DNA of 64,000 nucleotides from Bizionia sp. M204 (GTDB lineage: Bacteria; Bacteroidota; Bacteroidia; Flavobacteriales; Flavobacteriaceae): assembly GCF_023205095.1 (NCBI RefSeq), contig NZ_CP046242.1, forward strand, positions 2,903,001-2,967,000, given 5' to 3'. Both the position numbers and the translations under genes were made by a program. How positions within the stretch are numbered: the first letter of the stretch is position 1; each line of letters opens with the position of its first letter. The notes under the pieces are model-generated. The model was given only the letters and a program-made list of their open reading frames with translations. It was not told the origin of the DNA and did no database searches. Positions 1-64,000 of the stretch are shown piece after piece.

Positions 1-1211
1 ATCCAGATGCTATTTTAACTAGAACAACAGAAAAAACAGCAACTATAAAAGGTTTGGATATTGCAGCACTTTTAAAAATAGGAAAAGAAGCAACCGTAAC
101 GATTATTTTGGATGAGCAAACAGGCGATAATTTTAAAGTATCTGGTGAAGGTGATTTTAATATGACCATGAACCCAAATGGGAATGTTAGACTTTCAGGT
201 GTTTACGAAGTTTTATCTGGTCATTATGAATTAAATTTATATAAAATAGTAAACCGAAAATTCAATTTGGTTCCAGGTAGTCGTGTTACATGGTCTGGGG
301 ATCCTTTTGATGCAAAACTAGATGTTAAAGCAGTTTATCAAGTAGAAGCATCGGCTTCACCATTAATGGCTCCTGTTTATTCAGGAAGTGACCCGGCAGT
401 TAAAGGGAAATTCCGACAAGTGTTGCCCTATTATGTGTTTTTAAATATTTCGGGACAACTTATGGAACCTGAAATTGCCTTCAATTTGGATATGCCAGAG
501 GAGGAACAAGGTGCAATTGGTGGACAGGTATATGGTAGAATTCAGCAATTAAATAATCAGGAGGATGAATTAAATCGACAAGTTTTTTCACTTTTGGTGT
601 TGAACCGTTTTTACCCAGATCCCGGTAGCGATGGTAGTTCTGGAGGCGTGGCTTCCATAGCACGAGATAATTTAAACGATGCCGTAGCAGATCAGCTTAA
701 TATGTTTTCCGATAAATTATTAGGAAATTCTGGTTTCGAACTCGATTTTGGACTAAATAGTTTTACGGATTACCAAGGCACATCACCGCAACAACGTACG
801 CAATTAGATATTGCAGCACAGCAAAAACTATTTGATGATCGTTTAATTGTACGTGTTGGTAGCGAAGTAGATATTGAAGGAAGCAGTTCTACTGGCGAAG
901 AAACACCAATAATTGGTAATGTAAGTATCGAGTATTTGCTAACTGAAAGTGGTCGTTATCGTTTAAAAGGTTTTAGTAGAAATGAATTTGAAAACGTAAT
1001 TGATGGGCAAACCGTAGTGAGTGGAATAGCCTTAATTTTCACACAGGAATTTAATAAGTATAATGAACTTTGGGATGCCTTGTTTAAATCTGAAACAGAA
1101 AAAGAAAAGGCTGAAAAAGCGAAAAAAGAAGCTGAAAAGCAAGCTGCTAAAGAAAAAAGGAAGAAAAAAGAAGAAGCTACTAATAATAGTATTGAAGAAA
1201 AAAAGAACTAA
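1..1211 (+). CDS. tamB: TamB-like translocation/assembly protein, C-terminal part (5' end outside window)
   Basis: The reading frame is open from base 3 through the stop at 1209-1211, so the gene starts before the window. The visible part matches the DUF490/TamB C-terminal domain: beta-rich sequence, Gly/Asn-rich turns and the FNLDMP segment typical of the family. TamB spans the periplasm and works with an outer-membrane TamA/BamA-type barrel; here that partner (TamL) follows after 26 bases. The protein does not end with the domain but with a tail of about 40 residues made almost only of Lys, Glu and Ala, which looks disordered or coiled. TamB identity rests on domain appearance and on the tamL neighbour. 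An internal TTG at 54 is not the true start. Confidence 0.85.
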   Translation, partial: PDAILTRTTEKTATIKGLDIAALLKIGKEATVTIILDEQTGDNFKVSGEGDFNMTMNPNGNVRLSGVYEVLSGHYELNLYKIVNRKFNLVPGSRVTWSGDPFDAKLDVKAVYQVEASASPLMAPVYSGSDPAVKGKFRQVLPYYVFLNISGQLMEPEIAFNLDMPEEEQGAIGGQVYGRIQQLNNQEDELNRQVFSLLVLNRFYPDPGSDGSSGGVASIARDNLNDAVADQLNMFSDKLLGNSGFELDFGLNSFTDYQGTSPQQRTQLDIAAQQKLFDDRLIVRVGSEVDIEGSSSTGEETPIIGNVSIEYLLTESGRYRLKGFSRNEFENVIDGQTVVSGIALIFTQEFNKYNELWDALFKSETEKEKAEKAKKEAEKQAAKEKRKKKEEATNNSIEEKKN

Positions 1212-1237
1212 AAGCGCGATAAATAAAATAGTATAAA

Positions 1238-3520
1238 TTGAAACCGTACCAAACATTTAAACACATTTGTATGCTTATTTGGATAGGGAGTTTTTACTCT
1301 TGTAGCATAACTAAGCAGATTCCAGAAGATGAACGTTTGTACACAGGCGCTACGCTTACCATTGAGTCTGATAGTACTATTGTAAACGAATCAGGTTTGA
1401 AATCTGAATTAGAATCGGTTTTACGTCCGGAACCAAATTCCACCTTTTTAGGTATGCATCTTGGCTTGTATTACTATTATAAAAATCAGAAAGAAAAACC
1501 TGGATTTATTAATCGTTGGCTCTACAAACAGTTTGGTGAAGAACCCGTTTATCAATCGGATGTGGAAACCTATGAAATTGAAGACTTACTATTAAACCGA
1601 TTAGAAAACAGAGGGTTTTTCTATAGTCGTGCAGCTTCAGCTTTTGAAGAAACTGAAAATAAAGCCTCATTAAATTATACGGTTACTGTTCCAAAACCAT
1701 ATAGAATGGCTAGCTACACAATGGATTCCATGCCTGTTAGCATTCATGAAACTATGGAGAAATTGGTGTCGGAATCGCAGTTTAAAAATGGTATGCGTTT
1801 CGATTTGAATAACATGAAATTAGAACGTCAGCGTATTGATAAGGCTCTTAAAAGCAAAGGCTATTTTAATTTTAATGATAATTTTTTAATTTTTGAAGCA
1901 GACACAAATCAATATTCTAATAAAAACTTCGACTTATTCTTAAAATTAAAAAACGAAGTGCCTAAAAAAAGTTTGATTCCATATAAAATTTCAAAAGTTA
2001 ATGTGTATCCTAATTATGAAGTTTCAGATTCGGCTTCCATAACACCAACACGCTTTAATGAGAAAAATTTTATACAAAAGGAAAGGTTCTTTAAACCTAA
2101 ATATTTAGATCCTTTTATAGTGTTAGATGAAGGGGAGTATTATAATCCTGACGATTCTCGTAACACCGCCAGAAGGCTTTCCACTATTGGTGCCTATAAA
2201 TACGTAAATATTCAATATAAAGAATTGGATACTTTGGCCGATGATAATTTAGGACTTTTAGAGGCTAATATTTACTTATCGCCATTAAATAAGCGTGCAC
2301 TTCGTGCAGAGCTTCAGGTTGTAACTAAATCTAATAGTTTTGCTGGTCCTGCCTTAACACTAACTTTAAGTAATAGAAATTTATTTGGAGGTGGTGAAAC
2401 CTATAATATTACACCTAAAATAGGGTACGAAAAACAATTAGGAGGTGGTCAAGATTCTGGTAATAGTAGTTTAGAGTTAGGGTTGCACAACGAGCTTATT
2501 TTTCCCCGAGTCCTTTTCCCTATTAAGATAAATGAGGATTTTTTCGAATATTCCATTCCTAAAACAAAAACCTCTTTAAGTATTGATTATTTAGATAGAA
2601 GCGATTTATATACCTTACTATCAGGAACAGCTTTATTTGGTTATTCATGGGATGCCAATAGGTATGTAACTCATGAAATTAATCCAATATCATTAAGTTA
2701 TACAGAACTTTTAAACACCACGCCAGAATTTGAAGATATACTAGAAAATGATCCTTTTTTAAGACGCAGTTTTGAACAGCAGTTTATAGCTGGATTAACT
2801 TATGCATTTACTTATAACGAAATGATAAATGCCCAATTAAAACATCAATTTTATTTTAATTTCACCTTTGATATTGCTGGAAATACTATTAGTTTATTTA
2901 GTAAAGATCAAGGAACGGAAAGCCCAAAAACATTTCTAGGCTTTGAATATGCACAATATGCTAAAGCAGATGTTGATTTTCATTATCATTTTAATTTAGG
3001 AAAAGAACGGGTAATTGCAGCTAGACTTTTTGGAGGTTATGGTTTTGCTTATGGAAATTCAGATGTTATTCCTTTTGTAAAACAGTATTATTCTGGTGGT
3101 CCATATAGTGTTCGTGCCTTTAATATTAGATCTTTAGGTCCAGGAACCTATAACCCAAATTCAGATACAACTGATGGCGATATTGTTTTCGATAAAACAG
3201 GAAATATAAGACTCGAAGCCAATGTAGAATACCGCTTTCCTATTGTATCATTTTTAAAAGGAGCCGTTTTTGCCGATGCTGGAAACATCTGGAACTCTAA
3301 AGAAAACCCTATTTATAATGGGAAAGATAAATTTGGAAGTGGATTTATTAGTGAGCTTGGAATGGGAGCAGGAATAGGCCTTCGTGTGGATATACAAAGT
3401 TTTGTAATTCGTTTTGATTTGGCTGCACCTTTTCATGATCCAGCATTACCGAAAGGAGAACGTTTTAATTTTGATGTTGGTTCTCCTATATTAAATTTTG
3501 CTATTGGATATCCGTTTTAG
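1238..3520 (+). CDS. tamL: TamL: lipoprotein-type BamA/TamA family outer-membrane assembly protein
   Basis: A 760-residue protein with an N-terminal lipoprotein signal (lipobox FYS-Cys22), POTRA-like repeats in roughly the first half, and a C-terminal Omp85-type beta-barrel. The barrel carries the conserved PYSVRAF element and ends in aromatic Phe, as BAM substrates do. The TTG start at 1238 is preferred over the internal ATG at 1271 because it supplies the basic residues and full hydrophobic stretch before the lipobox. In Bacteroidota the TamA homologue is a lipoprotein called TamL and sits next to tamB, as here. It probably inserts or exports proteins or lipids at the outer membrane with TamB. 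The family assignment is strong; the exact substrate is unknown. Confidence 0.9.
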   Translation: MKPYQTFKHICMLIWIGSFYSCSITKQIPEDERLYTGATLTIESDSTIVNESGLKSELESVLRPEPNSTFLGMHLGLYYYYKNQKEKPGFINRWLYKQFGEEPVYQSDVETYEIEDLLLNRLENRGFFYSRAASAFEETENKASLNYTVTVPKPYRMASYTMDSMPVSIHETMEKLVSESQFKNGMRFDLNNMKLERQRIDKALKSKGYFNFNDNFLIFEADTNQYSNKNFDLFLKLKNEVPKKSLIPYKISKVNVYPNYEVSDSASITPTRFNEKNFIQKERFFKPKYLDPFIVLDEGEYYNPDDSRNTARRLSTIGAYKYVNIQYKELDTLADDNLGLLEANIYLSPLNKRALRAELQVVTKSNSFAGPALTLTLSNRNLFGGGETYNITPKIGYEKQLGGGQDSGNSSLELGLHNELIFPRVLFPIKINEDFFEYSIPKTKTSLSIDYLDRSDLYTLLSGTALFGYSWDANRYVTHEINPISLSYTELLNTTPEFEDILENDPFLRRSFEQQFIAGLTYAFTYNEMINAQLKHQFYFNFTFDIAGNTISLFSKDQGTESPKTFLGFEYAQYAKADVDFHYHFNLGKERVIAARLFGGYGFAYGNSDVIPFVKQYYSGGPYSVRAFNIRSLGPGTYNPNSDTTDGDIVFDKTGNIRLEANVEYRFPIVSFLKGAVFADAGNIWNSKENPIYNGKDKFGSGFISELGMGAGIGLRVDIQSFVIRFDLAAPFHDPALPKGERFNFDVGSPILNFAIGYPF

Positions 3521-3900
3521 AGATATTATAAATCTTACTATTGGGATATCGTACCATCAAACGATTATTGGTTTGTGTTAACTTACGAGGAATTTGGGCA
3601 AATCAAACAATTTAATTCTCATTTTTCATTAAAGCGCTAATTCTTTTCAAATAAAATAGTATATTCATTCGTTTATAATGACGTTCATGTTTTAATAACT
3701 AACGTGATAACAATTATTTAAAGGTTGTTGTCGATAAATTATTGAATTTATTTTTAAAAAAACATATATTTGATTTTTGTAGGGTAATTTAGAGATTGAC
3801 TCCACAAGAATACATTTTATCGAAGTTTTTTGCACTTAATAGATGTTTTTTTAATCTATAAATTTTGTTAAGCCAGTTTTTTTTATACATTTACCGCTGA
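3521..3900. other. Intergenic region tamL to PID-CTERM gene (380 bases)
   Basis: AT-rich, with no credible reading frame or RNA gene. It holds one well-formed Bacteroidota promoter (3742-3772) that would give a leader of about 120 bases. A second weaker match (TACATTTA at about 3883-3890) lies so close to the ATG that transcripts from it would be almost leaderless. I see no terminator hairpin after tamL. Confidence 0.5.
3742..3772 (+). promoter_or_regulatory. Putative sigma-A promoter of the PID-CTERM gene
   Basis: TTG at 3742-3744 and TATATTTG at 3765-3772 are separated by 20 bases and match the Bacteroidota -33/-7 pattern. The predicted transcription start is near 3779, about 120 bases before the ATG at 3901. 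Confidence 0.5.
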
Positions 3901-4092
3901 ATGAAGTCACAAAACACAAAAATAGTTGCCTCAATCTTATTTTTATTAATAAGTTTTGTTTGTTTTTCACAAACGGTGCCACCACCGCCGCAACCACCAG
4001 TGCCACCGGGTTTACCTATTGATGGCGGTATTGTTATGGGGTTAATTTCAGGTTTATTCTATGGCGTATACAGACTTTTTAAAGCTAAATAG
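3901..4092 (+). CDS. Small PID-CTERM-like membrane peptide
   Basis: A 63-residue protein in three parts: an N-terminal signal peptide (to about Gln24), a Pro-rich linker (residues 27-39), and a C-terminal segment Pro39-Ile40-Asp41-Gly-Gly followed by a hydrophobic helix (about 44-57) and a basic end (Arg58, Lys61, Lys63). That order of motif, helix and basic tail is what exosortase-type sorting signals look like. The PID motif matches the short Flavobacteria family annotated as PID-CTERM sorting domain. Almost nothing remains once signal and anchor are removed, so it may be a minimal membrane peptide. No exosortase is in the window. It has its own promoter and converges with ribE. Confidence 0.7.
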   Translation: MKSQNTKIVASILFLLISFVCFSQTVPPPPQPPVPPGLPIDGGIVMGLISGLFYGVYRLFKAK

Positions 4093-4097
4093 TTTCG

Positions 4098-4688
4098 TTA
4101 TTTGTTCAATTCAAAAAGCTTTGAAACATACTTTCCAATTACGTCAAATTCTAAATTTACTACCGTTCCAACTTTAAAAGTGTTAAAGTTTGTAAATTCA
4201 TAGGTGTAAGGAATAATAGCCACACTAAAACTATTTTTTGTCGAATTTACTACGGTTAAACTCACCCCATTAATTGTAATTGAGCCTTTTTCAATTGTAA
4301 TATTATTTAGTGTTTCATCATATTCAAACGTAAAAATCCAACTTCCAGCCGCTTCTTCAACTGCTGTACAAATTGCTGTTTGATCTACATGTCCTTGAAC
4401 CATATGGCCATCTAAACGCGCTCCTAATTTCATTGCACGCTCTAAATTAACCGAATCCCCAACTTGTAAGTCTGAAATGTTTGTTTTTTTTATGGTTTCA
4501 TTAATAGCTGTTACTGTATAGTTTTTACCATCAATTTTAACAACTGTTAAACAGATACCGTTGTGCGCCACACTCTGATCTATTTTTAATTCAGAAGTTA
4601 TATTAGAGCTAACCGTAATATGCAGATTTTGGTCTTCTTTTTCTATTTGTTGGATGGTGCCAATATCTTCTATGATGCCAGTGAACAT
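4098..4688 (-). CDS. ribE: Riboflavin synthase, alpha subunit
   Basis: 196 residues with two lumazine-binding repeats, the first beginning MFTGIIEDIG and the second after the GHMVQGHVD segment. It converts two 6,7-dimethyl-8-ribityllumazine molecules to riboflavin plus the pyrimidinedione in the cytosol. The length is normal for the family and the MFTGI start is the family start. It is divergent from pdxA across 60 bases; on this strand a TAATTTTG element (4720-4727) may be its -7 box. No other rib gene is adjacent. Confidence 0.95.
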   Translation of the reverse strand: MFTGIIEDIGTIQQIEKEDQNLHITVSSNITSELKIDQSVAHNGICLTVVKIDGKNYTVTAINETIKKTNISDLQVGDSVNLERAMKLGARLDGHMVQGHVDQTAICTAVEEAAGSWIFTFEYDETLNNITIEKGSITINGVSLTVVNSTKNSFSVAIIPYTYEFTNFNTFKVGTVVNLEFDVIGKYVSKLFELNK

Positions 4689-4706
4689 AAGTATGGATTA
4701 TTTAGT

Positions 4707-4714
4707 TAAATTTG
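4707..4714 (+). promoter_or_regulatory. Putative -7 element of pdxA
   Basis: TAAATTTG at 4707-4714 matches TAnnTTTG and lies 34 bases before the pdxA ATG. I do not see a clear TTTG -33 partner upstream, so the call is tentative. Confidence 0.35.
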
Positions 4715-4748
4715 CAAAACAAAATTACAAACAAAAGTTAGTTAATTA

Positions 4749-5795
4749 ATGAGGAAAGCAGAAAATGTTATCGTAGGGATTTCTATTGGAGATTTAAATG
4801 GTATTGGAGGAGAGATTGTTTTAAAGACTTTGGCAGATGTAAGAATGCTTGAATTTTTTACACCTGTAATTTTTGCTTCTGCGAAAACCATTACATTTTT
4901 AAAAAACCATTTCGATATAGATATTAACTTTAATGGGATTACTAATTTAGATCAAGTTATAACAGGTAAAATTAATGTGTTTAATGCCTGGAATGATCGT
5001 ACCGATATTAATTTTGGTAAAGAAGATCCAATAATTGGTGAGTTTGCTATAAAATCACTTTTTACAGCAACCAAAGCTTTAAAAGAAAACGCTATTGATG
5101 TTTTGGTTACAGCACCTATAAATAAACATACCATTCAGTCAGAACAATTTAATTTTCCAGGTCATACTGATTATCTAGCTCAAGAATTAGGTGGTGAGAG
5201 TTTAATGTTTATGATTTCTAATGATTTGCGCATTGGTTTATTAACGGATCATGTTCCAATAAAAGATATAGCAAGTCATATTACACCAGAACTTATAGAA
5301 AGCAAAGTAAATACGGTATATAAGAGTTTACAAAACGATTTTAATATCAGACGACCAAAAATTGCAGTCTTGGGCATCAACCCACATACAGGGGATAATG
5401 GTGTTATTGGTAAAGAGGATGATGAGGTTATGCGTCCAACACTAAAAGCGCTTAATGAAAAAGGAAAATTAGTTTATGGACCCTATGCAGCTGATAGCTT
5501 TTTTGGTTCTAGTAATTACAAAAATTTTGATGCTATTATTGCATCCTATCACGATCAAGGCTTAATTCCATTTAAAACGCTATCATTCGGTAATGGTGTA
5601 AATTACACAGCTGGTTTATCCAAAATTAGAACCTCACCAGACCATGGAACGGCATTTGAAATTGCAGGAAAAGGGGAAGCGAATGAAAATTCATTTAAAG
5701 AAGCCGTCTTTTTAGCCCTTAAATTATATCATAATAGAATGGAGAATGCTGAATTAGCTAAAAATCCATTAGTTACACCGCAAAAAAAGATATAA
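4749..5795 (+). CDS. pdxA: 4-hydroxythreonine-4-phosphate dehydrogenase
   Basis: 348 residues of the PdxA family. The N-terminal GDLNGIGGEI nucleotide/phosphate region, the metal-ligand His139 in PGHTDYLAQ, and the conserved NPHTGDNG, SYHDQGLIPFK and RTSPDHGTAF blocks are all present. The enzyme oxidises 4-phosphohydroxy-L-threonine with NAD in the DXP-dependent pyridoxal phosphate pathway; PdxJ must be elsewhere. The start at 4749 gives the usual MRKAENVIVGISIGD beginning. The next gene (DUF177) has its own promoter-like element, so pdxA may be monocistronic. Confidence 0.95.
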   Translation: MRKAENVIVGISIGDLNGIGGEIVLKTLADVRMLEFFTPVIFASAKTITFLKNHFDIDINFNGITNLDQVITGKINVFNAWNDRTDINFGKEDPIIGEFAIKSLFTATKALKENAIDVLVTAPINKHTIQSEQFNFPGHTDYLAQELGGESLMFMISNDLRIGLLTDHVPIKDIASHITPELIESKVNTVYKSLQNDFNIRRPKIAVLGINPHTGDNGVIGKEDDEVMRPTLKALNEKGKLVYGPYAADSFFGSSNYKNFDAIIASYHDQGLIPFKTLSFGNGVNYTAGLSKIRTSPDHGTAFEIAGKGEANENSFKEAVFLALKLYHNRMENAELAKNPLVTPQKKI

Positions 5796-5837
5796 ACAAA
5801 AAAATGTTTATAAGTGTTATAAGCTAAATAATTTTTA

Positions 5838-5845
5838 TATATTTG
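5838..5845 (+). promoter_or_regulatory. Putative -7 element for the DUF177-rpmF-fabH cluster
   Basis: TATATTTG at 5838-5845 fits the Bacteroidota -7 consensus and lies 22 bases before the ATG at 5868. The -33 region is weak, with no clean TTTG at the right distance. Confidence 0.4.
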
Positions 5846-5867
5846 CAGGCTCAAAATAGATGTGATA

Positions 5868-6407
5868 ATGAGGGAATTGAAAACGTTTACAATACCATTT
5901 GTAGGGTTAAAATTAGGGAAACATCAATTTGAGTACAAAATAGATAAGACGTTCTTTGATTTTTTTGAATATCAAGATTTTAATGATGCTGATATTGTTG
6001 TGGACTTGGAGTTAAACAAGAAAACAACCTTATTAGAATTACATTTTGAAATATCAGGAACTGTAAATGTGAATTGCGATTTAACAAATGAGCCTTATAA
6101 TCAGGAAATTAGTAATAATTTTGATTTGGTGGTTAAATTTGGTGAAGACTACAATGATGAAGAAATTGATCTATTAGTTTTACCACACGGAGAATATGAA
6201 GTGAATGTACAACAATATATATATGAGATAATTATATTGACAGTGCCTTCAAAATTAATTCATCCAGGCGTAGAAGATGGCACCTTACAGTCTGATATAC
6301 TTGAAAAATTAGAAGAATTAAGCCCTAAAGAAAAACAAGAAAAAGAAGATAACGAGGACATTGATCCGCGTTGGAATACATTAAAGAAACTATTAACGGA
6401 TAAATAA
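5868..6407 (+). CDS. DUF177 (YceD) family protein
   Basis: 179 residues starting [23 protein letters not shown], a beginning shared by Bacteroidota DUF177 proteins. An in-frame GTG six bases upstream (5862) is possible but the ATG gives the usual start. DUF177/YceD proteins lie almost always before rpmF; plant and bacterial members are linked to 23S rRNA accumulation, but the biochemical role is not settled. The C-terminal 25 residues are rich in Glu, Lys and Asp ([19 protein letters not shown]). rpmF follows after 8 bases, so co-transcription is likely. Confidence 0.85.
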
Positions 6408-6415
6408 TAATAACA

Positions 6416-6619
6416 ATGGCACATCCTAAAAGAAAAATCTCTAAAACAAGAAGAGATAAAAGAAGAACCCATTATAAAGCAGTAGCTCCACAAATTGCAA
6501 CTTGCCCAACTACTGGTGAAGCGCACTTATATCACAGAGCTCATTGGTTTGAAGGAAAACTATATTACAGAGGTCAAGTATTAATTGACAACTCGGTAGC
6601 AGAAGAAAACGCAGCATAA
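6416..6619 (+). CDS. rpmF: 50S ribosomal protein L32
   Basis: 67 residues, very basic, starting [19 protein letters not shown], the Bacteroidota L32 signature. Only one Cys (TCPTTGE) is present, so this is the form without a four-Cys zinc ribbon. It is a component of the large ribosomal subunit. It sits 8 bases after DUF177, and a strong intrinsic terminator follows at 6641-6667, separating it from fabH. Confidence 0.97.
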
Positions 6620-6640
6620 CTACTATGCGTGCATACAAGA

Positions 6641-6667
6641 AAACGCTCGTTACTGAGCGTTTTTTTT
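6641..6667 (+). terminator. Intrinsic terminator after rpmF
   Basis: An 8-bp stem (AAACGCTC 6641-6648 with GAGCGTTT 6655-6662), a 6-base loop and a U-tract to 6667, starting 22 bases after the rpmF stop. Confidence 0.85.
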
Positions 6668-6795
6668 ATGATAAATTTTTATAGAAGCCAAAAACGACTT
6701 AATTTGCACTAAATTAAACCGAATATCGGTGCGTTTTGACGAAATTTCATCAAAAACGTCTCGTTTTAATGGTTTTAGCGAAATAATTTATACGT

Positions 6796-7791
6796 ATGAG
6801 TAAAATCTCAGCAGCCATTACAGCTGTAGGTGCCTATGTGCCAGACTATGTGTTGACTAACCAAATTCTTGAAACGTTGGTCGATACTAATGATGAATGG
6901 ATCACCTCCAGAACAGGCATTAAAGAGCGTAGAATATTAAAGGAAGAAGGCAAAGGCACTTCGTTTCTTGCTATTAACGCAGCAAAAGACCTAATCAAAA
7001 AAACAGGTCTCAATCCCAAAGAAATAGATTTAGTAATTGTTGCAACCGCAACACCAGATATGAAAGCAGCTTCAACAGCAGCTTTTACAGCTACCGAAAT
7101 AGGCGCTACTAATGCGTTTTCATTCGATCTGGAAGCCGCATGTTCTAGTTTTTTATTCGGAATGTCCACCGCTTCTAGTTATATTGAATCGGGTCGCTAC
7201 AAAAAAATACTATTAATAGGTGCGGATAAAAATTCATCATTTATAGATTATAAAGATCGCGCCACATGTATTATTTTTGGTGATGGTGCAGGTGCCGTTT
7301 TATTTGAACCCAATACTGAAAATTTGGGTTTACAAGATGAATACTTAAGAAGTGATGGTGCTGGACGCGAGTTTTTACAAGCAACTTACGGTGGCTCATC
7401 GTATCCATCAACACCAGAAGCCGTTGCAGAAGGCAAACATTTTGTATTTCAAGATGGCAAAACCGTATTTAAAAACGCCGTTTTTAATATGGCAGACGTG
7501 GTTGTTAAAATACTTGAGCGCAATAATTTAAGCAAAGATGATGTTTCATGGTTGGCTGCACATCAGGCCAACAAACGTATTATTGATGCCACAGCAAATA
7601 GAATAGATCTTGACGAAAACAAAGTCATGATGAATATTCAAAAATATGGTAATACCACTTCGGCTACCTTACCATTATTATTGAACGATTACGAATCTCA
7701 ATTAAAAAAAGGCGATAAAATTATTTTTGCAGCCTTTGGAGGTGGATTTACCTGGGGCTCTATTTATTTAAAATGGGCTTATAACTCTTAA
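6796..7791 (+). CDS. fabH: 3-oxoacyl-ACP synthase III (KAS III)
   Basis: 331 residues with the complete FabH triad: Cys116 in LEAACSSF, His256 in AAHQANKRI and Asn286 in YGNTTSA. The C-terminal GGGFTWGS block is also present. It condenses acetyl-CoA or a branched acyl-CoA starter with malonyl-ACP to begin fatty-acid synthesis. Flavobacteria usually make iso-branched acids, so branched starters are likely here, but that is inference. It is followed by accB after 41 bases and accC, which supply malonyl-CoA, so the three form a coherent cluster. The DUF177-rpmF-fabH order is conserved in many bacteria, often with plsX; plsX is absent here. Confidence 0.96.
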   Translation: MSKISAAITAVGAYVPDYVLTNQILETLVDTNDEWITSRTGIKERRILKEEGKGTSFLAINAAKDLIKKTGLNPKEIDLVIVATATPDMKAASTAAFTATEIGATNAFSFDLEAACSSFLFGMSTASSYIESGRYKKILLIGADKNSSFIDYKDRATCIIFGDGAGAVLFEPNTENLGLQDEYLRSDGAGREFLQATYGGSSYPSTPEAVAEGKHFVFQDGKTVFKNAVFNMADVVVKILERNNLSKDDVSWLAAHQANKRIIDATANRIDLDENKVMMNIQKYGNTTSATLPLLLNDYESQLKKGDKIIFAAFGGGFTWGSIYLKWAYNS

Positions 7792-7832
7792 CTAACTAAA
7801 AAATTAAAATCAAAACTAAAATCTAAATAATT

Positions 7833-8315
7833 ATGGATTTAAAAGATATTCAAAACTTAATTAAGTTTGTAGCAAAATCAGGTGCTAGTGAAGTAAAATT
7901 AGAAACTGATGACGTTAAAATTACCATTAAAACAGGTAGTGATGAAAAAGCTGAAACAACAACTTATGTTCAGCAAATTCCAGTAGGTGCACCTGTTGGA
8001 CACGCCCCTGCAGCTCCAGCACCAGCACCAGTGGCCGCTGCTGCTGCTCCAGAAGCAACAACGGAAGATTCTAAATATATCACTATCAAGTCGCCAATTA
8101 TTGGAACACTTTATAGAAAACCATCTCCAGACAAACCAGTTTTTGTTGAAGTAGGCCAAACTATAAAAGAAGGTGATGTACTTTGTATTATTGAAGCTAT
8201 GAAATTATTCAATGAAATTGAATCTGAAGTTTCAGGTAAAATAGTAAAAGTATTAGTTGATGATTCTTCTCCAGTGGAATTTGATCAACCACTATTTTTA
8301 GTCGATCCATCATAA
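7833..8315 (+). CDS. accB: Acetyl-CoA carboxylase biotin carboxyl carrier protein
   Basis: 160 residues: an N-terminal helical domain, an Ala/Pro-rich linker at about 53-76, and a C-terminal biotinyl domain with the target Lys124 in EAMKLFNEIE (the EAMK motif). It carries carboxybiotin between biotin carboxylase (accC, 91 bases downstream) and the carboxyltransferase, whose genes are not in the window. The length and architecture are normal. The gap to accC contains short A/T-rich repeats of TTTAAAGT type but no hairpin. Confidence 0.96.
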   Translation: MDLKDIQNLIKFVAKSGASEVKLETDDVKITIKTGSDEKAETTTYVQQIPVGAPVGHAPAAPAPAPVAAAAAPEATTEDSKYITIKSPIIGTLYRKPSPDKPVFVEVGQTIKEGDVLCIIEAMKLFNEIESEVSGKIVKVLVDDSSPVEFDQPLFLVDPS

Positions 8316-8406
8316 TCTAAAGTTTAAAGTTTAAAATTTAAAGTTCCAGTTTTTTAGCTTGAACAATAAACGTACAAAACCATAAACTTATAAACTCAAT
8401 AGAATT

Positions 8407-9759
8407 ATGTTTAAAAAAATATTAGTTGCCAATAGAGGGGAAATAGCCTTACGTGTTATTAGAACCTGTAAAGAAATGGGCATTAAAACGGTAGCTGTGT
8501 ATTCAACGGCAGATGCTGAAAGTCTGCACGTAAAGTTTGCAGATGAAGCGGTTTGTATAGGACCTCCTCCAAGTAGTGAATCCTATTTAAAAATGTCGAA
8601 TATTATTGCTGCAGCCGAAATTACCAATGCAGATGCTATTCATCCAGGATATGGCTTTTTATCTGAAAATGCCAAATTTTCAAAAATTTGTGAAGAACAT
8701 GACATCAAATTTATTGGAGCCTCTGCAGACATGATTAATCGTATGGGTGACAAAGCCAATGCGAAAGCAACCATGATTGAAGCAGGTGTACCTTGTGTTC
8801 CTGGTAGTGAAGGAATTATTAATGATTACAAACACTGCGAAAAATTAGCCGAAGAAGTTGGATATCCTGTCATGCTTAAAGCATCTGCAGGTGGTGGCGG
8901 AAAAGGTATGCGCGCTGTTTGGAAAAAAGAAAACCTAAAAGACGCTTGGGAATCCGCTAGACAGGAATCTAAAGCCGCGTTTGGGAACGACGATATGTAC
9001 ATGGAAAAACTCATTGAAGAGCCAAGACATATTGAAATCCAAATTGTGGGCGATTCTACAGGAAAAGCATGTCATTTATCAGAACGTGACTGTTCAATTC
9101 AACGTCGTCATCAAAAATTAACAGAAGAAGTTCCTTCGCCATTTATGACGAAAGCCCTTCGTAATAAAATGGGCGATGCTGCCGTAAAAGCTGCCGAATA
9201 TATTAAGTATGAAGGTGCAGGAACGGTTGAGTTTTTAGTGGATAAACACCGTAATTTCTATTTTATGGAAATGAATACACGTATCCAAGTAGAACACCCA
9301 ATAACAGAGCAAGTAATTGATTTCGATTTAATTCGTGAACAAATTTTAGTGGCATATGGTGTGCCAATTTCTGGTAAAAATTATACACCAAAATTACATT
9401 CAATAGAATGCCGAATTAATGCGGAAGATCCATTTAATGACTTTAGACCTTCACCAGGTAGAATAACCACACTTCATGCACCAGGTGGACATGGTGTCCG
9501 TTTAGATACGCATGTTTATGCTGGTTATGTTATTCCGCCGTATTATGACTCTATGATTGCGAAATTAATTACCACAGCGCAAACACGTGAAGAGGCTATT
9601 AATAAAATGAAACGAGCTCTTGATGAATTTGTTATTGAAGGTATTAAAACAACCATTCCTTTCCATAGACAACTCATGGAGGATCCAGATTATTTAGCCG
9701 GAAACTACACCACTAAATTTATGGAAGATTTTGTGATAGAAAAGCCAAGTGATAATTAA
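8407..9759 (+). CDS. accC: Acetyl-CoA carboxylase, biotin carboxylase subunit
   Basis: 450 residues of the ATP-grasp biotin carboxylase family: N-terminal [16 protein letters not shown], the Gly-rich ATP loop [12 protein letters not shown], the [15 protein letters not shown] catalytic block, and a C-terminal domain from about residue 335. It carboxylates the biotin on AccB using ATP and bicarbonate. The length is typical of stand-alone AccC. A strong palindromic terminator follows within 10 bases, closing the fabH-accB-accC unit. Confidence 0.97.
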
Positions 9760-9760
9760 T

Positions 9761-9797
9761 AAAAAAAGCTCCGAAAATATTTTCGGAGCTTTTTTTA
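9761..9797. terminator. Intrinsic terminator after accC
   Basis: A perfect 24-base palindrome (9768-9791, arms AGCTCCGAAAAT/ATTTTCGGAGCT) is flanked by A-tract and T-tract. It begins just after the accC stop and would work in both directions. Confidence 0.9.
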
Positions 9798-10257
9798 TTA
9801 AAAATTATTTTATTATAGTACGCGTAACATCCGTATTAGAATAGATTTCCAATTCTATATTGCTTGTAATTTATACCTTATTTAAACATTTTTAAAGTTT
9901 AGTATTAGGTTATTTAATGTCTAAATGTAAAAATTACCACTATACTCAAATATGTTTGGATTGAGTTCTAAATTCAAACGTATTGTGTAAAACTAATACT
10001 GTAGTTATCTATTCCTGTTTTACTAAATTATGTCTGGTGTTAAACGCATAGCTCCCTCTGTTTTATAACCGCTCCGTGCAATTAATATTTCAGGATTTAT
10101 GCGCTTAAACTTGCATTAAAAGGGGGTGAATTATTTATACGTCTTTATTTTCTCAAAACAACTATTTCCTTTCTACTTAAAAGATTTGTATATAACTTGA
10201 ATTCAATGCGGAAAATAGTTACTTTAGTGGCAAAATAATTTATTTATACAAGAAAAC
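9798..10257. other. Intergenic region accC to metalloprotease (about 460 bases)
   Basis: Mostly AT-rich. It contains the promoter at 10197-10227. On the minus strand, 10115-10023 is a stretch of about 30 sense codons of higher complexity, bounded by stops at both ends, which could be the tail of a lost gene. No RNA gene was seen. Confidence 0.4.
10197..10227 (+). promoter_or_regulatory. Putative promoter of the secreted metalloprotease
   Basis: TTG at 10197-10199, a 20-base spacer, then TACTTTAG at 10220-10227 (one mismatch to TAnnTTTG). It lies 31 bases before the ATG at 10258. Confidence 0.45.
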
Positions 10258-12936
10258 ATGAAAAAAAATTTACACAAAGTTTTACCATTCGTAATTCTTA
10301 TGTTTTGTTTGTCAGCTTTTAGCCAAGATCAACACTTTAAAAAAGTGACTACAGGACAAGAAAACACTATGATGATTAATACCACGTATTCAATGGATAT
10401 TAATCATTTAATGAGCGATTTGAGTAAAGCACAGCAGCGAGGAGACTCGCGAGAACAACTTAATAATCTTGTAATTGAAGTACCTAACCTTGATGGGGAT
10501 TTAGAAAAGTACTTAATTCAAGAAGCATCTGTTATGTCGCCAGGCCTACAAGCGCAATATCCAGAAATAAGATCGTATGTTGGATATGGAATTGACACGC
10601 CTAGTTCATATTTACGTTTTAGTGTTTCTCCTTACAAAGGAATGTCAGGTATTGTTTTATCTGGTGTAGAAGGAAAGGGTCTAGTTATAGAGCCTGTAAA
10701 AAATAATGTATCTCAATTTATTGTTCGTGAGAAACAAAATTCAAATTCAGAAATTCAAAGTTTTGAATGTTCAACACCTGAAGCCTTAAATCAAGAAATC
10801 GGAGAAATTGTAAATACCAACCGTACAGGTGCTAATGGTACCTTACATACTTTTGATCTAGCAATGTCTGTAACAGCAGAATATTCTATTTTTCACGGTG
10901 GAACCTTGCCACAAGTTAATGCCGCTATCGTGAATACCATGACCGTTGTCAATGCTATTTTTGAAAATGAGTTTAATGTGAACATGGTATTAATTCCAAA
11001 TAATGATGCTGTTGTTTATTTAACGACGGCAACTTCGCCATATAGTAGTACTACTGATTCGGGGTACAATGGTGTTTTACAATCAACTTTAAATTCAGTT
11101 ATAGGTAATGCTAATTATGATATTGGTCATTTAATGGGTGGTATTGGTAATAATGGTAATGCTGGTTGTATTGGTTGTGTGTGTGTTGCTAATCAAAAAG
11201 GAAGTGGTTATACAACAAGTACAAACCCAATAGGTGTAAATTTTGATGTAGATTATGTTGCGCACGAAATGGGACACCAATTTGGCGCAAACCATACATT
11301 CACATTTCGATCTGAAGGTGGAATAGCTCAAATGGAACCAGGTAGTGGTAGTACAATAATGAGTTACGCAGGTATTACAGGTACGTCTGATGTACAACCT
11401 TTTGTAGATCCTTATTTTCATGCTATATCTATTCAGCAAGTCAATACACATGTGAGTTCTAGAACATGTGATGTTGAAACAGATACAGGAAATAATATCC
11501 CAACGGCAAATGCTGGCGCTAATATTACGTTACCTAAAGGAACTCCTTTTAGATTAACAGGTATAGGATCGGATGCGGATGCCAATGATGTAATTACTTA
11601 TTGCTGGGAGCAATTTGACGAGAATAATGGTGTAACTGAATTTCCAGACCCAACATCAACCAATAGTAATGAACCGCAATTCAGATCGTATTTACCAACT
11701 ACAAACCCAACAAGAACATTTCCTAAAATGGAGGATTTAGTAAACTTTGGTGTTAATGGTACGTTATACGAACAGATTCCTACTGTAGGAAGAAATGCAG
11801 ATTTCAGATTAACTGTTAGAGATAATAGACCAGGAGGTGCAGCTAATGCTTTCGATGATATGCGTGTTACGTGGAGCAATATGGCAGGACCTTTTGTGGT
11901 AACATCACAAGGAACAGATCAAATTGTATGGACGCCAGGTGAAACTGAAACCATAACTTGGAATGTGGCTGGTACAACAGCAAACGACATCAATGCTGCT
12001 AACGTAAATATTTTATTATCAACATCATTAACACCAGACACTGATTTTACAACAGTTTTAGCGACAAATGTTCCTAATAATGGTTCTTACCAAGTTGTAG
12101 TTCCTACTGTGACTTCTGCCTATTCTAGAATTCTAGTAGAAGCGGCAGATGGGTCATTTTTTAATATAAATGATAATTATTTCGCGATAGGGGACTATAT
12201 TTATGTGCCGGGTGATAGCTGTGAAGAGTATTTCTTTAACGCAGGCATATTATTAGATGAAAATTCAACTCAATTTAGCGGCTTTAATTTAAATATTGGC
12301 GATTCTAAAACTATTTCAGATCTTAAAATAAGCATAGATGCTACGACGCCAAATAGTGGTCAAATTCGTGCAGCTATCAGACCACCATCTCAAGCATCAG
12401 GTTTTAATCAAGTGTATTGGGGATCATGTGCGGGTTCTACAGATCTTATTTTAACGTTTGATGATGCTGGAAACCCTATTAACTGTGCAGATACAGCTAA
12501 TAACGATGTGGTATTACCAGCGCAACCTTTAAGTTTTGCTGACGGTCTTAATTCTTTAGGTAATTGGGTTTTCTTTATTGGGGATGTTGAGGTAGATGGC
12601 GTGAGAGTAACATGGAATTCTGCAACACTGACAATTTGTGAGTCTGGTATTTTTGTTCCAGAATTAAGTGTGGATGAATTTGGATTAGATGCTTCATTTG
12701 CGGTATTCCCAAATCCAAATAACGGTGATTTCTCAATTAAATTTAAGCCTTCCACAAACGAATCCATTAGTGTAGAAGTGTTTGATATAAGAGGTCGAAA
12801 TGTCTATAATAAAACGTATAACAGTACAGGTGATTTTAACGAGTCTATCTCGTTAAGTAATGCCCAAGCTGGTATGTACTTATTAAATGTGACTCAAGGA
12901 AGCCAGAAAATTACTAAAAAGTTAATTGTTAACTAA
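10258..12936 (+). CDS. Secreted zinc metalloprotease (metzincin, M12B-like) with T9SS type A sorting domain
   Basis: 892 residues. A signal peptide (about 1-22, ending FSQ) is followed by a pro-region and then a metzincin domain with the zinc motif HEMGHQFGANH (His336, His340, His346; catalytic Glu337) and a downstream Met-turn region (TIMSYAGI). After it come beta-sandwich modules, including a segment at about 655-800 that resembles a proprotein-convertase P-like domain. The last 80 residues are a T9SS type A domain (FPNPNNGDFSIKF to KKLIVN). It is expected to be exported by the T9SS and cell-attached or released, degrading extracellular protein. It is monocistronic, with its own promoter and a terminator at 12971-13000. 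The substrate is unknown. Confidence 0.9.
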   Translation: MKKNLHKVLPFVILMFCLSAFSQDQHFKKVTTGQENTMMINTTYSMDINHLMSDLSKAQQRGDSREQLNNLVIEVPNLDGDLEKYLIQEASVMSPGLQAQYPEIRSYVGYGIDTPSSYLRFSVSPYKGMSGIVLSGVEGKGLVIEPVKNNVSQFIVREKQNSNSEIQSFECSTPEALNQEIGEIVNTNRTGANGTLHTFDLAMSVTAEYSIFHGGTLPQVNAAIVNTMTVVNAIFENEFNVNMVLIPNNDAVVYLTTATSPYSSTTDSGYNGVLQSTLNSVIGNANYDIGHLMGGIGNNGNAGCIGCVCVANQKGSGYTTSTNPIGVNFDVDYVAHEMGHQFGANHTFTFRSEGGIAQMEPGSGSTIMSYAGITGTSDVQPFVDPYFHAISIQQVNTHVSSRTCDVETDTGNNIPTANAGANITLPKGTPFRLTGIGSDADANDVITYCWEQFDENNGVTEFPDPTSTNSNEPQFRSYLPTTNPTRTFPKMEDLVNFGVNGTLYEQIPTVGRNADFRLTVRDNRPGGAANAFDDMRVTWSNMAGPFVVTSQGTDQIVWTPGETETITWNVAGTTANDINAANVNILLSTSLTPDTDFTTVLATNVPNNGSYQVVVPTVTSAYSRILVEAADGSFFNINDNYFAIGDYIYVPGDSCEEYFFNAGILLDENSTQFSGFNLNIGDSKTISDLKISIDATTPNSGQIRAAIRPPSQASGFNQVYWGSCAGSTDLILTFDDAGNPINCADTANNDVVLPAQPLSFADGLNSLGNWVFFIGDVEVDGVRVTWNSATLTICESGIFVPELSVDEFGLDASFAVFPNPNNGDFSIKFKPSTNESISVEVFDIRGRNVYNKTYNSTGDFNESISLSNAQAGMYLLNVTQGSQKITKKLIVN

Positions 12937-12970
12937 CAAGTAATATCATAATTTTAATTTCATTCATAAG

Positions 12971-13000
12971 AACTCCGAAAGCAATTTCGGAGTTTTTTTT
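12971..13000 (+). terminator. Intrinsic terminator after metalloprotease
   Basis: A 10-bp stem AACTCCGAAA (12971-12980) with TTTCGGAGTT (12985-12994), loop GCAA, and an 8-base T-tract, 35 bases after the stop. Confidence 0.88.
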
Positions 13001-13205
13001 GCTTTCTTTTCATGTATTGAAACAAAAGTAAAGATTTACAGTAGGCTAATGAATTTCGTAATATTAGGAGTCCATTACTTAATAATAATTAGGAATACCT
13101 TGACCAACTTTAAAATTAGCATCGCACTTTTTGAAATCTATATTTTTATGTATAACACCATTTTTAATGGCACTATAGCATGTAAAAAATCAGTAAATTA
13201 GCCCT

Positions 13206-14321
13206 ATGAATCTATCGTATTGGGAACATAAAACCTGGTTAAGTCACGTAAATTATACTATTGTTGGTAGTGGTATTGTTGGTTTAAATTGTGCATTACA
13301 ACTAAAACTACAGTTTCCAAAAGCCAAAATTTTAATTCTTGAGCGAGGCATATTACCGCAAGGTGCTAGCACTAAAAATGCAGGTTTTGCTTGCTTTGGA
13401 AGTTTAAGCGAAATTCTAGACGATTTAAAAACCCATTCAGAAGATGAGGTTATTAAACTCGTTCAAAAACGGATTGACGGATTGCATTTATTACGTCAAA
13501 ATCTTTCAGATCAAGCTATAAATTATCAGCAATTGGGAGGCTATGAATTGTTCAACAAGGATAATCAAGCATTATATGATACCTGTTTAGCGGAAAGAGC
13601 ATCGATTAATAAATTGCTGTTTCCAGTTTTAAAAGAATCCATATTTTCACTTAAAACCAATGTTTTCGGATTTAAAAAAATTCGCAAGAAACTCATTTTT
13701 AATCCATTTGAAGGACAAATTGATACAGGCGAAATGATGGAGGCTTTATTAATAAAAGTGCAATCAGCAGGTATCAAAATACTCAATAACGTAACCGTTG
13801 AAGCGTACACAGAATTAAACGGCCAGGTTGATGTAAAAACCAGCCACTTTCAATTTATAACCGATAAATTATTAATAGCAACCAATGGCTTTGCATCCCA
13901 ATTAATAAATGAAGATGTAAAACCGGCTAGAGCCCAAGTACTCATAACAAAAGCAATACCTAATTTACCTTTTACCGGAACTTTTCATTTAGATAAAGGT
14001 TATTATTACTTCCGAAATATTAATAATAGAATCCTGTTAGGTGGTGGTAGAAATTTAGATTTTAAAGGTGAAGAAACGACAGTAATGAACGAAACCGCTC
14101 TTATTCAAAATCATTTGGAACAGGTAATGAAAACAACAATTTTACCCAATATCCCTTTTGAAATTGATTATTGCTGGAGTGGCATAATGGGTGTTGGAAA
14201 CCAGAAAAAACCAATTGTTAAGCAACTATCCAATCATGTATATTGTGGTGTGCGGTTAGGCGGAATGGGTGTCGCTATTGGTAGTATAATAGGAAAAGAA
14301 CTTGCCCAATTATTAAAGTAA
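13206..14321 (+). CDS. FAD-dependent oxidoreductase, DAO/DadA-like
   Basis: 371 residues of the D-amino-acid oxidase/glycine oxidase fold. The N-terminal Rossmann motif is VGSGIVGLNCALQL, followed by an acidic ribose-binding end (ILERG) and the STKNAGFACFGS segment typical of DAO proteins. The C-terminal GVRLGGMGVAIGS block contacts FAD. It probably oxidises a primary or secondary amine, but the substrate cannot be read from the sequence. mtgA starts one base after its stop and a Gre-like gene overlaps mtgA, so the three are co-transcribed. No transport or amino-acid pathway gene lies next to it to suggest a substrate. Confidence 0.82.
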   Translation: MNLSYWEHKTWLSHVNYTIVGSGIVGLNCALQLKLQFPKAKILILERGILPQGASTKNAGFACFGSLSEILDDLKTHSEDEVIKLVQKRIDGLHLLRQNLSDQAINYQQLGGYELFNKDNQALYDTCLAERASINKLLFPVLKESIFSLKTNVFGFKKIRKKLIFNPFEGQIDTGEMMEALLIKVQSAGIKILNNVTVEAYTELNGQVDVKTSHFQFITDKLLIATNGFASQLINEDVKPARAQVLITKAIPNLPFTGTFHLDKGYYYFRNINNRILLGGGRNLDFKGEETTVMNETALIQNHLEQVMKTTILPNIPFEIDYCWSGIMGVGNQKKPIVKQLSNHVYCGVRLGGMGVAIGSIIGKELAQLLK

Positions 14322-14322
14322 T

Positions 14323-15024
14323 ATGATAAAAAAACTATTCAAATTTATTTTTAAATGTATTCTATGGCTTATAGTGTTATCTGTAGCTATGGTTGTATTA
14401 TTTAAATGGGTTCCCGTGCCTATTACCCCATTAATGGTTATCCGTGGTGTTGAAGAATACCAAAAAGGTAATAAAATGACTTGGGAACATGATTGGGTTT
14501 CAATTGATGATATATCAAAAAATTTACAACTAGCCGTAATTTGTAGTGAAGATCAGAATTTTTTAAAGCACAATGGGTTTGATATAAAAGCTATTGAAAA
14601 AGCTATTGAAAATAATAAAAAAGGTAAGCGCATAAAAGGTGCTAGTACCATAAGCCAACAAACGGCTAAAAATGTTTTTTTATGGCCAAATAGGAGTTGG
14701 TTACGCAAAGGTTTGGAAACCTATTTTACCTTCTTAATAGAGTTAACTTGGAGCAAGGAACGCATTATGGAAGTGTATTTAAATAGTATAGAAATGGGTA
14801 AAGGTATTTATGGTGCTGAAGCCGCAGCGCGCTATTGGCATAATAAATCAGCTGCAAAACTATCGGCCATGGAAGCGGCTTCAATAGCTGCTATTTTACC
14901 AAATCCGTTAAAATATAGAGCCCAACCAGCTAGTAATTATATTGTCGGAAGAAAGTCTTGGATAGTAAGGCAAATGGGATATTTTGGAAGATTAGATTAC
15001 AACCAAACCAATGAAAAAAAATAA
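14323..15024 (+). CDS. mtgA: Monofunctional biosynthetic peptidoglycan transglycosylase
   Basis: 233 residues: an N-terminal transmembrane helix (about 8-29) and a GT51 glycosyltransferase domain. GT51 motifs are present: SEDQNFLKHNGFD (catalytic Glu), GASTISQQTAKNVFL, and the WSKERIMEVYLN block. It polymerises lipid II into glycan strands at the outer face of the inner membrane and lacks a transpeptidase domain, as expected for MtgA. It begins one base after the flavoprotein and its last 14 bases overlap the next gene. Confidence 0.95.
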   Translation: MIKKLFKFIFKCILWLIVLSVAMVVLFKWVPVPITPLMVIRGVEEYQKGNKMTWEHDWVSIDDISKNLQLAVICSEDQNFLKHNGFDIKAIEKAIENNKKGKRIKGASTISQQTAKNVFLWPNRSWLRKGLETYFTFLIELTWSKERIMEVYLNSIEMGKGIYGAEAAARYWHNKSAAKLSAMEAASIAAILPNPLKYRAQPASNYIVGRKSWIVRQMGYFGRLDYNQTNEKK

Positions 15025-15472
15025 TGCCATAAAAAGTGAATTATACAATTTGTGCTTACTGTCTTTAAACCATCGGTTGGAGGCCGTTCAGACAAAAATT
15101 GCTGAAATTCAAGAATCTTTAACCAGTGAAACCAAAAGTAGTGCAGGCGATAAGCATGAAACAGGGCGTGCCATGTTACAACTAGAGCGTGAAAAAGCAG
15201 GTGTGCAGCTTTCTGAAATACAAAAGCAACAGAACACGCTTACTAAAGTGAAGGTTTTAAATACCTCCAAAACCATCTGTTTAGGAAGTGTGGTGTATAC
15301 GTCCAAGTCCAATTATTTTGTTGCTATTAGTGCCGGCGCGTTTTCAATTGCTGGTGAATTGTTTTATGCCATTTCACCACAAACGCCTATTGGAAAATTA
15401 TTATTAGGGAAAACCGTACTGAACGAGATTGCATTTAATAATCAGACGATTAAAATTGAAGCTATTATTTAA
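15011..15472 (+). CDS. GreA/GreB-like protein (transcription elongation factor family)
   Basis: 153 residues with a helical N-terminal half (about 10-80, coiled-coil-like) and a C-terminal FKBP-like half containing SPQTPIGKLLLGK, which resembles the GreA C-terminal SPIGKALLG element. In the turn between the helices it has Gly46-Asp47-x-x-Glu50, the same spacing as the catalytic acidic pair in the GreA tip (DLSE). Overall similarity to GreA is low; homologues are often labelled 3-oxoacyl-ACP synthase, which the sequence does not support. It overlaps mtgA by 14 bases and meets the ABC gene in an 8-base convergent overlap. A role as a secondary-channel RNA polymerase factor is inference. Confidence 0.6.
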   Translation: MKKNNAIKSELYNLCLLSLNHRLEAVQTKIAEIQESLTSETKSSAGDKHETGRAMLQLEREKAGVQLSEIQKQQNTLTKVKVLNTSKTICLGSVVYTSKSNYFVAISAGAFSIAGELFYAISPQTPIGKLLLGKTVLNEIAFNNQTIKIEAII

Positions 15473-16376
15473 AAATTTCTAAATAAACCATATCACCTTT
15501 TTGCAATTCTAAAGGATGTTCAAATAAAATAGAGGATTCTTCAAATTTCGCCTCTATCAAAAAATAAGAGCCTTTAAAATACGCTTTTTTAACGACTACT
15601 TTTATATCCGATTTTTCAACCACTTTCAGTTGGTGTGCATAAATAAACTGACCTTTAATACGATTAAATTCGCCGAAAAAAGCAGCAATTAAAGCACTTT
15701 CAGGTTTGTTATAAAGATCTTGTGGCTTTCCTTGAGCAGCAATAGTTTGGTTGTTTAATACAATAATCTGATCCGCAAAGCCTAAAACATCTTCTTGGTC
15801 GTGAGTGGCCACCAAACAGGCAATATTTTTCTTTTTCAGATAGTTAAAAACACGACGCCTTAATGCCTGTTTTTGGAAATTATCAATATGACTAAAGGGT
15901 TCATCTAATAATAAAATTTCTGGTTCTTGAGCTAAGGCGCGAGCTAGAGCTACACGCTGTTTTTGACCACCACTTAAAAGGGTGACTTTGGTTTTTGAAA
16001 ATTCGGTGAGTGCAACTACGTCAAGAAGTTCAGCTGTGCGTTCTTTCTTTTCTTTCGGAAAAAAATTAGATAAGTGCTTTCCTATATTTTCTTCCACGGT
16101 TATAAACGGCATCAAATCAAATTCTTGAGCTACATATTTCATGAAATCATAGCCAACCACTAAATTGTGTTTAGGCCCGAGAATCTCTGTGTCTTTCCAA
16201 AAAATATGACCGGAATCTAAATCATACTCACCATAAAGGAGTTTTAATAGTGTGCTTTTTCCCGAACCGCTTTCGCCAATTATAGCTGTATTTTCACCTG
16301 GTTGTATACGCAAGTTTACAGCCTGTAAAACAGGTGTTTTTTTATAGGCAAAATTGAGGTTTTTTACGTTTAGCAT
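15465..16376 (-). CDS. ABC transporter ATP-binding protein (no permease nearby)
   Basis: 303 residues. Walker A GESGSGKST, a Q-loop (VAQEFDLMPF), signature LLSGGQKQRVALARAL, Walker B EILLLDEPF and an H-loop (ATHDQED) are all intact, so it is a working ATPase. Residues from about 225 form a beta-rich C-terminal extension similar to the TOBE region of importers such as PotA/FbpC. Such importers normally sit with a permease and a binding protein; neither is next to it. The substrate is therefore unknown. It overlaps the Gre-like gene tail-to-tail by 8 bases. It could instead serve a distant permease. Confidence 0.85.
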   Translation of the reverse strand: MLNVKNLNFAYKKTPVLQAVNLRIQPGENTAIIGESGSGKSTLLKLLYGEYDLDSGHIFWKDTEILGPKHNLVVGYDFMKYVAQEFDLMPFITVEENIGKHLSNFFPKEKKERTAELLDVVALTEFSKTKVTLLSGGQKQRVALARALAQEPEILLLDEPFSHIDNFQKQALRRRVFNYLKKKNIACLVATHDQEDVLGFADQIIVLNNQTIAAQGKPQDLYNKPESALIAAFFGEFNRIKGQFIYAHQLKVVEKSDIKVVVKKAYFKGSYFLIEAKFEESSILFEHPLELQKGDMVYLEIFK

Positions 16377-16392
16377 CTAGCAAAAATACGGC

Positions 16393-16429
16393 AAAAAAAA
16401 TTCGCTTCTAAAAGAATAGAAGCGAATTT
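16393..16429 (-). terminator. Intrinsic terminator after the FG-GAP/ASPIC gene
   Basis: A 12-bp stem (AAATTCGCTTCT 16398-16409 with AGAAGCGAATTT 16418-16429) has an A-run on its left side, which is the U-tract for minus-strand transcription. It lies about 20 bases beyond the stop of the 16450-18507 gene. Confidence 0.85.
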
Positions 16430-16449
16430 ACTATGTTGATGAATCTATG

Positions 16450-18507
16450 TTATTGCTTAATAAATTTTCTGTTTATAACGCGACCTTCAGATTCTAATCG
16501 TAAAATGTAAAACCCCGTTTGTAATTTTGAAACATCTAAAGTGTTTGTTTGTAATTTAGAGTTTAGTACTTTTTTACCATTTATGTCAAAAACGGTTGCA
16601 ATTTTACCATCTAAAGAAACAGGTGCCGAAATATTAAGGGTATTTTCTACTGGGTTCGGGTAAATTGTTAATGCTGCTAGCTCATAATCTTGAACTGTTA
16701 ACGCCTCGCCTTCTGTAACACAAAGTCTTTGGTTAATTGTTGGGTTTGGAATATTATCTACAACACCTGATGGCCAGTATATGATTAAATTATCAATGGT
16801 TGTTTCTGTTCCTAGTCCAAAATGTGTATTTAATGTGCTCATAAATCTAAAACCTTCACCGCTTCTAACATCGCGAATTTGAATGCCTGAAGGTGTGTGA
16901 ATTTCTACACGTGCTCCAATTCCGTTTATATTACTATAACCTTCTGTTCCAACCGTACAGATACTAATCCAATTATTAGCATTCCCACTGTTCATATAAA
17001 TATTTCCATTACTGAAAGAATCTATAAATCCATCATTATTTAAATCGCCAAAGGAACCATTACTTCCTGATATTAAATTTTCATGAAGTGAAAATGTTAA
17101 GTCGCCATTTCCAAATAGGATATTTCCATTGGATGCTATATCTAAATTGCCATCATTATCAAAGTCATAGGTTACATTCTCTATACCTGTTTCAGATAAC
17201 AGTTGAACACCTGAAGCGGTTGTAACATTTGTAAACATTATTGTTGTATTTCCTTGATTATCGGTTACCAAATCATTTCGCATCATTTTGTGTGGTCCAG
17301 AACTGGCACCAACAAAAACATCCATATCACCATCATTATCAAAATCACCCCAGGCAGATGACCATGTTTGCATAGGATCGGCTAAATTTAAAGCTGCTGA
17401 AATTTCAGAAAATGTACCATCGCCATTATTTTTATGTAATTGATCCATACGTCTAGCTTCTTCACCACCGCATTTGGCTATAAATAAATCTTGGTTTCTA
17501 TCATTATCATAATCAATCCAAACGGAACCATAATTTCCTCCGGACTCATAAAGACCCAATCCGCTTGGTACACCTTGAACATTTTCACCTTGATAATAGG
17601 TTAAGTTACCTTGCCCATCGTTTATAAAGTAAACGTTTGGTGCTACATCATGACATACAAAAGCATCTAAATGGCCATCGTTATTAATGTCCACAAAATT
17701 GGAGCGTTGCGAAAACACATAAGGGTCATGAGAATCTTCGGTAAAAGTACCATCACCATTAGACCTCATGAATGTTACACCATTTCCACCTCCATATAAA
17801 AGATCAGTAAAGCCATCCGCATTATAATCAGCTGCAGCTAAACTCCAACCAGGCGTGTTGTCTGCATATGATGTGGTAATATCCATGCTTTGAAATCCGC
17901 CAGATGGTAATTGTTCCTGAATATTAATATTGGTATTGGAAACCGAAACAATATCATCTAAATGATCACCATTCATATCGACAACGGCTCTATTGGTTCC
18001 TGTTGTAGAAAGACTACTAACTGTAAAAGTTACTGCAGGAGGTGTTGGAGGATCGCTTTCTGCAATTTCAAAATCAAAACCATTTGCGTCCCAACGGTTA
18101 TCAAATGCAATATAATAAGTTTGGCCTGCTAAAACATTTAAAGTGGCAATGGACAAATATACACTGCCGCTGTCATCATCACCACCTTCGCAAATTAGTG
18201 CGCCACATGTTCCACTAAAAATATGTACACGTGTATCACGACCAGCATTTTGCGTTAAATCGGTTGAAACGGTTAGATACGTATCCGATTCTGGTACATA
18301 TTTAAACCACTCGCCTAGACTCGCTGAATTTGAGCTAGTATTACAATTAGGGCTAGGAACTTCGCTACCGTCTATTAAAGATACACTATAAATGCCTGGT
18401 TGCGTAATGGGCGTTGCAGCATCTGCTTCAGTACACGTATTGGAACTTGTTTGGGCATGTGTAGCGGCAAGCGTTAAAAGTGCGAGTAAAAGTAATTTTG
18501 TTTTCAT
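16450..18507 (-). CDS. Secreted FG-GAP/VCBS repeat protein with ASPIC/UnbV domain and T9SS sorting domain
   Basis: 685 residues. A signal peptide (about 1-18) is followed by a beta domain (about 20-150), then repeated Ca-binding FG-GAP/VCBS elements of D-x-D-x-D-G type (DMNGDHLDD, DYNADGFTD, DINNDGHLD, DFDNDGDMD and others), which form a beta-propeller. An ASPIC/UnbV domain follows (about 515-600, with INGIGARVEI and YWPSGVVD). The C-terminus is a T9SS type A domain (IYPNPVENTLNIS to NRKFIKQ). This is the CRTAC1-like architecture. It is expected on the cell surface; the ligand is unknown. The next gene upstream in the same orientation is a diheme lipoprotein, but the 77-base gap leaves co-transcription open. 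Confidence 0.9.
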   Translation of the reverse strand: MKTKLLLLALLTLAATHAQTSSNTCTEADAATPITQPGIYSVSLIDGSEVPSPNCNTSSNSASLGEWFKYVPESDTYLTVSTDLTQNAGRDTRVHIFSGTCGALICEGGDDDSGSVYLSIATLNVLAGQTYYIAFDNRWDANGFDFEIAESDPPTPPAVTFTVSSLSTTGTNRAVVDMNGDHLDDIVSVSNTNINIQEQLPSGGFQSMDITTSYADNTPGWSLAAADYNADGFTDLLYGGGNGVTFMRSNGDGTFTEDSHDPYVFSQRSNFVDINNDGHLDAFVCHDVAPNVYFINDGQGNLTYYQGENVQGVPSGLGLYESGGNYGSVWIDYDNDRNQDLFIAKCGGEEARRMDQLHKNNGDGTFSEISAALNLADPMQTWSSAWGDFDNDGDMDVFVGASSGPHKMMRNDLVTDNQGNTTIMFTNVTTASGVQLLSETGIENVTYDFDNDGNLDIASNGNILFGNGDLTFSLHENLISGSNGSFGDLNNDGFIDSFSNGNIYMNSGNANNWISICTVGTEGYSNINGIGARVEIHTPSGIQIRDVRSGEGFRFMSTLNTHFGLGTETTIDNLIIYWPSGVVDNIPNPTINQRLCVTEGEALTVQDYELAALTIYPNPVENTLNISAPVSLDGKIATVFDINGKKVLNSKLQTNTLDVSKLQTGFYILRLESEGRVINRKFIKQ

Positions 18508-18584
18508 GACTTAAGTAATTGATTTATAGCTTGATATTTCACTAATATAAGTGTTTTTTTATTCTTTATTTTAAGGTCTTAGGT

Positions 18585-19946
18585 TTATTCACATCTATCG
18601 GTTAAAGAATTCACCCATTCGGTAATTAAAGCAACACCTTCCGTATGTTGTAATGTGCGTCCTAATAAAGGCATACGATATTGTTCTTCTACAGAAGTCA
18701 TTCTAAAAACAGCTACCGAAGCATCGGCATTGGCGGGATTCATAATTAATGGATATTCGTCTCCAATATTGGTGTCGGGTTCTACGCAAATACCCATATT
18801 GCTTGCCAATTCATTTTCATTAAATGCAAAACGCATAGGTCTGTATTCGCAATAGCTTTCTTCTGAATGACAATGGGCACAATTAATATCTAAATAAGAG
18901 CGTGCACGCATGGTTAGGGATTCTGATGTGTCATCCCAAGCCACCATGGTGTCAATATTTCCAGGATAATCAGCGTTTAAATAACCGAGGTCTACCCATT
19001 TCTGTAATTGATTGCTTGTGCCATCTTGGTACACATAGTTTTTATTTAAATTCTGCGGTTTTGGACCTATTGGAACAGGTGTTCCAAACTTATTATGGCA
19101 CGTAAAACATTCGGCTCTTGATGGAACACGGTAATTAACGTTTTTAACTGTACCTGCTTCGTTCCAGTCTAAATTTACAAAGCTACCAGTGGTTGTAAAG
19201 CTTGCCTCGGTTTGTTCTTCATTCCAAACATATTCGGCAAATTCCCATCCGCTATCTGTAAAATACATGATGCGTGTTTCAATAATTCTGGTATTACCTG
19301 CTGGCAACACGTTATCGTAATAAAAATTCTTTATTAGAAAAGCACCAACGGGAAAATTAAAGGGTGTGTAATCGATATCATAATTGGCTTTACTGCCATT
19401 TGGCATCCATACAAATCGTTTTTTGTGTGCATAATCACTAAATAATGCTGAATTTAAATCGTAGGGAATAACACCTGAAACAGGCTCTAAATTTTTTAAA
19501 TCGCCTTCAAAAAAATTATAATCTGATAAGTTGGGATATGGCAAGTCATCTGGATTATAAACAACTGGTGAAGTTGGTAAAATAGTAACCGTTACGGTTC
19601 CTGTTGCGCAATTATTATTTGAAGAACAAATTGTATATACAAAACTATCAGTGCCTATGTAATTGCCAGTTGGTGTATAACGTATCTTATTATCACTTGG
19701 ATTGTTCGGGGTATTATTATCAAGAATGGAAATCGTGGCATAGGTTGTAGTTGTAACCGTTAATACACCTGTTTCCGGAATATTTCTATCATTGGCAAGC
19801 ACATCAATTTCAACAAAGCTATTTTGAAATACTTGTGCAGTATCCGCTTGTGTTTGAATTTGCAAGGCTATATAATCATCATCTTCTGATTTACAAGCAA
19901 GCAATGTGAGACCAAAAAGTAATAAAATGAGGTAGTTTTTTTCCAT
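18585..19946 (-). CDS. SO2930-type diheme c-type cytochrome lipoprotein with N-terminal Ig-like domain
   Basis: 453 residues. The lipoprotein signal has lipobox LLA-Cys18. Residues about 30-125 form an Ig/cadherin-like domain (VLANDRN, YTPTGNYIGTDSFVYTICSS). The rest matches the SO2930-type diheme family, with haem-binding motifs CFTCH (about residue 283) and CAHCH (about 363). It probably sits in the outer membrane or periplasm and carries electrons, but no partner oxidase is adjacent. It precedes the ASPIC protein in the same direction. The family assignment comes from the two CxxCH motifs and the surrounding conserved sequence. Confidence 0.82.
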   Translation of the reverse strand: MEKNYLILLLFGLTLLACKSEDDDYIALQIQTQADTAQVFQNSFVEIDVLANDRNIPETGVLTVTTTTYATISILDNNTPNNPSDNKIRYTPTGNYIGTDSFVYTICSSNNNCATGTVTVTILPTSPVVYNPDDLPYPNLSDYNFFEGDLKNLEPVSGVIPYDLNSALFSDYAHKKRFVWMPNGSKANYDIDYTPFNFPVGAFLIKNFYYDNVLPAGNTRIIETRIMYFTDSGWEFAEYVWNEEQTEASFTTTGSFVNLDWNEAGTVKNVNYRVPSRAECFTCHNKFGTPVPIGPKPQNLNKNYVYQDGTSNQLQKWVDLGYLNADYPGNIDTMVAWDDTSESLTMRARSYLDINCAHCHSEESYCEYRPMRFAFNENELASNMGICVEPDTNIGDEYPLIMNPANADASVAVFRMTSVEEQYRMPLLGRTLQHTEGVALITEWVNSLTDRCE

Positions 19947-20037
19947 AATCGACTTAAAAGACGACTACGAATTTAAGAAAAAAAATGCCAATATCTTGAT
20001 TAAAGCGTGGTATTTATATATTTAGAATGCGTAAACG

Positions 20038-21027
20038 TTAAACCAAACCATTTTTTAGTAAATATTCTGCAATTTGAACAGTGTTTGTTGCGGCGCCTTT
20101 TCTTAAATTATCGGCTACAATCCACATGTTTATAGTGTTTGGCTGCGATTCGTCTCTACGGATTCTGCCAACAAATACGTCATCTTTTCCGTTAGCATAA
20201 ATAGGCATTGGGTACGTGTTTACATCTGTATTGTCTTGTAAAATAACGCCTTCCGTTTCGTTTAGAAGTTTACGAACGTCACTTAACACGAAATCCGTTT
20301 CAAATTCAATATTTACCGCCTCACTATGACCTCCAGCTGTTGGGATTCTTACGGCTGTTGCCGTTACTGCTATAGATTTATTATCTAGAATTTTTTGCGT
20401 TTCACGAACCAACTTCATTTCTTCCTTGGTATATCCATTAGCTTCAAACACATCACAATGTGGTAAGGCATTTTGGTGAATTGGATAGGGATATGCCATT
20501 TCGCCATTAATACCAGCCATTTCATTTTCTAATTGTTTTACAGCTTTTAATCCAGTTCCTGTGATTGATTGATAGGTAGAAACAACAATACGTTTGATGT
20601 TATACTTTTTATGAAGTGGCGCTAAAACAAGCACCATTTGAATGGTAGAGCAATTAGGATTGGCAATAATTTTATCAGCTTTAGTTAATGTAGATGCATT
20701 AATTTCTGGTACAATTAATTTGGTGTTGACGTCCATACGCCAAGCAGACGAGTTGTCAATTACCGTGGTTCCAGCAGCTGCAAATTTTGGAGCCCATTGT
20801 AATGATGTTTCACCACCGGCCGAAAATAAAGCTATTTCGGGTTTTAGTGAAAGTGCTGTTTCAAGATTAACAACGGTATATGTTTTATCCTTGAAATCAA
20901 CTTTTTTACCAACAGATTTCTCTGAGGCTACAGGTATTAATTCGGTAACCGGAAATTGACGCTCTTCTAAAACTTTCAACATCACTTCTCCTACCATGCC
21001 TGTGGCACCAACTACAGCTACTTTCAT
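20038..21027 (-). CDS. asd: Aspartate-semialdehyde dehydrogenase
   Basis: 329 residues: N-terminal NADP-binding GATGMVGEVML, catalytic Cys126 in NPNCSTIQMV, and the substrate-binding segments PHCDVFEANGYTKEE and VRIPTAGGHSEA. It reduces aspartyl-4-phosphate to aspartate semialdehyde, the branch point to lysine/diaminopimelate, threonine and methionine. The length is normal. It follows mscL (125 bases) in the same direction, but the mscL terminator lies between them. Confidence 0.96.
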   Translation of the reverse strand: MKVAVVGATGMVGEVMLKVLEERQFPVTELIPVASEKSVGKKVDFKDKTYTVVNLETALSLKPEIALFSAGGETSLQWAPKFAAAGTTVIDNSSAWRMDVNTKLIVPEINASTLTKADKIIANPNCSTIQMVLVLAPLHKKYNIKRIVVSTYQSITGTGLKAVKQLENEMAGINGEMAYPYPIHQNALPHCDVFEANGYTKEEMKLVRETQKILDNKSIAVTATAVRIPTAGGHSEAVNIEFETDFVLSDVRKLLNETEGVILQDNTDVNTYPMPIYANGKDDVFVGRIRRDESQPNTINMWIVADNLRKGAATNTVQIAEYLLKNGLV

Positions 21028-21087
21028 CTTTATTATTTTAATTACAAAACTAAATAATTATTAAGGTAATTGTTTAAAATATAACAT

Positions 21088-21117
21088 AAAAAAACCACTT
21101 CTATTACGAAGTGGTTT
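21088..21117 (-). terminator. Intrinsic terminator after mscL
   Basis: A 10-bp stem AAACCACTTC (21092-21101) with GAAGTGGTTT (21108-21117) and a 6-base loop; the A-run at 21088-21094 is the U-tract on the minus strand. Confidence 0.85.
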
Positions 21118-21152
21118 AGGGTTAGAATATGCAATGTAGCGGTTACTACGTC

Positions 21153-21560
21153 TTATTTTTTTAAAAGATCACGTATTTCCATTAATAATTCGTTATCCGA
21201 TGGTCCTTTAGGAGCTTCTGGAGCTGCCTCAACAGGTTTTTTAGTTTTATTATACGCTTTCACAATCATAAATAATACAAAACCAACTATAATTAAATTG
21301 ATAATAGTATTAATCCATTCGCCATACATAATAGCATTTTCTGGTGTTGCTATTGTTCCATCTGCTGCCAAAACAGCATCGTCTAGAATGATTTTCATAT
21401 CAGAAAAATCAATTCCACCCGAGAAATGACCAATTATTGGCATCATGATATAGGTTACAAACCCTTTAACAACTAAACTAACTGCGCCAGCCAGTATAAC
21501 GGCAACAGCAAGGTCTATGACGTTCCCTGTCATGATAAATTTTTTGAATTCTTTAAGCAT
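21153..21560 (-). CDS. mscL: Large-conductance mechanosensitive channel
   Basis: 135 residues with the MscL layout: an N-terminal amphipathic segment (MLKEFKKFIMTGNVIDLAVAVILAGA), TM1 with Gly/Ala packing, a periplasmic loop (about 45-75), TM2 (about 78-98) and a C-terminal helix (DNELLMEIRDLLKK). It forms a homopentameric pore that opens on hypo-osmotic shock. It is monocistronic by its terminator; alr lies 74 bases upstream in the same orientation. Confidence 0.96.
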   Translation of the reverse strand: MLKEFKKFIMTGNVIDLAVAVILAGAVSLVVKGFVTYIMMPIIGHFSGGIDFSDMKIILDDAVLAADGTIATPENAIMYGEWINTIINLIIVGFVLFMIVKAYNKTKKPVEAAPEAPKGPSDNELLMEIRDLLKK

Positions 21561-21634
21561 AATAAATTATTTTAGTTAGTGATTTATGTTTTAAATTTAA
21601 ATAAAAGTTTGAATGTAAACGAATTGACAAGAAA

Positions 21635-22741
21635 TTATTTTAAAAAAATCCGTTTTACACGTTGTGAAACAGCGGTTATAATCTCATAAGAAATACTTTT
21701 TGCTGTATTAGCGAATGCGTTTGCTGTGGGTGTTTTTCCGAAGATAATAACTTCATCTCCTTCCTGACAGTCAATATCCGTAATGTCCACCATAATCATA
21801 TCCATACACACATTTCCCAAAATATAAGCTTGTTTGTTATTGATGGTAACGAACCCCTTACCGTTTCCGTATTGCCTACCAATACCATCTGCATGGCCAA
21901 TAGGAATGGTAGCTGTTTTTGTTTTTTTTGTGGCAATAAATGCACGATTATAACCAACACTATCTCCTTTTTCTATGCTATGTATTTGCGAAACAATTGA
22001 CTTTAAGGATGCAATAGGTGTGAAATTTTTATCTTCTAATTCCGAATTACCAAAACCATATAATCCAATTCCTGAACGTACCATATCATAATGAGCTTCA
22101 GGATAATTTAAAATTCCAGACGTATTGCAAATATGTAACATGGGTTTGTAGCCAATAGCATGTATGAAAGAATCTGAAATCTGTGTAAATAATTCAATTT
22201 GTTTTTTAGTGAAGGCTTTTTCATTAAAATCTTCGCTAGCTGCTAAATGTGAAAAAATAGATTTTACCTGAATACTATGTGTCTTGGTTAATGTGGATAC
22301 TATTTTAGGAACATCGGTTTCCTCAAAACCTAACCGATTTAAACCGGTATTAAATTTAATATGAACGGGAAAGTTGCTTTGTTTTTCGGCTTCTGCAACT
22401 TTTATAAATTCATTTAAAACAAAAGGGCTGTATAAACTAGGCTCTAAACAACGTTCTATAAGCGTTTTGAAATTTGCCGATTGTGGGTGAAGCACTAAAA
22501 TCGGTGTTCGAATTCCAGCATCACGCAAGGCGACACCTTCATTTGTGTAGGCTACCGCCAAATAATCAATATGTAAAGTTTCTAGGTGTTTAGCAATTTC
22601 TGAAGCATCACTGCCATAGGCATACGCTTTAACAACGGCTAATATTTTGGTTTGTGAATTTGTTCTAGACTTTAAGTACTGAAAATTTTTCGTTAAGGCA
22701 TTTAAATCAATTTCAAGAACAGTTTCATGCACTTTTTCCAT
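21635..22741 (-). CDS. alr: Alanine racemase
   Basis: 368 residues from the ATG at 22741 ([16 protein letters not shown]), the usual family start; a start 14 codons upstream (22783) would lengthen the overlap with tdk to 59 bases. The PLP-binding Lys38 (VVKAYAYGS), the second catalytic Tyr in SVGYNRAF, and [10 protein letters not shown] are present. It interconverts L- and D-alanine for peptidoglycan. It overlaps tdk by 17 bases, so the two are translated from one mRNA; the tdk-alr pair recurs in Bacteroidota. Confidence 0.94.
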
Positions 22742-23381
22742 TGGAGTCTTTGGTATTGTTTTCAATTTCTTCTTCACCTTCAACTTTCATGCTACGTATT
22801 TTATCACGTTGCATAGATTTGTAATAAGCAGCACGACTTAAAGGTTCGTACTCATCCACTTCACCTAATAAAACGAGGTCATCACTTTTCGCTTTTCGAT
22901 AGCTATATTGTGCTAAATTTCCTGTTTTGGTGCAGATGGCATGCACCTTGGTTACATACTCGGCCGTTGCCATTAAATTTGGCATAGGACCAAATGGGTT
23001 ACCTTTAAAATCCATATCTAAACCAGCAACAATAACGCGAATACCTTTGTTGGCTAAATCATTACAAACCCGAACAATTTCATCATCAAAAAATTGGGCC
23101 TCGTCAATACCAACCACATCACAGTCGTCTGCCAACATAGGGATATTAGCGGCCGCAGGAACTGCTGTGGAGCGGATTTTGTTGGCATCATGAGAAACCA
23201 CCATTTCTTCATCATAGCGTATATCTACCGTAGGTTTAAAAATTTCAACCTTCTGTTTGGCAAATTGTGCACGCTTGAGTCTACGAATTAATTCTTCCGT
23301 TTTACCGGAAAACATAGAACCGCAAATAACTTCGATCCAGCCAAATTGTTCTTTATGATTTACTGTATTTTCGAGAAACAT
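22725..23381 (-). CDS. tdk: Thymidine kinase (type II)
   Basis: 218 residues with P-loop GSMFSGKT (about 21-28), the DEAQFF Walker B/active-site block and the lasso-region sequence [13 protein letters not shown]. It phosphorylates thymidine (salvage). In E. coli-type enzymes the lasso is pinned by four zinc-binding Cys residues; here only one Cys (AICTKTG) lies at those positions, so zinc binding is probably lost. The start [19 protein letters not shown] is typical for the group. The 3' end overlaps alr by 17 bases. Confidence 0.94.
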
Positions 23382-23485
23382 TTTGTAATTTTAACACTAA
23401 AATAAACGGATTGTTCGTTTTGTATAAAGGTGGCGTAAATTTATTAAAAATCAAAAGCATAAATAGGTTTTAAAGTTAAAAAGTT

Positions 23486-24217
23486 ATGAAGAAGAAGTTA
23501 GAAGCTGAATTAATGAGTATTGCACATAGAATCTTAAAATTAAAAGGTAAAGATGATTTAAATAAAATGCATCTAGAAGTGGCTGCTTTATATGAAAAAT
23601 TAACGGTATTAAAATTTGCCAAAGAAAATTTTGAGGATGATATTCCTACTATTGGTAACGATTCGTCATTTTTTGATATGTTAGATGTAGCTTTTAATAA
23701 TAAAGTGAGCGACAATATTGAATTTGAAGATAAGACCTACATAAATCTTGATGAGTCTGAACACGAAGAAATTATGGAACCTGCCATTGAAAAAATAAAA
23801 GATATGGTAGCCCAAATGCCTCATGAAGCGCAAATGGTGGATTCACTTTTTGAAAAGGCAACCCCAAAAACCCAAGTTCATAAAATTGATTTGGATGATA
23901 TAACAGCTGGTTTTGATAACCAACCTATCTTTGATCCCGTTAAAAAAACGGATGCTAATTTAAAGAAATCCCTTAACGATAAACTTAAAAAAGGCTTGGT
24001 AATTGGGCTTAATGATAAAATAGCTTTTATTAAACATTTATTTAATGGTGAAGGCGATGATTACAACCGTGTGATTTCGCAAATAAACACCTTGAATTCA
24101 GTGGAGGAGGTTCAGAACTTAGTTTTAAACATTGTAAAACCTGATTATAATAATTGGGAAGGTAAAGAGGTTTATGAAACGCGTTTTATGGAACTTGTTG
24201 AAAGCAAATTCGATTAA
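23486..24217 (+). CDS. Conserved hypothetical protein, mostly helical
   Basis: 243 residues, not assigned to a named family. The N-terminal 50 residues are helical (MKKKLEAELMSIAHRILKLKG), the middle is acidic and low in hydrophobics, and the C-terminal third (about 160-243) has the conserved-looking SLNDKLKKGLVIGLNDKIAF...KHLFNGEGDDYNRV block. No signal peptide or transmembrane segment is present, so it is cytoplasmic. It is divergent from tdk and 94 bases before rsmI. I recall similar proteins from other Bacteroidota but no function. Confidence 0.75.
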   Translation: MKKKLEAELMSIAHRILKLKGKDDLNKMHLEVAALYEKLTVLKFAKENFEDDIPTIGNDSSFFDMLDVAFNNKVSDNIEFEDKTYINLDESEHEEIMEPAIEKIKDMVAQMPHEAQMVDSLFEKATPKTQVHKIDLDDITAGFDNQPIFDPVKKTDANLKKSLNDKLKKGLVIGLNDKIAFIKHLFNGEGDDYNRVISQINTLNSVEEVQNLVLNIVKPDYNNWEGKEVYETRFMELVESKFD

Positions 24218-24311
24218 CTAGAATATTTCTCAACCTATCTTTTATTATGCATGATTTTGAATGTTGAAACACATCAGAAGATTGAAATCTAAATAGAAAT
24301 CAGTTCGCTTT

Positions 24312-24980
24312 ATGAAACTTTACATTGTTCCAACACCTATTGGTAATCTGCAAGACATGACTTTTAGAGCCATAGATGTTTTAAAATCAGTGGATTTAAT
24401 TCTTGCTGAAGACACCCGAACTTCTGGAAAACTATTAAAGCATTTTGATGTAGATACACCATCACAATCGCACCACATGCATAACGAGCATAAAACAGTT
24501 GATGGTTTAATTAATAAATTAAAAAGTGGTGTTACCATGGCTTTAATTAGCGATGCTGGGACACCTGCTATTTCCGACCCTGGATTTTTATTAACCAGAG
24601 CTTGTATTGAAAATAATATTGAAGTGGATTGCTTACCAGGCGCAACTGCTTTTGTGCCAGCTTTAGTAAATAGCGGCATGCCAAATGATAAGTTTGTTTT
24701 TGAAGGCTTTTTACCCGTAAAAAAAGGACGTCAAACACGTTTATTGCTTCTTGCGGAAGAAACTAGAACCATCATTTTTTACGAAAGTCCGCATAAACTA
24801 ATTAAAACACTCACTCATTTTTGTGAATATTTTGGAGAAGACAGACCTGTTTCTGTTTCCCGAGAACTCTCTAAACTCTATGAAGAAACCATTCGTGGCA
24901 CTGCCAAGGACGTTTTAGAACATTACACCAACAAACCTCCAAAAGGTGAAATTGTGGTAGTTGTAGGTGGTAAAAAGTAA
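24312..24980 (+). CDS. rsmI: 16S rRNA (cytidine-1402-2'-O)-methyltransferase
   Basis: 222 residues of the tetrapyrrole-methylase-fold family. The N-terminal LYIVPTPIGNLQDMTFRAI, AEDTRTSGKLLKHF, ALISDAGTPAISDPG and PGATAFVPALVNSG blocks are all RsmI signatures. It methylates C1402 of 16S rRNA in the decoding centre using SAM. It lacks the C-terminal extension of longer homologues, as is common in Bacteroidota. Confidence 0.96.
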   Translation: MKLYIVPTPIGNLQDMTFRAIDVLKSVDLILAEDTRTSGKLLKHFDVDTPSQSHHMHNEHKTVDGLINKLKSGVTMALISDAGTPAISDPGFLLTRACIENNIEVDCLPGATAFVPALVNSGMPNDKFVFEGFLPVKKGRQTRLLLLAEETRTIIFYESPHKLIKTLTHFCEYFGEDRPVSVSRELSKLYEETIRGTAKDVLEHYTNKPPKGEIVVVVGGKK

Positions 24981-25104
24981 ATTTTGTTTAAAAAACAATT
25001 ATGGAAATCTTTTTTGTAGTACGAAGCTCCAGTTGCAAACTTTAAATTTTCCCTAACAGTATCTGTCTAAAATTTCAGTATCTTAATCACTACAAATTAA
25101 GATT

Positions 25105-26463
25105 ATGAAAAATAAGCATTACAACGTATTCGTTATAGGAAGTGGTATTGCCGGACAAACCGCGGCAAAAATATGCCGAGAAAATAATTTAAGCGTCGCT
25201 ATTTCCGATAATAGAGAATTTGGTGGAACTTGTGCCAATAGGGGTTGCGATTCCAAAAAAATATTGTTGCAATTTTCGCAATTAGTATATAAAAGTAACA
25301 ATTTAAAAGGACGAGGCGTTAAAAAAAATCCGAAGTTAAATTGGAAGCAAGTTCAAAAATTCAGACGTTCTTTTTCAAACCCCATTCCTCCAAAAACAGA
25401 ACAAAACTTAAAAGATTTAGGTATGTCATTGTACCACCAATCGCCAAAATTTATCAGTAAAAATGAAGTTGAGGTCGAAGGCAAAGTCGTATCTGCCGAT
25501 TATTTTATAATTGCCACTGGAAATATTCCAAGACCGTTAGATATTGAGGGAAACGAATTTTTAAAAGTGAGTGAAGACGTATTGGATTTAAAGAAAATTC
25601 CAAAATCTATTACCTTCATTGGATCGGGATATATTGCCATGGAATTTGCTTGTATGCTTGCCACGCTAGGAAGTCAGGTTACCATTTTAGAACAAGGGAA
25701 TACAGCTCTAGCTAATTTTGATCCATTTTTAGTAAAAAAATTAATTACTAAACTTGAAAGTTTAGGTGTGAAATTTATTTTTAATGCGGATGTAACAGGT
25801 GTTCAAAAATTAAAAAAGAATTTAAAAGTTACTTTTTCTATTGATGGCGAAGTTACCACGCACAAATCGCGATTAGTTATTAATTCGGCAGGCAGAGTTC
25901 CTGCCATTGCGGCTTTAGATCTTGAAAAAGCCGTTGTTGAAGCCGATCATAATGGCATTGTGGTCAATGATTACTTGCAAAGTAAATCGCATCCAAAAGT
26001 ATATGCTTGTGGTGATGTTTCCAATAAATCGTTAGCATTAACGCCACTATCTGGACTTCAAGGTTATATAGCTGGACATAATATAATTAAAGAAAAATCT
26101 AAAACATTTGATGTTCCATGCATACCGTCCACTGTGTTTACAACACCCAATTTATCATCGGTGGGATATGGTGAAGAAGACGCCAAAGCGCGTTATAAAA
26201 ATGTAAAAGTGTATCAAGGTGAAGTTAGTAATTGGTTTAATGCTAAAAAAGAAAATGAAGACACCTATGCCTACACCATTTTAGTTAATGAACGTACTGA
26301 CGAAATTGTAGGTGCTCATATTTTAAGCTCAGAAGCCAATGAAAGTATCAACGTTTTTGCAACGGCTATTTATAATAAAATGACGGTAAAAGAATTTAAG
26401 CGTATGGTTTTCACCTATCCATCTTATGTTATAGATATGAAAACGATGATGGAAAATGAATAG
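25105..26463 (+). CDS. Class I pyridine nucleotide-disulfide oxidoreductase, atypical
   Basis: 452 residues: FAD motif VIGSGIAGQTAA, redox-active pair Cys43/Cys48 (GTCANRGCDSKK), an NAD(P) motif FIGSGYIAMEFACML, a second FAD contact (VYACGDVS), and a dimerisation domain. Glutathione reductase and lipoamide dehydrogenase end with a conserved His-Pro-x-x-x-Glu catalytic dyad; here the aligned C-terminal stretch reads VFTYPSYVIDM, with Thr in place of the His and no Glu. It is therefore probably not a classical GR or LPD. The substrate is unknown. A UDG-family gene follows within about 55 bases. Confidence 0.85.
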   Translation: MKNKHYNVFVIGSGIAGQTAAKICRENNLSVAISDNREFGGTCANRGCDSKKILLQFSQLVYKSNNLKGRGVKKNPKLNWKQVQKFRRSFSNPIPPKTEQNLKDLGMSLYHQSPKFISKNEVEVEGKVVSADYFIIATGNIPRPLDIEGNEFLKVSEDVLDLKKIPKSITFIGSGYIAMEFACMLATLGSQVTILEQGNTALANFDPFLVKKLITKLESLGVKFIFNADVTGVQKLKKNLKVTFSIDGEVTTHKSRLVINSAGRVPAIAALDLEKAVVEADHNGIVVNDYLQSKSHPKVYACGDVSNKSLALTPLSGLQGYIAGHNIIKEKSKTFDVPCIPSTVFTTPNLSSVGYGEEDAKARYKNVKVYQGEVSNWFNAKKENEDTYAYTILVNERTDEIVGAHILSSEANESINVFATAIYNKMTVKEFKRMVFTYPSYVIDMKTMMENE

Positions 26464-26517
26464 ATATTGAAAGCAAAAAGAGAATCAATATATTACCAAA
26501 TTGCTTTAAATATTGAA

Positions 26518-27099
26518 ATGAAAAACATGCAAGAATTACTTCATAGCATTAGTCAATGTACCATCTGTAAAGATCATTTGCCGTTAGGTCCAAGACCTGT
26601 AGTAACTGCTCATAAAAATTCTAAAATTATCATTATAGGTCAAGCACCAGGGACTAAAGTTCATGCTTCCGGAATTCCATGGGATGATGCTAGCGGAAAG
26701 CAATTACGGAATTGGCTAGATGTTAGCAAAGAACAATTTTATAACCCCGAAAATTTTGCCATTATGCCTATGGGATTCTGTTATCCAGGAAAAGGGAAAT
26801 CGGGGGATTTACCGCCAAGGCCAGAATGTGCGCCACAGTGGCATCAACAATTATTAAAGCAAATGCCGCATGTGGAATTAATTCTACTCATTGGTATGTA
26901 TGCACAGCGCTATTATTTAAAAAGTAGTGCTAAAAAAACACTTACAGAAACCGTTGATAATTTTCAAGCCTATTTGCCCATGTATTTACCCTTGCCACAC
27001 CCATCGCCTAGAAATCGGTTTTGGTTAACTAAAAACCCTTGGTTTCAAACCGAAGTTTTACCTATATTAAAAACAAAAGTCCATAGCCTAATCAAATAA
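26518..27099 (+). CDS. Uracil-DNA glycosylase family protein (4Fe-4S type)
   Basis: 193 residues from the ATG at 26518; an in-frame TTG at 26467, 3 bases after the previous stop, and an ATG at 26527 are alternatives. The UDG-superfamily motif GQAPGTKVHASGIPWDDASG is present. Four Cys residues occur in the spacing of family 4/UdgX-type enzymes: C-x2-C near the N-terminus (QCTICKDH) and C-x15-C (CYPGKGKSGDLPPRPEC), which would bind a 4Fe-4S cluster. The C-terminal motif LPHPSPRN contains the conserved His. It removes uracil from DNA or acts in related repair. Which UDG family it belongs to is not certain. Confidence 0.82.
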   Translation: MKNMQELLHSISQCTICKDHLPLGPRPVVTAHKNSKIIIIGQAPGTKVHASGIPWDDASGKQLRNWLDVSKEQFYNPENFAIMPMGFCYPGKGKSGDLPPRPECAPQWHQQLLKQMPHVELILLIGMYAQRYYLKSSAKKTLTETVDNFQAYLPMYLPLPHPSPRNRFWLTKNPWFQTEVLPILKTKVHSLIK

Positions 27100-27138
27100 A
27101 AAATCTATCTTTATTTTTTCGGTTAAAACCCAATTATC

Positions 27139-28866
27139 ATGATTAAAAAAATACTATTTCTTGGCCTTTTCAGTGTAACTTTTTCAAGCTTAACCCAAGC
27201 ACAAGCCATAAAAAAACAAAGCACAAAAGAAAGTTTAGAGCAAACCGTTATAACTAGTTTTTCAGGCGATTTAGCATACGAAACCACAGCATTTGTTGAA
27301 AAATACTGGCGTGTGGTTGGAAATAAAGGATTTAATGAAAGTATTCATTTCATCGCTCAAAATTTAGAAAGTGCTGGTTTCATTTTAGAAGAAAAAGCAA
27401 AACCAAACAACCGACTTACCTACCGAATTGAAAAGCGTCCATTAAAAAATCCTACGTGGGAAATGGTAGATGCCCTCGTAACCTTTAACAGCAAAGAAGC
27501 ACCGCTTTTAGCACATAAAACCAACCGAAATATGGTGGCTTTAAATTCCTACAGCACGCCAAAGGAAGGAGTTACTGCTGAAGTGGTTTATGTGGAAGAT
27601 GTTCAGAAACTAAAAAAAATGGATGTGAAAGGAAAAATTGTTTTCGCTGAAACCAGTCCATCACGCATTTATAATGATGCCATTGTTAAAGGTGGCGCTA
27701 TTGGCTTAATGACCTATGATAACCCATCCTATTTACAACCAGAAAAAAATACAACCTCTATTCAATTTCGTTCCATTCCTTTAAATTCTAAATTAAAGCC
27801 TTGGGCAATTGCCTTGTCTTATCAAGCTAAAGAGCGTTTAAAAGAATCACTTTCTAATGGGCCAATTACTTTAAATGTTCAAATAGAAACTAAAATATAC
27901 GAATCGGAAGAACTAACAATTGTTGCTGATATTAAAGGAAATAAACTACCCAATGAGCGCTTGGTTTTTAGCGCGCATGTTCAGGAACCGGGTGCCAACG
28001 ATAATGCTACAGGCGTTGGTGTTGCATTGGAAATGGCAACGCTTTCAGCGAAATTATTAAAAAATAATACATGGAATCCTACCAGAACATTAACCTTTCT
28101 TTGGGGAGACGAAATTGTATCCACAGGTCGTTATGTCCAAGAGGATAAAATGCGTGCTCAAGATATAAAATGGGGAATTAGCTTGGACATGGTAGGCGAA
28201 AATACAGACATCACAGGTGGTTCTTTTTTAATAGAAAAAATGCCAGATCCTAGTGCTATTTGGACTCGTGGTAATGATAAACATTCAGAATGGGGCGGAA
28301 GTAAAATGAGTTTAGACCAAATGAAACCCCATTATTTAAACGATTTTGTAATTGGTGAATTTGAAGCTCAAGGCAAACGTGCCAATTGGGAAGTTAATAC
28401 TAATCCGTTTGAAGGAGGAAGCGATCACATGCCTTTTTTACGAAGTAATATTCCAAGTGTCTTGTTTTGGCATTTTACTGATCAGTTTTATCATACGGAT
28501 AACGACAGATTGGATAAAGTATCTAAAGAAACGCTTAAAAATGTAGGGACAGCGTCATTGCTATCTGCGTATACTTTGTTGAATTCTGATGCAACAACTG
28601 CTAAAACAATAATTACCCATATTGAAACCGCAGCTATTTCCAGATTGCATGAAGAATTAAAACAAGGAAAAATAGCCATTAAGAAAGGTGATAAGCTTGC
28701 GGAACAAATTGAAATTATTAAAGCTTGGGAAGATTGGTATGTAAAAGCCATAGCCACAACAATTGATATGTCGCCAGAAGCAACGTCTTTAAAAGAAGCT
28801 ATTGAGAAAGCACAAGCTTCGGTTCGGGCAACTTCAGAAGCTGCGCTTTTGGAGTTGAGTAAATAA
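27139..28866 (+). CDS. Secreted M28-family zinc peptidase
   Basis: 575 residues with a signal peptide (about 1-21, ending TQAQA). A PA-like inserted region (about 95-235) precedes the M28 catalytic part. Likely metal ligands are the His in FSAHVQ, the bridging Asp in PGANDNATG, the Glu in LWGDE, the Asp in LDMVGE and the C-terminal His in FWHFTDQFYHTDND. The C-terminal 90 residues are helical. It is probably a periplasmic or extracellular aminopeptidase; specificity is unknown. No T9SS domain is present. It stands alone, with a hairpin just after the stop. Confidence 0.85.
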   Translation: MIKKILFLGLFSVTFSSLTQAQAIKKQSTKESLEQTVITSFSGDLAYETTAFVEKYWRVVGNKGFNESIHFIAQNLESAGFILEEKAKPNNRLTYRIEKRPLKNPTWEMVDALVTFNSKEAPLLAHKTNRNMVALNSYSTPKEGVTAEVVYVEDVQKLKKMDVKGKIVFAETSPSRIYNDAIVKGGAIGLMTYDNPSYLQPEKNTTSIQFRSIPLNSKLKPWAIALSYQAKERLKESLSNGPITLNVQIETKIYESEELTIVADIKGNKLPNERLVFSAHVQEPGANDNATGVGVALEMATLSAKLLKNNTWNPTRTLTFLWGDEIVSTGRYVQEDKMRAQDIKWGISLDMVGENTDITGGSFLIEKMPDPSAIWTRGNDKHSEWGGSKMSLDQMKPHYLNDFVIGEFEAQGKRANWEVNTNPFEGGSDHMPFLRSNIPSVLFWHFTDQFYHTDNDRLDKVSKETLKNVGTASLLSAYTLLNSDATTAKTIITHIETAAISRLHEELKQGKIAIKKGDKLAEQIEIIKAWEDWYVKAIATTIDMSPEATSLKEAIEKAQASVRATSEAALLELSK

Positions 28867-28896
28867 AAACCTCACTATTTTTAGTAAGGTTTTATC
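28866..28896. terminator. Hairpin terminator between M28 peptidase and AhpD-like gene
   Basis: A 12-position stem (28866-28877 with 28882-28893) with one C/A mismatch, a 4-base loop and short A/T tracts on both sides. It could end both convergent genes. Confidence 0.5.
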
Positions 28897-28936
28897 TAAT
28901 TTCTAACAGCAAAGCGGTCTAAAATCTAGGTTCTAA

Positions 28937-29527
28937 TCACACGTGTTTCCCAACCTCAAAACCATGTTTTCCTAAAAATTGATTTCCACTTTCTATGGCG
29001 TCATGTTCTAAAGTTGTTCCCATGCTGTCATTCCATCTATTTAAATAGCCAAACAGTGAAATAACGCCCAACATTTCTACAATTTCGCCTTCATTCCAAT
29101 ATTGGTGTAAGCGTTTTTGAATGGTTTCATCCACCGCATTTGGCACTTGACTTGCGGCTAAACTAAAATCGAGAGCAGCTCGTTCGGCTTCCGAAAAAGC
29201 TGGATGTGTTCTATAGTCCCAAATATTATCTAACTGTTCCTGTTCTGCACCATAGCGTTCCGCAGCACGAATGGCATGAGCTTGACAATATCTGCAACCT
29301 GTTGCGTTGCTTGAAACCCAGGCAATCATGCGTTTTAAAGCAGATGTTACACGACCTTCATTGGCCATAACCGCTTTGTTGAGGTTTATAAATGCCTTGG
29401 AAATTGCCGGTCTGCGTTGCATGGTTAATACAGAGTTTGGGCAAAAACCTAGTGTTTCATTAAAAAATTCGGCTAATTCTTTCGTTTCTAAATCGTGGTC
29501 TGCGGATAATGGTGTTACAAGTGGCAT
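28937..29527 (-). CDS. AhpD-like / carboxymuconolactone decarboxylase family protein
   Basis: 196 residues. The motif GCRYCQAHAIRAAERYG contains the redox pair Cys-x-x-Cys with the His three residues later, as in AhpD-like peroxidase-related proteins. It is all-helical, with no signal peptide. It is likely a thiol-dependent peroxidase or peroxidase-associated reductase. It is divergent from an OsmC-family peroxiredoxin gene across 121 bases, which supports a shared role in handling peroxides, but this is inference. Confidence 0.85.
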   Translation of the reverse strand: MPLVTPLSADHDLETKELAEFFNETLGFCPNSVLTMQRRPAISKAFINLNKAVMANEGRVTSALKRMIAWVSSNATGCRYCQAHAIRAAERYGAEQEQLDNIWDYRTHPAFSEAERAALDFSLAASQVPNAVDETIQKRLHQYWNEGEIVEMLGVISLFGYLNRWNDSMGTTLEHDAIESGNQFLGKHGFEVGKHV

Positions 29528-29648
29528 AGTCTATTTTTTTATTGGTATTTTTGAATAAACAAGCATTATTGAACTGAAAACAGTTTTAATATATGCCCAT
29601 TTCAGAATTAAGTTTTAATCCTAACAAGTAACAAAAAAATCAACATAC

Positions 29649-30077
29649 ATGGCAAATACAAATAAAGTAATCACACATTGGAAAGGGAATCTACAATTTG
29701 AATCGGATAACCCAAATGGGAAAACGGTTTTAATGGACACCAGTCCAGAACATGGTGGTCATAGTTCAGGCTTATCACCAAAAGCCATGATGCTTTCGGC
29801 TTTAGCAGGTTGTTCAGGATTGGATGTGGTGTCTGTTTTAGATAAAATGAAAGTGAAAATCTCCGATTTCAGAATGGATACTTATGGAGAACTCACCGAA
29901 GAACACCCTAAGTATTACCATACCGTTACTGTAGAATATCATTTTTATGGTGACAATCTAGATGAAAATAAAATAAAAAAAGCCGTCGATTTATCCATAG
30001 AAAAATACTGTGGCGTTATGGAAATGTTCCGAAAATTTGCCACTGTAAAAACGAGTATTCATTATCATGTAGTTTAA
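29649..30077 (+). CDS. OsmC family peroxiredoxin-like protein
   Basis: 142 residues of the OsmC/Ohr fold. The two conserved Cys are in LAGCSGLDVVSVL and KYCGVMEMFRKFA; they reduce organic hydroperoxides in characterised Ohr/OsmC proteins. The SPKAMMLSALAGC segment is characteristic of the YhfA-like branch. It is cytoplasmic. It is divergent from the AhpD-like gene, so a common regulator of oxidative stress is possible. Confidence 0.9.
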   Translation: MANTNKVITHWKGNLQFESDNPNGKTVLMDTSPEHGGHSSGLSPKAMMLSALAGCSGLDVVSVLDKMKVKISDFRMDTYGELTEEHPKYYHTVTVEYHFYGDNLDENKIKKAVDLSIEKYCGVMEMFRKFATVKTSIHYHVV

Positions 30078-30116
30078 AAAGTTCCGATAGATAAGAATTT
30101 TAGCTAAATTCTGTAA

Positions 30117-30149
30117 TTTGTTATGTTATGTGAATTTTTCATATATTTA
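30117..30149 (+). promoter_or_regulatory. Putative promoter of the SBBP/T9SS gene
   Basis: TTTG at 30117-30120, a 21-base spacer, then TATATTTA at 30142-30149 (last base differs from the consensus G). It lies 18 bases before the ATG at 30168. Confidence 0.4.
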
Positions 30150-30167
30150 ATTTAAACCAAATTTATT

Positions 30168-32009
30168 ATGAAAAAAATTAACCTATTTTTACTTTTGTTT
30201 GGTATGTTCTATAATGGAATGTGCCAAACTTTTCCTTACGAACGGGAATGGGGTACTTACACGGAGTTTACGAAAAATACTCGTGCTCACGCTATGGACA
30301 GTGAAGGGAATATTTATTCCGTAGGTTTTGTAACAGATACAGATGTGTTTCCTACAACTGCAGCTTCTCACCAACCCATCTACGGTGGTGGCCAAGCAGA
30401 TGGCTTTATTACAAAATACAGCAGTGATGGTAACTTTTTATGGGGAACTTATTTTGGAGGTGAAGATTTTGACGTTATAGAGGGTATTGACATAGACAAT
30501 AGTAATAATATAGTTGTGGTGGGTTATACCTATTCTACAACAGGCATAGCAACCTCTGGCGCGTTTCAAGAACAGCCTACCGATCGTGGTGGTGGTGCTT
30601 TTATAGCCAAATTTACTGCAGATGGCAACCAGCTTTGGGGCACGCATTTTTATAATGCCGCTACCCGTCCAGACGACAACGAACCTTTCAACTTTACTAC
30701 AGATTTTCGGTCACAACAATATATTAAAGCTGGTGTAGCTATAAATAACGCTGATGAAATTTTTATTTATTTATCAGATTACGTTAGCCATCAAACAAGT
30801 GATAATATTACAACTCTAGATGCTTTTCAAACAGACTCCTATGATGCTGGAACAACAATAAGTAGGTTTTCGCCTTCGGGAGATAGAGTTTGGACTACCT
30901 ATTATGGCATAAACGGTTCTGATATTACTGGAATTGCTGTAGATGACTCGGGGCTGTATGTGGCAGGCACTAAAGAAGACTTCCCTACTTCGCCTTATGT
31001 GCCCAATACCTATTTTGATACCTTTGGGGAGTACGAGTTTTCTTTTTCCAATATCCATGACGCTTTTGTATCCCGCTTATCATTAGATGGGAGTACCCGA
31101 CTGTGGAGTCGGTATCTGGGAACCTCTGGAGTAGAATTTTTAGGGATGTCGCCTTTGGTTTTAGATGAAACGGGACTGTATATTGCTGGTCAATCTGGAG
31201 GGAATACCGGTGGTGACACATCAGGGATGGCTACAGCAGGAGCTTATAAGGAAACAAATGGTTGTGGTAATGGGTTTCTAGCCAAATTAAACCGTTCTGG
31301 CGAGATAGACTGGCTTACCTATACGCTGGATTGGGTAGAAGAAGCCTATGAAGGCAGCACGATTAGTTGTGGAGGAAGTAGTGTTAGCCATGTTTATAGA
31401 ATAAAATCGGTATTCTCGGCAAAAGATGGCGTGTATTTTACCGGGCAAACAAGTATGTATGTGGATATTGCCACCGAAGGTGCTTTTATGGAAAGTCTTT
31501 ATGGAAATACTTTGTATGGACAATATGATGCTTTTATTATGAAGTTTTCTACAGAAGGCGAACGCGAATGGGGTACTTATTTGGGTGGTGAGGATGACGA
31601 AAGTATTCCTTGGGTTTTTCCTTTTGAGGATGCACTTTACGTCGCAGGAAGAACGTCTAGTTCTGAAAACATTGATACTTTAGAAAGTACATATTTAGAA
31701 GGTTCTCAAGGATATATAAATAAATTTTCACCAAGTAATTTAAGTGTGGCAGAATCAGCTACGTCACCTTTTGCTATATATCCTAACCCTGCTAATGATG
31801 TTTTGTATATTAAGTTAAATGACAACATGCAATCTTATTCCAGTTCTTTTAAAGTTTATAATGTTGTAGGTCAAGAAGTTCTAAATACAAAGCTTCATAC
31901 TACTGAAAGCAATCAAAAAGTTGATGTTTCTGGGTTGTCTTCGGGTGTTTATATTGCTTCATTAGTTTATAATAACCAAGTATTTACGCATAAAATCATT
32001 ATCGAGTAA
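30168..32009 (+). CDS. Secreted SBBP-repeat (beta-propeller-like) protein with T9SS sorting domain
   Basis: 613 residues. A signal peptide (about 1-19, ending GMCQ) is followed by repeated units of about 50-80 residues containing WGTYFGG-like or WGTYLGGED strands and an ADGFITKYS or AFIMKFS segment, the SBBP pattern. The C-terminus is a T9SS type A domain (FAIYPNPANDVLYIK to THKIIIE). It is probably a surface-exposed or released beta-propeller; the ligand is unknown. It is monocistronic, with a strong hairpin after the stop. Confidence 0.88.
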   Translation: MKKINLFLLLFGMFYNGMCQTFPYEREWGTYTEFTKNTRAHAMDSEGNIYSVGFVTDTDVFPTTAASHQPIYGGGQADGFITKYSSDGNFLWGTYFGGEDFDVIEGIDIDNSNNIVVVGYTYSTTGIATSGAFQEQPTDRGGGAFIAKFTADGNQLWGTHFYNAATRPDDNEPFNFTTDFRSQQYIKAGVAINNADEIFIYLSDYVSHQTSDNITTLDAFQTDSYDAGTTISRFSPSGDRVWTTYYGINGSDITGIAVDDSGLYVAGTKEDFPTSPYVPNTYFDTFGEYEFSFSNIHDAFVSRLSLDGSTRLWSRYLGTSGVEFLGMSPLVLDETGLYIAGQSGGNTGGDTSGMATAGAYKETNGCGNGFLAKLNRSGEIDWLTYTLDWVEEAYEGSTISCGGSSVSHVYRIKSVFSAKDGVYFTGQTSMYVDIATEGAFMESLYGNTLYGQYDAFIMKFSTEGEREWGTYLGGEDDESIPWVFPFEDALYVAGRTSSSENIDTLESTYLEGSQGYINKFSPSNLSVAESATSPFAIYPNPANDVLYIKLNDNMQSYSSSFKVYNVVGQEVLNTKLHTTESNQKVDVSGLSSGVYIASLVYNNQVFTHKIIIE

Positions 32010-32051
32010 ACAGGTACATGCCATATAGTATTTGGCGTTAAAGGTCAATTT

Positions 32052-32099
32052 AAAAGTCTAAAGGTGTCATTGAAAAATTCTTACCTTTAGGCTTTTATC
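32052..32099 (+). terminator. Hairpin terminator after the SBBP gene
   Basis: A 14-bp stem (32052-32065 with 32083-32096) with a single G/T wobble and a 17-base loop, ending in a short T-run. It lies about 40 bases past the stop. Confidence 0.65.
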
Positions 32100-32127
32100 A
32101 TTTACCTTATCAATTAGAATTCAACTC

Positions 32128-33819
32128 ATGCGCTGGACCATTAAACCAAAACCGGAATCTAAAAATGTGGATGCTTTGCAAAAAGCACTCAACGTGGAAC
32201 CCATTGTTGCTAGCTTACTATTGCAACGTGGTATTGAAACCTATGATGCTGCCAAAACATTTTTCAGGCCAAGTTTAAAAGATCTACACGATCCATTCTT
32301 AATGAAAGACATGGATATTGCGGTTTCACGAATTGAAAAAGCACTAGAAACTGGCGAAAACATTATGGTTTATGGCGATTATGATGTGGATGGCACGACA
32401 TCTGTAGCCTTAATGAGTTCTTATTTAAAAACCCGAACTGAAAATGTAGCAACCTATATTCCTGATAGATATGATGAAGGATATGGTGTGTCTTTTAAAG
32501 GTATTGATTTTGCAGAAGATAATGGATTCTCGCTCATTATTGCTTTAGATTGTGGCGTAAAAGCTATTGATAAAGTGGCTTATGCCAACGAAAAAGGCAT
32601 TGATTTTATTATTTGTGATCACCACAGACCAGGAGCAGAATTACCAAAAGCTATTGCTATTTTAGACCCTAAACGAGACGATTGCTCGTATCCATATAAG
32701 GAATTATGTGGGTGTGGTGTTGGGTTTAAACTCATTCAAGCTTTAGCTGCTAAACAGGGGCAAACAACTGCCGATTTAACCGAATATCTCGATTTAGTAG
32801 CAACGGCTATTGGCGCTGATATTGTACCTATTACAGGTGAAAATCGCGCACTGGCTTCACTAGGTTTGGATGTTATTAATAGCAATCCCAGACCAGGCAT
32901 TCAAGCTATTATTGCAGAAGTAAAAAAGGAGCATTTAACCATTACCGATGTGGTTTTTATTGTTGCGCCGCGAATTAATGCCGCTGGACGTATGAAACAC
33001 GGTAATTTTGCGGTGACTTTATTAACGGAAATCAATCCTGAATTAGCAAAAAGTTATGCGGAGGAAATTGAATTTTTCAATACAGATAGAAAAGAAACCG
33101 ATAAACAAATCACCCTTGAAGCGCTACAGCAAATAGAAACCAATAATGAGCAGGACGGTTTTACAACCGTTGTATATCACGAAGCCTGGCACAAAGGTGT
33201 TATTGGTATTGTAGCGTCTCGATTAATAGAAACCTACTACAGGCCAACTTTGGTGTTTACCAAAAGTGGTGATAGGTTAGCAGCATCAGCACGTTCCGTA
33301 AGTGGTTTTGATGTGTACAATGCCTTGGAAGCCTGTGCAGATCATATTGAACAATTTGGAGGTCATAAATACGCAGCTGGATTAACCTTGAAATCCGAAA
33401 ATTACGAAGCTTTTAAACAAGCTTTTGAAGATGTGGTTTCAGAAACTATTGATAAATCCTTATTAATACCAGAAATTAAGATTGATGCTCAAATTGAATT
33501 GCGTGATGTAACGCCGAAATTCTATCGCATTTTAAAACAGTTTGCGCCATTTGGACCAGGCAATATGTCGCCAGTTTTTATGACCGATAACCTGCATGAT
33601 ACCGGGTATGGCAAATGTGTTGGTGAAGATAAAAGTCACCTTCGGATTACAGCTACCAATCCAGAACGCACCAATACATTAGTCTGCATAGGTTTTGGGT
33701 TAGGTGATAAGCTGGATATAATTACAGATAAAAAACCTTTTTCTGCCGTATATTCTATTGATGAAAATCATTGGAATAATCAAGTGTCCTTGCAATTGAA
33801 ATTACGGGATATTAAGTAA
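32128..33819 (+). CDS. recJ: Single-stranded-DNA-specific exonuclease RecJ
   Basis: 563 residues. DHH-family motifs are present: YGDYDVDGTTS (motif I), the DHH triad in ICDHHRPG, and GGHKYAAGLTL in the DHHA1 domain. An OB-like C-terminal domain follows (about 460-563, with FGPGNMSPVF). It degrades ssDNA 5' to 3' in recombination and mismatch repair. The length is normal. The OmpA-family gene follows 21 bases after the stop, so it may be read through from recJ. Confidence 0.96.
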   Translation: MRWTIKPKPESKNVDALQKALNVEPIVASLLLQRGIETYDAAKTFFRPSLKDLHDPFLMKDMDIAVSRIEKALETGENIMVYGDYDVDGTTSVALMSSYLKTRTENVATYIPDRYDEGYGVSFKGIDFAEDNGFSLIIALDCGVKAIDKVAYANEKGIDFIICDHHRPGAELPKAIAILDPKRDDCSYPYKELCGCGVGFKLIQALAAKQGQTTADLTEYLDLVATAIGADIVPITGENRALASLGLDVINSNPRPGIQAIIAEVKKEHLTITDVVFIVAPRINAAGRMKHGNFAVTLLTEINPELAKSYAEEIEFFNTDRKETDKQITLEALQQIETNNEQDGFTTVVYHEAWHKGVIGIVASRLIETYYRPTLVFTKSGDRLAASARSVSGFDVYNALEACADHIEQFGGHKYAAGLTLKSENYEAFKQAFEDVVSETIDKSLLIPEIKIDAQIELRDVTPKFYRILKQFAPFGPGNMSPVFMTDNLHDTGYGKCVGEDKSHLRITATNPERTNTLVCIGFGLGDKLDIITDKKPFSAVYSIDENHWNNQVSLQLKLRDIK

Positions 33820-33840
33820 AAGTGCATAAACTATTGTATC

Positions 33841-34935
33841 ATGAAAAGTTCATTAACACTTGTTATTGGTTTCATTTTCCAGTTTGCGATATCTCAAAAT
33901 TTAGTACACAACCCAAGTTTTGAAGACTATAAGCGTTGCCCATCATTGCTTGGAAATTTTAATCATTTGGTTACACATTGGTCTACGCCAAATTGGGGTT
34001 CAACAGATTATTTTCATGCTTGTAGTAAAACGGTTGGGTTTATAAATTTTTTTGGAAGTCAAAAGGCTAGAACGGGTAAAGCTTATAGTGGAGTGTATGT
34101 TTTAGCACCAGAAAATTATCGAGAGTATATTCAAGGTGAATTGTTAGAAACTTTGACTGCTCAAGAAAAATATACCATGACTTTTTATGTGAGTCTTGCG
34201 GAAAACTCCAGTCATGCCATTAAAGATTTAGGGATATTATTTTTAGGTAAACCCTTGAAAATGCAATCGGAAGGGGTTATTAATATCAATAAGGTTTTTA
34301 GTAACGAAAAGAATAGTCATTTTATAAGTATAAGCAGTCAACAATTTTATACCGAAAAAGATGCGTGGGAAAAAGTAACTTTTGAATACACAGCGAAAGG
34401 ATTCGAACGGTTTTTTATTATTGGAAATTTTGATAAAAATGCCAAAATAACGAAACATGAAGTTCAAAAATCTAAAAATCCAGATGCAGCGTATTATTAT
34501 CTAGACGATATCCGTTTGGAAGCTTTTAAACCTGCCGACCCTGTTGATATTAAAGTGAAAACCATAGAGGCTGAACAAACGTTAAAAACTGATAAGGTTT
34601 ACGCTTTAAGAAAAGTATTTTTCAATTTTAATCAGCATAAACTTTTAGGGTCATCTGTACAAGAACTCGATCAATTATACAATTATTTAGACAACCATAA
34701 GCGTTTACAGATTGAAATTTATGGTCATACGGATAATGTAGGAACACAGGAACGTAACGATGAATTATCCTTACTTCGCGCTAAAGAAGTAGCCTTGTAT
34801 TTAATTTCGAAAGGTTTACGGCCTGAACGTATTAAAGCTCGTGGTTTTGGCAATCGCTTTCCCCAAACTACTAATGCTACCCAGGCTGGGCGCGCCTTAA
34901 ATAGACGTGTAGAATTTAAGCTTATAAAACTATAA
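33841..34935 (+). CDS. OmpA family outer-membrane/periplasmic protein
   Basis: 364 residues. A signal peptide (about 1-18) precedes an N-terminal beta-sandwich-like region starting NLVHNPSFEDYKRCP (about 19-235), seen in Bacteroidota proteins of unknown function. The C-terminal OmpA domain (about 250-364) has the peptidoglycan-binding motif YGHTDNVGTQERNDELSLLRA and ends NRRVEFKLIKL. It probably tethers a surface module to the cell wall. It starts 21 bases after recJ, which need not mean a shared function. Confidence 0.88.
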   Translation: MKSSLTLVIGFIFQFAISQNLVHNPSFEDYKRCPSLLGNFNHLVTHWSTPNWGSTDYFHACSKTVGFINFFGSQKARTGKAYSGVYVLAPENYREYIQGELLETLTAQEKYTMTFYVSLAENSSHAIKDLGILFLGKPLKMQSEGVININKVFSNEKNSHFISISSQQFYTEKDAWEKVTFEYTAKGFERFFIIGNFDKNAKITKHEVQKSKNPDAAYYYLDDIRLEAFKPADPVDIKVKTIEAEQTLKTDKVYALRKVFFNFNQHKLLGSSVQELDQLYNYLDNHKRLQIEIYGHTDNVGTQERNDELSLLRAKEVALYLISKGLRPERIKARGFGNRFPQTTNATQAGRALNRRVEFKLIKL

Positions 34936-34938
34936 TTA

Positions 34939-34961
34939 TTATTTAGATTTATTCTAAATAA
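34939..34961 (+). promoter_or_regulatory. Palindromic operator candidate upstream of the Cys-rich small protein
   Basis: A perfect inverted repeat, TTATTTAGA (34939-34947) and TCTAAATAA (34953-34961), is separated by 5 bases. It ends 3 bases before the -7 element TATATTTG (34965-34972), so a bound dimeric regulator would cover the spacer and -33 region. The symmetry and position suggest a repressor site; the regulator is not identified. Confidence 0.5.
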
Positions 34962-34964
34962 ACT

Positions 34965-34972
34965 TATATTTG
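34965..34972 (+). promoter_or_regulatory. Putative -7 element of the Cys-rich small protein gene
   Basis: TATATTTG at 34965-34972 is a full match to TAnnTTTG, 21 bases before the ATG at 34994. Confidence 0.55.
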
Positions 34973-34993
34973 CATAGTTTAAAACCTGCAAGC

Positions 34994-35353
34994 ATGGAAA
35001 ATGACATTCATAAAATATATCATAATAGCATTGGAATTGCTTTTCAATGGAAATTCCCCGAACAAAAAAAGAAGCCAAAAAAAGTACAATTAGTATTCCG
35101 AGATATGGGATTCTACTTATCTTTAGTTGAAATTAAAGAATTTTATAATTGTATTTACGCAACCAAACAATTGGAAACCGATGTTTGTTGTCGTGAAGAC
35201 TGTGATAAACGCGGTATTATGATAAAATCTCCTAGTGATAAAGTAAGTTTAGCAGTAAACGAAACCGAATTATTACAATTAGAAGACTTATTAAAAGGCA
35301 CCTTGTTTCAATTGGAGTTAAACGACTATTTAAATCATTTGTGTAAAAACTAA
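34994..35353 (+). CDS. Conserved small Cys-containing protein of unknown function
   Basis: 119 residues from the ATG at 34994; an in-frame TTG at 34970 lies inside the predicted -7 box and is therefore rejected. There is no signal peptide. The middle contains Cys-Cys-x3-Cys (DVCCREDCDKRG), a possible metal or iron-sulfur ligand set, flanked by predicted helices and strands (IGIAFQWKFPEQKK, VQLVFRDMGFYLSL, LLKGTLFQLELNDYL). The family appears common in Flavobacteria, but I know no function. A palindrome overlaps its promoter; together with the Cys cluster this suggests metal- or redox-responsive expression (inference). Confidence 0.75.
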   Translation: MENDIHKIYHNSIGIAFQWKFPEQKKKPKKVQLVFRDMGFYLSLVEIKEFYNCIYATKQLETDVCCREDCDKRGIMIKSPSDKVSLAVNETELLQLEDLLKGTLFQLELNDYLNHLCKN

Positions 35354-35506
35354 TAGTGTAAAAATTTCGGCTTACTATAAAATTAGTTGCCTATTGTACT
35401 AATATAACCTGAACCTACTTGTGGTTGGAATATTATAACAAGCAGTAAAGATTTTCGCGATTTATTTTGTGTTAATAGACCAATTTATATCCTATTATAA
35501 AATGTT

Positions 35507-36118
35507 CTATTCAACTTTAAAATAATATTCTTTGTCAGATTCATTTAAATATCTCCAAGAAACATCTCCACAACTATTGAATCCAATTTGATTCGGGAAA
35601 TTTTCTATTGGATAGTTTTCTATTATAAATTCATTTCTATTGGAGTTTTGAAGCATTCCATTACGCCAACTAATTACATAGTCACCATTAAATTTGGGTT
35701 TTAAACCTATTCTATAACTATAAAATTCCCGATTATTCTCAAGTTCAGGAAAGGCTATTATAGTTCCATTTTCGCAGTAATTTGAAAATGTAAGCTGACC
35801 ATTAGTCCTAACTAACTCAAACGAATCAATTGCATCTTGGCAGTTTGAAGCATTCGTGGGTTCAATAAATTTATAAATTGAAAAATGGTCTGATTGTGGA
35901 ATTTCCATAAATATCGAATCGTTAATAGACGCATTAAATAGATTACTAGAAATTTTTCCACGTATCCAAATTGTATCATTAATGGAGTAACTATAATCAG
36001 TGGATACATTTGCTTTATAAACATTATAAACCAATTTGTCCGCTTCAAGGTCGTCCTCGCAGGTAGTTGCTACTAGAAAAGGTGCAATTATTATAACCTT
36101 CAATAAATTTTTAAACAT
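35507..36118 (-). CDS. Hypothetical lipoprotein
   Basis: 203 residues. The N-terminus MFKNLLKVIIIAPFLVATTC fits a lipoprotein signal with lipidated Cys20, followed by an acidic EDDLEAD stretch typical of Bacteroidota lipoproteins exported to the surface. The rest is predicted beta-rich, with several Cys residues (NCQDAI, NYCENG, SCGDVSW). No known domain was recognised. It is an orphan gene between 150- and 415-base gaps, with an unusual promoter candidate upstream (36136-36167). Confidence 0.7.
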   Translation of the reverse strand: MFKNLLKVIIIAPFLVATTCEDDLEADKLVYNVYKANVSTDYSYSINDTIWIRGKISSNLFNASINDSIFMEIPQSDHFSIYKFIEPTNASNCQDAIDSFELVRTNGQLTFSNYCENGTIIAFPELENNREFYSYRIGLKPKFNGDYVISWRNGMLQNSNRNEFIIENYPIENFPNQIGFNSCGDVSWRYLNESDKEYYFKVE

Positions 36119-36533
36119 ATTTCCTTTTTTATAGTTAGATGCACAATACGTTTAAAGGTTGCGTTGCTTGTTTTATACTTTGATTTCATTTGAAACTGAA
36201 TTTTAAAAATATATATCCGTTTTTTGTCAGAATGAGTGCCGTCCAAAACTTTTATGACTTGTAAATTTAGTTTCAACAGCTCGCAACTTAAAATTCCCAA
36301 TTTATTGGACCATTAAAACTAATTTCGTCTTAAAAGGTTTTATTAGAAAGGCTTCGTGTTGTACTTTTGTGCTTTCTTTTTTTCTCTTGGATTGGAATCG
36401 GTTTTATAAACGTGTTTTACTTCATTTGAAATGATAATATTTTAATAGAATAAAAATCAATAATTATCTGCAACGTTTTAAATAAACTTGTAGTTTTAAA
36501 ATAAAAAGGTCCCTGCTTTTGTAGGAAACAAGT
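36119..36533. other. Intergenic region between orphan lipoprotein and MFS gene (415 bases)
   Basis: It contains a candidate ECF-type promoter reading left (36136-36167) and a TACTTTTG element on the plus strand (36362-36369). The latter is too far from the MFS start (36534) to be decisive. A minus-strand reading frame at 36100-36300 overlaps the promoter and looks like chance. No RNA gene was seen. Confidence 0.4.
36136..36167 (-). promoter_or_regulatory. Candidate ECF-sigma-type promoter of the orphan lipoprotein
   Basis: Read on the minus strand: GCAACGCAACC (36167-36157), a 14-base spacer, then GCATCTA (36142-36136), ending 17 bases before the ATG at 36118. An AAC-containing -35 and a short GC-containing -10 are typical of ECF sigma factors and unlike the TTTG/TAnnTTTG pattern used elsewhere in this window. 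Confidence 0.4.
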
Positions 36534-37802
36534 ATGTCTAAAAAAGATCCATACGCAGCCTTGCGTATCAAAGAATTCAATATTTTTTTAGTACTTCGTT
36601 TTGCATTAGTATTTGCGTGGTCTATGCAATTTATAATTATTGAATGGCAAGTGTATAGTATTACAAAAGATCCGTTATCGCTTGGTATTATTGGCTTGAT
36701 GGAAATTATTCCAGCTTTAACCATGGCTTTATTTGCTGGACATATTGTGGATCAACGTGAAAAACGCAATTTATTGGCTGTTTGCATGGCATTATTTTCG
36801 TTAATAAGTTTGGGCTTATTTCTTTTAACTTGGCCAAAAATTGTAGCAGATTGGTCTTCCAATACCATTTTATATTCTATTTATGCGCTCGTTTTTTTTG
36901 GTGGATTTTTACGTTCCTTTTTCGGGCCAACTATTTTTTCATTGGTTGCTTTAATTGTACCCAAGAAAATATATCCAAATGCCGCTACTTGGAGTAGTTC
37001 TACATGGCAAATGGCATCGGTTTTAGGACCAGCAACAGCTGGGGTTTTAATAAGTGTTATTGGTGTGCATTGGTCGCTTTGTTTTGTTTTCGGACTTGTT
37101 GTTTTTGCATTAATGACACTTACGCAAATAAAAAAGAAACCGATTTTAAACCCAAAAATAGGCGAACCTGTGATGCAAAGTTTAAAAGAAGGTTTGAATT
37201 TTGTATTTAAAACTAAAGCTATTTTAGGTGCTTTAACCTTGGATATGGTTGCCGTTTTATTTGGTGGCGCCATTGCCTTATTGCCCATTTTTGCACAAGA
37301 TATTCTTCATGTCGGGTCCGAAGGATTTGGTGTACTACGAGCGGCTCCCGCCGTTGGTGCTTTTTTAACCATGTTAATTACAGCCTATATTCCCATTAGT
37401 AAAAATGCGGGAATGAAGTTATTAGCGGCTGTGTTTGGTTTTGGTATGTGTATAATTGTTTTTGGACTGTCCTCTATATTCTGGATTTCGGTAGTTGCGC
37501 TATTTTTTAGTGGTGTAACCGATGGTGTTTCTATGGTAATTAGACAAACCATATTGCAAATTAAAACACCCGACAATATGCGTGGTCGCGTGGCATCCGT
37601 AAACTCCATGTTTGTGGGCTCATCCAACGAGCTTGGTGCTTTTGAAAGTGGCGTTACCGCAAAATTAATGGGAACTGTAACAGCCGTTGTTTTTGGCGGA
37701 ACCATGACCTTAATTACAGCAGTTACCACTGGAATTGTTTCGCCTTCGTTTAGAAAGCTAGATTTAACAGCCGATTTGGAGGAGCATGAGAATGCGGAAT
37801 GA
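36534..37802 (+). CDS. MFS transporter (EntS-like)
   Basis: 422 residues with about 12 hydrophobic segments of MFS type. The loop 2-3 motif is GHIVDQREKRN (related to G-x3-D-R-x-G-R-R), and the second half repeats features such as PAVGAFLTM and MRGRVASVNSMFVG. The closest recognisable group is the MFS_3/enterobactin-exporter-like family. The substrate is not known; siderophore or drug export is possible. It converges with lpxH with only 7 bases between stops. Confidence 0.88.
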   Translation: MSKKDPYAALRIKEFNIFLVLRFALVFAWSMQFIIIEWQVYSITKDPLSLGIIGLMEIIPALTMALFAGHIVDQREKRNLLAVCMALFSLISLGLFLLTWPKIVADWSSNTILYSIYALVFFGGFLRSFFGPTIFSLVALIVPKKIYPNAATWSSSTWQMASVLGPATAGVLISVIGVHWSLCFVFGLVVFALMTLTQIKKKPILNPKIGEPVMQSLKEGLNFVFKTKAILGALTLDMVAVLFGGAIALLPIFAQDILHVGSEGFGVLRAAPAVGAFLTMLITAYIPISKNAGMKLLAAVFGFGMCIIVFGLSSIFWISVVALFFSGVTDGVSMVIRQTILQIKTPDNMRGRVASVNSMFVGSSNELGAFESGVTAKLMGTVTAVVFGGTMTLITAVTTGIVSPSFRKLDLTADLEEHENAE

Positions 37803-37809
37803 TAAGTTT

Positions 37810-38562
37810 TTAGAATTTCTTTAACTCTAAATTTTCACCATCAAAAACACCATAGGTATAATATTGTATCCAATCGCCTAGATTCACATATTTTGAATTT
37901 TCGTTGAGGTCTATTTCTAACGGTAAATGTCTGTGGCCAAAAATAAAATAGTCGCTGTGTTTGGTTTCTAATTTTCGTTTGCAATATTGTACCAACCATT
38001 CATTGTCTTCGCCTAAAAATTTGGCGTCATCATCACCGGAAATTAGTTTGTTTTTTACACTTAAATATTGGGCAATTCTAACCCCAATATCAGGATGCAA
38101 CCAGCGAAATAGCCATTTGCCAAAACGACTAGTAAATATTTTTTTCATCCGTTTATAACCGGTATCACCAGGGCCTAATCCATCACCATGACCAATTAAA
38201 AACGTTTTATTGTTAAACGTATATTCTTGGGGCTTATGGTAGACAGAAATTCCCAATTCTTCTTCAAAATAGCCATCCATCCATAAATCGTGATTGCCAA
38301 CAAAAAAATAAATAGGAATACCAGCGTCCGTTATCTCGGCAAGCTTACCCAACGTTCTTGTAAAACCTTTTGGTACCACGGTTTTATATTCAAACCAAAA
38401 ATCGAATAAATCACCCATCAAGAAAATAGCAGCAGCATCGTACTTAATTTCCTCTAACCACGCTACAAATTTTTGTTCGCGAGGTCGTGAGGCTTCTGCT
38501 GTTGGTGCACCCAAATGATTATCGGATGCGAAGTATATTTTTTTTCCTTTTGGGATGTTCAT
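37810..38562 (-). CDS. lpxH: UDP-2,3-diacylglucosamine diphosphatase (LpxH-like)
   Basis: 250 residues of the calcineurin-like phosphoesterase fold. Metal-binding blocks SDNHLGA, GDLFDFWFEY, GNHDLWM, GHGDGLG and GHRHLP are all present, in LpxH order. It hydrolyses UDP-2,3-diacylglucosamine to lipid X in lipid A synthesis at the inner-membrane surface. The start MNIPKGKKIYFASDNHLG is usual for Flavobacteria. It follows queD by 26 bases in the same direction. Confidence 0.92.
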   Translation of the reverse strand: MNIPKGKKIYFASDNHLGAPTAEASRPREQKFVAWLEEIKYDAAAIFLMGDLFDFWFEYKTVVPKGFTRTLGKLAEITDAGIPIYFFVGNHDLWMDGYFEEELGISVYHKPQEYTFNNKTFLIGHGDGLGPGDTGYKRMKKIFTSRFGKWLFRWLHPDIGVRIAQYLSVKNKLISGDDDAKFLGEDNEWLVQYCKRKLETKHSDYFIFGHRHLPLEIDLNENSKYVNLGDWIQYYTYGVFDGENLELKKF

Positions 38563-38588
38563 GAGGTAAATATAATTAATTCCTATTT

Positions 38589-39047
38589 TTATTCGGATTC
38601 GTTATCACTAGCATACCACTCGGCAAAACTGGTATCGGTTTCCTGAAGTTTTAAGGAATGTAATGCAATATGGCTCGGTAAAAAGGATTTTATTTTATTG
38701 GCAAAATCAATCACCATCATTTCACTAGTTGGCTGATAATCCACCAAAAGTACATTATGACCACGGTCTTGAAGTTCCTTCGCTAATTCTACATGTGGTG
38801 TGTTTTTGTTAAAAACAGTGGCATGATCAAACACATCAACAATTTCTGTTTTCACAATTTTTTTTAAATCTCCAAAATCAATCACCATTCCAAACTTAAC
38901 ATTACCCGAATCTGAAATTGGTTTTCCAATAACGGTTACCGATAATTTATAGCTATGGCCATGTACATTTTTACATTTCCCATCATAGCCATAAAGGGCA
39001 TGTCCTGTCTCGAATGAGAACTGTTTTGTAATTCGAATATTTCCCAT
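38589..39047 (-). CDS. queD: 6-carboxytetrahydropterin synthase (6-pyruvoyl-tetrahydropterin synthase family)
   Basis: 152 residues from the ATG at 39047; the open frame extends 23 codons further but that part is not family-like. Zinc ligands are the His in FETGHALYG and the pair in NVHGHSYKL. The active-site FDHATVFN and the catalytic Glu in SLKLQETDTSFAEWY are also present. It makes 6-carboxy-tetrahydropterin for queuosine synthesis. QueC/E/F are not in the window. It is divergent from a 2OG oxygenase gene and precedes lpxH. Confidence 0.9.
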   Translation of the reverse strand: MGNIRITKQFSFETGHALYGYDGKCKNVHGHSYKLSVTVIGKPISDSGNVKFGMVIDFGDLKKIVKTEIVDVFDHATVFNKNTPHVELAKELQDRGHNVLLVDYQPTSEMMVIDFANKIKSFLPSHIALHSLKLQETDTSFAEWYASDNESE

Positions 39048-39103
39048 ACTATTAATTTTCCATGCAAAGATAATCGTTTTGTAAAAGGAAACGGTTTTTA
39101 GAG

Positions 39104-39111
39104 TACATTTG
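39104..39111 (+). promoter_or_regulatory. Putative -7 element of the 2OG oxygenase gene
   Basis: TACATTTG at 39104-39111, with TTTG at 39078-39081 (spacer 22, slightly long). It lies 26 bases before the ATG at 39137. Confidence 0.4.
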
Positions 39112-39136
39112 CCCACTTTTTATTTTGCATATACTT

Positions 39137-39778
39137 ATGAATCAATTATTTGAAGAAATTGCTTTTGTTGAAAATTTACAATATGAGCGTATTATTGATG
39201 ATATTTTAACAAAGAAGTACAGTTTGGTTGAAAATTTTTTCACCAATCTCGAGGTTTTGGAATTAAGAAAATCATTATTAGAAAAACATGAAGCTGATGT
39301 TTTTAAAAAAGCGGCTATTGGCAATAGGGTAAATGAAGTCATTGAAAAATCCATTCGTGGTGATGTGATTTTATGGATAGATGAAAACCGGGCAGATCCG
39401 TTAGAAGTCGCTTTCTTCAACAAAATAAATAACCTAATAGATTACTTAAATAAAACGTGTTTCTTGGGAATTTTACATAAGGAGTTTCACTATGCATTAT
39501 ATCCAGAAGGCACATTTTACAAACGGCATTTGGATACGTTTCAGAATGACGACAGACGAAAATTATCCTTTGTATGTTATTTAAATGAAGATGGTTGGCT
39601 ACCTGAAAACGGTGGCGAATTGGTGTTGTATGTAAATGAAAATGGTGAAGAAACCGAAAAAGTAATTTATCCATTTCCTGGACGTGTGGTTATTTTTGAA
39701 AGTCAATTATTAGAACACGAAGTCAAGCCCGTTAAAACCGAACGATTGAGTATTACTGGTTGGCTTAAAACGCGCTAA
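39137..39778 (+). CDS. 2OG-Fe(II) oxygenase family protein
   Basis: 213 residues from the ATG at 39137; a TTG four codons upstream is less likely. The double-stranded beta-helix shows the Fe ligands His-x-Asp in KRHLDTF and the distal His in LLEHEVKP, and the 2OG-binding Arg in ERLSITGW. The central LSFVCYLNEDGWLPENGGEL block is typical of the prolyl-hydroxylase-like superfamily. The target is unknown. Its stop abuts the convergent mini-ORF at 39779. Confidence 0.85.
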   Translation: MNQLFEEIAFVENLQYERIIDDILTKKYSLVENFFTNLEVLELRKSLLEKHEADVFKKAAIGNRVNEVIEKSIRGDVILWIDENRADPLEVAFFNKINNLIDYLNKTCFLGILHKEFHYALYPEGTFYKRHLDTFQNDDRRKLSFVCYLNEDGWLPENGGELVLYVNENGEETEKVIYPFPGRVVIFESQLLEHEVKPVKTERLSITGWLKTR

Positions 39779-39859
39779 TTATCTGCGTTTATTGCGGTTA
39801 TAAACATAAATAATTATCAATACAATTGCCAATACTAAAAAAAGCATATTTCCGCCCAT
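39779..39859 (-). CDS. Predicted 26-residue single-pass membrane peptide
   Basis: ATG at 39859, stop at 39781-39779. The sequence is MGGNM, then a hydrophobic helix of about 17 residues (LFLVLAIVLIIIYVY), then NRNKRR, which fits one transmembrane segment with a basic cytoplasmic end. It begins one base after the stop of the larger mini-ORF and abuts the 2OG oxygenase stop. It is too short for coding statistics; it is supported by the strong helix, the tandem spacing and the compact arrangement. Confidence 0.45.
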   Translation of the reverse strand: MGGNMLFLVLAIVLIIIYVYNRNKRR

Positions 39860-39860
39860 A

Positions 39861-40037
39861 CTAATCTATATTTGAGTTGTTTTTATTATATCTATAAAGC
39901 GCATAAGCAATTATTACAAGTACTAAAAATGGTAGAAATGAGCCTATAAATACGCCTATTTCATAATCGCTATTAGGTGCGTTTTTTACTTTCTCTTCAA
40001 TATTTATTTCTTGCAAAATTGAAATAAGTGCCATCAT
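39861..40037 (-). CDS. Predicted 58-residue single-pass membrane protein
   Basis: ATG at 40037 (a second Met follows directly at 40034), stop at 39863-39861. An acidic N-terminal part (LISILQEINIEEKVKNAPNS) is followed by one helix (IGVFIGSFLPFLVLVIIAYAL) and a polar tail YRYNKNNSNID. It starts 25 bases after the MATE stop on the same strand, so it would be on the GNAT-MATE mRNA. No known family was recognised. Confidence 0.5.
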   Translation of the reverse strand: MMALISILQEINIEEKVKNAPNSDYEIGVFIGSFLPFLVLVIIAYALYRYNKNNSNID

Positions 40038-40062
40038 TTTACTAAATAATTAGAAGTCAAAG

Positions 40063-41397
40063 TTACTGTTTTTCCGAAAGCGGTAAAAATTCTTGTCTAA
40101 ATTTTATAATTAGTGGCAATCCTCTAGCAATAATCCAAAATGTAAAAGCTATAAAAATGCCATAAAGCTTGTAATCCAAGCTGTCCAATAAAAATAATAG
40201 CGGAACAAAAACGAGAAAGGTTGCCATCAATAATACATTGCGAAGAACTTTCATTTTACCAAGCCCTTTAAACATACCATCAAAAATAAAGGCAATAGCG
40301 CATAGTGGTTGCATGGCTAAAACAATCCAGAACACATTATAAAATTCGGTTAAAACGGACTCTTCTTTTGTAAAAACAAAACCAATAAACTGATAGAAAA
40401 TAGCACCAAAGGCAGCCATAACCATCCCTAAAATAACACCATATGTTATTAGTTTATTACTTAAGGTAATTAATTTACCATATTCCTTTCCTCCTAATAA
40501 TTTTCCTGATAAAATGTTTCCTGCACTGGCATAACCATCAATTATAAAAGCACCTAAAAACCATAAATTTATAGCAATGGTGTATGCGGCAATGTATTGT
40601 TTACCATAACTGGTAGAAAATGAACTCGCAAAGTAAAGGGTAACGTTCAAAGCAAGCGTTCTAACAAACAAATTGAGAATCATTATTGCAAACCGATTAA
40701 TTTCTTTGTTAAACGGAAAACTAAAACGCAATGGAATAGCTGTTTTGGTCAATAAATAATAAGCCGAAATAATAGCCATTAATATTTGAGCAATAACACT
40801 TGCATAAGCTGCACCTTTAATATTCAGGGCAGGAACATAACCTTCTATACCATAAACCAAAACGATGTCTAGAACAATATTAACACTGGCGCCAACAATG
40901 GCAATAATCATTGGGTAAAAGGTGTTTTGAAGCCCTCTAAAGGTGCCAAAAATGGCAATGGTAAATAGGGTAAATGGAAAACCAAAAACGCGAATTTGGT
41001 AATACTCTACACTATAATTCAGAATTAAATCAGAGGCATTGTAGAGTTTAAAAATACTTTCGGCAAACGGATAGGTTCCTAGAATGATAAAAATACTTAG
41101 TGATGTAATTATAAAAATAGCTTGAGCTGGCAGGTTTTTCACCTTATCTAAATTATTTGCACCAACATATTGCGAAACAATAGATGAAATAGCACTACGT
41201 GTTTGCCCTAAAACCCAAATTAGCATGGAAATAAAGGTGCCAACAATACCTACGGCTGCTAATGATTCTGTGGCGTTTTCAGAAATATTTCCTACAATAG
41301 CCGTATCAGTAATAGACAAAATAGGTTCTGCCACTCCAGCAATTAATGCAGGAATGGCTAATTTATTAATATGTTTTAAACTAATGTTGGTGCTCAC
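40063..41397 (-). CDS. MATE family efflux transporter
   Basis: 444 residues with two MatE repeats and about 12 transmembrane segments; the N-terminal HINKLAIPALIAGVAEPILSITDTAIVG segment is typical of MATE (DinF-like) exporters. It expels organic cations or metabolites using Na+ or H+. Its start codon overlaps the stop of the GNAT gene by 4 bases, so the two are translationally coupled. Two mini-ORFs for membrane peptides follow on the same strand. The substrate is unknown. Confidence 0.92.
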   Translation of the reverse strand: MSTNISLKHINKLAIPALIAGVAEPILSITDTAIVGNISENATESLAAVGIVGTFISMLIWVLGQTRSAISSIVSQYVGANNLDKVKNLPAQAIFIITSLSIFIILGTYPFAESIFKLYNASDLILNYSVEYYQIRVFGFPFTLFTIAIFGTFRGLQNTFYPMIIAIVGASVNIVLDIVLVYGIEGYVPALNIKGAAYASVIAQILMAIISAYYLLTKTAIPLRFSFPFNKEINRFAIMILNLFVRTLALNVTLYFASSFSTSYGKQYIAAYTIAINLWFLGAFIIDGYASAGNILSGKLLGGKEYGKLITLSNKLITYGVILGMVMAAFGAIFYQFIGFVFTKEESVLTEFYNVFWIVLAMQPLCAIAFIFDGMFKGLGKMKVLRNVLLMATFLVFVPLLFLLDSLDYKLYGIFIAFTFWIIARGLPLIIKFRQEFLPLSEKQ

Positions 41398-41894
41398 AAT
41401 ACAAATTCATAACAGTAAAAGGGATGTTCGCTTTGTTTTGGAAAATAAATAGACCCTAATTTTTTATAACCGCGAAGTTCGTAAAACTTTTGGTTTCTAG
41501 CGTTCTTTGAAAAGGTATCTAATCTGATAGAGGTAAATTCATTTTTGTTTGCCATATTTTCGGCAAAATTCATCAGTTTTCTAGCCCATCCTTTACCTTG
41601 GTAATCCGGGTGTATAGCTACCCTATGAACATATAAGTTATTGGAGTTTGGTGTTAGCCAGTCTATAGTTTCGTATTCGGCATCCATTTTAGTAGAAAGC
41701 ACTAAACAGCCTATAATTTTTTTAGCTTCCTCTAGAACGTATAATTCGTTTCTAGCCACATCATTTTCAAAGGCACTTCGGTTAGGGTATTTAGAATTCC
41801 ATTGTTGTATGTTTTTAGAAATCATATCAATAGCACAGGCTTTGGTAATTTCTAAAATTGTATCAATATCTTCATTGGTTCCTTTCCGAATCAT
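41394..41894 (-). CDS. GNAT family N-acetyltransferase
   Basis: 166 residues of the GNAT fold. The acetyl-CoA-binding motif is VHRVAIHPDYQGKGWARKLMNF (R/Q-x-x-G-x-G/A type), and NARNQKFYELRGYKKLG is the conserved end. The N-terminus (MIRKGTNEDIDTILEITK) is typical. The substrate is unknown. It overlaps the MATE gene by 4 bases, so acetylation and export may concern the same compound (inference). It is divergent from the stress protein gene across 56 bases. Confidence 0.88.
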   Translation of the reverse strand: MIRKGTNEDIDTILEITKACAIDMISKNIQQWNSKYPNRSAFENDVARNELYVLEEAKKIIGCLVLSTKMDAEYETIDWLTPNSNNLYVHRVAIHPDYQGKGWARKLMNFAENMANKNEFTSIRLDTFSKNARNQKFYELRGYKKLGSIYFPKQSEHPFYCYEFVL

Positions 41895-41950
41895 AATAAA
41901 AGCGTATTTTTGCGTAAATTTTCACCTAAATTAGTTATAATTTTTTCAAT

Positions 41951-42748
41951 ATGAAGAATATTTTAGTGCCAGTAGGATCGTCTAAAAATGCGGTTAGTCA
42001 TTTGCAGTATGCTGTGGATTTTGCCAAAGCATTTGGTGCAAAAATTTATGTGGTTCAAGTTTATAATATCTATTCCAAAGCTGGAACCATGATAAAAGTG
42101 GATCATATTTTAGAGCGTGAAAGTTATGAGTTTTTAAAGTCGCACGTAGCGCAAGTGGACACTAAAGGTGTTGAGATTGTTGTAAAATCATTTAAAGGCA
42201 AATTGGTGGATACACTTGAGTTAGTTTGTCACTCTTTAGATATTGATTTAATTATGATAGAACCACGGACCAACTCTTTACGAGAAGAAGTATATCTTGG
42301 AAAAACGTCTGGAAAAATTATTAAACAAACCAATATTCCCGCATTAATTGTCCCTGAAGGCGTCAGTTTTAAACCTATTGTTTATATTTTAGTGGCTTTA
42401 AAGTCTGCTATAATTAAAAAGGAATCTGCCTTAAAGCCGTTAATTGCTATTAAAGATCAGTTCCGATCTATTGTAAATTTATTACTCGTACAAACACCAT
42501 TCTATAATGAAGGTGATTTTGAAATAAATCCAGATTTAGCCAAATTAATAACCAATATTACTAAAACGGAAAATGCTACAACATTTCAAGGCGTATTAGA
42601 ACATTATAAGGATAATGATCCGGATATGTTATGCGTGGTAAGGCGTAAGCGTGGATTTTTCTCTAAACTATGGGAGAAAAATACTATTTTGAAAAAAGAT
42701 TTTCAGAGCAACACACTTCCAGTTTTAGTATTAAGTGGTGTGAAATAA
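41951..42748 (+). CDS. Universal stress protein (two-domain)
   Basis: 265 residues. The first UspA domain (about 1-140) starts MKNILVPVGSSKNAVSHLQYAVDFA and ends with the TSGKIIKQTNIPALIVPEG segment typical of the family. A second, more divergent domain follows (about 145-265). The first-domain nucleotide motif G-x2-G-x9-G-S/T is only partly kept (YLGKTSGKIIKQTNIP), so ATP binding is uncertain. It is a cytosolic stress protein with an unknown client. It is a single gene divergent from GNAT. Confidence 0.88.
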   Translation: MKNILVPVGSSKNAVSHLQYAVDFAKAFGAKIYVVQVYNIYSKAGTMIKVDHILERESYEFLKSHVAQVDTKGVEIVVKSFKGKLVDTLELVCHSLDIDLIMIEPRTNSLREEVYLGKTSGKIIKQTNIPALIVPEGVSFKPIVYILVALKSAIIKKESALKPLIAIKDQFRSIVNLLLVQTPFYNEGDFEINPDLAKLITNITKTENATTFQGVLEHYKDNDPDMLCVVRRKRGFFSKLWEKNTILKKDFQSNTLPVLVLSGVK

Positions 42749-42833
42749 ATATTTCTTCAGCAGAAGGATAAAACCTAAATAAAAATAGTTTATTTTCGTT
42801 GCTCAATAAACGAATTTCTAGTCTAAAGTTTAT

Positions 42834-42910
<77 letters not shown>

Positions 42911-42913
42911 CTT

Positions 42914-42943
42914 AAAAAGCAATGTGAAAGCATTGCTTTTTTT
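42914..42943 (+). terminator. Intrinsic terminator after tRNA-Ala
   Basis: An 11-bp stem AAAAAGCAATG (42914-42924) with CATTGCTTTTT (42931-42941), a 6-base loop and a T-run to 42943. Confidence 0.85.
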
Positions 42944-43087
42944 ATGCCTAAATTTCATAATAGTTTTTTGCAATTTCAGAAACAATTTGTAATTCAAAGA
43001 TTTTTTTGAGGGTTTTGTCGAATATTGGAAGCTTTTTAAAACCTCATAAATGAGTACTGCGTAGATATGGTCCCAACCTAACTTACT

Positions 43088-45446
43088 ATGAAATTTGTTT
43101 TATTAATTGCCCTTTTTTGTAGCTATTCTATAAACGCTCAAAGCCAAGAATTTAATCCAGAAACTAATGATGTTCCACTATATCAACTGGCAAGTTATAC
43201 CAATGTTGGCGATGCGGCCTACAGTATTGAAGATATTCAATTAAACAACGATTTAATTTATAAACCGTTGCAATCAGAAAACCACAGTGTGGGTTTTACG
43301 TCTGATAATTTTTGGATTCAGTTTAAACTAACCAACTCGCAAGCAACGGAACATGTTTATTATTTAGAAACAGCTAGACCTATTACAGATGTTGCCAATT
43401 TATATCAAATAGCAGCAGCTGGCACTGAACGTTTTAAAAGTGGCGACCAAATAGCATTTAGTGAGCGCCAGGTTAACCACAGAGCAACTGTTTTTAAAAT
43501 TAAACTGCCACCTAATTCAACCCAACATTTTTATGTGCATTTAAAAAGTGATGGTGAAACCATAAACATACCTTTAAATTTATATAATGAGTCTGAATTT
43601 TTACAAAACACCTACCACCAACAATTATTTCTTGGTTTGTTTTACGGTGTTTTATTGCTTGCAGGTATAATTTATTTGTTTTTCTACATCAGTTTAAAAG
43701 AACGTTCATTTTTATATTACGGCCTTTATGTGTTTTCAATAGCTCTGCTTCAAGCGGCATTAGATGGATTATTATTTGAATTTGTTTGGCCCGAAAGTGG
43801 TTATTTAAATAGTAGGATGGTATTAATTACCGCATTATTATCCAATTTATTCTTGTTGAAGTATTGCGAACATTTTTTAGATATAAAAAGCCATTTTAAA
43901 AACATAGTTAAGTACTATCAAGTTATTTATGTCGTGATAATTAGCCTATTTACATGTATTTTTATTAATGAATTTACTTTAAAAATAACGTATCCTATTA
44001 GTAATGTTAATGGTTTAATTAGTTTGCTATTAATCTTGTTTACAGTATTTGTTATGCGTTATAGAAAGATTGCTTTAGATGCTTTTTTCTCTATAGGCAT
44101 TTTGTTTTTAGTGATTGGTTTACTAGGTTTTGTCATGAACAACTTGAGCTTGTTGCCAAATAATTTTTACACTGAAAATAGTGCCAAATTTGGATCGGGT
44201 CTTGAGGTGATATTCTTATCCTTATCCATGACGAACCTAATTAGAAAGTTACGTGAAGAAAAAGAAGTTTCTCAAGCTTTAGCTTTAAAAAAATCAGAAG
44301 AAATTAGTGAGGTAAAAACCTATTTCATGTCTAATATGAGTCATGAATTACGAACGCCTCTCAATGCTATTTTAGGCGCCACACAAGAACAATTGGAACA
44401 GCAAAACGGAGCAGTAGATAGTTCCTGTTTAGAAATTATTAAAAATGCCTCCTATAGCTTACTCAGTAATATAAATGATATTTTAGATTTTGTAAAAAAT
44501 TGAGAAAAACGAATTAATTTTAAAGCATGATGCATTCAAACCGTTAGAGTTACTACAGCAGATTAGCGAAAATTGGAAACTGCAAGCCGAAAATAAAGGT
44601 TTACACTATACGTTTCAAATTAAAGGCACAGTACCAAAAAGTGTTCTTGGCGATAGCGATCGGTTTATACAAATTATTAATAATGTTCTTGGAAACGCGG
44701 TAAAGTTCACGAAGTCTGGCACCGTTTCTTTTGAAATGCAATGCGTTGCTATTTCCAATACTACAAGTCGGTTTTCTTTTCATTTTTCCGATACTGGTGT
44801 AGGCATACCATTAAATTTACGAGAAGATGTTTTTGATAGTTTTAGTCAAATGCGATATGATAACAAACGCCAATTTGGTGGATTGGGATTAGGGTTAACT
44901 ATTGTAAATCATTTAGTAAAACGTTTTGAAGGCAACATAACTATTGATAGTGAAGAAGGCGTAGGGACAGATGTTTATATTGATATTCCATTAGAAATTA
45001 ATCGTGAAAAACAGCAAAAACCACTAAATCCCCTAAATAACGATTCAAATGCTGAAAAGCATATTTTAATTGTAGAGGATAATGTAATGAATCAAATGAT
45101 TATGAAGAAGCTGCTACAAATGAACTCGAAATTTACATTTGAAGTAGCCGAAAATGGCTTAAAAGCTATAAATATGCTAAAAGAAACCTGCTTTGATGTT
45201 GTTTTAATGGATTTGCAAATGCCAATTATGGATGGATATGAAGCCACTGAAATAATTAGAAGTGGACAGTTGGGTTTAAAGAATAAAAATATTCCAATTA
45301 TTGCAGTTACTGCTGATGCAATGCAGGAAACACAACAGAAAGTTATTGATATGGGTATGACCGACTACATGACCAAGCCAGTAAATAAAGCGCTCCTATT
45401 TGATAAAATTGGTAATTGTACTGCTTTTTTTGCTAAACCAGCTTAA
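43088..45446 (+). pseudogene. Hybrid sensor histidine kinase with 7TM-DISM sensor, frameshifted
   Basis: One gene broken by a single-base frameshift. The upstream frame (43088-44503) encodes a signal peptide (to about residue 18), a 7TMR-DISMED2-like extracellular domain (about 30-160), seven membrane helices (about 178-385) and a HisKA domain with the phospho-His419 in MSNMSHELRTPL. It stops at TGA 44501-44503. The frame continues if one A is removed from the run of six at 44494-44499, giving DFVKIEKNELIL in place of DFVKN-stop. The downstream frame encodes the ATPase and receiver domains. The repaired protein would be about 785 residues, with phosphoacceptor Asp708. It may be a sequencing error, a recent mutation, or slippage on the A run. 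Confidence 0.85.
44499..45446 (+). CDS. Downstream half of the frameshifted hybrid kinase: HATPase and receiver
   Basis: Open from the frameshift site with no stop; the first in-frame ATG with enough length is at 44736, which would cut off the N-box, so independent translation would give an incomplete ATPase. The N-box IINNVLGNAVKFT, G1 box FSDTGVGIP and G2 box GGLGLGLTIV are followed by a receiver domain with ILIVEDNVMNQMIMKK, the phosphoacceptor in VVLMDLQMP, Thr in IIAVTAD and Lys in DYMTKPVN. Its last 4 bases overlap the convergent nuclease-like gene. Conserved motifs remain intact, so decay, if real, is recent. Confidence 0.75.
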   Translation: MEKNELILKHDAFKPLELLQQISENWKLQAENKGLHYTFQIKGTVPKSVLGDSDRFIQIINNVLGNAVKFTKSGTVSFEMQCVAISNTTSRFSFHFSDTGVGIPLNLREDVFDSFSQMRYDNKRQFGGLGLGLTIVNHLVKRFEGNITIDSEEGVGTDVYIDIPLEINREKQQKPLNPLNNDSNAEKHILIVEDNVMNQMIMKKLLQMNSKFTFEVAENGLKAINMLKETCFDVVLMDLQMPIMDGYEATEIIRSGQLGLKNKNIPIIAVTADAMQETQQKVIDMGMTDYMTKPVNKALLFDKIGNCTAFFAKPA

Positions 45447-45979
45447 AAGTTAAGTTGCTGTTTTAAATCTGGAATGTCAACAACATCATTTAAATGGCAA
45501 TTATCAATTTCAAATAAATCAGCAAAGGTTGTAAATGTTGTATTATTGGTTCGGGTACGAATGGTTCCTTTAGGGAAAAATCGTCTTTTTTCTATGAAAC
45601 TAACTTTATCAATCCATCCACAAACGGTCAACTCCCGTTTGGTTTTATGATAACTACAAAAAATATAAATTTCTGTTTTAAAATAGTCTTGAAGTTTTAA
45701 AAAATTGTTGGTGTAATTTTTCCTAACATCTGTTGTTCTCCCCATTGTTTTTACATCAATAGTTTTGTTGTTCACAATTAAATCAACACCATCATCACAC
45801 CCACCAGAACCATCTACTAGATCTAAATTAAAAAAAGACATCACCACAGACTGACCAATAATACCCGTTAGTTGTTGTTTTTTGGTACCATTAGCCGTGA
45901 AACGCTTTCCGAAATTGTACGTTTTAACAATAGTTTCGCAATGGGCAATCAGGGTGTTTTCAACTTTTACAGTAAACAT
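45443..45979 (-). CDS. Possible PD-(D/E)XK-fold nuclease-like protein, unknown
   Basis: 178 residues, no named family recognised. The segment from Gly64 to Lys77 reads GVDLIVNNKTIDVK: Asp66, eight residues, then Asp75-x-Lys77, which fits the metal-binding D-x(n)-(D/E)-x-K core of restriction-endonuclease-like nucleases; a helix with TGIIGQSVVMSFF precedes it, as in that fold. The remainder has several aromatic and Cys residues (FCSYHKTKRELTVCGW). No methyltransferase or toxin-antitoxin partner is adjacent. Its end overlaps the kinase end by 4 bases. A nuclease role is inference. Confidence 0.55.
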   Translation of the reverse strand: MFTVKVENTLIAHCETIVKTYNFGKRFTANGTKKQQLTGIIGQSVVMSFFNLDLVDGSGGCDDGVDLIVNNKTIDVKTMGRTTDVRKNYTNNFLKLQDYFKTEIYIFCSYHKTKRELTVCGWIDKVSFIEKRRFFPKGTIRTRTNNTTFTTFADLFEIDNCHLNDVVDIPDLKQQLNF

Positions 45980-46076
45980 ATCGGTGGTATTTCATCGATT
46001 ACTTACTGTAAGATACTAAAAATGTGTTGAGTAGCTTTTTGAGAAAATGAAAAATATAGGTTAGAGAATATTAAAA

Positions 46077-46931
46077 TTAGGATTTTTTTGGCGTCATTAT
46101 AAAAGAAATACTTGATGAAACAGCAGTTTCAAGTGCTGCAGGCAAAGCCAAATTATTCCAAGGGTGTTGACCATTAAAAACGTGATTAGAATTTTCTATT
46201 CCAATTAACTGACTATTTGTATTCCATTTATGCAATGCTTCTGCCTCCTTAAAGTTTACGGAGGAATCATCAATACCGTGTATTATTAGCTGCGGAATTT
46301 TAATTTTTTTAGTTGCTGCTTCAATATTGAGTTGTTTTTCATGAGTTTTAAAATCTTCATAAAATTGATAATTATGAGGCATTTGTTGTTGGGTTCTACT
46401 GTTTAAAACATACTTAACGCCTTCTTCTTTCCATGCTTTTAAATTGCCTATCGTTGCCGTTCTATTGGAAAAATTAGAAACACTGGCCCAAGTAATGAGT
46501 TTTTTTATTCTAGTGTCATTGGACGCTTTCAATATTGAAATTCCACCACCACGTGAATGGCCAATGAGCGTCACATTATTGGGATTAATTTCTTTTAATA
46601 ATTCATTTTTTTCAGACATTAAAAAATTTAGAAAGTCCCCCAAATCATTCAGCTCTTTACTGTAATTATTTTCTGCAAAGGCTTCTAAATCCGGAAAATC
46701 AATTGGGTTTTCAGCGGTACCGCCATTATGTGAAAAATTGAATTTAACAAAAAACAAATTAGCTTTTGAAAACTGTTCAGCTACCAAATTCCATGGTCCC
46801 CAATCTTTAAAACCTTTATAGCCATGACAGAACACAACTAATGGTTTTTGTTCGCCATTTTTATTAAAAAAAGCATCCCAAAGAATTGGTTTCTGATGCT
46901 TTCTATGTAAAATTAAATTTTTGTGTATCAC
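46077..46931 (-). CDS. Alpha/beta hydrolase
   Basis: 284 residues with the alpha/beta-hydrolase pattern: VVFCHGYKG (oxyanion strand), nucleophile Ser in LIGHSRGGGIS, an Asp in IHGIDDSSVNF and a His in NSNHVFNG. There is no signal peptide. It resembles dienelactone-hydrolase or peptidase-like esterases; the substrate is unknown. Its start overlaps the end of the AddB-like gene by 4 bases, so it is translated from the same mRNA. Confidence 0.85.
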   Translation of the reverse strand: MIHKNLILHRKHQKPILWDAFFNKNGEQKPLVVFCHGYKGFKDWGPWNLVAEQFSKANLFFVKFNFSHNGGTAENPIDFPDLEAFAENNYSKELNDLGDFLNFLMSEKNELLKEINPNNVTLIGHSRGGGISILKASNDTRIKKLITWASVSNFSNRTATIGNLKAWKEEGVKYVLNSRTQQQMPHNYQFYEDFKTHEKQLNIEAATKKIKIPQLIIHGIDDSSVNFKEAEALHKWNTNSQLIGIENSNHVFNGQHPWNNLALPAALETAVSSSISFIMTPKKS

Positions 46932-49687
46932 GAAATCTTTTTTTCAATAAAATCTACTTTTTGGTTGCAAATTTCTAAAATAAGCTGTTTTAATTGAACT
47001 TCATAATCTGCTAATATCTCATTGGAAATAAGCGCTTCCTTATCGCGACTTCCCGATTGTTTTTTTTGAAATTTTAAAAATCCAGCGCTTAGGTTCTTAA
47101 ACGAAATTATTCCCGCTTCTACAGGTTCCGTAAAAGGCTTTTTAGCATGCATTAGGTACGCATACGTTAAAACCTGGAATGATTTACTGTACTTGTCGTA
47201 ATCCGTTGTCAAATCGTCCCAATTGGTTATTTGTACTTTAGCAGGATCTACCCGACCCGATTTATAATCTATAATACGTATAATACCATTTCGTTTGTCA
47301 ACACGATCGACTTTGCCCGTAATTCTAACCGGAAAATCCAGTTCAGGAATTTGTATTTCTGCAGTATTATTAAGTTCAATAGCTATAATTTCAAGAATGT
47401 TGCCGTCTTTTAAGTCGGCTACTTCTAAATCTAAAAAATTAGAGATGTAGCGCTTGGCAATTTCAAAGACAATTAAATTTTTGCCTTTGGTAATATCACC
47501 TTCTTTATATAAATCTTTAAAATGTTTGGTAACGGTTGCATTTATTTTGAGTTTCATTTCTGCAACCTGTTCCCAGGTTATTTGTTGGCCTTCAAAAGGT
47601 TTGTAGAAATCTTCTAGTGTATTATGGATAACCGTTCCTAATGTGTTGGCAGCAACCGTTTCTTCTACATCATCATGTTCTTTTATTTTCAATACCTTCT
47701 GAAAATAAAAATCGATAGGATTCCGAATATAACTGGTTAAAGCAGATGGTGAAAACCCTCTGGCTGCATAGGTTTTAATCTGATTTAGAACATCGTCATT
47801 TTTAGCTATTACAATTTCGTTCAAATTCGCATCCATAGCAATATCGGGAACAGCAATAGTATGCTTAATTTTATGAATGTTTTCTAGATTCAATTGGGTT
47901 ATAAAACGACTTTTCTCACCACCTTTTAACGCATCAATTTCAGTGTTATAAATTATGAATACACGTCTAGCACGTTGTAATAATCGGTAAAAGTGATAGG
48001 TATAAACAGCATCTTTTTCTTTATAGGTTGGGAGTTTGTTTTCCAGTTTTACATCAAAAGGAATAAAGGAATTATTACTTTTTCCCGATGGTAAAATGCC
48101 TTCATTAACGGATGATATAATAACGGTTTCAAAATCTAAAACACGGGATTCTAACATCCCCATAATTTGTAAGCCTTCTAATGGTTCACCTTTAAAATCT
48201 AATGTTTCGGAACCTAATAGCTCTTTGTATACGCTAAATAGACTGGTAATATCTTTTAGATGTTTATACTGATTATCCAGAAGCGTAAGCTCATTAAAAA
48301 GCGTATTGAATTTGAACAGATGCTCTAATGCTAATATATTTTCTTTTTTGTGCTGTTCTAAATGTGTTTTTATTTTTAAAATTAACGCTTGGCAACTCGT
48401 TAAAGCGATGGATGGGTTGTTATTCCAATTTCCAAATAAAAGCAGAAATAAGCCTTCGTGTTGAGGTGCTAAAGCCGTTAATCGTGTTAAAGATATGTAG
48501 ATTAAATTATTCGATTCTATTATCTGAACCACCTTTTGCAAGTCGTTTGAAGTACCAGATTGGAGTAGTGGACTTATAAATTGATGTGATAATAATTTAA
48601 TAACGTCTTTATAATAAAAATCATTTGTTTCCTTTTTGTGGATAAAGAATAACTGTTCAAAAAGGGTTGCTAATGGAATGGATTTTAAGGGCAATCCCAT
48701 GGTGATATTCAGTGCATTTATAGATTCTGGTATAGAATTCAATACAGGAAGAAGCAGGGATTCTTCGCCTAATACAACTGCTGTATTATTGAGCGTATTA
48801 TTTTCTTTATGGAGCTTTTTAAGGATGTTACCAATACATTTAGCCTGCCCTACATTTTTAGGCACACCAATAACCGAAATGTCTTTTGGTTTTGTGTAGT
48901 TGTCCGCTATCCAATTCATAGAATTGGTTTCAAAATAAGTCCAGTTTTTTTTATGTTGTCTGATAAATAGACTGGCATCATGATTTTTGTTTTCAAAAAA
49001 AGCGTCATCAATATCCCAATAAATATCAGCATGACTATTTTCTAATAGTTCTTGGATGATGGTTTCTTCAGCTTTATTTAGCGCATTGAAACCTAAAAAG
49101 ACGTGATGTTTTTCAGGGTTGGCTTCAATATAATTCTGAATGCTTTCAACAGCTTCCCTATAAATTAATCCTTGATAGCCTTTCTTTTTATTAACGAGAT
49201 TTTCGGTAAGTTGGTTGTAGTATATTTTAAGTCTTTTCCAAAATACGAGATAATTTTTTATAAAATCGGTTTGGTTGGTATCTACGGACCAGTGGTTTAT
49301 TTCTTTTATAGCACTTAAATAGTCGAATATCTTTTCTTGAGGAATAAGGTATCTGTCAATTTCATTAAAATCTTGAAGTAGTATTTGTGCCCATTTAGAA
49401 AAGGTATCAAAACTATCGGGATTTTTCGTGTTGTGAACTTGAAGGTAAGTTTCGTAAAACTCAAAAAGCAATTCGGTATTGGATATCGCTTTAAGTTGTG
49501 AAAGTTCTTCTACAAACTCTTCAATACTTAGTATAGTTGGAGAAAATATAGGTTGTAATAATGACGTGGATAATTCATGTTTTAAAAACACACCAGCACG
49601 TTTGCTAGGCAGAATAAGTGTAATATTGGAAATATCAACTTGCTTTTTGTTTAAATCGGCAAGGACGTCATGTATAAAAGTTGTCAT
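46928..49687 (-). CDS. AddB/RexB-like PD-(D/E)XK nuclease subunit
   Basis: 919 residues. The N-terminal part resembles an inactivated helicase (no Walker A; LPSKRAGVFLKHEL instead). The C-terminal domain (about 650-919) is a RecB-type nuclease with GTVIHNTLEDFY, GKVDRVDKRNGIIRIIDYKSG (D...D-x-K) and QVLTYAYLMHAKK. The four Fe-S Cys of classical AddB are not evident. With the UvrD-like protein at 52447-55593 it should form an AddAB/RexAB-like exonuclease that processes double-strand breaks. In this window the two subunits are separated by ompA and kbl, all on one strand. Confidence 0.82.
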   Translation of the reverse strand: MTTFIHDVLADLNKKQVDISNITLILPSKRAGVFLKHELSTSLLQPIFSPTILSIEEFVEELSQLKAISNTELLFEFYETYLQVHNTKNPDSFDTFSKWAQILLQDFNEIDRYLIPQEKIFDYLSAIKEINHWSVDTNQTDFIKNYLVFWKRLKIYYNQLTENLVNKKKGYQGLIYREAVESIQNYIEANPEKHHVFLGFNALNKAEETIIQELLENSHADIYWDIDDAFFENKNHDASLFIRQHKKNWTYFETNSMNWIADNYTKPKDISVIGVPKNVGQAKCIGNILKKLHKENNTLNNTAVVLGEESLLLPVLNSIPESINALNITMGLPLKSIPLATLFEQLFFIHKKETNDFYYKDVIKLLSHQFISPLLQSGTSNDLQKVVQIIESNNLIYISLTRLTALAPQHEGLFLLLFGNWNNNPSIALTSCQALILKIKTHLEQHKKENILALEHLFKFNTLFNELTLLDNQYKHLKDITSLFSVYKELLGSETLDFKGEPLEGLQIMGMLESRVLDFETVIISSVNEGILPSGKSNNSFIPFDVKLENKLPTYKEKDAVYTYHFYRLLQRARRVFIIYNTEIDALKGGEKSRFITQLNLENIHKIKHTIAVPDIAMDANLNEIVIAKNDDVLNQIKTYAARGFSPSALTSYIRNPIDFYFQKVLKIKEHDDVEETVAANTLGTVIHNTLEDFYKPFEGQQITWEQVAEMKLKINATVTKHFKDLYKEGDITKGKNLIVFEIAKRYISNFLDLEVADLKDGNILEIIAIELNNTAEIQIPELDFPVRITGKVDRVDKRNGIIRIIDYKSGRVDPAKVQITNWDDLTTDYDKYSKSFQVLTYAYLMHAKKPFTEPVEAGIISFKNLSAGFLKFQKKQSGSRDKEALISNEILADYEVQLKQLILEICNQKVDFIEKKIS

Positions 49688-49700
49688 ATTATAAAAATAA

Positions 49701-49733
49701 AAAACGCTCCGAATATTCGGAGCGTTTTTCTAT
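49701..49733 (-). terminator. Intrinsic terminator after the OmpA/TSP3 gene
   Basis: A 28-base perfect palindrome (49701-49728) with the A-run at about 49692-49704 acting as U-tract on the minus strand. It lies 24 bases beyond the OmpA stop and just upstream of the AddB-like ATG, so it insulates the highly expressed porin from the nuclease gene. Confidence 0.88.
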
Positions 49734-49751
49734 TTATTTATGTGAAATAAA

Positions 49752-51107
49752 TTATTTCACTAAATTGATTTCTACACGTCTGTTGTTAGCTCTACCAGCT
49801 CTAGTTTTATTAGAGTCAATTGGCTTAGCTTCACCAAAACCTTTAGAAGATAATCTGAATTGATCGATACCATTACTTGTTAAGTAATCCTTAACTGATA
49901 ACGCTCTAGCTTCAGATAATTCTTGATTAAGTTTCTCACTACCAACACTATCCGTATGACCTTCTACTGTAAATTTAGCATTAGGGTACTCATTTAAGAT
50001 AGCAATGATATCTTCAAGTACTTTTTCAGATTGTTTTTTGATAGAAGATTTACCTGTATCAAATAAGATTGTTTTAGCATAAGCATTTAAAGCTTTTTGT
50101 ACAGCTTCAGTTACTTCTGGACAACCATTGTTAGCAACAGTACCAACTTTGTCTGGACATAAATCATCTTTATCAGCAACACCGTCACCATCTCTATCTG
50201 GCCAAGGACAACCTTTATTAGCTGCAGGACCTGCTACATTTGGACATTCGTCTAAATGATCAGCAACACCGTCACCATCAGCATCAGGACAACCGTTTAA
50301 AGATTTTAAACCAGCAACTGTTGGGCAATCATCGTCTTTGTCTGGAACACCGTCACCATCTGTATCAGGACATCCGTTAAATTCAGCTGGACCAGCCTCG
50401 TTTGGACAAGAATCTTTACTATCTTCAATGCCGTCACCATCTGTATCAGGACAACCGTTGAAAGCTGCTAAACCAAATACTTCTGGACAAGCGTCATCTT
50501 TGTCATATATTCCATCACCATCTGTGTCTTTTCCTCCGAATTTAACTGTAATACCAGCTGTATGTTGGAAATGTGTGTCTAAATAATCTTCGAATGCATG
50601 CTTGTATGCTGACTGAACTGTAAGTCCTACGTTTTCACTAACCCAAAAATTAATTCCTAAAGTTCCGTTTAATGTTCCAGCACCAATGTCATCAACCCAT
50701 GTGTAACCACCACCTACTCCTAGGTAAGGATCTAACCAAGAGACATCAATTAATTGACCAAAACTATATTTTACAATACCGTCAAGTCCGTAATATGTGA
50801 CATCAGCATATTTACTAGAATCATCTCCAAATTTATCAATTTTGTTTAAGGAAGCTGTTGCACCTAATGTAAATCCATTACTTAAATAACGGCCTACTGT
50901 TAATGAAGATAATGATGGCAAAATGTTCCAGTGGTCTGTAGCATTAAAGTATTCATCAAAATATTCACCAAGTGGCGCGTTTTCACCCGTTGGGTAAAAA
51001 TCAACTGCGTTAGTTCCTAGGGTAATAGCCCAAGGATTGTTTTCATCTTGTGCGTACGTGTTACTCATACCTAACATAGCGAACAATAATCTGCTAAGAT
51101 TTTTCAT
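49752..51107 (-). CDS. OmpA-family outer-membrane protein with five TSP3 repeats
   Basis: 451 residues from the ATG at 51107; a TTG two codons upstream is possible. A signal peptide (about 1-20, ending TYAQ) precedes an N-terminal beta-barrel-like part (about 22-190). Five thrombospondin type 3 repeats follow, each of form D-x-DGDG-(I/V)-xD-xxD-x-CP...NGCP, binding calcium. The C-terminal OmpA domain has [21 protein letters not shown] and ends RRVEINLVK. It is a major-porin type that anchors the outer membrane to peptidoglycan. A consensus promoter (51143-51173) and a strong terminator fit high expression. Confidence 0.93.
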
Positions 51108-51142
51108 ATTCAAAAATTTAATTTTTAAGTGTTAATTGTAAA

Positions 51143-51173
51143 CAAAAGTAAGTTGTTAAATATTATTAACAAA
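51143..51173 (-). promoter_or_regulatory. Consensus promoter of the OmpA/TSP3 gene
   Basis: Read on the minus strand: TTTG (51173-51170), a 19-base spacer, then TACTTTTG (51150-51143), a full match to the Bacteroidota pattern. The predicted start is near 51137, giving a leader of about 30 bases. Confidence 0.65.
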
Positions 51174-51230
51174 GACAAATATAGAAAAATATTGTATAAT
51201 TCCCCTAAAATCTGCTTGTTTGTCATTATT

Positions 51231-52424
51231 TTAAATAATTTCTAATTGTTTGCCGACTTTTATAAAAGCAGAAATGGCTTGATCCAAATGCTCTTTTTCA
51301 TGTGCGGCCGATAGTTGCACTCGAATACGTGCTTTATCCTTTGGTACTACTGGAAAAAAGAAGCCAATAACATAAATACCTTCTTTAAGTAACATATTTG
51401 CCATAGTTTGCGATAATTTTGCGTCATATAACATAATAGGAACAATAGCCGAGTCGCCGTCCACAATATCAAAACCTGCTTTTTTAATACCTGCTTTAAA
51501 GTATTCTGTGTTCCACGCTAGTTTATCACGTAAGGTAGTATCTTTAGATAACATATCAAACACCTTTATAGACGCACCAACAATAGCTGGTGCTAAAGAA
51601 TTTGAAAATAAATATGGTCTCGAACGTTGACGTAATATTTCAATAATTTCTTTTTTAGCTGTAGTATAACCTCCCATTGCACCACCCATGGCTTTTCCTA
51701 AAGTTCCAGTAATGATATCAACACGATCCATAACACCTTTTTCTTCAAGGGTTCCACGTCCTGTTTTTCCTATAAAACCTGTAGCATGACATTCATCAAT
51801 CATTACCATAGCATCATATTTATCTGCTAAATCGCAAATTTCATCTAGAGGTGCTAACAAACCGTCCATAGAGAAAACACCATCTGTAACTATAATTTTA
51901 TGGCGCGCACCGTTTTTATTAGCGGCAATTAATTGTTTTTCCAAATCTTCCATATCGTTATTTTGGTATCGATATCGGGCGGCCTTACATAAACGAACAC
52001 CATCAATTATAGACGCGTGATTTAAAGAATCAGAAATGATAGCATCTTCTTTGTCAAACAAAGGTTCAAAAACACCACCATTAGCATCAAAAGCGGCGGC
52101 GTATAATATGGTGTCTTCCGTTCCGTAAAAATCGGCTATTTTTTGTTCTAATTCTTTGTGGATATCTTGTGTTCCACAAATAAAACGTACTGAAGATAAA
52201 CCAAATCCATGTGTATCCATAACATCTTTTGCTGCTTGAATAACATCTGGGTGTGAGGACAACCCTAAATAATTATTCGCACAAAAGTTTAAAACCGTCT
52301 CGCCTGTGCTTAATGTAATTTGCGCTCCTTGTGCAGAGGTAATGACACGTTCGGTTTTATAAAGTCCGTTATCTTTTATTTCTTCTAACTCGTTCTCTAA
52401 GTGTTGTTGAATTTTTCCGTACAT
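51231..52424 (-). CDS. kbl: Glycine C-acetyltransferase (2-amino-3-ketobutyrate CoA ligase)
   Basis: 397 residues of the alpha-oxoamine synthase family. The PLP-binding Lys244 is in [21 protein letters not shown], the Asp in [10 protein letters not shown], and [16 protein letters not shown] are present. It cleaves 2-amino-3-ketobutyrate with CoA to glycine and acetyl-CoA in threonine breakdown. The length and start ([17 protein letters not shown]) are typical of Kbl and argue against BioF or a serine palmitoyltransferase. The 22-base gap from the AddA-like gene suggests they are co-transcribed. Confidence 0.94.
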
Positions 52425-52446
52425 AATCTTTAATGTTTTTACAAAG

Positions 52447-55400
52447 TTAAAATTCTTTTATAGCAATGCCATCATTTATATAGATAAGTATTTTTTTAGT
52501 GACTTGAAAGTTCATAACCTTTAAAATAGATTCATAGCTTTCTAATTGCTGAATATGAGTTGGTAGTTCCTTTCCTGCTTTATAATCTATTATTACAGCA
52601 TCTTTATTATTTTGAATCACCAATCGGTCTGGTCTTAAAATGCCGCCATCATTAGAAATAATATCACGCTCATTATAAACTGTTATGTTTTCATTCTTAT
52701 AATAAGGTGCCAGTTTTGGATGATTAATAATTTGTAATACCGTTTCCTTTAAAATAGGTTCTTGTGTTTGATTAATGGTGCCATTTTCTAAAAAAGATTG
52801 CAATACATAATCTACATCAGCTTCCGTTTTAATTTCTGCCATAATATCATGAATCAGGTTTCCTTTTTCAATAGCTTTTTCTTGAATGGTATCCCATAAA
52901 CTTGCCGAACGCGTAATAATTTTAATATTGTGTGCTTCTTTTGGTGTTGATATAAAACTATTCCGAATAATTGTTGACGGCTCTTTAGTCTTGGTTTTGG
53001 ATTCCTTTTTTTGATTTCCAAATTGATAGCGTAATTGCCTGTTTTCCCATGTACCTATTTGTTGCAAATAGCTAATTAAAAAGCCAGCATAACTTTTTTG
53101 GTTGACATCTCCTTTGGCATTGATATCCAATTTTGAAATTACGTATAATTGCTCAACAGGTCTGGTAAGGGCTACATATAAAATATTAATATTATCGAGT
53201 TCTAATTCGGATTGATGCCTATTAAAAATCTGCTTTCCAGCATCACCAAAATTTTCAAAAGCTTTACTGTAATTTAATAGGGTGTGACTAAAACCATTAA
53301 AGGTTTCTGGATTAATAGGAAACCACTCTTGAGGTGTAATTTCTCGATATATATCCAAATCCGCAAAAGGGAATATAACCACTGGAAATTCGAGGCCTTT
53401 AGATTTGTGAACCGTCATGATCTGAATAGCCTGATAACCTTCAGGCGTTACAATACTTAATTTCTCGTTTTTAGAGTCGAAATAATGCAAAAAGCTACCA
53501 ATATCCGCTAGTTGTTTTTCGGAAAATTCTAAAACCACATCCATATAATATTGAATAAATGCATCCGAATGTTTTACTAATTTAAATTGGCGAATAATGG
53601 TTTCTACCAAATCATAAAATGACAGCTGAATCAATTCATTATAATCAATAAAAAAGTCTAGCGACTCCAATTGCTTGAACAAGGCCGATACATGAAAAGG
53701 AATATGGGCTTTTAAAAAGCTATGTTTATCTTCAATGGCACATAAATGGGCAATATGTAGCAGAATTTCAGCTTTGGTTTCTTGATTTTCAGGCTGTAAA
53801 AGTAAGCGTAACACGTTGTTGACAAACTGCACATTTTGCGAGCTATTTAATAATAAAGTTTCAGACGACATGATGTTCAAGCCTTGTTCACTTAAATAAT
53901 TAGCTATGGCAATACCCTCTTTTTTCTTTCGGACCAAGACGCAAATATCGGCTTCCTGATACCCGTTTTCCAAACAGGATTTAATGGTGTTATATACTTC
54001 TTCGGAATAAGCTAAAGCTTTATCATCTACATCATTTAAATCCAAAAACTCTAATTGCACATAACCAGTCTCCTCTTTTCTTGTAAGCTGATTAGCCATT
54101 TGATATAAACCACTATGATCTGGATGACTAAAAATAGTGTCAGATAAATAGTTAAAGAAACCATTGTTGAAATTGATAATTTCTTGAAAGCTTCTAAAAT
54201 TTGATTCTAACGGAATTATTTTAGGTTCTAAATGGAAAGGGTTTTCTGTTTGGTTATATAAGTTGATAAACTGTTCGGCTTTTCCACCACGCCATCTGTA
54301 AATAGCTTGTTTAGCATCGCCTACCAACATCATGCTTCCTGGTTGTGATGCTATGGCATTATCCAATAAGGGCGTTAAATTTTGCCATTGTAATTCAGAT
54401 GTGTCTTGAAACTCATCAATAAAATAATGCTTGAACTTTTCGCCAATTCGTTCATAAATAAAAGGGGTTGGTTGGTTTTTTATTTCCTGACTAATTAAGC
54501 CATTAAACTCGGAAATAAGCATCACATTTTGTTCCTCTTTAATAAGTTGAAGTTCGGTATTTATAGCGCTTAAAACGGATAGTGGTGTTAGGTTTCTATA
54601 TATAGCTTTTAACAGTTTGAAATTTAATACGGCCGTTTTGGTGGTAATAAAAAACTCGGCTAATTGCGGTTGGACGCTTTCAATAATTGCCGCAGTGTTT
54701 GCATCAGTTTTGGATTTTGGGTAAATCGTGCTGCCTTCTACTAATTCGGTAGGCCATTTTACGGTATCTACATTTTGATTAAAATCGCCGTCCGATACCT
54801 TTTTGAAATAATTAGGAATAGACCCGCGTGAGAAATTTTCATATACCAATCCATTATCGGCTATGAAATCTAGCGCTTGCGCTGCGCTATTCATACTTAA
54901 TTGTTCTGTTTTTTTAATTTCCTCACGTAGTGTGTTTTTTAAAGCTTTAAAATCGTCTAACGTTTTGTCTTGAAGATTTTCAATAAACGGTCTGTCGTTC
55001 TCATTAACTAGCAATTTTGAAATGGCATAAAAATCTCTGGATACGTCCCAACTTTTATCATCATCGGCCTTTTCAATAGCAAAATCGACCAAGGTTTTGG
55101 TTAAGCGCTTATCAGTTCCGGCTTTGGAAATTAATCGGTCTACTGCTTCATTTAATAGGGTTTCAACATCTAAAGCGACTTCAAAATTTAAAGGTAATTT
55201 TAAATCGTGGGCAAAAGTTCTGATAATCTTGTGTGTAAAACCATCTATCGTGGATATATCAAAAGCCGCGTAATTATGCATAATAGCATCAAGAATCTTA
55301 TGGCTTTTGGCGGTTAAATCATCTGCAGACAAATTTAAATCGCGACAAAGTTCATCAAACATGGGATTTGATTGTGTGGATATATCTTCTGAAGAAAAAT

Positions 55401-55593
55401 TTTTTAAAGCATCTATTATTCGTGTTTTCATTTCGCCAGCTGCTTTATTGGTAAAGGTAATAGCGAGAATGTTTTTAAAAGCCAGCATACTAGAAGCTTG
55501 TAATAAAATAGTTAAATAGGCTTTAACTAAAGTATAAGTTTTACCACTTCCAGCTGAAGCATTATAAATAAGAAACGGATGGTTGGCCGGCAT
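52447..55593 (-). CDS. AddA/RexA-like UvrD-family helicase-nuclease
   Basis: 1048 residues. Walker A is in [14 protein letters not shown], motif II is [11 protein letters not shown], and motif VI is [14 protein letters not shown]. The C-terminal nuclease domain shows [12 protein letters not shown] and [22 protein letters not shown] (PD-(D/E)XK). This is the helicase-nuclease subunit of an AddAB-like enzyme; its partner is at 46928-49687. AddAB unwinds and resects double-strand ends for RecA loading and degrades foreign linear DNA. It starts divergently from sod across 128 bases. Confidence 0.86.
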
Positions 55594-55676
55594 AAGGAAT
55601 TTGAAATTTTATACAATATAAAAACTATCGATGAGTTGATAGGTATTTATTATTTTTAATTGATAGCGATATTCCG

Positions 55677-55684
55677 TAAATTTG
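55677..55684 (+). promoter_or_regulatory. Putative -7 element of sod
   Basis: TAAATTTG at 55677-55684 matches TAnnTTTG, 37 bases before the ATG at 55722. No TTTG lies at the ideal -33 distance (nearest TTG at 55660-55662, spacer 14). Confidence 0.35.
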
Positions 55685-55721
55685 AGAGAATTAAATTATT
55701 AACACTAAAAACAGATATATT

Positions 55722-56330
55722 ATGGCTTTCGAATTACCGAAATTAAAATATGCTTATGATGCGTTAGAGCCGCACATAGATGCACGCACAATGGAAATAC
55801 ATCACTCAAAGCACCATGCTGGTTATACTTCAAAATTAAATGATGCTATAAAAGGTACGGATTTAGAGGGAAAAACAATAGATAATATCCTTATTAATTT
55901 GGATATGGATAACAAAGCGGTTAGAAATAATGGCGGTGGATTTTATAACCACTCCTTATTTTGGGACGTAATGAATCCAGAAGGAAAAGGCCGTTTGTCT
56001 GGCGACCTAAAAGATGCTATTGAAGCAGCTTATGGAAACATGGAAGAATTTAAAACAAAATTTAGTAATGCCGCAGCAACACAGTTTGGTTCTGGATGGG
56101 CTTGGCTATGTGTTCATAAAGGTGGTAAAGTTGAAATTTGCTCGACACCAAATCAAGATAACCCACTAATGCCAGGTGTTGGTTGTGGTGGAACACCAAT
56201 TTTAGGATTGGATGTTTGGGAACATGCATATTACTTAAATTACCAAAACAGACGTCCTGATTATATTGATGCATTTTTTAATGTAATCAATTGGAATGAA
56301 GTTGAAAGACGTTATGCTGAGGCAAAATAA
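55722..56330 (+). CDS. Superoxide dismutase (Mn-type by signature)
   Basis: 202 residues of the Fe/Mn SOD family. The metal ligands are His27 ([10 protein letters not shown]), His77 (YNHSLFW), Asp164 and His168 (DVWEHAYY). The Gly-Gly-Gly before the second His and Gln145 in [10 protein letters not shown] are the MnSOD-type pair; FeSODs carry Gln at the earlier site. It converts superoxide to oxygen and peroxide in the cytosol. A clear terminator follows. Mn preference is from sequence only and cambialistic activity is possible. Confidence 0.95.
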
Positions 56331-56354
56331 GGCGTAAAACGTTTAATTATATGG

Positions 56355-56386
56355 AAAGCAAATCTGAAAGGGTTTGCTTTTTTTTT
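56355..56386 (+). terminator. Intrinsic terminator after sod
   Basis: A 10-bp stem AAAGCAAATC (56355-56364) with GGTTTGCTTT (56371-56380), one wobble pair, a 6-base loop and a T-run to 56386, 25 bases after the stop. Confidence 0.85.
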
Positions 56387-56408
56387 GAACATGAAAGTAT
56401 TGAAAATG

Positions 56409-56481
56409 AAAAAAGGCGAACAGATGTTCACCTTTTTTGCCCCAAATCTACCATAAACTTAACCTACTTATGTTATGGTGA
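56409..56481 (-). repeat. Two-hairpin element, copy 1
   Basis: A 73-base unit about 96 percent identical to copy 2. Read on the minus strand it folds into a hairpin (ACCATAAC with GTT-Y-ATGGT, one bulge, 13-base loop), a linker AGATTTGGGGC, and a terminator-like hairpin GGTGAAC/GTTCGCC ending in T-run. The minus orientation is favoured because the central pair is U-G there but a C/A mismatch on the plus strand. It lies between the sod terminator and the second copy. Confidence 0.6.
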
Positions 56482-56734
56482 AACAAATAAACGGCACTTA
56501 TTTTCCACTAAAAAAAAAACTAGACAAACGACTTATAAACTGGGACAAACGAATATTTAAGCTTTAAAATCTATTTTTTTTAATTATAAAGCTGAAGTTT
56601 GTAAGTCCTTGAAAATGAATGGTAAAATCAATTAATATGCTATAATTGAGAAGTAAGAGCAACTTGCTCGCTGATTAAGGGTAGAATTCAATAATAATGA
56701 AAATGGTTTCAATTTTAGGTGTTTATTAAAAATA

Positions 56735-56808
56735 AAAAAAGGCGAACAGAAGTTCACCTTTTTTTGCCCCAAATCTACCATGAACTTAACCTACTTATGT
56801 TATGGTGA
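56735..56808 (-). repeat. Two-hairpin element, copy 2 (downstream of purF)
   Basis: A 74-base unit that differs from copy 1 by one loop base, one bulge base and one T in a run; both substitutions fall outside paired positions. It begins 107 bases after the purF stop on the same strand, so its 3' hairpin with T-run may be the purF terminator. The interval between copies (56482-56734) has no reading frame or structure that I recognise. Confidence 0.6.
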
Positions 56809-56914
56809 TTCTAAAGTATATTATTTTTAAGCTTAAAAACTATTAATCCGATGAAATGCTAATAAACTCGATAAAAAGCAATATTATACAGGTAATTAGC
56901 ACATATTCAATGTG

Positions 56915-58813
56915 TTAATACGCACGATCTTTGTTTCCTTCAAAGAAGTTAATAAAGGCACGATTTACAACACGATTACCTCCTGCTGTTGGATAATTGC
57001 CCGTAAAGTACCAATCGCCTAAATTTTTAGGACACGCTTTATGTAAATTTTCTATGGGCTGGAATATGGCAACAACTTCCGCGTTAATGTTTTCATTAGA
57101 TATTAATTGGGCTATTTTATCCGAAATGGCATCAGCTGAAAATTGTGAATACAAATCTTTTACAAAATTCCGAACATCTTTATCTTCCAATTCAACTTGG
57201 GCCTTACATTTGTCGTAAACCTCTTGTATTAAATGGTATTTGTTGTTTTCTTCCAATAATTCTAACATGGCTCTGAAGGCAATTAAATCTTCCAAACGTG
57301 CCATATCTATACCATAACAATCGGGATATCTAATTTGTGGTGCAGATGAAACGACTATAATCTTTTTAGGATGTAAGCGATCCATCATTTTTATAATACT
57401 TTTCTTTAATGTGGTACCACGAACAATACTATCGTCAATAATTACCAAATTATCGGTTGGTTTAATGACTCCATAGGTTACATCATAAACGTGAGCTACT
57501 AAATCGTCGCGACTACTATCTTCCGTAATAAAGGTTCTTAACTTAACATCCTTTATGGCTATTTTTTCAATACGTGGTCGTTCAGATAAAATATTAGTAA
57601 CAACTTCAGCGCTTAATTTGCCATTACCATCTAAAATAGCTTGCGTTTTTTTCTTGTTTAAATGTTCCTCAACTGTTTCTATCATTCCAAAGAAAGACGT
57701 TTCCGCAGTATTAGGGATATATGAAAACACAGTATTCTTGGTGTCGTTATCAATGGCTTCTAAAACCTTAGGCATTAAAAATTTACCCAAGTTTTTTCGT
57801 TCTTGATAAATTTCAGCATCACTACCACGCGAAAAATAAATACGTTCAAATGAACAGGCTTTGCGCTCCAAAGGTTCCAGTATTTTTTTAATTGCAACTT
57901 CACCAGATTTTTTGGTAATAATGGCATGTCCAGGTTCTAGCTCCTTAACATCATCAAAATCCACATTGAAAACAGTCTGAATAACAGGGCGTTCAGAAGC
58001 TACTACAACTACTTCATCATCCTTATAGTAATAAACTGGTCTTATTCCTGCTGGATCGCGAAGAACAAAGGAATCTCCATGTCCTAATAATCCAGCCATA
58101 GCATAACCACCATCCCAATCTTTAGCCGATTTTTTTAGGATTTTAGCAACATTTAAACGCTCAGCAATTAATGGTGAGCATTCATGCTTGTTATATCCTT
58201 CTTTTTTTAATTTTCTGTATATTTTGGAAACAGCATCATCTAAGAAGTGACCTATTTTTTCCATAATAGTAACGGTATCTGCCATCTCTTTAGGATGCTG
58301 ACCTATACGCACCAAACCATCAAAAAGCTCATTAACATTGGTCATGTTAAAGTTTCCAGCAACAATCAGGTTTCTATGCATCCAGTTGTTTTGGCGTAAA
58401 AATGGATGGACACTCTCAACACTATTTTTACCAAATGTTCCGTAACGCACATGTCCTAAAAGTACTTCACCTATATATGGAATGTGTTTTTTTTGAAGTT
58501 CCACATTATCAACATATTCCGGGTTTTCGGTAAGCTCCTTATTAATGCGTTCATTTATTTGTGCAAAAATGTCCTGAATAGGTTGTTGTGCAATGGAGCG
58601 GACACGACTAATGTAGCGTTCGCCAGGTTGCGTATCTAATTTAATACTAGCAAAACCAGCACCATCTTGTCCTCGGTTGTGCTGTTTTTCCATTAACAAA
58701 TACATTTTATTAACACCATAAAAGGCGCTACCGTATTTTTCTTTATAGAATTCCAGTGGTTTTAGTAAGCGAATTTGTGCAATACCACATTCATGTTTTA
58801 AAGCGTCACTCAT
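56915..58813 (-). CDS. Amidophosphoribosyltransferase-like protein (long Bacteroidota form)
   Basis: 632 residues, longer than the usual 470-510 of PurF. The Ntn glutaminase domain starts after a short leader with Cys9 (HECGIAQIRLL), and the RGQDGAGF, GHVRYGTFGKNS and GNFNMTNVNELF blocks follow. The phosphoribosyltransferase domain has NLVIIDDSIVRGTTLKKSI, the PRPP loop. It transfers ammonia from glutamine to PRPP, the first step of purine synthesis; the insertions relative to PurF make the exact role less certain. Cys9 would need removal of an 8-residue propeptide to become N-terminal. It follows the PfkB kinase gene, separated by a hairpin. Confidence 0.82.
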   Translation of the reverse strand: MSDALKHECGIAQIRLLKPLEFYKEKYGSAFYGVNKMYLLMEKQHNRGQDGAGFASIKLDTQPGERYISRVRSIAQQPIQDIFAQINERINKELTENPEYVDNVELQKKHIPYIGEVLLGHVRYGTFGKNSVESVHPFLRQNNWMHRNLIVAGNFNMTNVNELFDGLVRIGQHPKEMADTVTIMEKIGHFLDDAVSKIYRKLKKEGYNKHECSPLIAERLNVAKILKKSAKDWDGGYAMAGLLGHGDSFVLRDPAGIRPVYYYKDDEVVVVASERPVIQTVFNVDFDDVKELEPGHAIITKKSGEVAIKKILEPLERKACSFERIYFSRGSDAEIYQERKNLGKFLMPKVLEAIDNDTKNTVFSYIPNTAETSFFGMIETVEEHLNKKKTQAILDGNGKLSAEVVTNILSERPRIEKIAIKDVKLRTFITEDSSRDDLVAHVYDVTYGVIKPTDNLVIIDDSIVRGTTLKKSIIKMMDRLHPKKIIVVSSAPQIRYPDCYGIDMARLEDLIAFRAMLELLEENNKYHLIQEVYDKCKAQVELEDKDVRNFVKDLYSQFSADAISDKIAQLISNENINAEVVAIFQPIENLHKACPKNLGDWYFTGNYPTAGGNRVVNRAFINFFEGNKDRAY

Positions 58814-58851
58814 TGTTGTGTTGTGTTGTAGTGTGTACTATTATGTAAATT

Positions 58852-58880
58852 AAAAACGCGCTCAATTTATGAGCGCGTTT
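58852..58880 (-). terminator. Hairpin terminator after the PurF-like leader / PfkB spacing region
   Basis: A 10-bp GC-containing stem AAACGCGCTC (58854-58863) with GAGCGCGTTT (58871-58880) and a 7-base loop; a short A-run at 58852-58856 is the U-tract on the minus strand. It lies just after the PfkB stop (58884) and before the PurF-like start (58813), so it terminates or attenuates transcription between them. Confidence 0.75.
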
Positions 58881-58883
58881 GTA

Positions 58884-59810
58884 TTATGTTAATTCAATAT
58901 CGAATTGTGTTAAACTCTTAAACTGTTGCAAGCGTTGGTGAACTTCGTTACTTTTTAAATTCACCATGCGTTCTGTGCCAAATTTCTCGACACAAAAGGA
59001 GGCTAATGTAGACCCATAGATCACGGCATTCTTCATGTTGTCAAACGAAACATCATCAGATTTTGCTAAATAACCTGCAAAACCACCAGCAAATGTATCT
59101 CCAGCACCTGTAGGATCAAAAACTTCTTCTAATGGTAAAGCTGGGGCGTAGAATACTTTATCATTATGAAACAATAATGCACCATGTTCACCTTTCTTAA
59201 TCACCACATATTTTGGTCCCATATCATGAATTTTTCTAGCCGCAACAACTAACGAATATTCGCCAGTAAGTTGTCTTGCTTCTTCATCATTAATGGTAAT
59301 TACATCTACCTTTTTAATTACGTTTAGCAAATCGTCTAATGCACAATCCATCCAGAAATTCATGGTGTCTAAAATCACCAATTCTGGCTTGTTTTCCATT
59401 TGTTCTAAAACGCTTAATTGCACTAAAGGATGTAGGTTTCCAAGCATCACAATTTTGGCATCACGATAATTGGTTGGAACTACTGGTTGGAAATCTGCTA
59501 ATACATTCAGCTCTGTTGCCAAGGTGTCACGCGTGTTCATATCATTATGATATTTACCACTCCAGAAAAATGTTTTGCCTTCCTTTACAATTTCAACACC
59601 TGAAATATCAACGTTTCTTTCTGATAATAAATTTAAATATTCCTGTGGAAAATCGCCACCAACAACTGAAACAGCTGCTGCATCCACATTAAATTGCGAA
59701 GCGGCAAGTCCAATATATGTAGCTGCGCCTCCTAAAATTTTATCAGTTTTTCCAAAAGGTGTTTCAATAGCATCAAAAGCTACGGTTCCTACAATTACTA
59801 ATTTACTCAT
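58884..59810 (-). CDS. PfkB-family sugar/nucleoside kinase
   Basis: 308 residues of the ribokinase/PfkB fold. The N-terminal GTVAFDAIETPFGKTDKILGGAATYIGLA and the C-terminal DPTGAGDTFAGGFAGYL signature, with the catalytic Asp, are intact. The substrate (sugar, nucleoside or aminoimidazole riboside) cannot be read. Its position directly upstream of the PurF-like gene suggests purine or nucleoside metabolism (inference). Confidence 0.9.
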   Translation of the reverse strand: MSKLVIVGTVAFDAIETPFGKTDKILGGAATYIGLAASQFNVDAAAVSVVGGDFPQEYLNLLSERNVDISGVEIVKEGKTFFWSGKYHNDMNTRDTLATELNVLADFQPVVPTNYRDAKIVMLGNLHPLVQLSVLEQMENKPELVILDTMNFWMDCALDDLLNVIKKVDVITINDEEARQLTGEYSLVVAARKIHDMGPKYVVIKKGEHGALLFHNDKVFYAPALPLEEVFDPTGAGDTFAGGFAGYLAKSDDVSFDNMKNAVIYGSTLASFCVEKFGTERMVNLKSNEVHQRLQQFKSLTQFDIELT

Positions 59811-60137
59811 AAAAAGGTTTGAAAATTTGGTGCAAAGATACGGTTTTTAGTTACTAAATTCCGAATTAATTTTATCAGTGCATTTATGGTTGGTGTTTGA
59901 GGTCTGATTGTTTTTTTAGATTTGGTTAACAGGCTTGCAGGTGTTAGATGAACACAATAATACTTATTAAGCATACTGTAAAGTTTTATTTAAGTATGCT
60001 ATAACCCAACGGTTTATTTATGTGTTTGATTTTTAGTTTTTTACTCTTTTTTTCAGTGTAAAGTTCTATTTTCTTTGGATTTTTTTGACATTTAATTTTT
60101 ATTTTTGCGGCCGAAATTAATTTTAACCCCAAATTTT
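59811..60137. other. Intergenic region upstream of the decayed secreted-protein gene
   Basis: About 330 AT-rich bases with no credible gene. It contains TATTTTTG at about 60099-60106, with a TTTG roughly 22 bases upstream, in position to serve as the promoter of the decayed gene at 60138. Confidence 0.4.
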
Positions 60138-60499
60138 ATGACCAAAAAGTACTTTTCTATTCTATGATATTTTAAGGCTTGTCACTACAGTACTTGGACA
60201 AAACTATGGAACCATCTCAAACGGCTCCATTTCTTACAGTCTTGGCAAGTATATAACACTTAAAATGATGATCAGCAAAGCTTTATTCTAGTATTATATT
60301 AAACAATATGCTATTTCTGAAACGTTAATCACACCTGAAGCAATAGATGTTTCTTTAAAGTGACAGGTTTGTTTAAACCCAACTTTTGGTGTTTAAGATT
60401 TTTCAATGTCAATTAACATACCAATCGGGTTTACGTTTTAGTGAAGATTATAAAAACGCTATGCCTTTGTTAGCAGCAAAAAATAATTACTCAACTTAA
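60138..60499 (+). pseudogene. Decayed gene for a small secreted protein
   Basis: ATG at 60138 gives MTKKYFSIL then a stop. After a frame change the sequence continues as a signal-peptide end and mature start, LRLVTTVLGQNYGTISNG, and further sense stretches appear in shifting frames (SETLITPEAIDVSLK; FSEDYKNAMPLLAAKNNYS at the end), each closed by stops. The start, hydrophobic core and Ala/Gly-Gln cleavage pattern resemble the neighbouring secreted proteins. No intact frame remains. It lies 11 bases before an intact T9SS gene. Confidence 0.55.
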
Positions 60500-60510
60500 T
60501 TGAAAAAAAA

Positions 60511-61263
60511 ATGAAAAAAAATTACTTATCCATTAAAACAACCTTAGTTCTAGCTTTCACGTTTTTATTACAAAATTTAACAGCACAGTGTGTTGTAAGC
60601 AATAACCCTCAATTTGCATTCCCTTGGGAAAGTACCGCAAATTGGTCTATAGGTCAAGGCTTTACTGCAGAGTGTAGTGGTGCTTTAGAGTACGTTCAAT
60701 TCCTTGCCGGTACAACTGGTACAATATCAGCTGGTACGCTTAAAGTATATAGTGGTAATACGGTTAGTGGAACACCTATTTATACGCAAGCGTATCCTGA
60801 AATAACCATTAGTCAAGCAAACGACCCTATTAGAATAAATGTTACTGGCAACGTAAATGTAACTCAAGGCAACCAATATACTTTTGAATTTACCATAGAT
60901 ACAGGTATGAGTATTGTTGCTGATTTTACTAATGGATATTCTGGAGGTAATACTTTCCGGGATGGAGCTAGTTTATCTTTAACCGATGCCAAATTTTCAG
61001 TTTCAATTTCAGAAGATACATTAGGTCTTGATGCGTTTAGTGTTTCCAATAGTATAAAAGTATTACCAAATCCCGCTTCCGAATATATTAAAGTTTCAGG
61101 CTTAAAAAATATAGCAACATATAGTATTTATAATGCATTAGGTTCAAAAATCACTCATGGTAAAACTTCTGATAATGAGGCTATTGATATTAAAAGCTTC
61201 GCCAATGGTTTGTACTTTTTAAAATTAGAAAATGGTAACACCGTAAAATTTATTAAAGATTAA
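60511..61263 (+). CDS. Small secreted beta-sandwich protein with T9SS type A sorting domain
   Basis: 250 residues. A signal peptide (about 1-25, ending LTAQ) is followed by a beta-rich domain (about 28-165) of unknown family, with two Cys (QCVVSN, AECSGAL) that may form a disulfide. The last 75 residues are a T9SS type A domain (IKVLPNPASEYIKVS to TVKFIKD). It is expected at the surface or in the medium. Its ATG follows a decayed gene, and it may use that gene's promoter. Confidence 0.82.
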   Translation: MKKNYLSIKTTLVLAFTFLLQNLTAQCVVSNNPQFAFPWESTANWSIGQGFTAECSGALEYVQFLAGTTGTISAGTLKVYSGNTVSGTPIYTQAYPEITISQANDPIRINVTGNVNVTQGNQYTFEFTIDTGMSIVADFTNGYSGGNTFRDGASLSLTDAKFSVSISEDTLGLDAFSVSNSIKVLPNPASEYIKVSGLKNIATYSIYNALGSKITHGKTSDNEAIDIKSFANGLYFLKLENGNTVKFIKD

Positions 61264-61297
61264 ACAACTCAATGTTTTTGCTAACACAGGCATCAAG

Positions 61298-61331
61298 AAC
61301 GCTGTATCTTTTAAAAGATATAGCGTTTTTT
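61298..61331. terminator. Bidirectional terminator between the T9SS gene and RNase H gene
   Basis: A 15-position inverted repeat (61298-61312 with 61313-61327) with one wobble, followed by a T-run to 61331. It lies 35 bases after the T9SS stop; the convergent RNase H stop is at its right edge. Confidence 0.75.
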
Positions 61332-61974
61332 ATTTCCTGCCAAAATCTGCAGGAATTTCTCCCCAAGCTTTGGTTTCCCATTTTACAATGGTTGTGGTGT
61401 ACGTGTTTTCATTTAGCCATTTTACGCCACGGTCTACCAATTCAAAAAGTTTAGCGTTTTTTTCATTTCGTGGTAATTTGGTATTGCAGGTTTTTTTGCG
61501 CACCCAACTCATAGCTATTTTAGAATCGGTGTACAAAATGCGGTCGCTATTATGTTGCTTTAAAAAGGCTAATCCGTGAACAAGCGCTAAAAATTCGCCA
61601 ATATTATTAGTTCCTTCGGGAAAAGGACCTTGAATAAATAATTGTTTTTTAGATTTAGTGTCTACACCTCTATATTCCATAATACCTGGATTTCCAGACG
61701 ATGCCGCATCAACAGCTATTGAATTGTAATTAGGTTGTCCTATTTTTTTAAGCTGGACTTCAGATAATTCACTTTTAAATCCTTTCTTCTTGCCAATAAA
61801 ATCTTTGTAATTACTGTTTAAAGCTTTTTTGGCCGCATCAAAAGTGTCAAAAGATTTATAAACTGCACCTTGGTAATCCTTAACCTGCGCTTTACAGTCG
61901 TTCCAAGTTTCAAAAACACCAGTTTTATGACCTTTCCAAACGGTATAATATTTTTTCTTCTTCTTTTTGGACAC
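61330..61974 (-). CDS. rnhA: Ribonuclease H with N-terminal viroplasmin-like domain
   Basis: 214 residues. The N-terminus (about 8-60, KYYTVWKGHKTGVFETWNDCKAQV) is the viroplasmin/RNase H1 N-terminal domain that binds RNA-DNA hybrids. The catalytic RNase H domain follows, with Asp in VDAASSGNPG, Glu in NNIGEFLALVHG, Asp in YTDSKIAMSW and a C-terminal Asp in IPADFGRK. It degrades RNA in RNA-DNA hybrids. The start is GTG at 61974; no ATG exists nearby that would keep the N-terminal domain whole. Confidence 0.92.
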   Translation of the reverse strand: MSKKKKKKYYTVWKGHKTGVFETWNDCKAQVKDYQGAVYKSFDTFDAAKKALNSNYKDFIGKKKGFKSELSEVQLKKIGQPNYNSIAVDAASSGNPGIMEYRGVDTKSKKQLFIQGPFPEGTNNIGEFLALVHGLAFLKQHNSDRILYTDSKIAMSWVRKKTCNTKLPRNEKNAKLFELVDRGVKWLNENTYTTTIVKWETKAWGEIPADFGRK

Positions 61975-62099
61975 GAATTATGCGGTTTAGTTTAAAATAG
62001 TATTGGTGTTTTGCTTGGTCATTCAGAGCAATAGCGATGAATCTCTTTTATTCCATATTCTATAGAGATTCTTAAGTCGTACCTCCTTCTGAATGCCAT

Positions 62100-62666
62100 T
62101 TATTTGCTTAATAGTTCCTCAATTACTTTCGGAAAATGTTCCATTTCCAATGCATGAATTTTTTCGGCTACACCTTCGGCAGTATCTGTAGGTAAAACAG
62201 GACAGGTTGCTTGAAATATGAGTGCGCCCTCATCATAATGTTCGTTTACATAATGAATACTAATACCTGTTTCAATTTCTTTATTTGCAACAATAGCATG
62301 ATGAACATGCATACCATACATACCTTTACCACCATAATTAGGCAAAAGTGCAGGGTGAATATTAATAACTTTATTTGGGAACGCTGCCAAGATATGCTCG
62401 GGAAATTTCCAAAGAAAACCCGCTAACACAATTAAATCGGGTTGAAAGGTTTTTAGGATATTCAAAACATCATCGGACTTTAAAAACGCTTGTCTATTGA
62501 ATGAAAACGCGCTAATATTTAGATTTTTAGCACGCTCCAGTACTTTGGCATGAGGATTGTTGGTCATAACATGCGTAACTTCAACATCCGCGTTGTTTAG
62601 AAAAAACTTAATTAAATTTTCAGCATTAGATCCAGATCCGGACGCAAAAATTACAATACGTTTCAT
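62100..62666 (-). CDS. purN: Phosphoribosylglycinamide formyltransferase
   Basis: 188 residues from the ATG at 62666 (MKRIVIFASGSGSNAENL); an upstream in-frame start at 62681 is less likely. The SGSGSN phosphate loop, the Asn-His pair in INIHPALLP, GGKGMYGMHVHHAI, and the Asp in HYDEGALIFQ form the active site. It transfers formyl from 10-formyl-THF to GAR in purine synthesis. It is divergent from acpP, an arrangement common in Bacteroidota. Confidence 0.95.
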   Translation of the reverse strand: MKRIVIFASGSGSNAENLIKFFLNNADVEVTHVMTNNPHAKVLERAKNLNISAFSFNRQAFLKSDDVLNILKTFQPDLIVLAGFLWKFPEHILAAFPNKVINIHPALLPNYGGKGMYGMHVHHAIVANKEIETGISIHYVNEHYDEGALIFQATCPVLPTDTAEGVAEKIHALEMEHFPKVIEELLSK

Positions 62667-62811
62667 ATAGCAGCTTGTCATGTCATGATTAGTTCCGCAA
62701 AAAAAAGAATAAATTATAACAATTAGAAGGTAAAAAGGATTTACTTAAAGGAAATTTAGTAAATTACAACCACATTTTTGCAGTAAAGGTGTGGAATAAG
62801 AATAAAATTTT

Positions 62812-62819
62812 TATTTTTG
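62812..62819 (+). promoter_or_regulatory. Putative -7 element of acpP
   Basis: TATTTTTG at 62812-62819 matches TAnnTTTG, 32 bases before the acpP ATG. The nearest TTTG upstream is too far (spacer about 31), so only the -7 box is supported. Confidence 0.35.
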
Positions 62820-62850
62820 CCAACTAATTAAAACTTAAAATTAAAAGATT

Positions 62851-63084
62851 ATGTCAGACATTGCATCAAGAGTAAAAGCGATTATCGTAGACAAATTAGG
62901 TGTTGATGAAAACGAAGTTGTAACTGAAGCTAGCTTCACGAACGATTTAGGAGCAGATTCATTAGACACTGTAGAATTAATCATGGAATTCGAAAAGGAA
63001 TTCGATATTCAAATCCCAGACGATCAAGCAGAAAACATTGCAACGGTTGGTCAAGCTATCTCTTATATAGAAACAGCAAAATAA
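62851..63084 (+). CDS. acpP: Acyl carrier protein
   Basis: 77 residues, acidic, with the 4'-phosphopantetheine Ser37 in [12 protein letters not shown]. It carries growing acyl chains in fatty-acid synthesis. fabF begins 13 bases after the stop, so the two are co-transcribed, linking ACP and the elongating synthase as in many bacteria. Confidence 0.97.
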
Positions 63085-63097
63085 TTCATTAGAATTT

Positions 63098-64000
63098 ATG
63101 GAATTAAAGCGAGTTGTAGTTACTGGTTTAGGAGCACTAACACCTATAGGGAATACCAAAGATGAATTTTGGGAAGCACTAGTAAGTGGAAAGAGTGGTG
63201 CTGCACCTATAACGTATTTTGATACTGAAAAGTTCAAGACAAAATTCGCTTGCGAATTAAAAAACTTTAATGCCACCGATTTTCTTGACAGAAAAGAAGC
63301 GCGAAAAATGGACCGGTTTACGCAGTATGCTATGGTAGCTTCAGATGAAGCTATTGCAGATTCTAAACTGGACCTAGACGCGGTAAACAAATTAAGAGTC
63401 GGTGTTATTTGGGGAGCAGGAATAGGTGGTTTGGAAACCTTCCAGGACGAAGTTTTAAACTTTGCTGCTGGTGATGGCACACCAAGATTTAACCCATTCT
63501 TCATTCCGAAAATGATTGCAGATATTGCACCAGGAAACATTTCCATTAAACATGGATTTATGGGGCCTAATTATACAACAGTATCTGCTTGTGCATCTTC
63601 GGCCAATGCTATGATTGATGCGCTAAACTATATTCGTTTAGGACATTGTGATGTTATAGTAACCGGTGGAAGTGAAGCTGCAGTAACTATTGCAGGTATG
63701 GGTGGTTTTAACGCCATGCATGCCTTGTCAACTAGAAATGAAAGCCCAGAAACAGCCTCAAGACCTTTTGATGCTACCAGAGATGGTTTTGTATTAGGTG
63801 AAGGTGCTGGTGCTATTGTACTAGAAGATTACGAACATGCCAAAGCGCGTGGAGCTAAAATTTATGCGGAAGTATTAGGAGGCGGTATGTCTTCAGATGC
63901 CTACCACATGACAGCGCCACATCCAGAAGGGATTGGTGTGATTGCAGTAATGAGAAATTGTTTAGAAAACGCAGGCTTAAAACCAGAAGAAGTTGATCAT
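63098..64000 (+). CDS. fabF: 3-oxoacyl-ACP synthase II (KAS II), 5' part
   Basis: Open to the window edge (301 codons shown); the 3' end is cut. It starts MELKRVVVTGLGALTPIGN, with the catalytic Cys in VSACASSANAM and the DATRDGFVLGEGAG block of the KAS I/II family. The catalytic His residues lie beyond the window. It elongates acyl-ACP, especially for longer and unsaturated chains, using the ACP encoded 13 bases upstream. Confidence 0.96.
   Translation, partial: MELKRVVVTGLGALTPIGNTKDEFWEALVSGKSGAAPITYFDTEKFKTKFACELKNFNATDFLDRKEARKMDRFTQYAMVASDEAIADSKLDLDAVNKLRVGVIWGAGIGGLETFQDEVLNFAAGDGTPRFNPFFIPKMIADIAPGNISIKHGFMGPNYTTVSACASSANAMIDALNYIRLGHCDVIVTGGSEAAVTIAGMGGFNAMHALSTRNESPETASRPFDATRDGFVLGEGAGAIVLEDYEHAKARGAKIYAEVLGGGMSSDAYHMTAPHPEGIGVIAVMRNCLENAGLKPEEVDH

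Follow-up and report, generated by a model that had tools for sequence, protein, structure and literature searches.

A probable tandem multicopy small RNA between purF and sod in Flavobacteriaceae, predicted to pair with translation start regions

The duplicated element downstream of purF in Bizionia sp. M204 is, judged from its sequence, a pair of small regulatory RNA (sRNA) genes, neither a repeat nor a double terminator. We consider it highly probable that the two genes belong to a tandem multicopy family of trans-acting base-pairing sRNAs, which would use two seeds to reach three target families (T1 to T3), block their translation and likely take part in a feed-forward loop. The family appears to be confined, so far, to the Flavobacteriaceae. 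The window, the whole stretch of 64,000 nucleotides that was analyzed, carries the two copies on the minus strand at 56409-56481 and 56735-56808, in the intergenic region between two genes that we take to be purF, the name also used in an earlier note on this DNA, and, from its protein sequence, a superoxide dismutase gene (sod). The earlier note had described two near-identical copies, each folding into an 8-bp 5' hairpin with one bulge, a linker and a terminator hairpin with a T-run; we re-found both the copies and the fold, and the E-values of the homologs place the similarity beyond chance. Its two substitutions between the copies indeed lie at the 5' hairpin bulge and in the terminator loop, but one base of an A-run, a difference in length, had been overlooked. 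Promoters, synteny and targets are additions to that note. From the succession of promoter box, 5' hairpin, conserved linker and terminator, each sRNA would be about 72 nt long (Table 1).

Table 1. Coordinates of the two sRNA gene copies, their parts and neighbors, and of a second sRNA-like RNA in other genomes.
Feature	Position	Strand	Remark
sRNA gene copy 1 (sod-proximal)	56409..56479	-	predicted start at A of ACCAUAAC (56479)
sRNA gene copy 2 (purF-proximal)	56735..56806	-	predicted start at 56806
Copy 1 intrinsic terminator	56409..56438	-	
Copy 2 intrinsic terminator	56735..56765	-	
Copy 1 seed 1, hairpin loop AUAAGUAGGUUAA	56459..56471	-	nearly invariant; alignment and pairing predictions
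Copy 1 seed 2, linker AGAUUUGGGGC	56439..56449	-	alignment; predicted unpaired
Copy 2 seed 1, loop	56786..56798	-	alignment
Copy 2 seed 2, linker	56766..56776	-	alignment
Copy 1 -7 promoter box TTTATTTG	56484..56491	-	consensus TAnnTTTG, -12 to -5
Copy 2 -7 promoter box TACTTTAG	56811..56818	-	-12 to -5
Copy 1 upstream element GTTTGTCTAG	56520..56529	-	family tendency TTT..TCTAA, about -49 to -40
Copy 2 upstream element ATTTCATCGG	56848..56857	-	
purF (presumed), same-strand upstream neighbor	56915..58813	-	flank of conserved locus
sod (presumed), convergent neighbor	55722..56330	+	flank of conserved locus
Second sRNA-like RNA, G044	L324:1050-1140	-	
Second sRNA-like RNA, G059	L325:1000-1085	-	
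Second sRNA-like RNA, G017	L326:1040-1130	+	

On the minus strand, the two copies folded with z-scores of -4.1 and -4.6 relative to dinucleotide shuffles; none of 200 shuffles was as stable. The plus strand folded strongly as well (z -4.4 and -5.6 against dinucleotide shuffles), so that folding alone does not fix the strand. We assigned the minus strand by the -7 boxes, by conservation and by a U-G pair of the terminator stem; this pair, which the earlier note had correctly described as a wobble on the minus strand only, becomes a C-A mismatch on the plus strand.

Both copies are preceded by a -7 box at -12 to -5. When the 110 distinct upstream regions of the family were aligned on the start of the element, TAnnTTTG was best placed at -12 in 89 of them and at -13 or -14 in 18 more. 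The sigmaA box of Flavobacterium psychrophilum has likewise been located at -12 to -5, according to the text available to us (PMC9723704). Given a box at this position, the transcript is expected to start at the base of the 5' hairpin, with the A/G of [AG]CCAU. A weaker upstream element, TTT..TCTAA, recurs near -49 to -40 in the sRNA upstream regions. We infer that each copy is an expressed gene with its own promoter and its own terminator, which would be transcribed separately from the sigmaA-type box and end at that terminator; processing from the purF mRNA may contribute in addition. Since every copy has a promoter box of its own, the origin from a 3'-UTR that the earlier note had considered is unsupported. 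The sod-proximal copies of seven loci (L041, L042, L044, L047, L051, L052 and L055) share a long promoter, TTTATTTCCCACAATACCAGTAATTTAG, which is conserved with slight variation and unlike that of the other copies; the copies may therefore answer different signals.

Homologs were found widely within the family. A 73-nt query gave full-length blastn matches with E-values as low as 4e-32 within the genus and 1e-29 beyond it, and strong matches occurred in most Flavobacteriaceae genera among the 99 related genomes searched. A scan of named records gave at least 118 matching stretches. The 80 of them that were listed include Zobellia uliginosa, Aequorivita aquimaris and Xanthomarina gelatinilytica and come from genera that are, we presume, Flavobacteriaceae or from records named only Bacteroidetes, Bacteroidota or Flavobacteriia. 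With a covariance model, the sRNA was detected in 47 of 60 sampled Flavobacteriaceae genomes (E <= 1.3e-8), so that the refuting outcome named in the earlier note, no further copies in relatives, did not occur. In a phylum-wide set of 395 genomes, 33 of 41 Flavobacteriaceae gave strong matches (E <= 1.6e-13) and the 354 genomes of other families no convincing one (best E = 0.0017), both covariance-model scans having been run with stricter filters that may have lost weak homologs. The model search found no sRNA in 13 of the 60 Flavobacteriaceae genomes, some of them small (G007, G008, G009, G015, G021, G027, G028, G030, G038, G040, G046, G052 and G057); either loss or strong divergence would account for this. 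The 60-genome scan also returned weak matches outside the family, in G075 (7.9e-5), G069 (0.0016), G088 (0.0047) and G086 (0.005). We rejected those in G075 and G069, which look terminator-only, and none of the three inspected (G075, G069 and G086) was convincing as a homolog outside the Flavobacteriaceae. G086, from another family of the order, provides a lead: at L322 (G086:C47, about 2055-2390, minus strand), two highly similar elements 264 nt apart carry TTTCATGGTAAATTTGGG and a terminator and are possibly distant relatives of the array.

The copies occupy a conserved position. The window and 49 further loci together hold 110 copies, with two to six copies in 39 of the loci and a median spacing of 233 nt; L078, a further copy of G029 away from its first, lies outside this count. 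All but two of the 50 loci (48/50; the exceptions are L057 and L059, where neither gene is adjacent) adjoin purF and/or sod, and where purF is present the copies lie downstream of it on the same strand. G012 and G019 have copies at separate places, one next to purF and another next to sod. In another set of 110 loci, which overlaps the first and in which several sequence stretches end near the array, 106 adjoin purF and/or sod: 82 have both genes nearby, 16 have purF alone and 8 have sod alone, whereas the other 4 have neither. The two copies of L057 (G010:C13) are extra copies, located at 1971-2037 and 10595-10661 on the minus strand, 8.6 kb apart; some 340 nt separate one of them from sequence that encodes a portion of a large T3-like protein. 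Overall, most sampled Flavobacteriaceae genomes have one to six copies at the same locus, and the window genome has two full copies at its single locus.

This arrangement bears on the idea that the element is a plain terminator pair or a REP-like extragenic repeat without a transcript of its own. A terminator hairpin does close each copy, and no Rfam family scored above threshold there, but the box stands at the same position in 89 of the 110 promoters, the terminator varies in a sequence that is otherwise near-invariant, and the copies sit at a single conserved locus rather than being scattered; we give this explanation almost no credence. Because the copies form a syntenic array, the extragenic repeat family proposed in the earlier note likewise finds no support. 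The small RNA that it had offered as another option is borne out by the promoter boxes, the conserved seeds and the array.

We then consider which parts of the sRNA are conserved. An alignment of 52 sequences, dereplicated from 109 copies, contained 26 invariant columns. The sequence of the terminator stem was variable, while the hairpin loop AUAAGUAGGUUAA and the linker AGAUUUGGGG were near-invariant across the family. In the predicted ensemble of copy 1, the linker is free, with an unpaired probability of at least 0.97 over AGATTTGGGGC; the 13-nt loop is predicted to contain a weak inner stem of 3 bp. Across the eight outer pairs of the 5' hairpin in the 52 sequences, one cell was altered on both sides, and one pair changed from A-U to G-U in 25 sequences. 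The stem barely varies, and its covariation therefore neither supports nor refutes it; the covariance search suggested in the earlier note delivered homologs, but next to no covariation in this hairpin. Three genomes (G017, G044 and G059) contain a second sRNA-like RNA that keeps both seeds around a different hairpin, with the loop sequence ACATAAGTAGGTT at its predicted 5' end and the linker ATTTGGGGCGAAAA after the hairpin. The recurrence of both seeds around another hairpin supports the view that the seed stretches, rather than the hairpin, are the working parts. A peptide read by eye inside the sRNA was discarded, its frame being shifted by one extra A in many copies.

Apart from the array, the window genome has a single locus, T1, that matches TAGATTTGGGGCA with at most one mismatch. 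The opposite strand of this locus has a promoter-like box, a leader with sRNA complements and an ORF of 40-42 codons (about 42 aa), which faces an ABC-transporter ATPase gene in convergent orientation and lies downstream of an apparent 3-oxoacid CoA-transferase subunit gene, both names being assumed from the neighbors' protein sequences. We rejected T1 as a sense-strand repeat RNA, as it is the other strand that shows the ORF and the complementary sites. Among 19 loci with partial matches (L035 and L061-L078), 14 contained T1; L074 and L075 are sRNA copies, and L076 and L077 have short matches only. A protein profile (E < 1e-5) detected T1 in 27 of the 60 Flavobacteriaceae genomes, namely in 27 of 47 that bear the sRNA versus 0 of 13 that lack it (Fisher p = 1e-4, uncorrected for kinship); 20 of the 47 sRNA-bearing genomes had no T1 at this threshold. 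Over the last 18 codons of 25 T1 ORFs, one of which is a codon longer and was aligned one codon off, differences numbered 1895 at the first, 1163 at the second and 2621 at the third codon position. Codon changes by a single base were synonymous in 55% of cases in frame, versus 10-32% in the other five frames. Judged by these substitution patterns, the ORF is under coding constraint. Three T1 members gave no Pfam or NCBIfam match above cut-off.

Duplexes were computed between the first 50 nt of the sRNA and the T1 leader plus 60 nt of coding sequence. In 13 of the 14 genomes, their energies lay between -40 and -53 kcal/mol (z between -6.4 and -11.7); the remaining genome gave -31 kcal/mol (z -4.4), a weaker value that we ascribe to its leader having been shortened in the analysis. 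As it was similarity to the sRNA that led to these first 14 loci, their complementarity is in part a matter of selection. The 25 ORFs found with the profile, which overlap the first 14 and whose N-terminal codons are themselves part of a site, gave -27 to -56 kcal/mol around the start codon, with 10 to 24 contiguous complementary bases. In T1 of the window genome, the sites number three and lie near -75, -35 and +5, counted from the start codon; several relatives also have three, others two, and G011 one strong site. Six divergent genomes, only two of which (G017 and G044) are among the 27, have a T1 relative with the same C-terminus, as recognized by eye, and fewer or weaker sites.

T2 and T3 were found via loop complements in the window genome. 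T2 encodes a yhhN-like membrane protein (Pfam YhhN, 23.5 bits, just under the cut-off of 25.6). The 5' end of its mRNA is predicted near AACCUACUUAUG, and the site lies directly behind the -7 box. Sites of 9 to 14 contiguous complementary bases were present in 10 of 14 T2 homologs from the 60 genomes searched, weaker sites of 6 and 7 bases in two, and none in the two most distant; outside the window's genus, 5 of 9 homologs had a site of at least 9 contiguous bases. T3 is a putative secreted protein of 267 aa without a Pfam match. Its homologs carry ACCTACTT within the first codons in 8 of 9 cases (3 of 4 outside the genus) and CCCCAA immediately before the start codon in 7 of 9, these nine being the first of many matches, most others of which are parts of much larger proteins. 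Many T2 and T3 homologs belong to the window's own genus. All three targets paired more strongly than 1255 start regions (Mann-Whitney p 7e-18, 1e-5 and 3e-6 for T1, T2 and T3), and the median longest complement was 14, 11 and 11 nt versus 6 nt in these controls, which come from the retrieved loci and have T3 windows among their strongest, the homologs not being independent. The anti-linker and anti-loop of T1 and T3 stand in the order needed for a single duplex. On these comparisons, pairing of the sRNA with the start regions of T1 to T3 is well supported.

According to our working model, the loop and linker seeds would pair, together or singly, with mRNA 5' ends and start regions, and the site order in T1 and T3 would fit one bipartite duplex. 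Pairing at the start codon or at the mRNA 5' end would most likely block translation initiation; repression rather than activation is proposed from the position of the sites. The same data were weighed against two other roles. CsrB-type RNAs sequester an RNA-binding protein, and the hairpin-linker motif could do likewise, the antisense repeats of the T1 leader being incidental. A protein site would be as near-invariant as the loop and linker are, and the T1 leader region, on its other strand, resembles several copies of the motif. However, the promoter-like box and the conserved ORF lie on the strand opposite these repeats, so that the T1 mRNA carries complements and not copies of the motif, and T2 and T3 carry complements as well; we judge sequestration improbable. 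Alternatively, the T1 mRNA could serve mainly as a sponge that relieves T2, T3 and others, with repression of T1 itself secondary. It forms far stronger predicted duplexes than T2 and T3 do, and the three strong sites that the window genome and several relatives have over the leader and first codons exceed what repression needs. In most of the 14 genomes, however, the sites reach the start codon or first codons, where repression usually acts, and the ORF is constrained as a coding sequence. A predominant sponge role thus seems to us rather unlikely, although T1 could well be both a sponge and a repressed target.

Base pairing with T1 to T3 does not seem to extend to a wide regulon. Near-matches to either seed showed no excess over reversed controls in the window genome, and AACCTACTTATGR was not enriched in the 99 relatives (51 matches versus 55 for the reversed control; 30 loci inspected). 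As seed matches are no commoner than reversed controls, we count this against a wide regulon. The best of 61 start regions in the window reached -26.2 kcal/mol with a 10-nt match, near background. One exact TTTCATCGA lies at 45990-45998 of the window, where 0.8 is expected by chance. Elsewhere in the window genome, a gene for a putative large secreted protein (L087, near G000:C1:401691, minus strand) has AGCCCCAAATCTG directly behind its -7 box and TTTCATCTGA upstream, and is a possible fourth target.

An upstream motif, TTTCATC(G/T)A, is shared between the sRNA genes and their targets. With at most one mismatch, it was found on either strand in 45 of 110 sRNA upstream regions, and upstream of T1 in 13 of 24, of T2 in 9 of 13 and of T3 in 7 of 9 regions, one T1 and one T2 region having been dropped for want of a recognizable box; related sequences among these are not independent. 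The frequency in controls was 6.2% of 1177 regions, which were placed by distance from the start codon and not by the box, and base composition may explain part of the enrichment. The motif suggests a regulator common to sRNA genes and targets, and hence a likely feed-forward loop in which this single regulator would drive both the sRNA and the target mRNAs. It also fits the notion that what the sRNA genes and targets have in common are not RNA pairing sites but promoter-near operators for a single transcription factor, as does the T2 site directly behind the -7 box. Yet the distance to the box varies, from directly behind it in T2 to around the start codon in T3 and from leader into coding sequence in T1, and in T1 and T3 the anti-linker and anti-loop follow each other as one duplex requires, which makes operators very improbable. 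Building on RNA pairing, a fuller, family-wide circuit can be drawn, in which one transcription factor drives a dose-graded tandem array together with the targets, and the multi-site T1 leader, at once main target and sponge, buffers the action of the sRNA on envelope and secreted proteins; we offer it tentatively and rate it as somewhat less than probable.

Comparison with Rfam, including Flavo-1, had been proposed in the earlier note; no family reached threshold on the element, and the only match in the window was a tRNA. A permissive scan of 56300-56900 to E = 10 gave sub-threshold matches only. The FopS model (RF04319), which has a threshold of 56 bits, scored 20.4 bits on the minus and 16.8 on the plus strand, and STnc40 (RF02057) at best 27.7 against 45, so that the element belongs to neither by these scores; that of STnc40 stems mainly from the terminator, because both strands of both copies score alike. 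Flavo-1, which we take to be RF01705, is a flavobacterial structured RNA like the one described here, but its model matched nowhere in the window at the Rfam threshold, nor was it among the 35 matches listed for 56300-56900. Near-identical sibling sRNAs with common targets, such as Qrr, LhrC and NgncR_162/163, are known from other phyla. We liken them to the purF-sod sRNA by kind, the sequence comparison being that of the Rfam scan. As with such multicopy sRNAs, there are several copies, each with a predicted promoter and terminator of its own, and conserved seeds face conserved complements at target start regions.

Within the phylum, the purF-sod sRNA would work like FopS, 14 paralogous sRNAs of Bacteroides thetaiotaomicron, which, in the text available to us, are also multicopy, about 65-70 nt long and transcribed from a standard sigma promoter, and which pair at translation starts of surface-protein mRNAs, as is predicted here for start regions (PMC11697453). 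By the same text, the FopS genes lie at separate sites and are intergenic, antisense or 3'-UTR-derived, whereas the purF-sod sRNA forms one syntenic array, and the FopS targets differ from T1 to T3 (PMC11697453). Rfp18 of F. psychrophilum, a flavobacterial sRNA too, affects metalloprotease mRNAs and is described with at least three stem-loops versus two here; the main text of that report does not mention purF or sodA, and its supplementary sRNA list could hold a homolog (PMC9723704). Candidate sRNAs of F. columnare have also been reported, with no mention of purF in the portion available to us (PMC5395568). In the literature searched, supplementary tables aside, we did not find the family, its locus, its targets or the small-protein gene described; the kind, a multicopy base-pairing sRNA, is already known, and the purF-sod family is apparently new.

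To our knowledge, the Bacteroidota have so far yielded few trans-acting sRNAs whose targets are named. The sRNA described here spans much of a major bacterial family, and with it the purF-sod intergenic region gains putative sRNA genes that are absent from Rfam. With its two seeds, the target families T1 to T3, a small-protein gene that is conserved and a candidate promoter element common to sRNA genes and targets, the system can be tested at once in a tractable flavobacterium.
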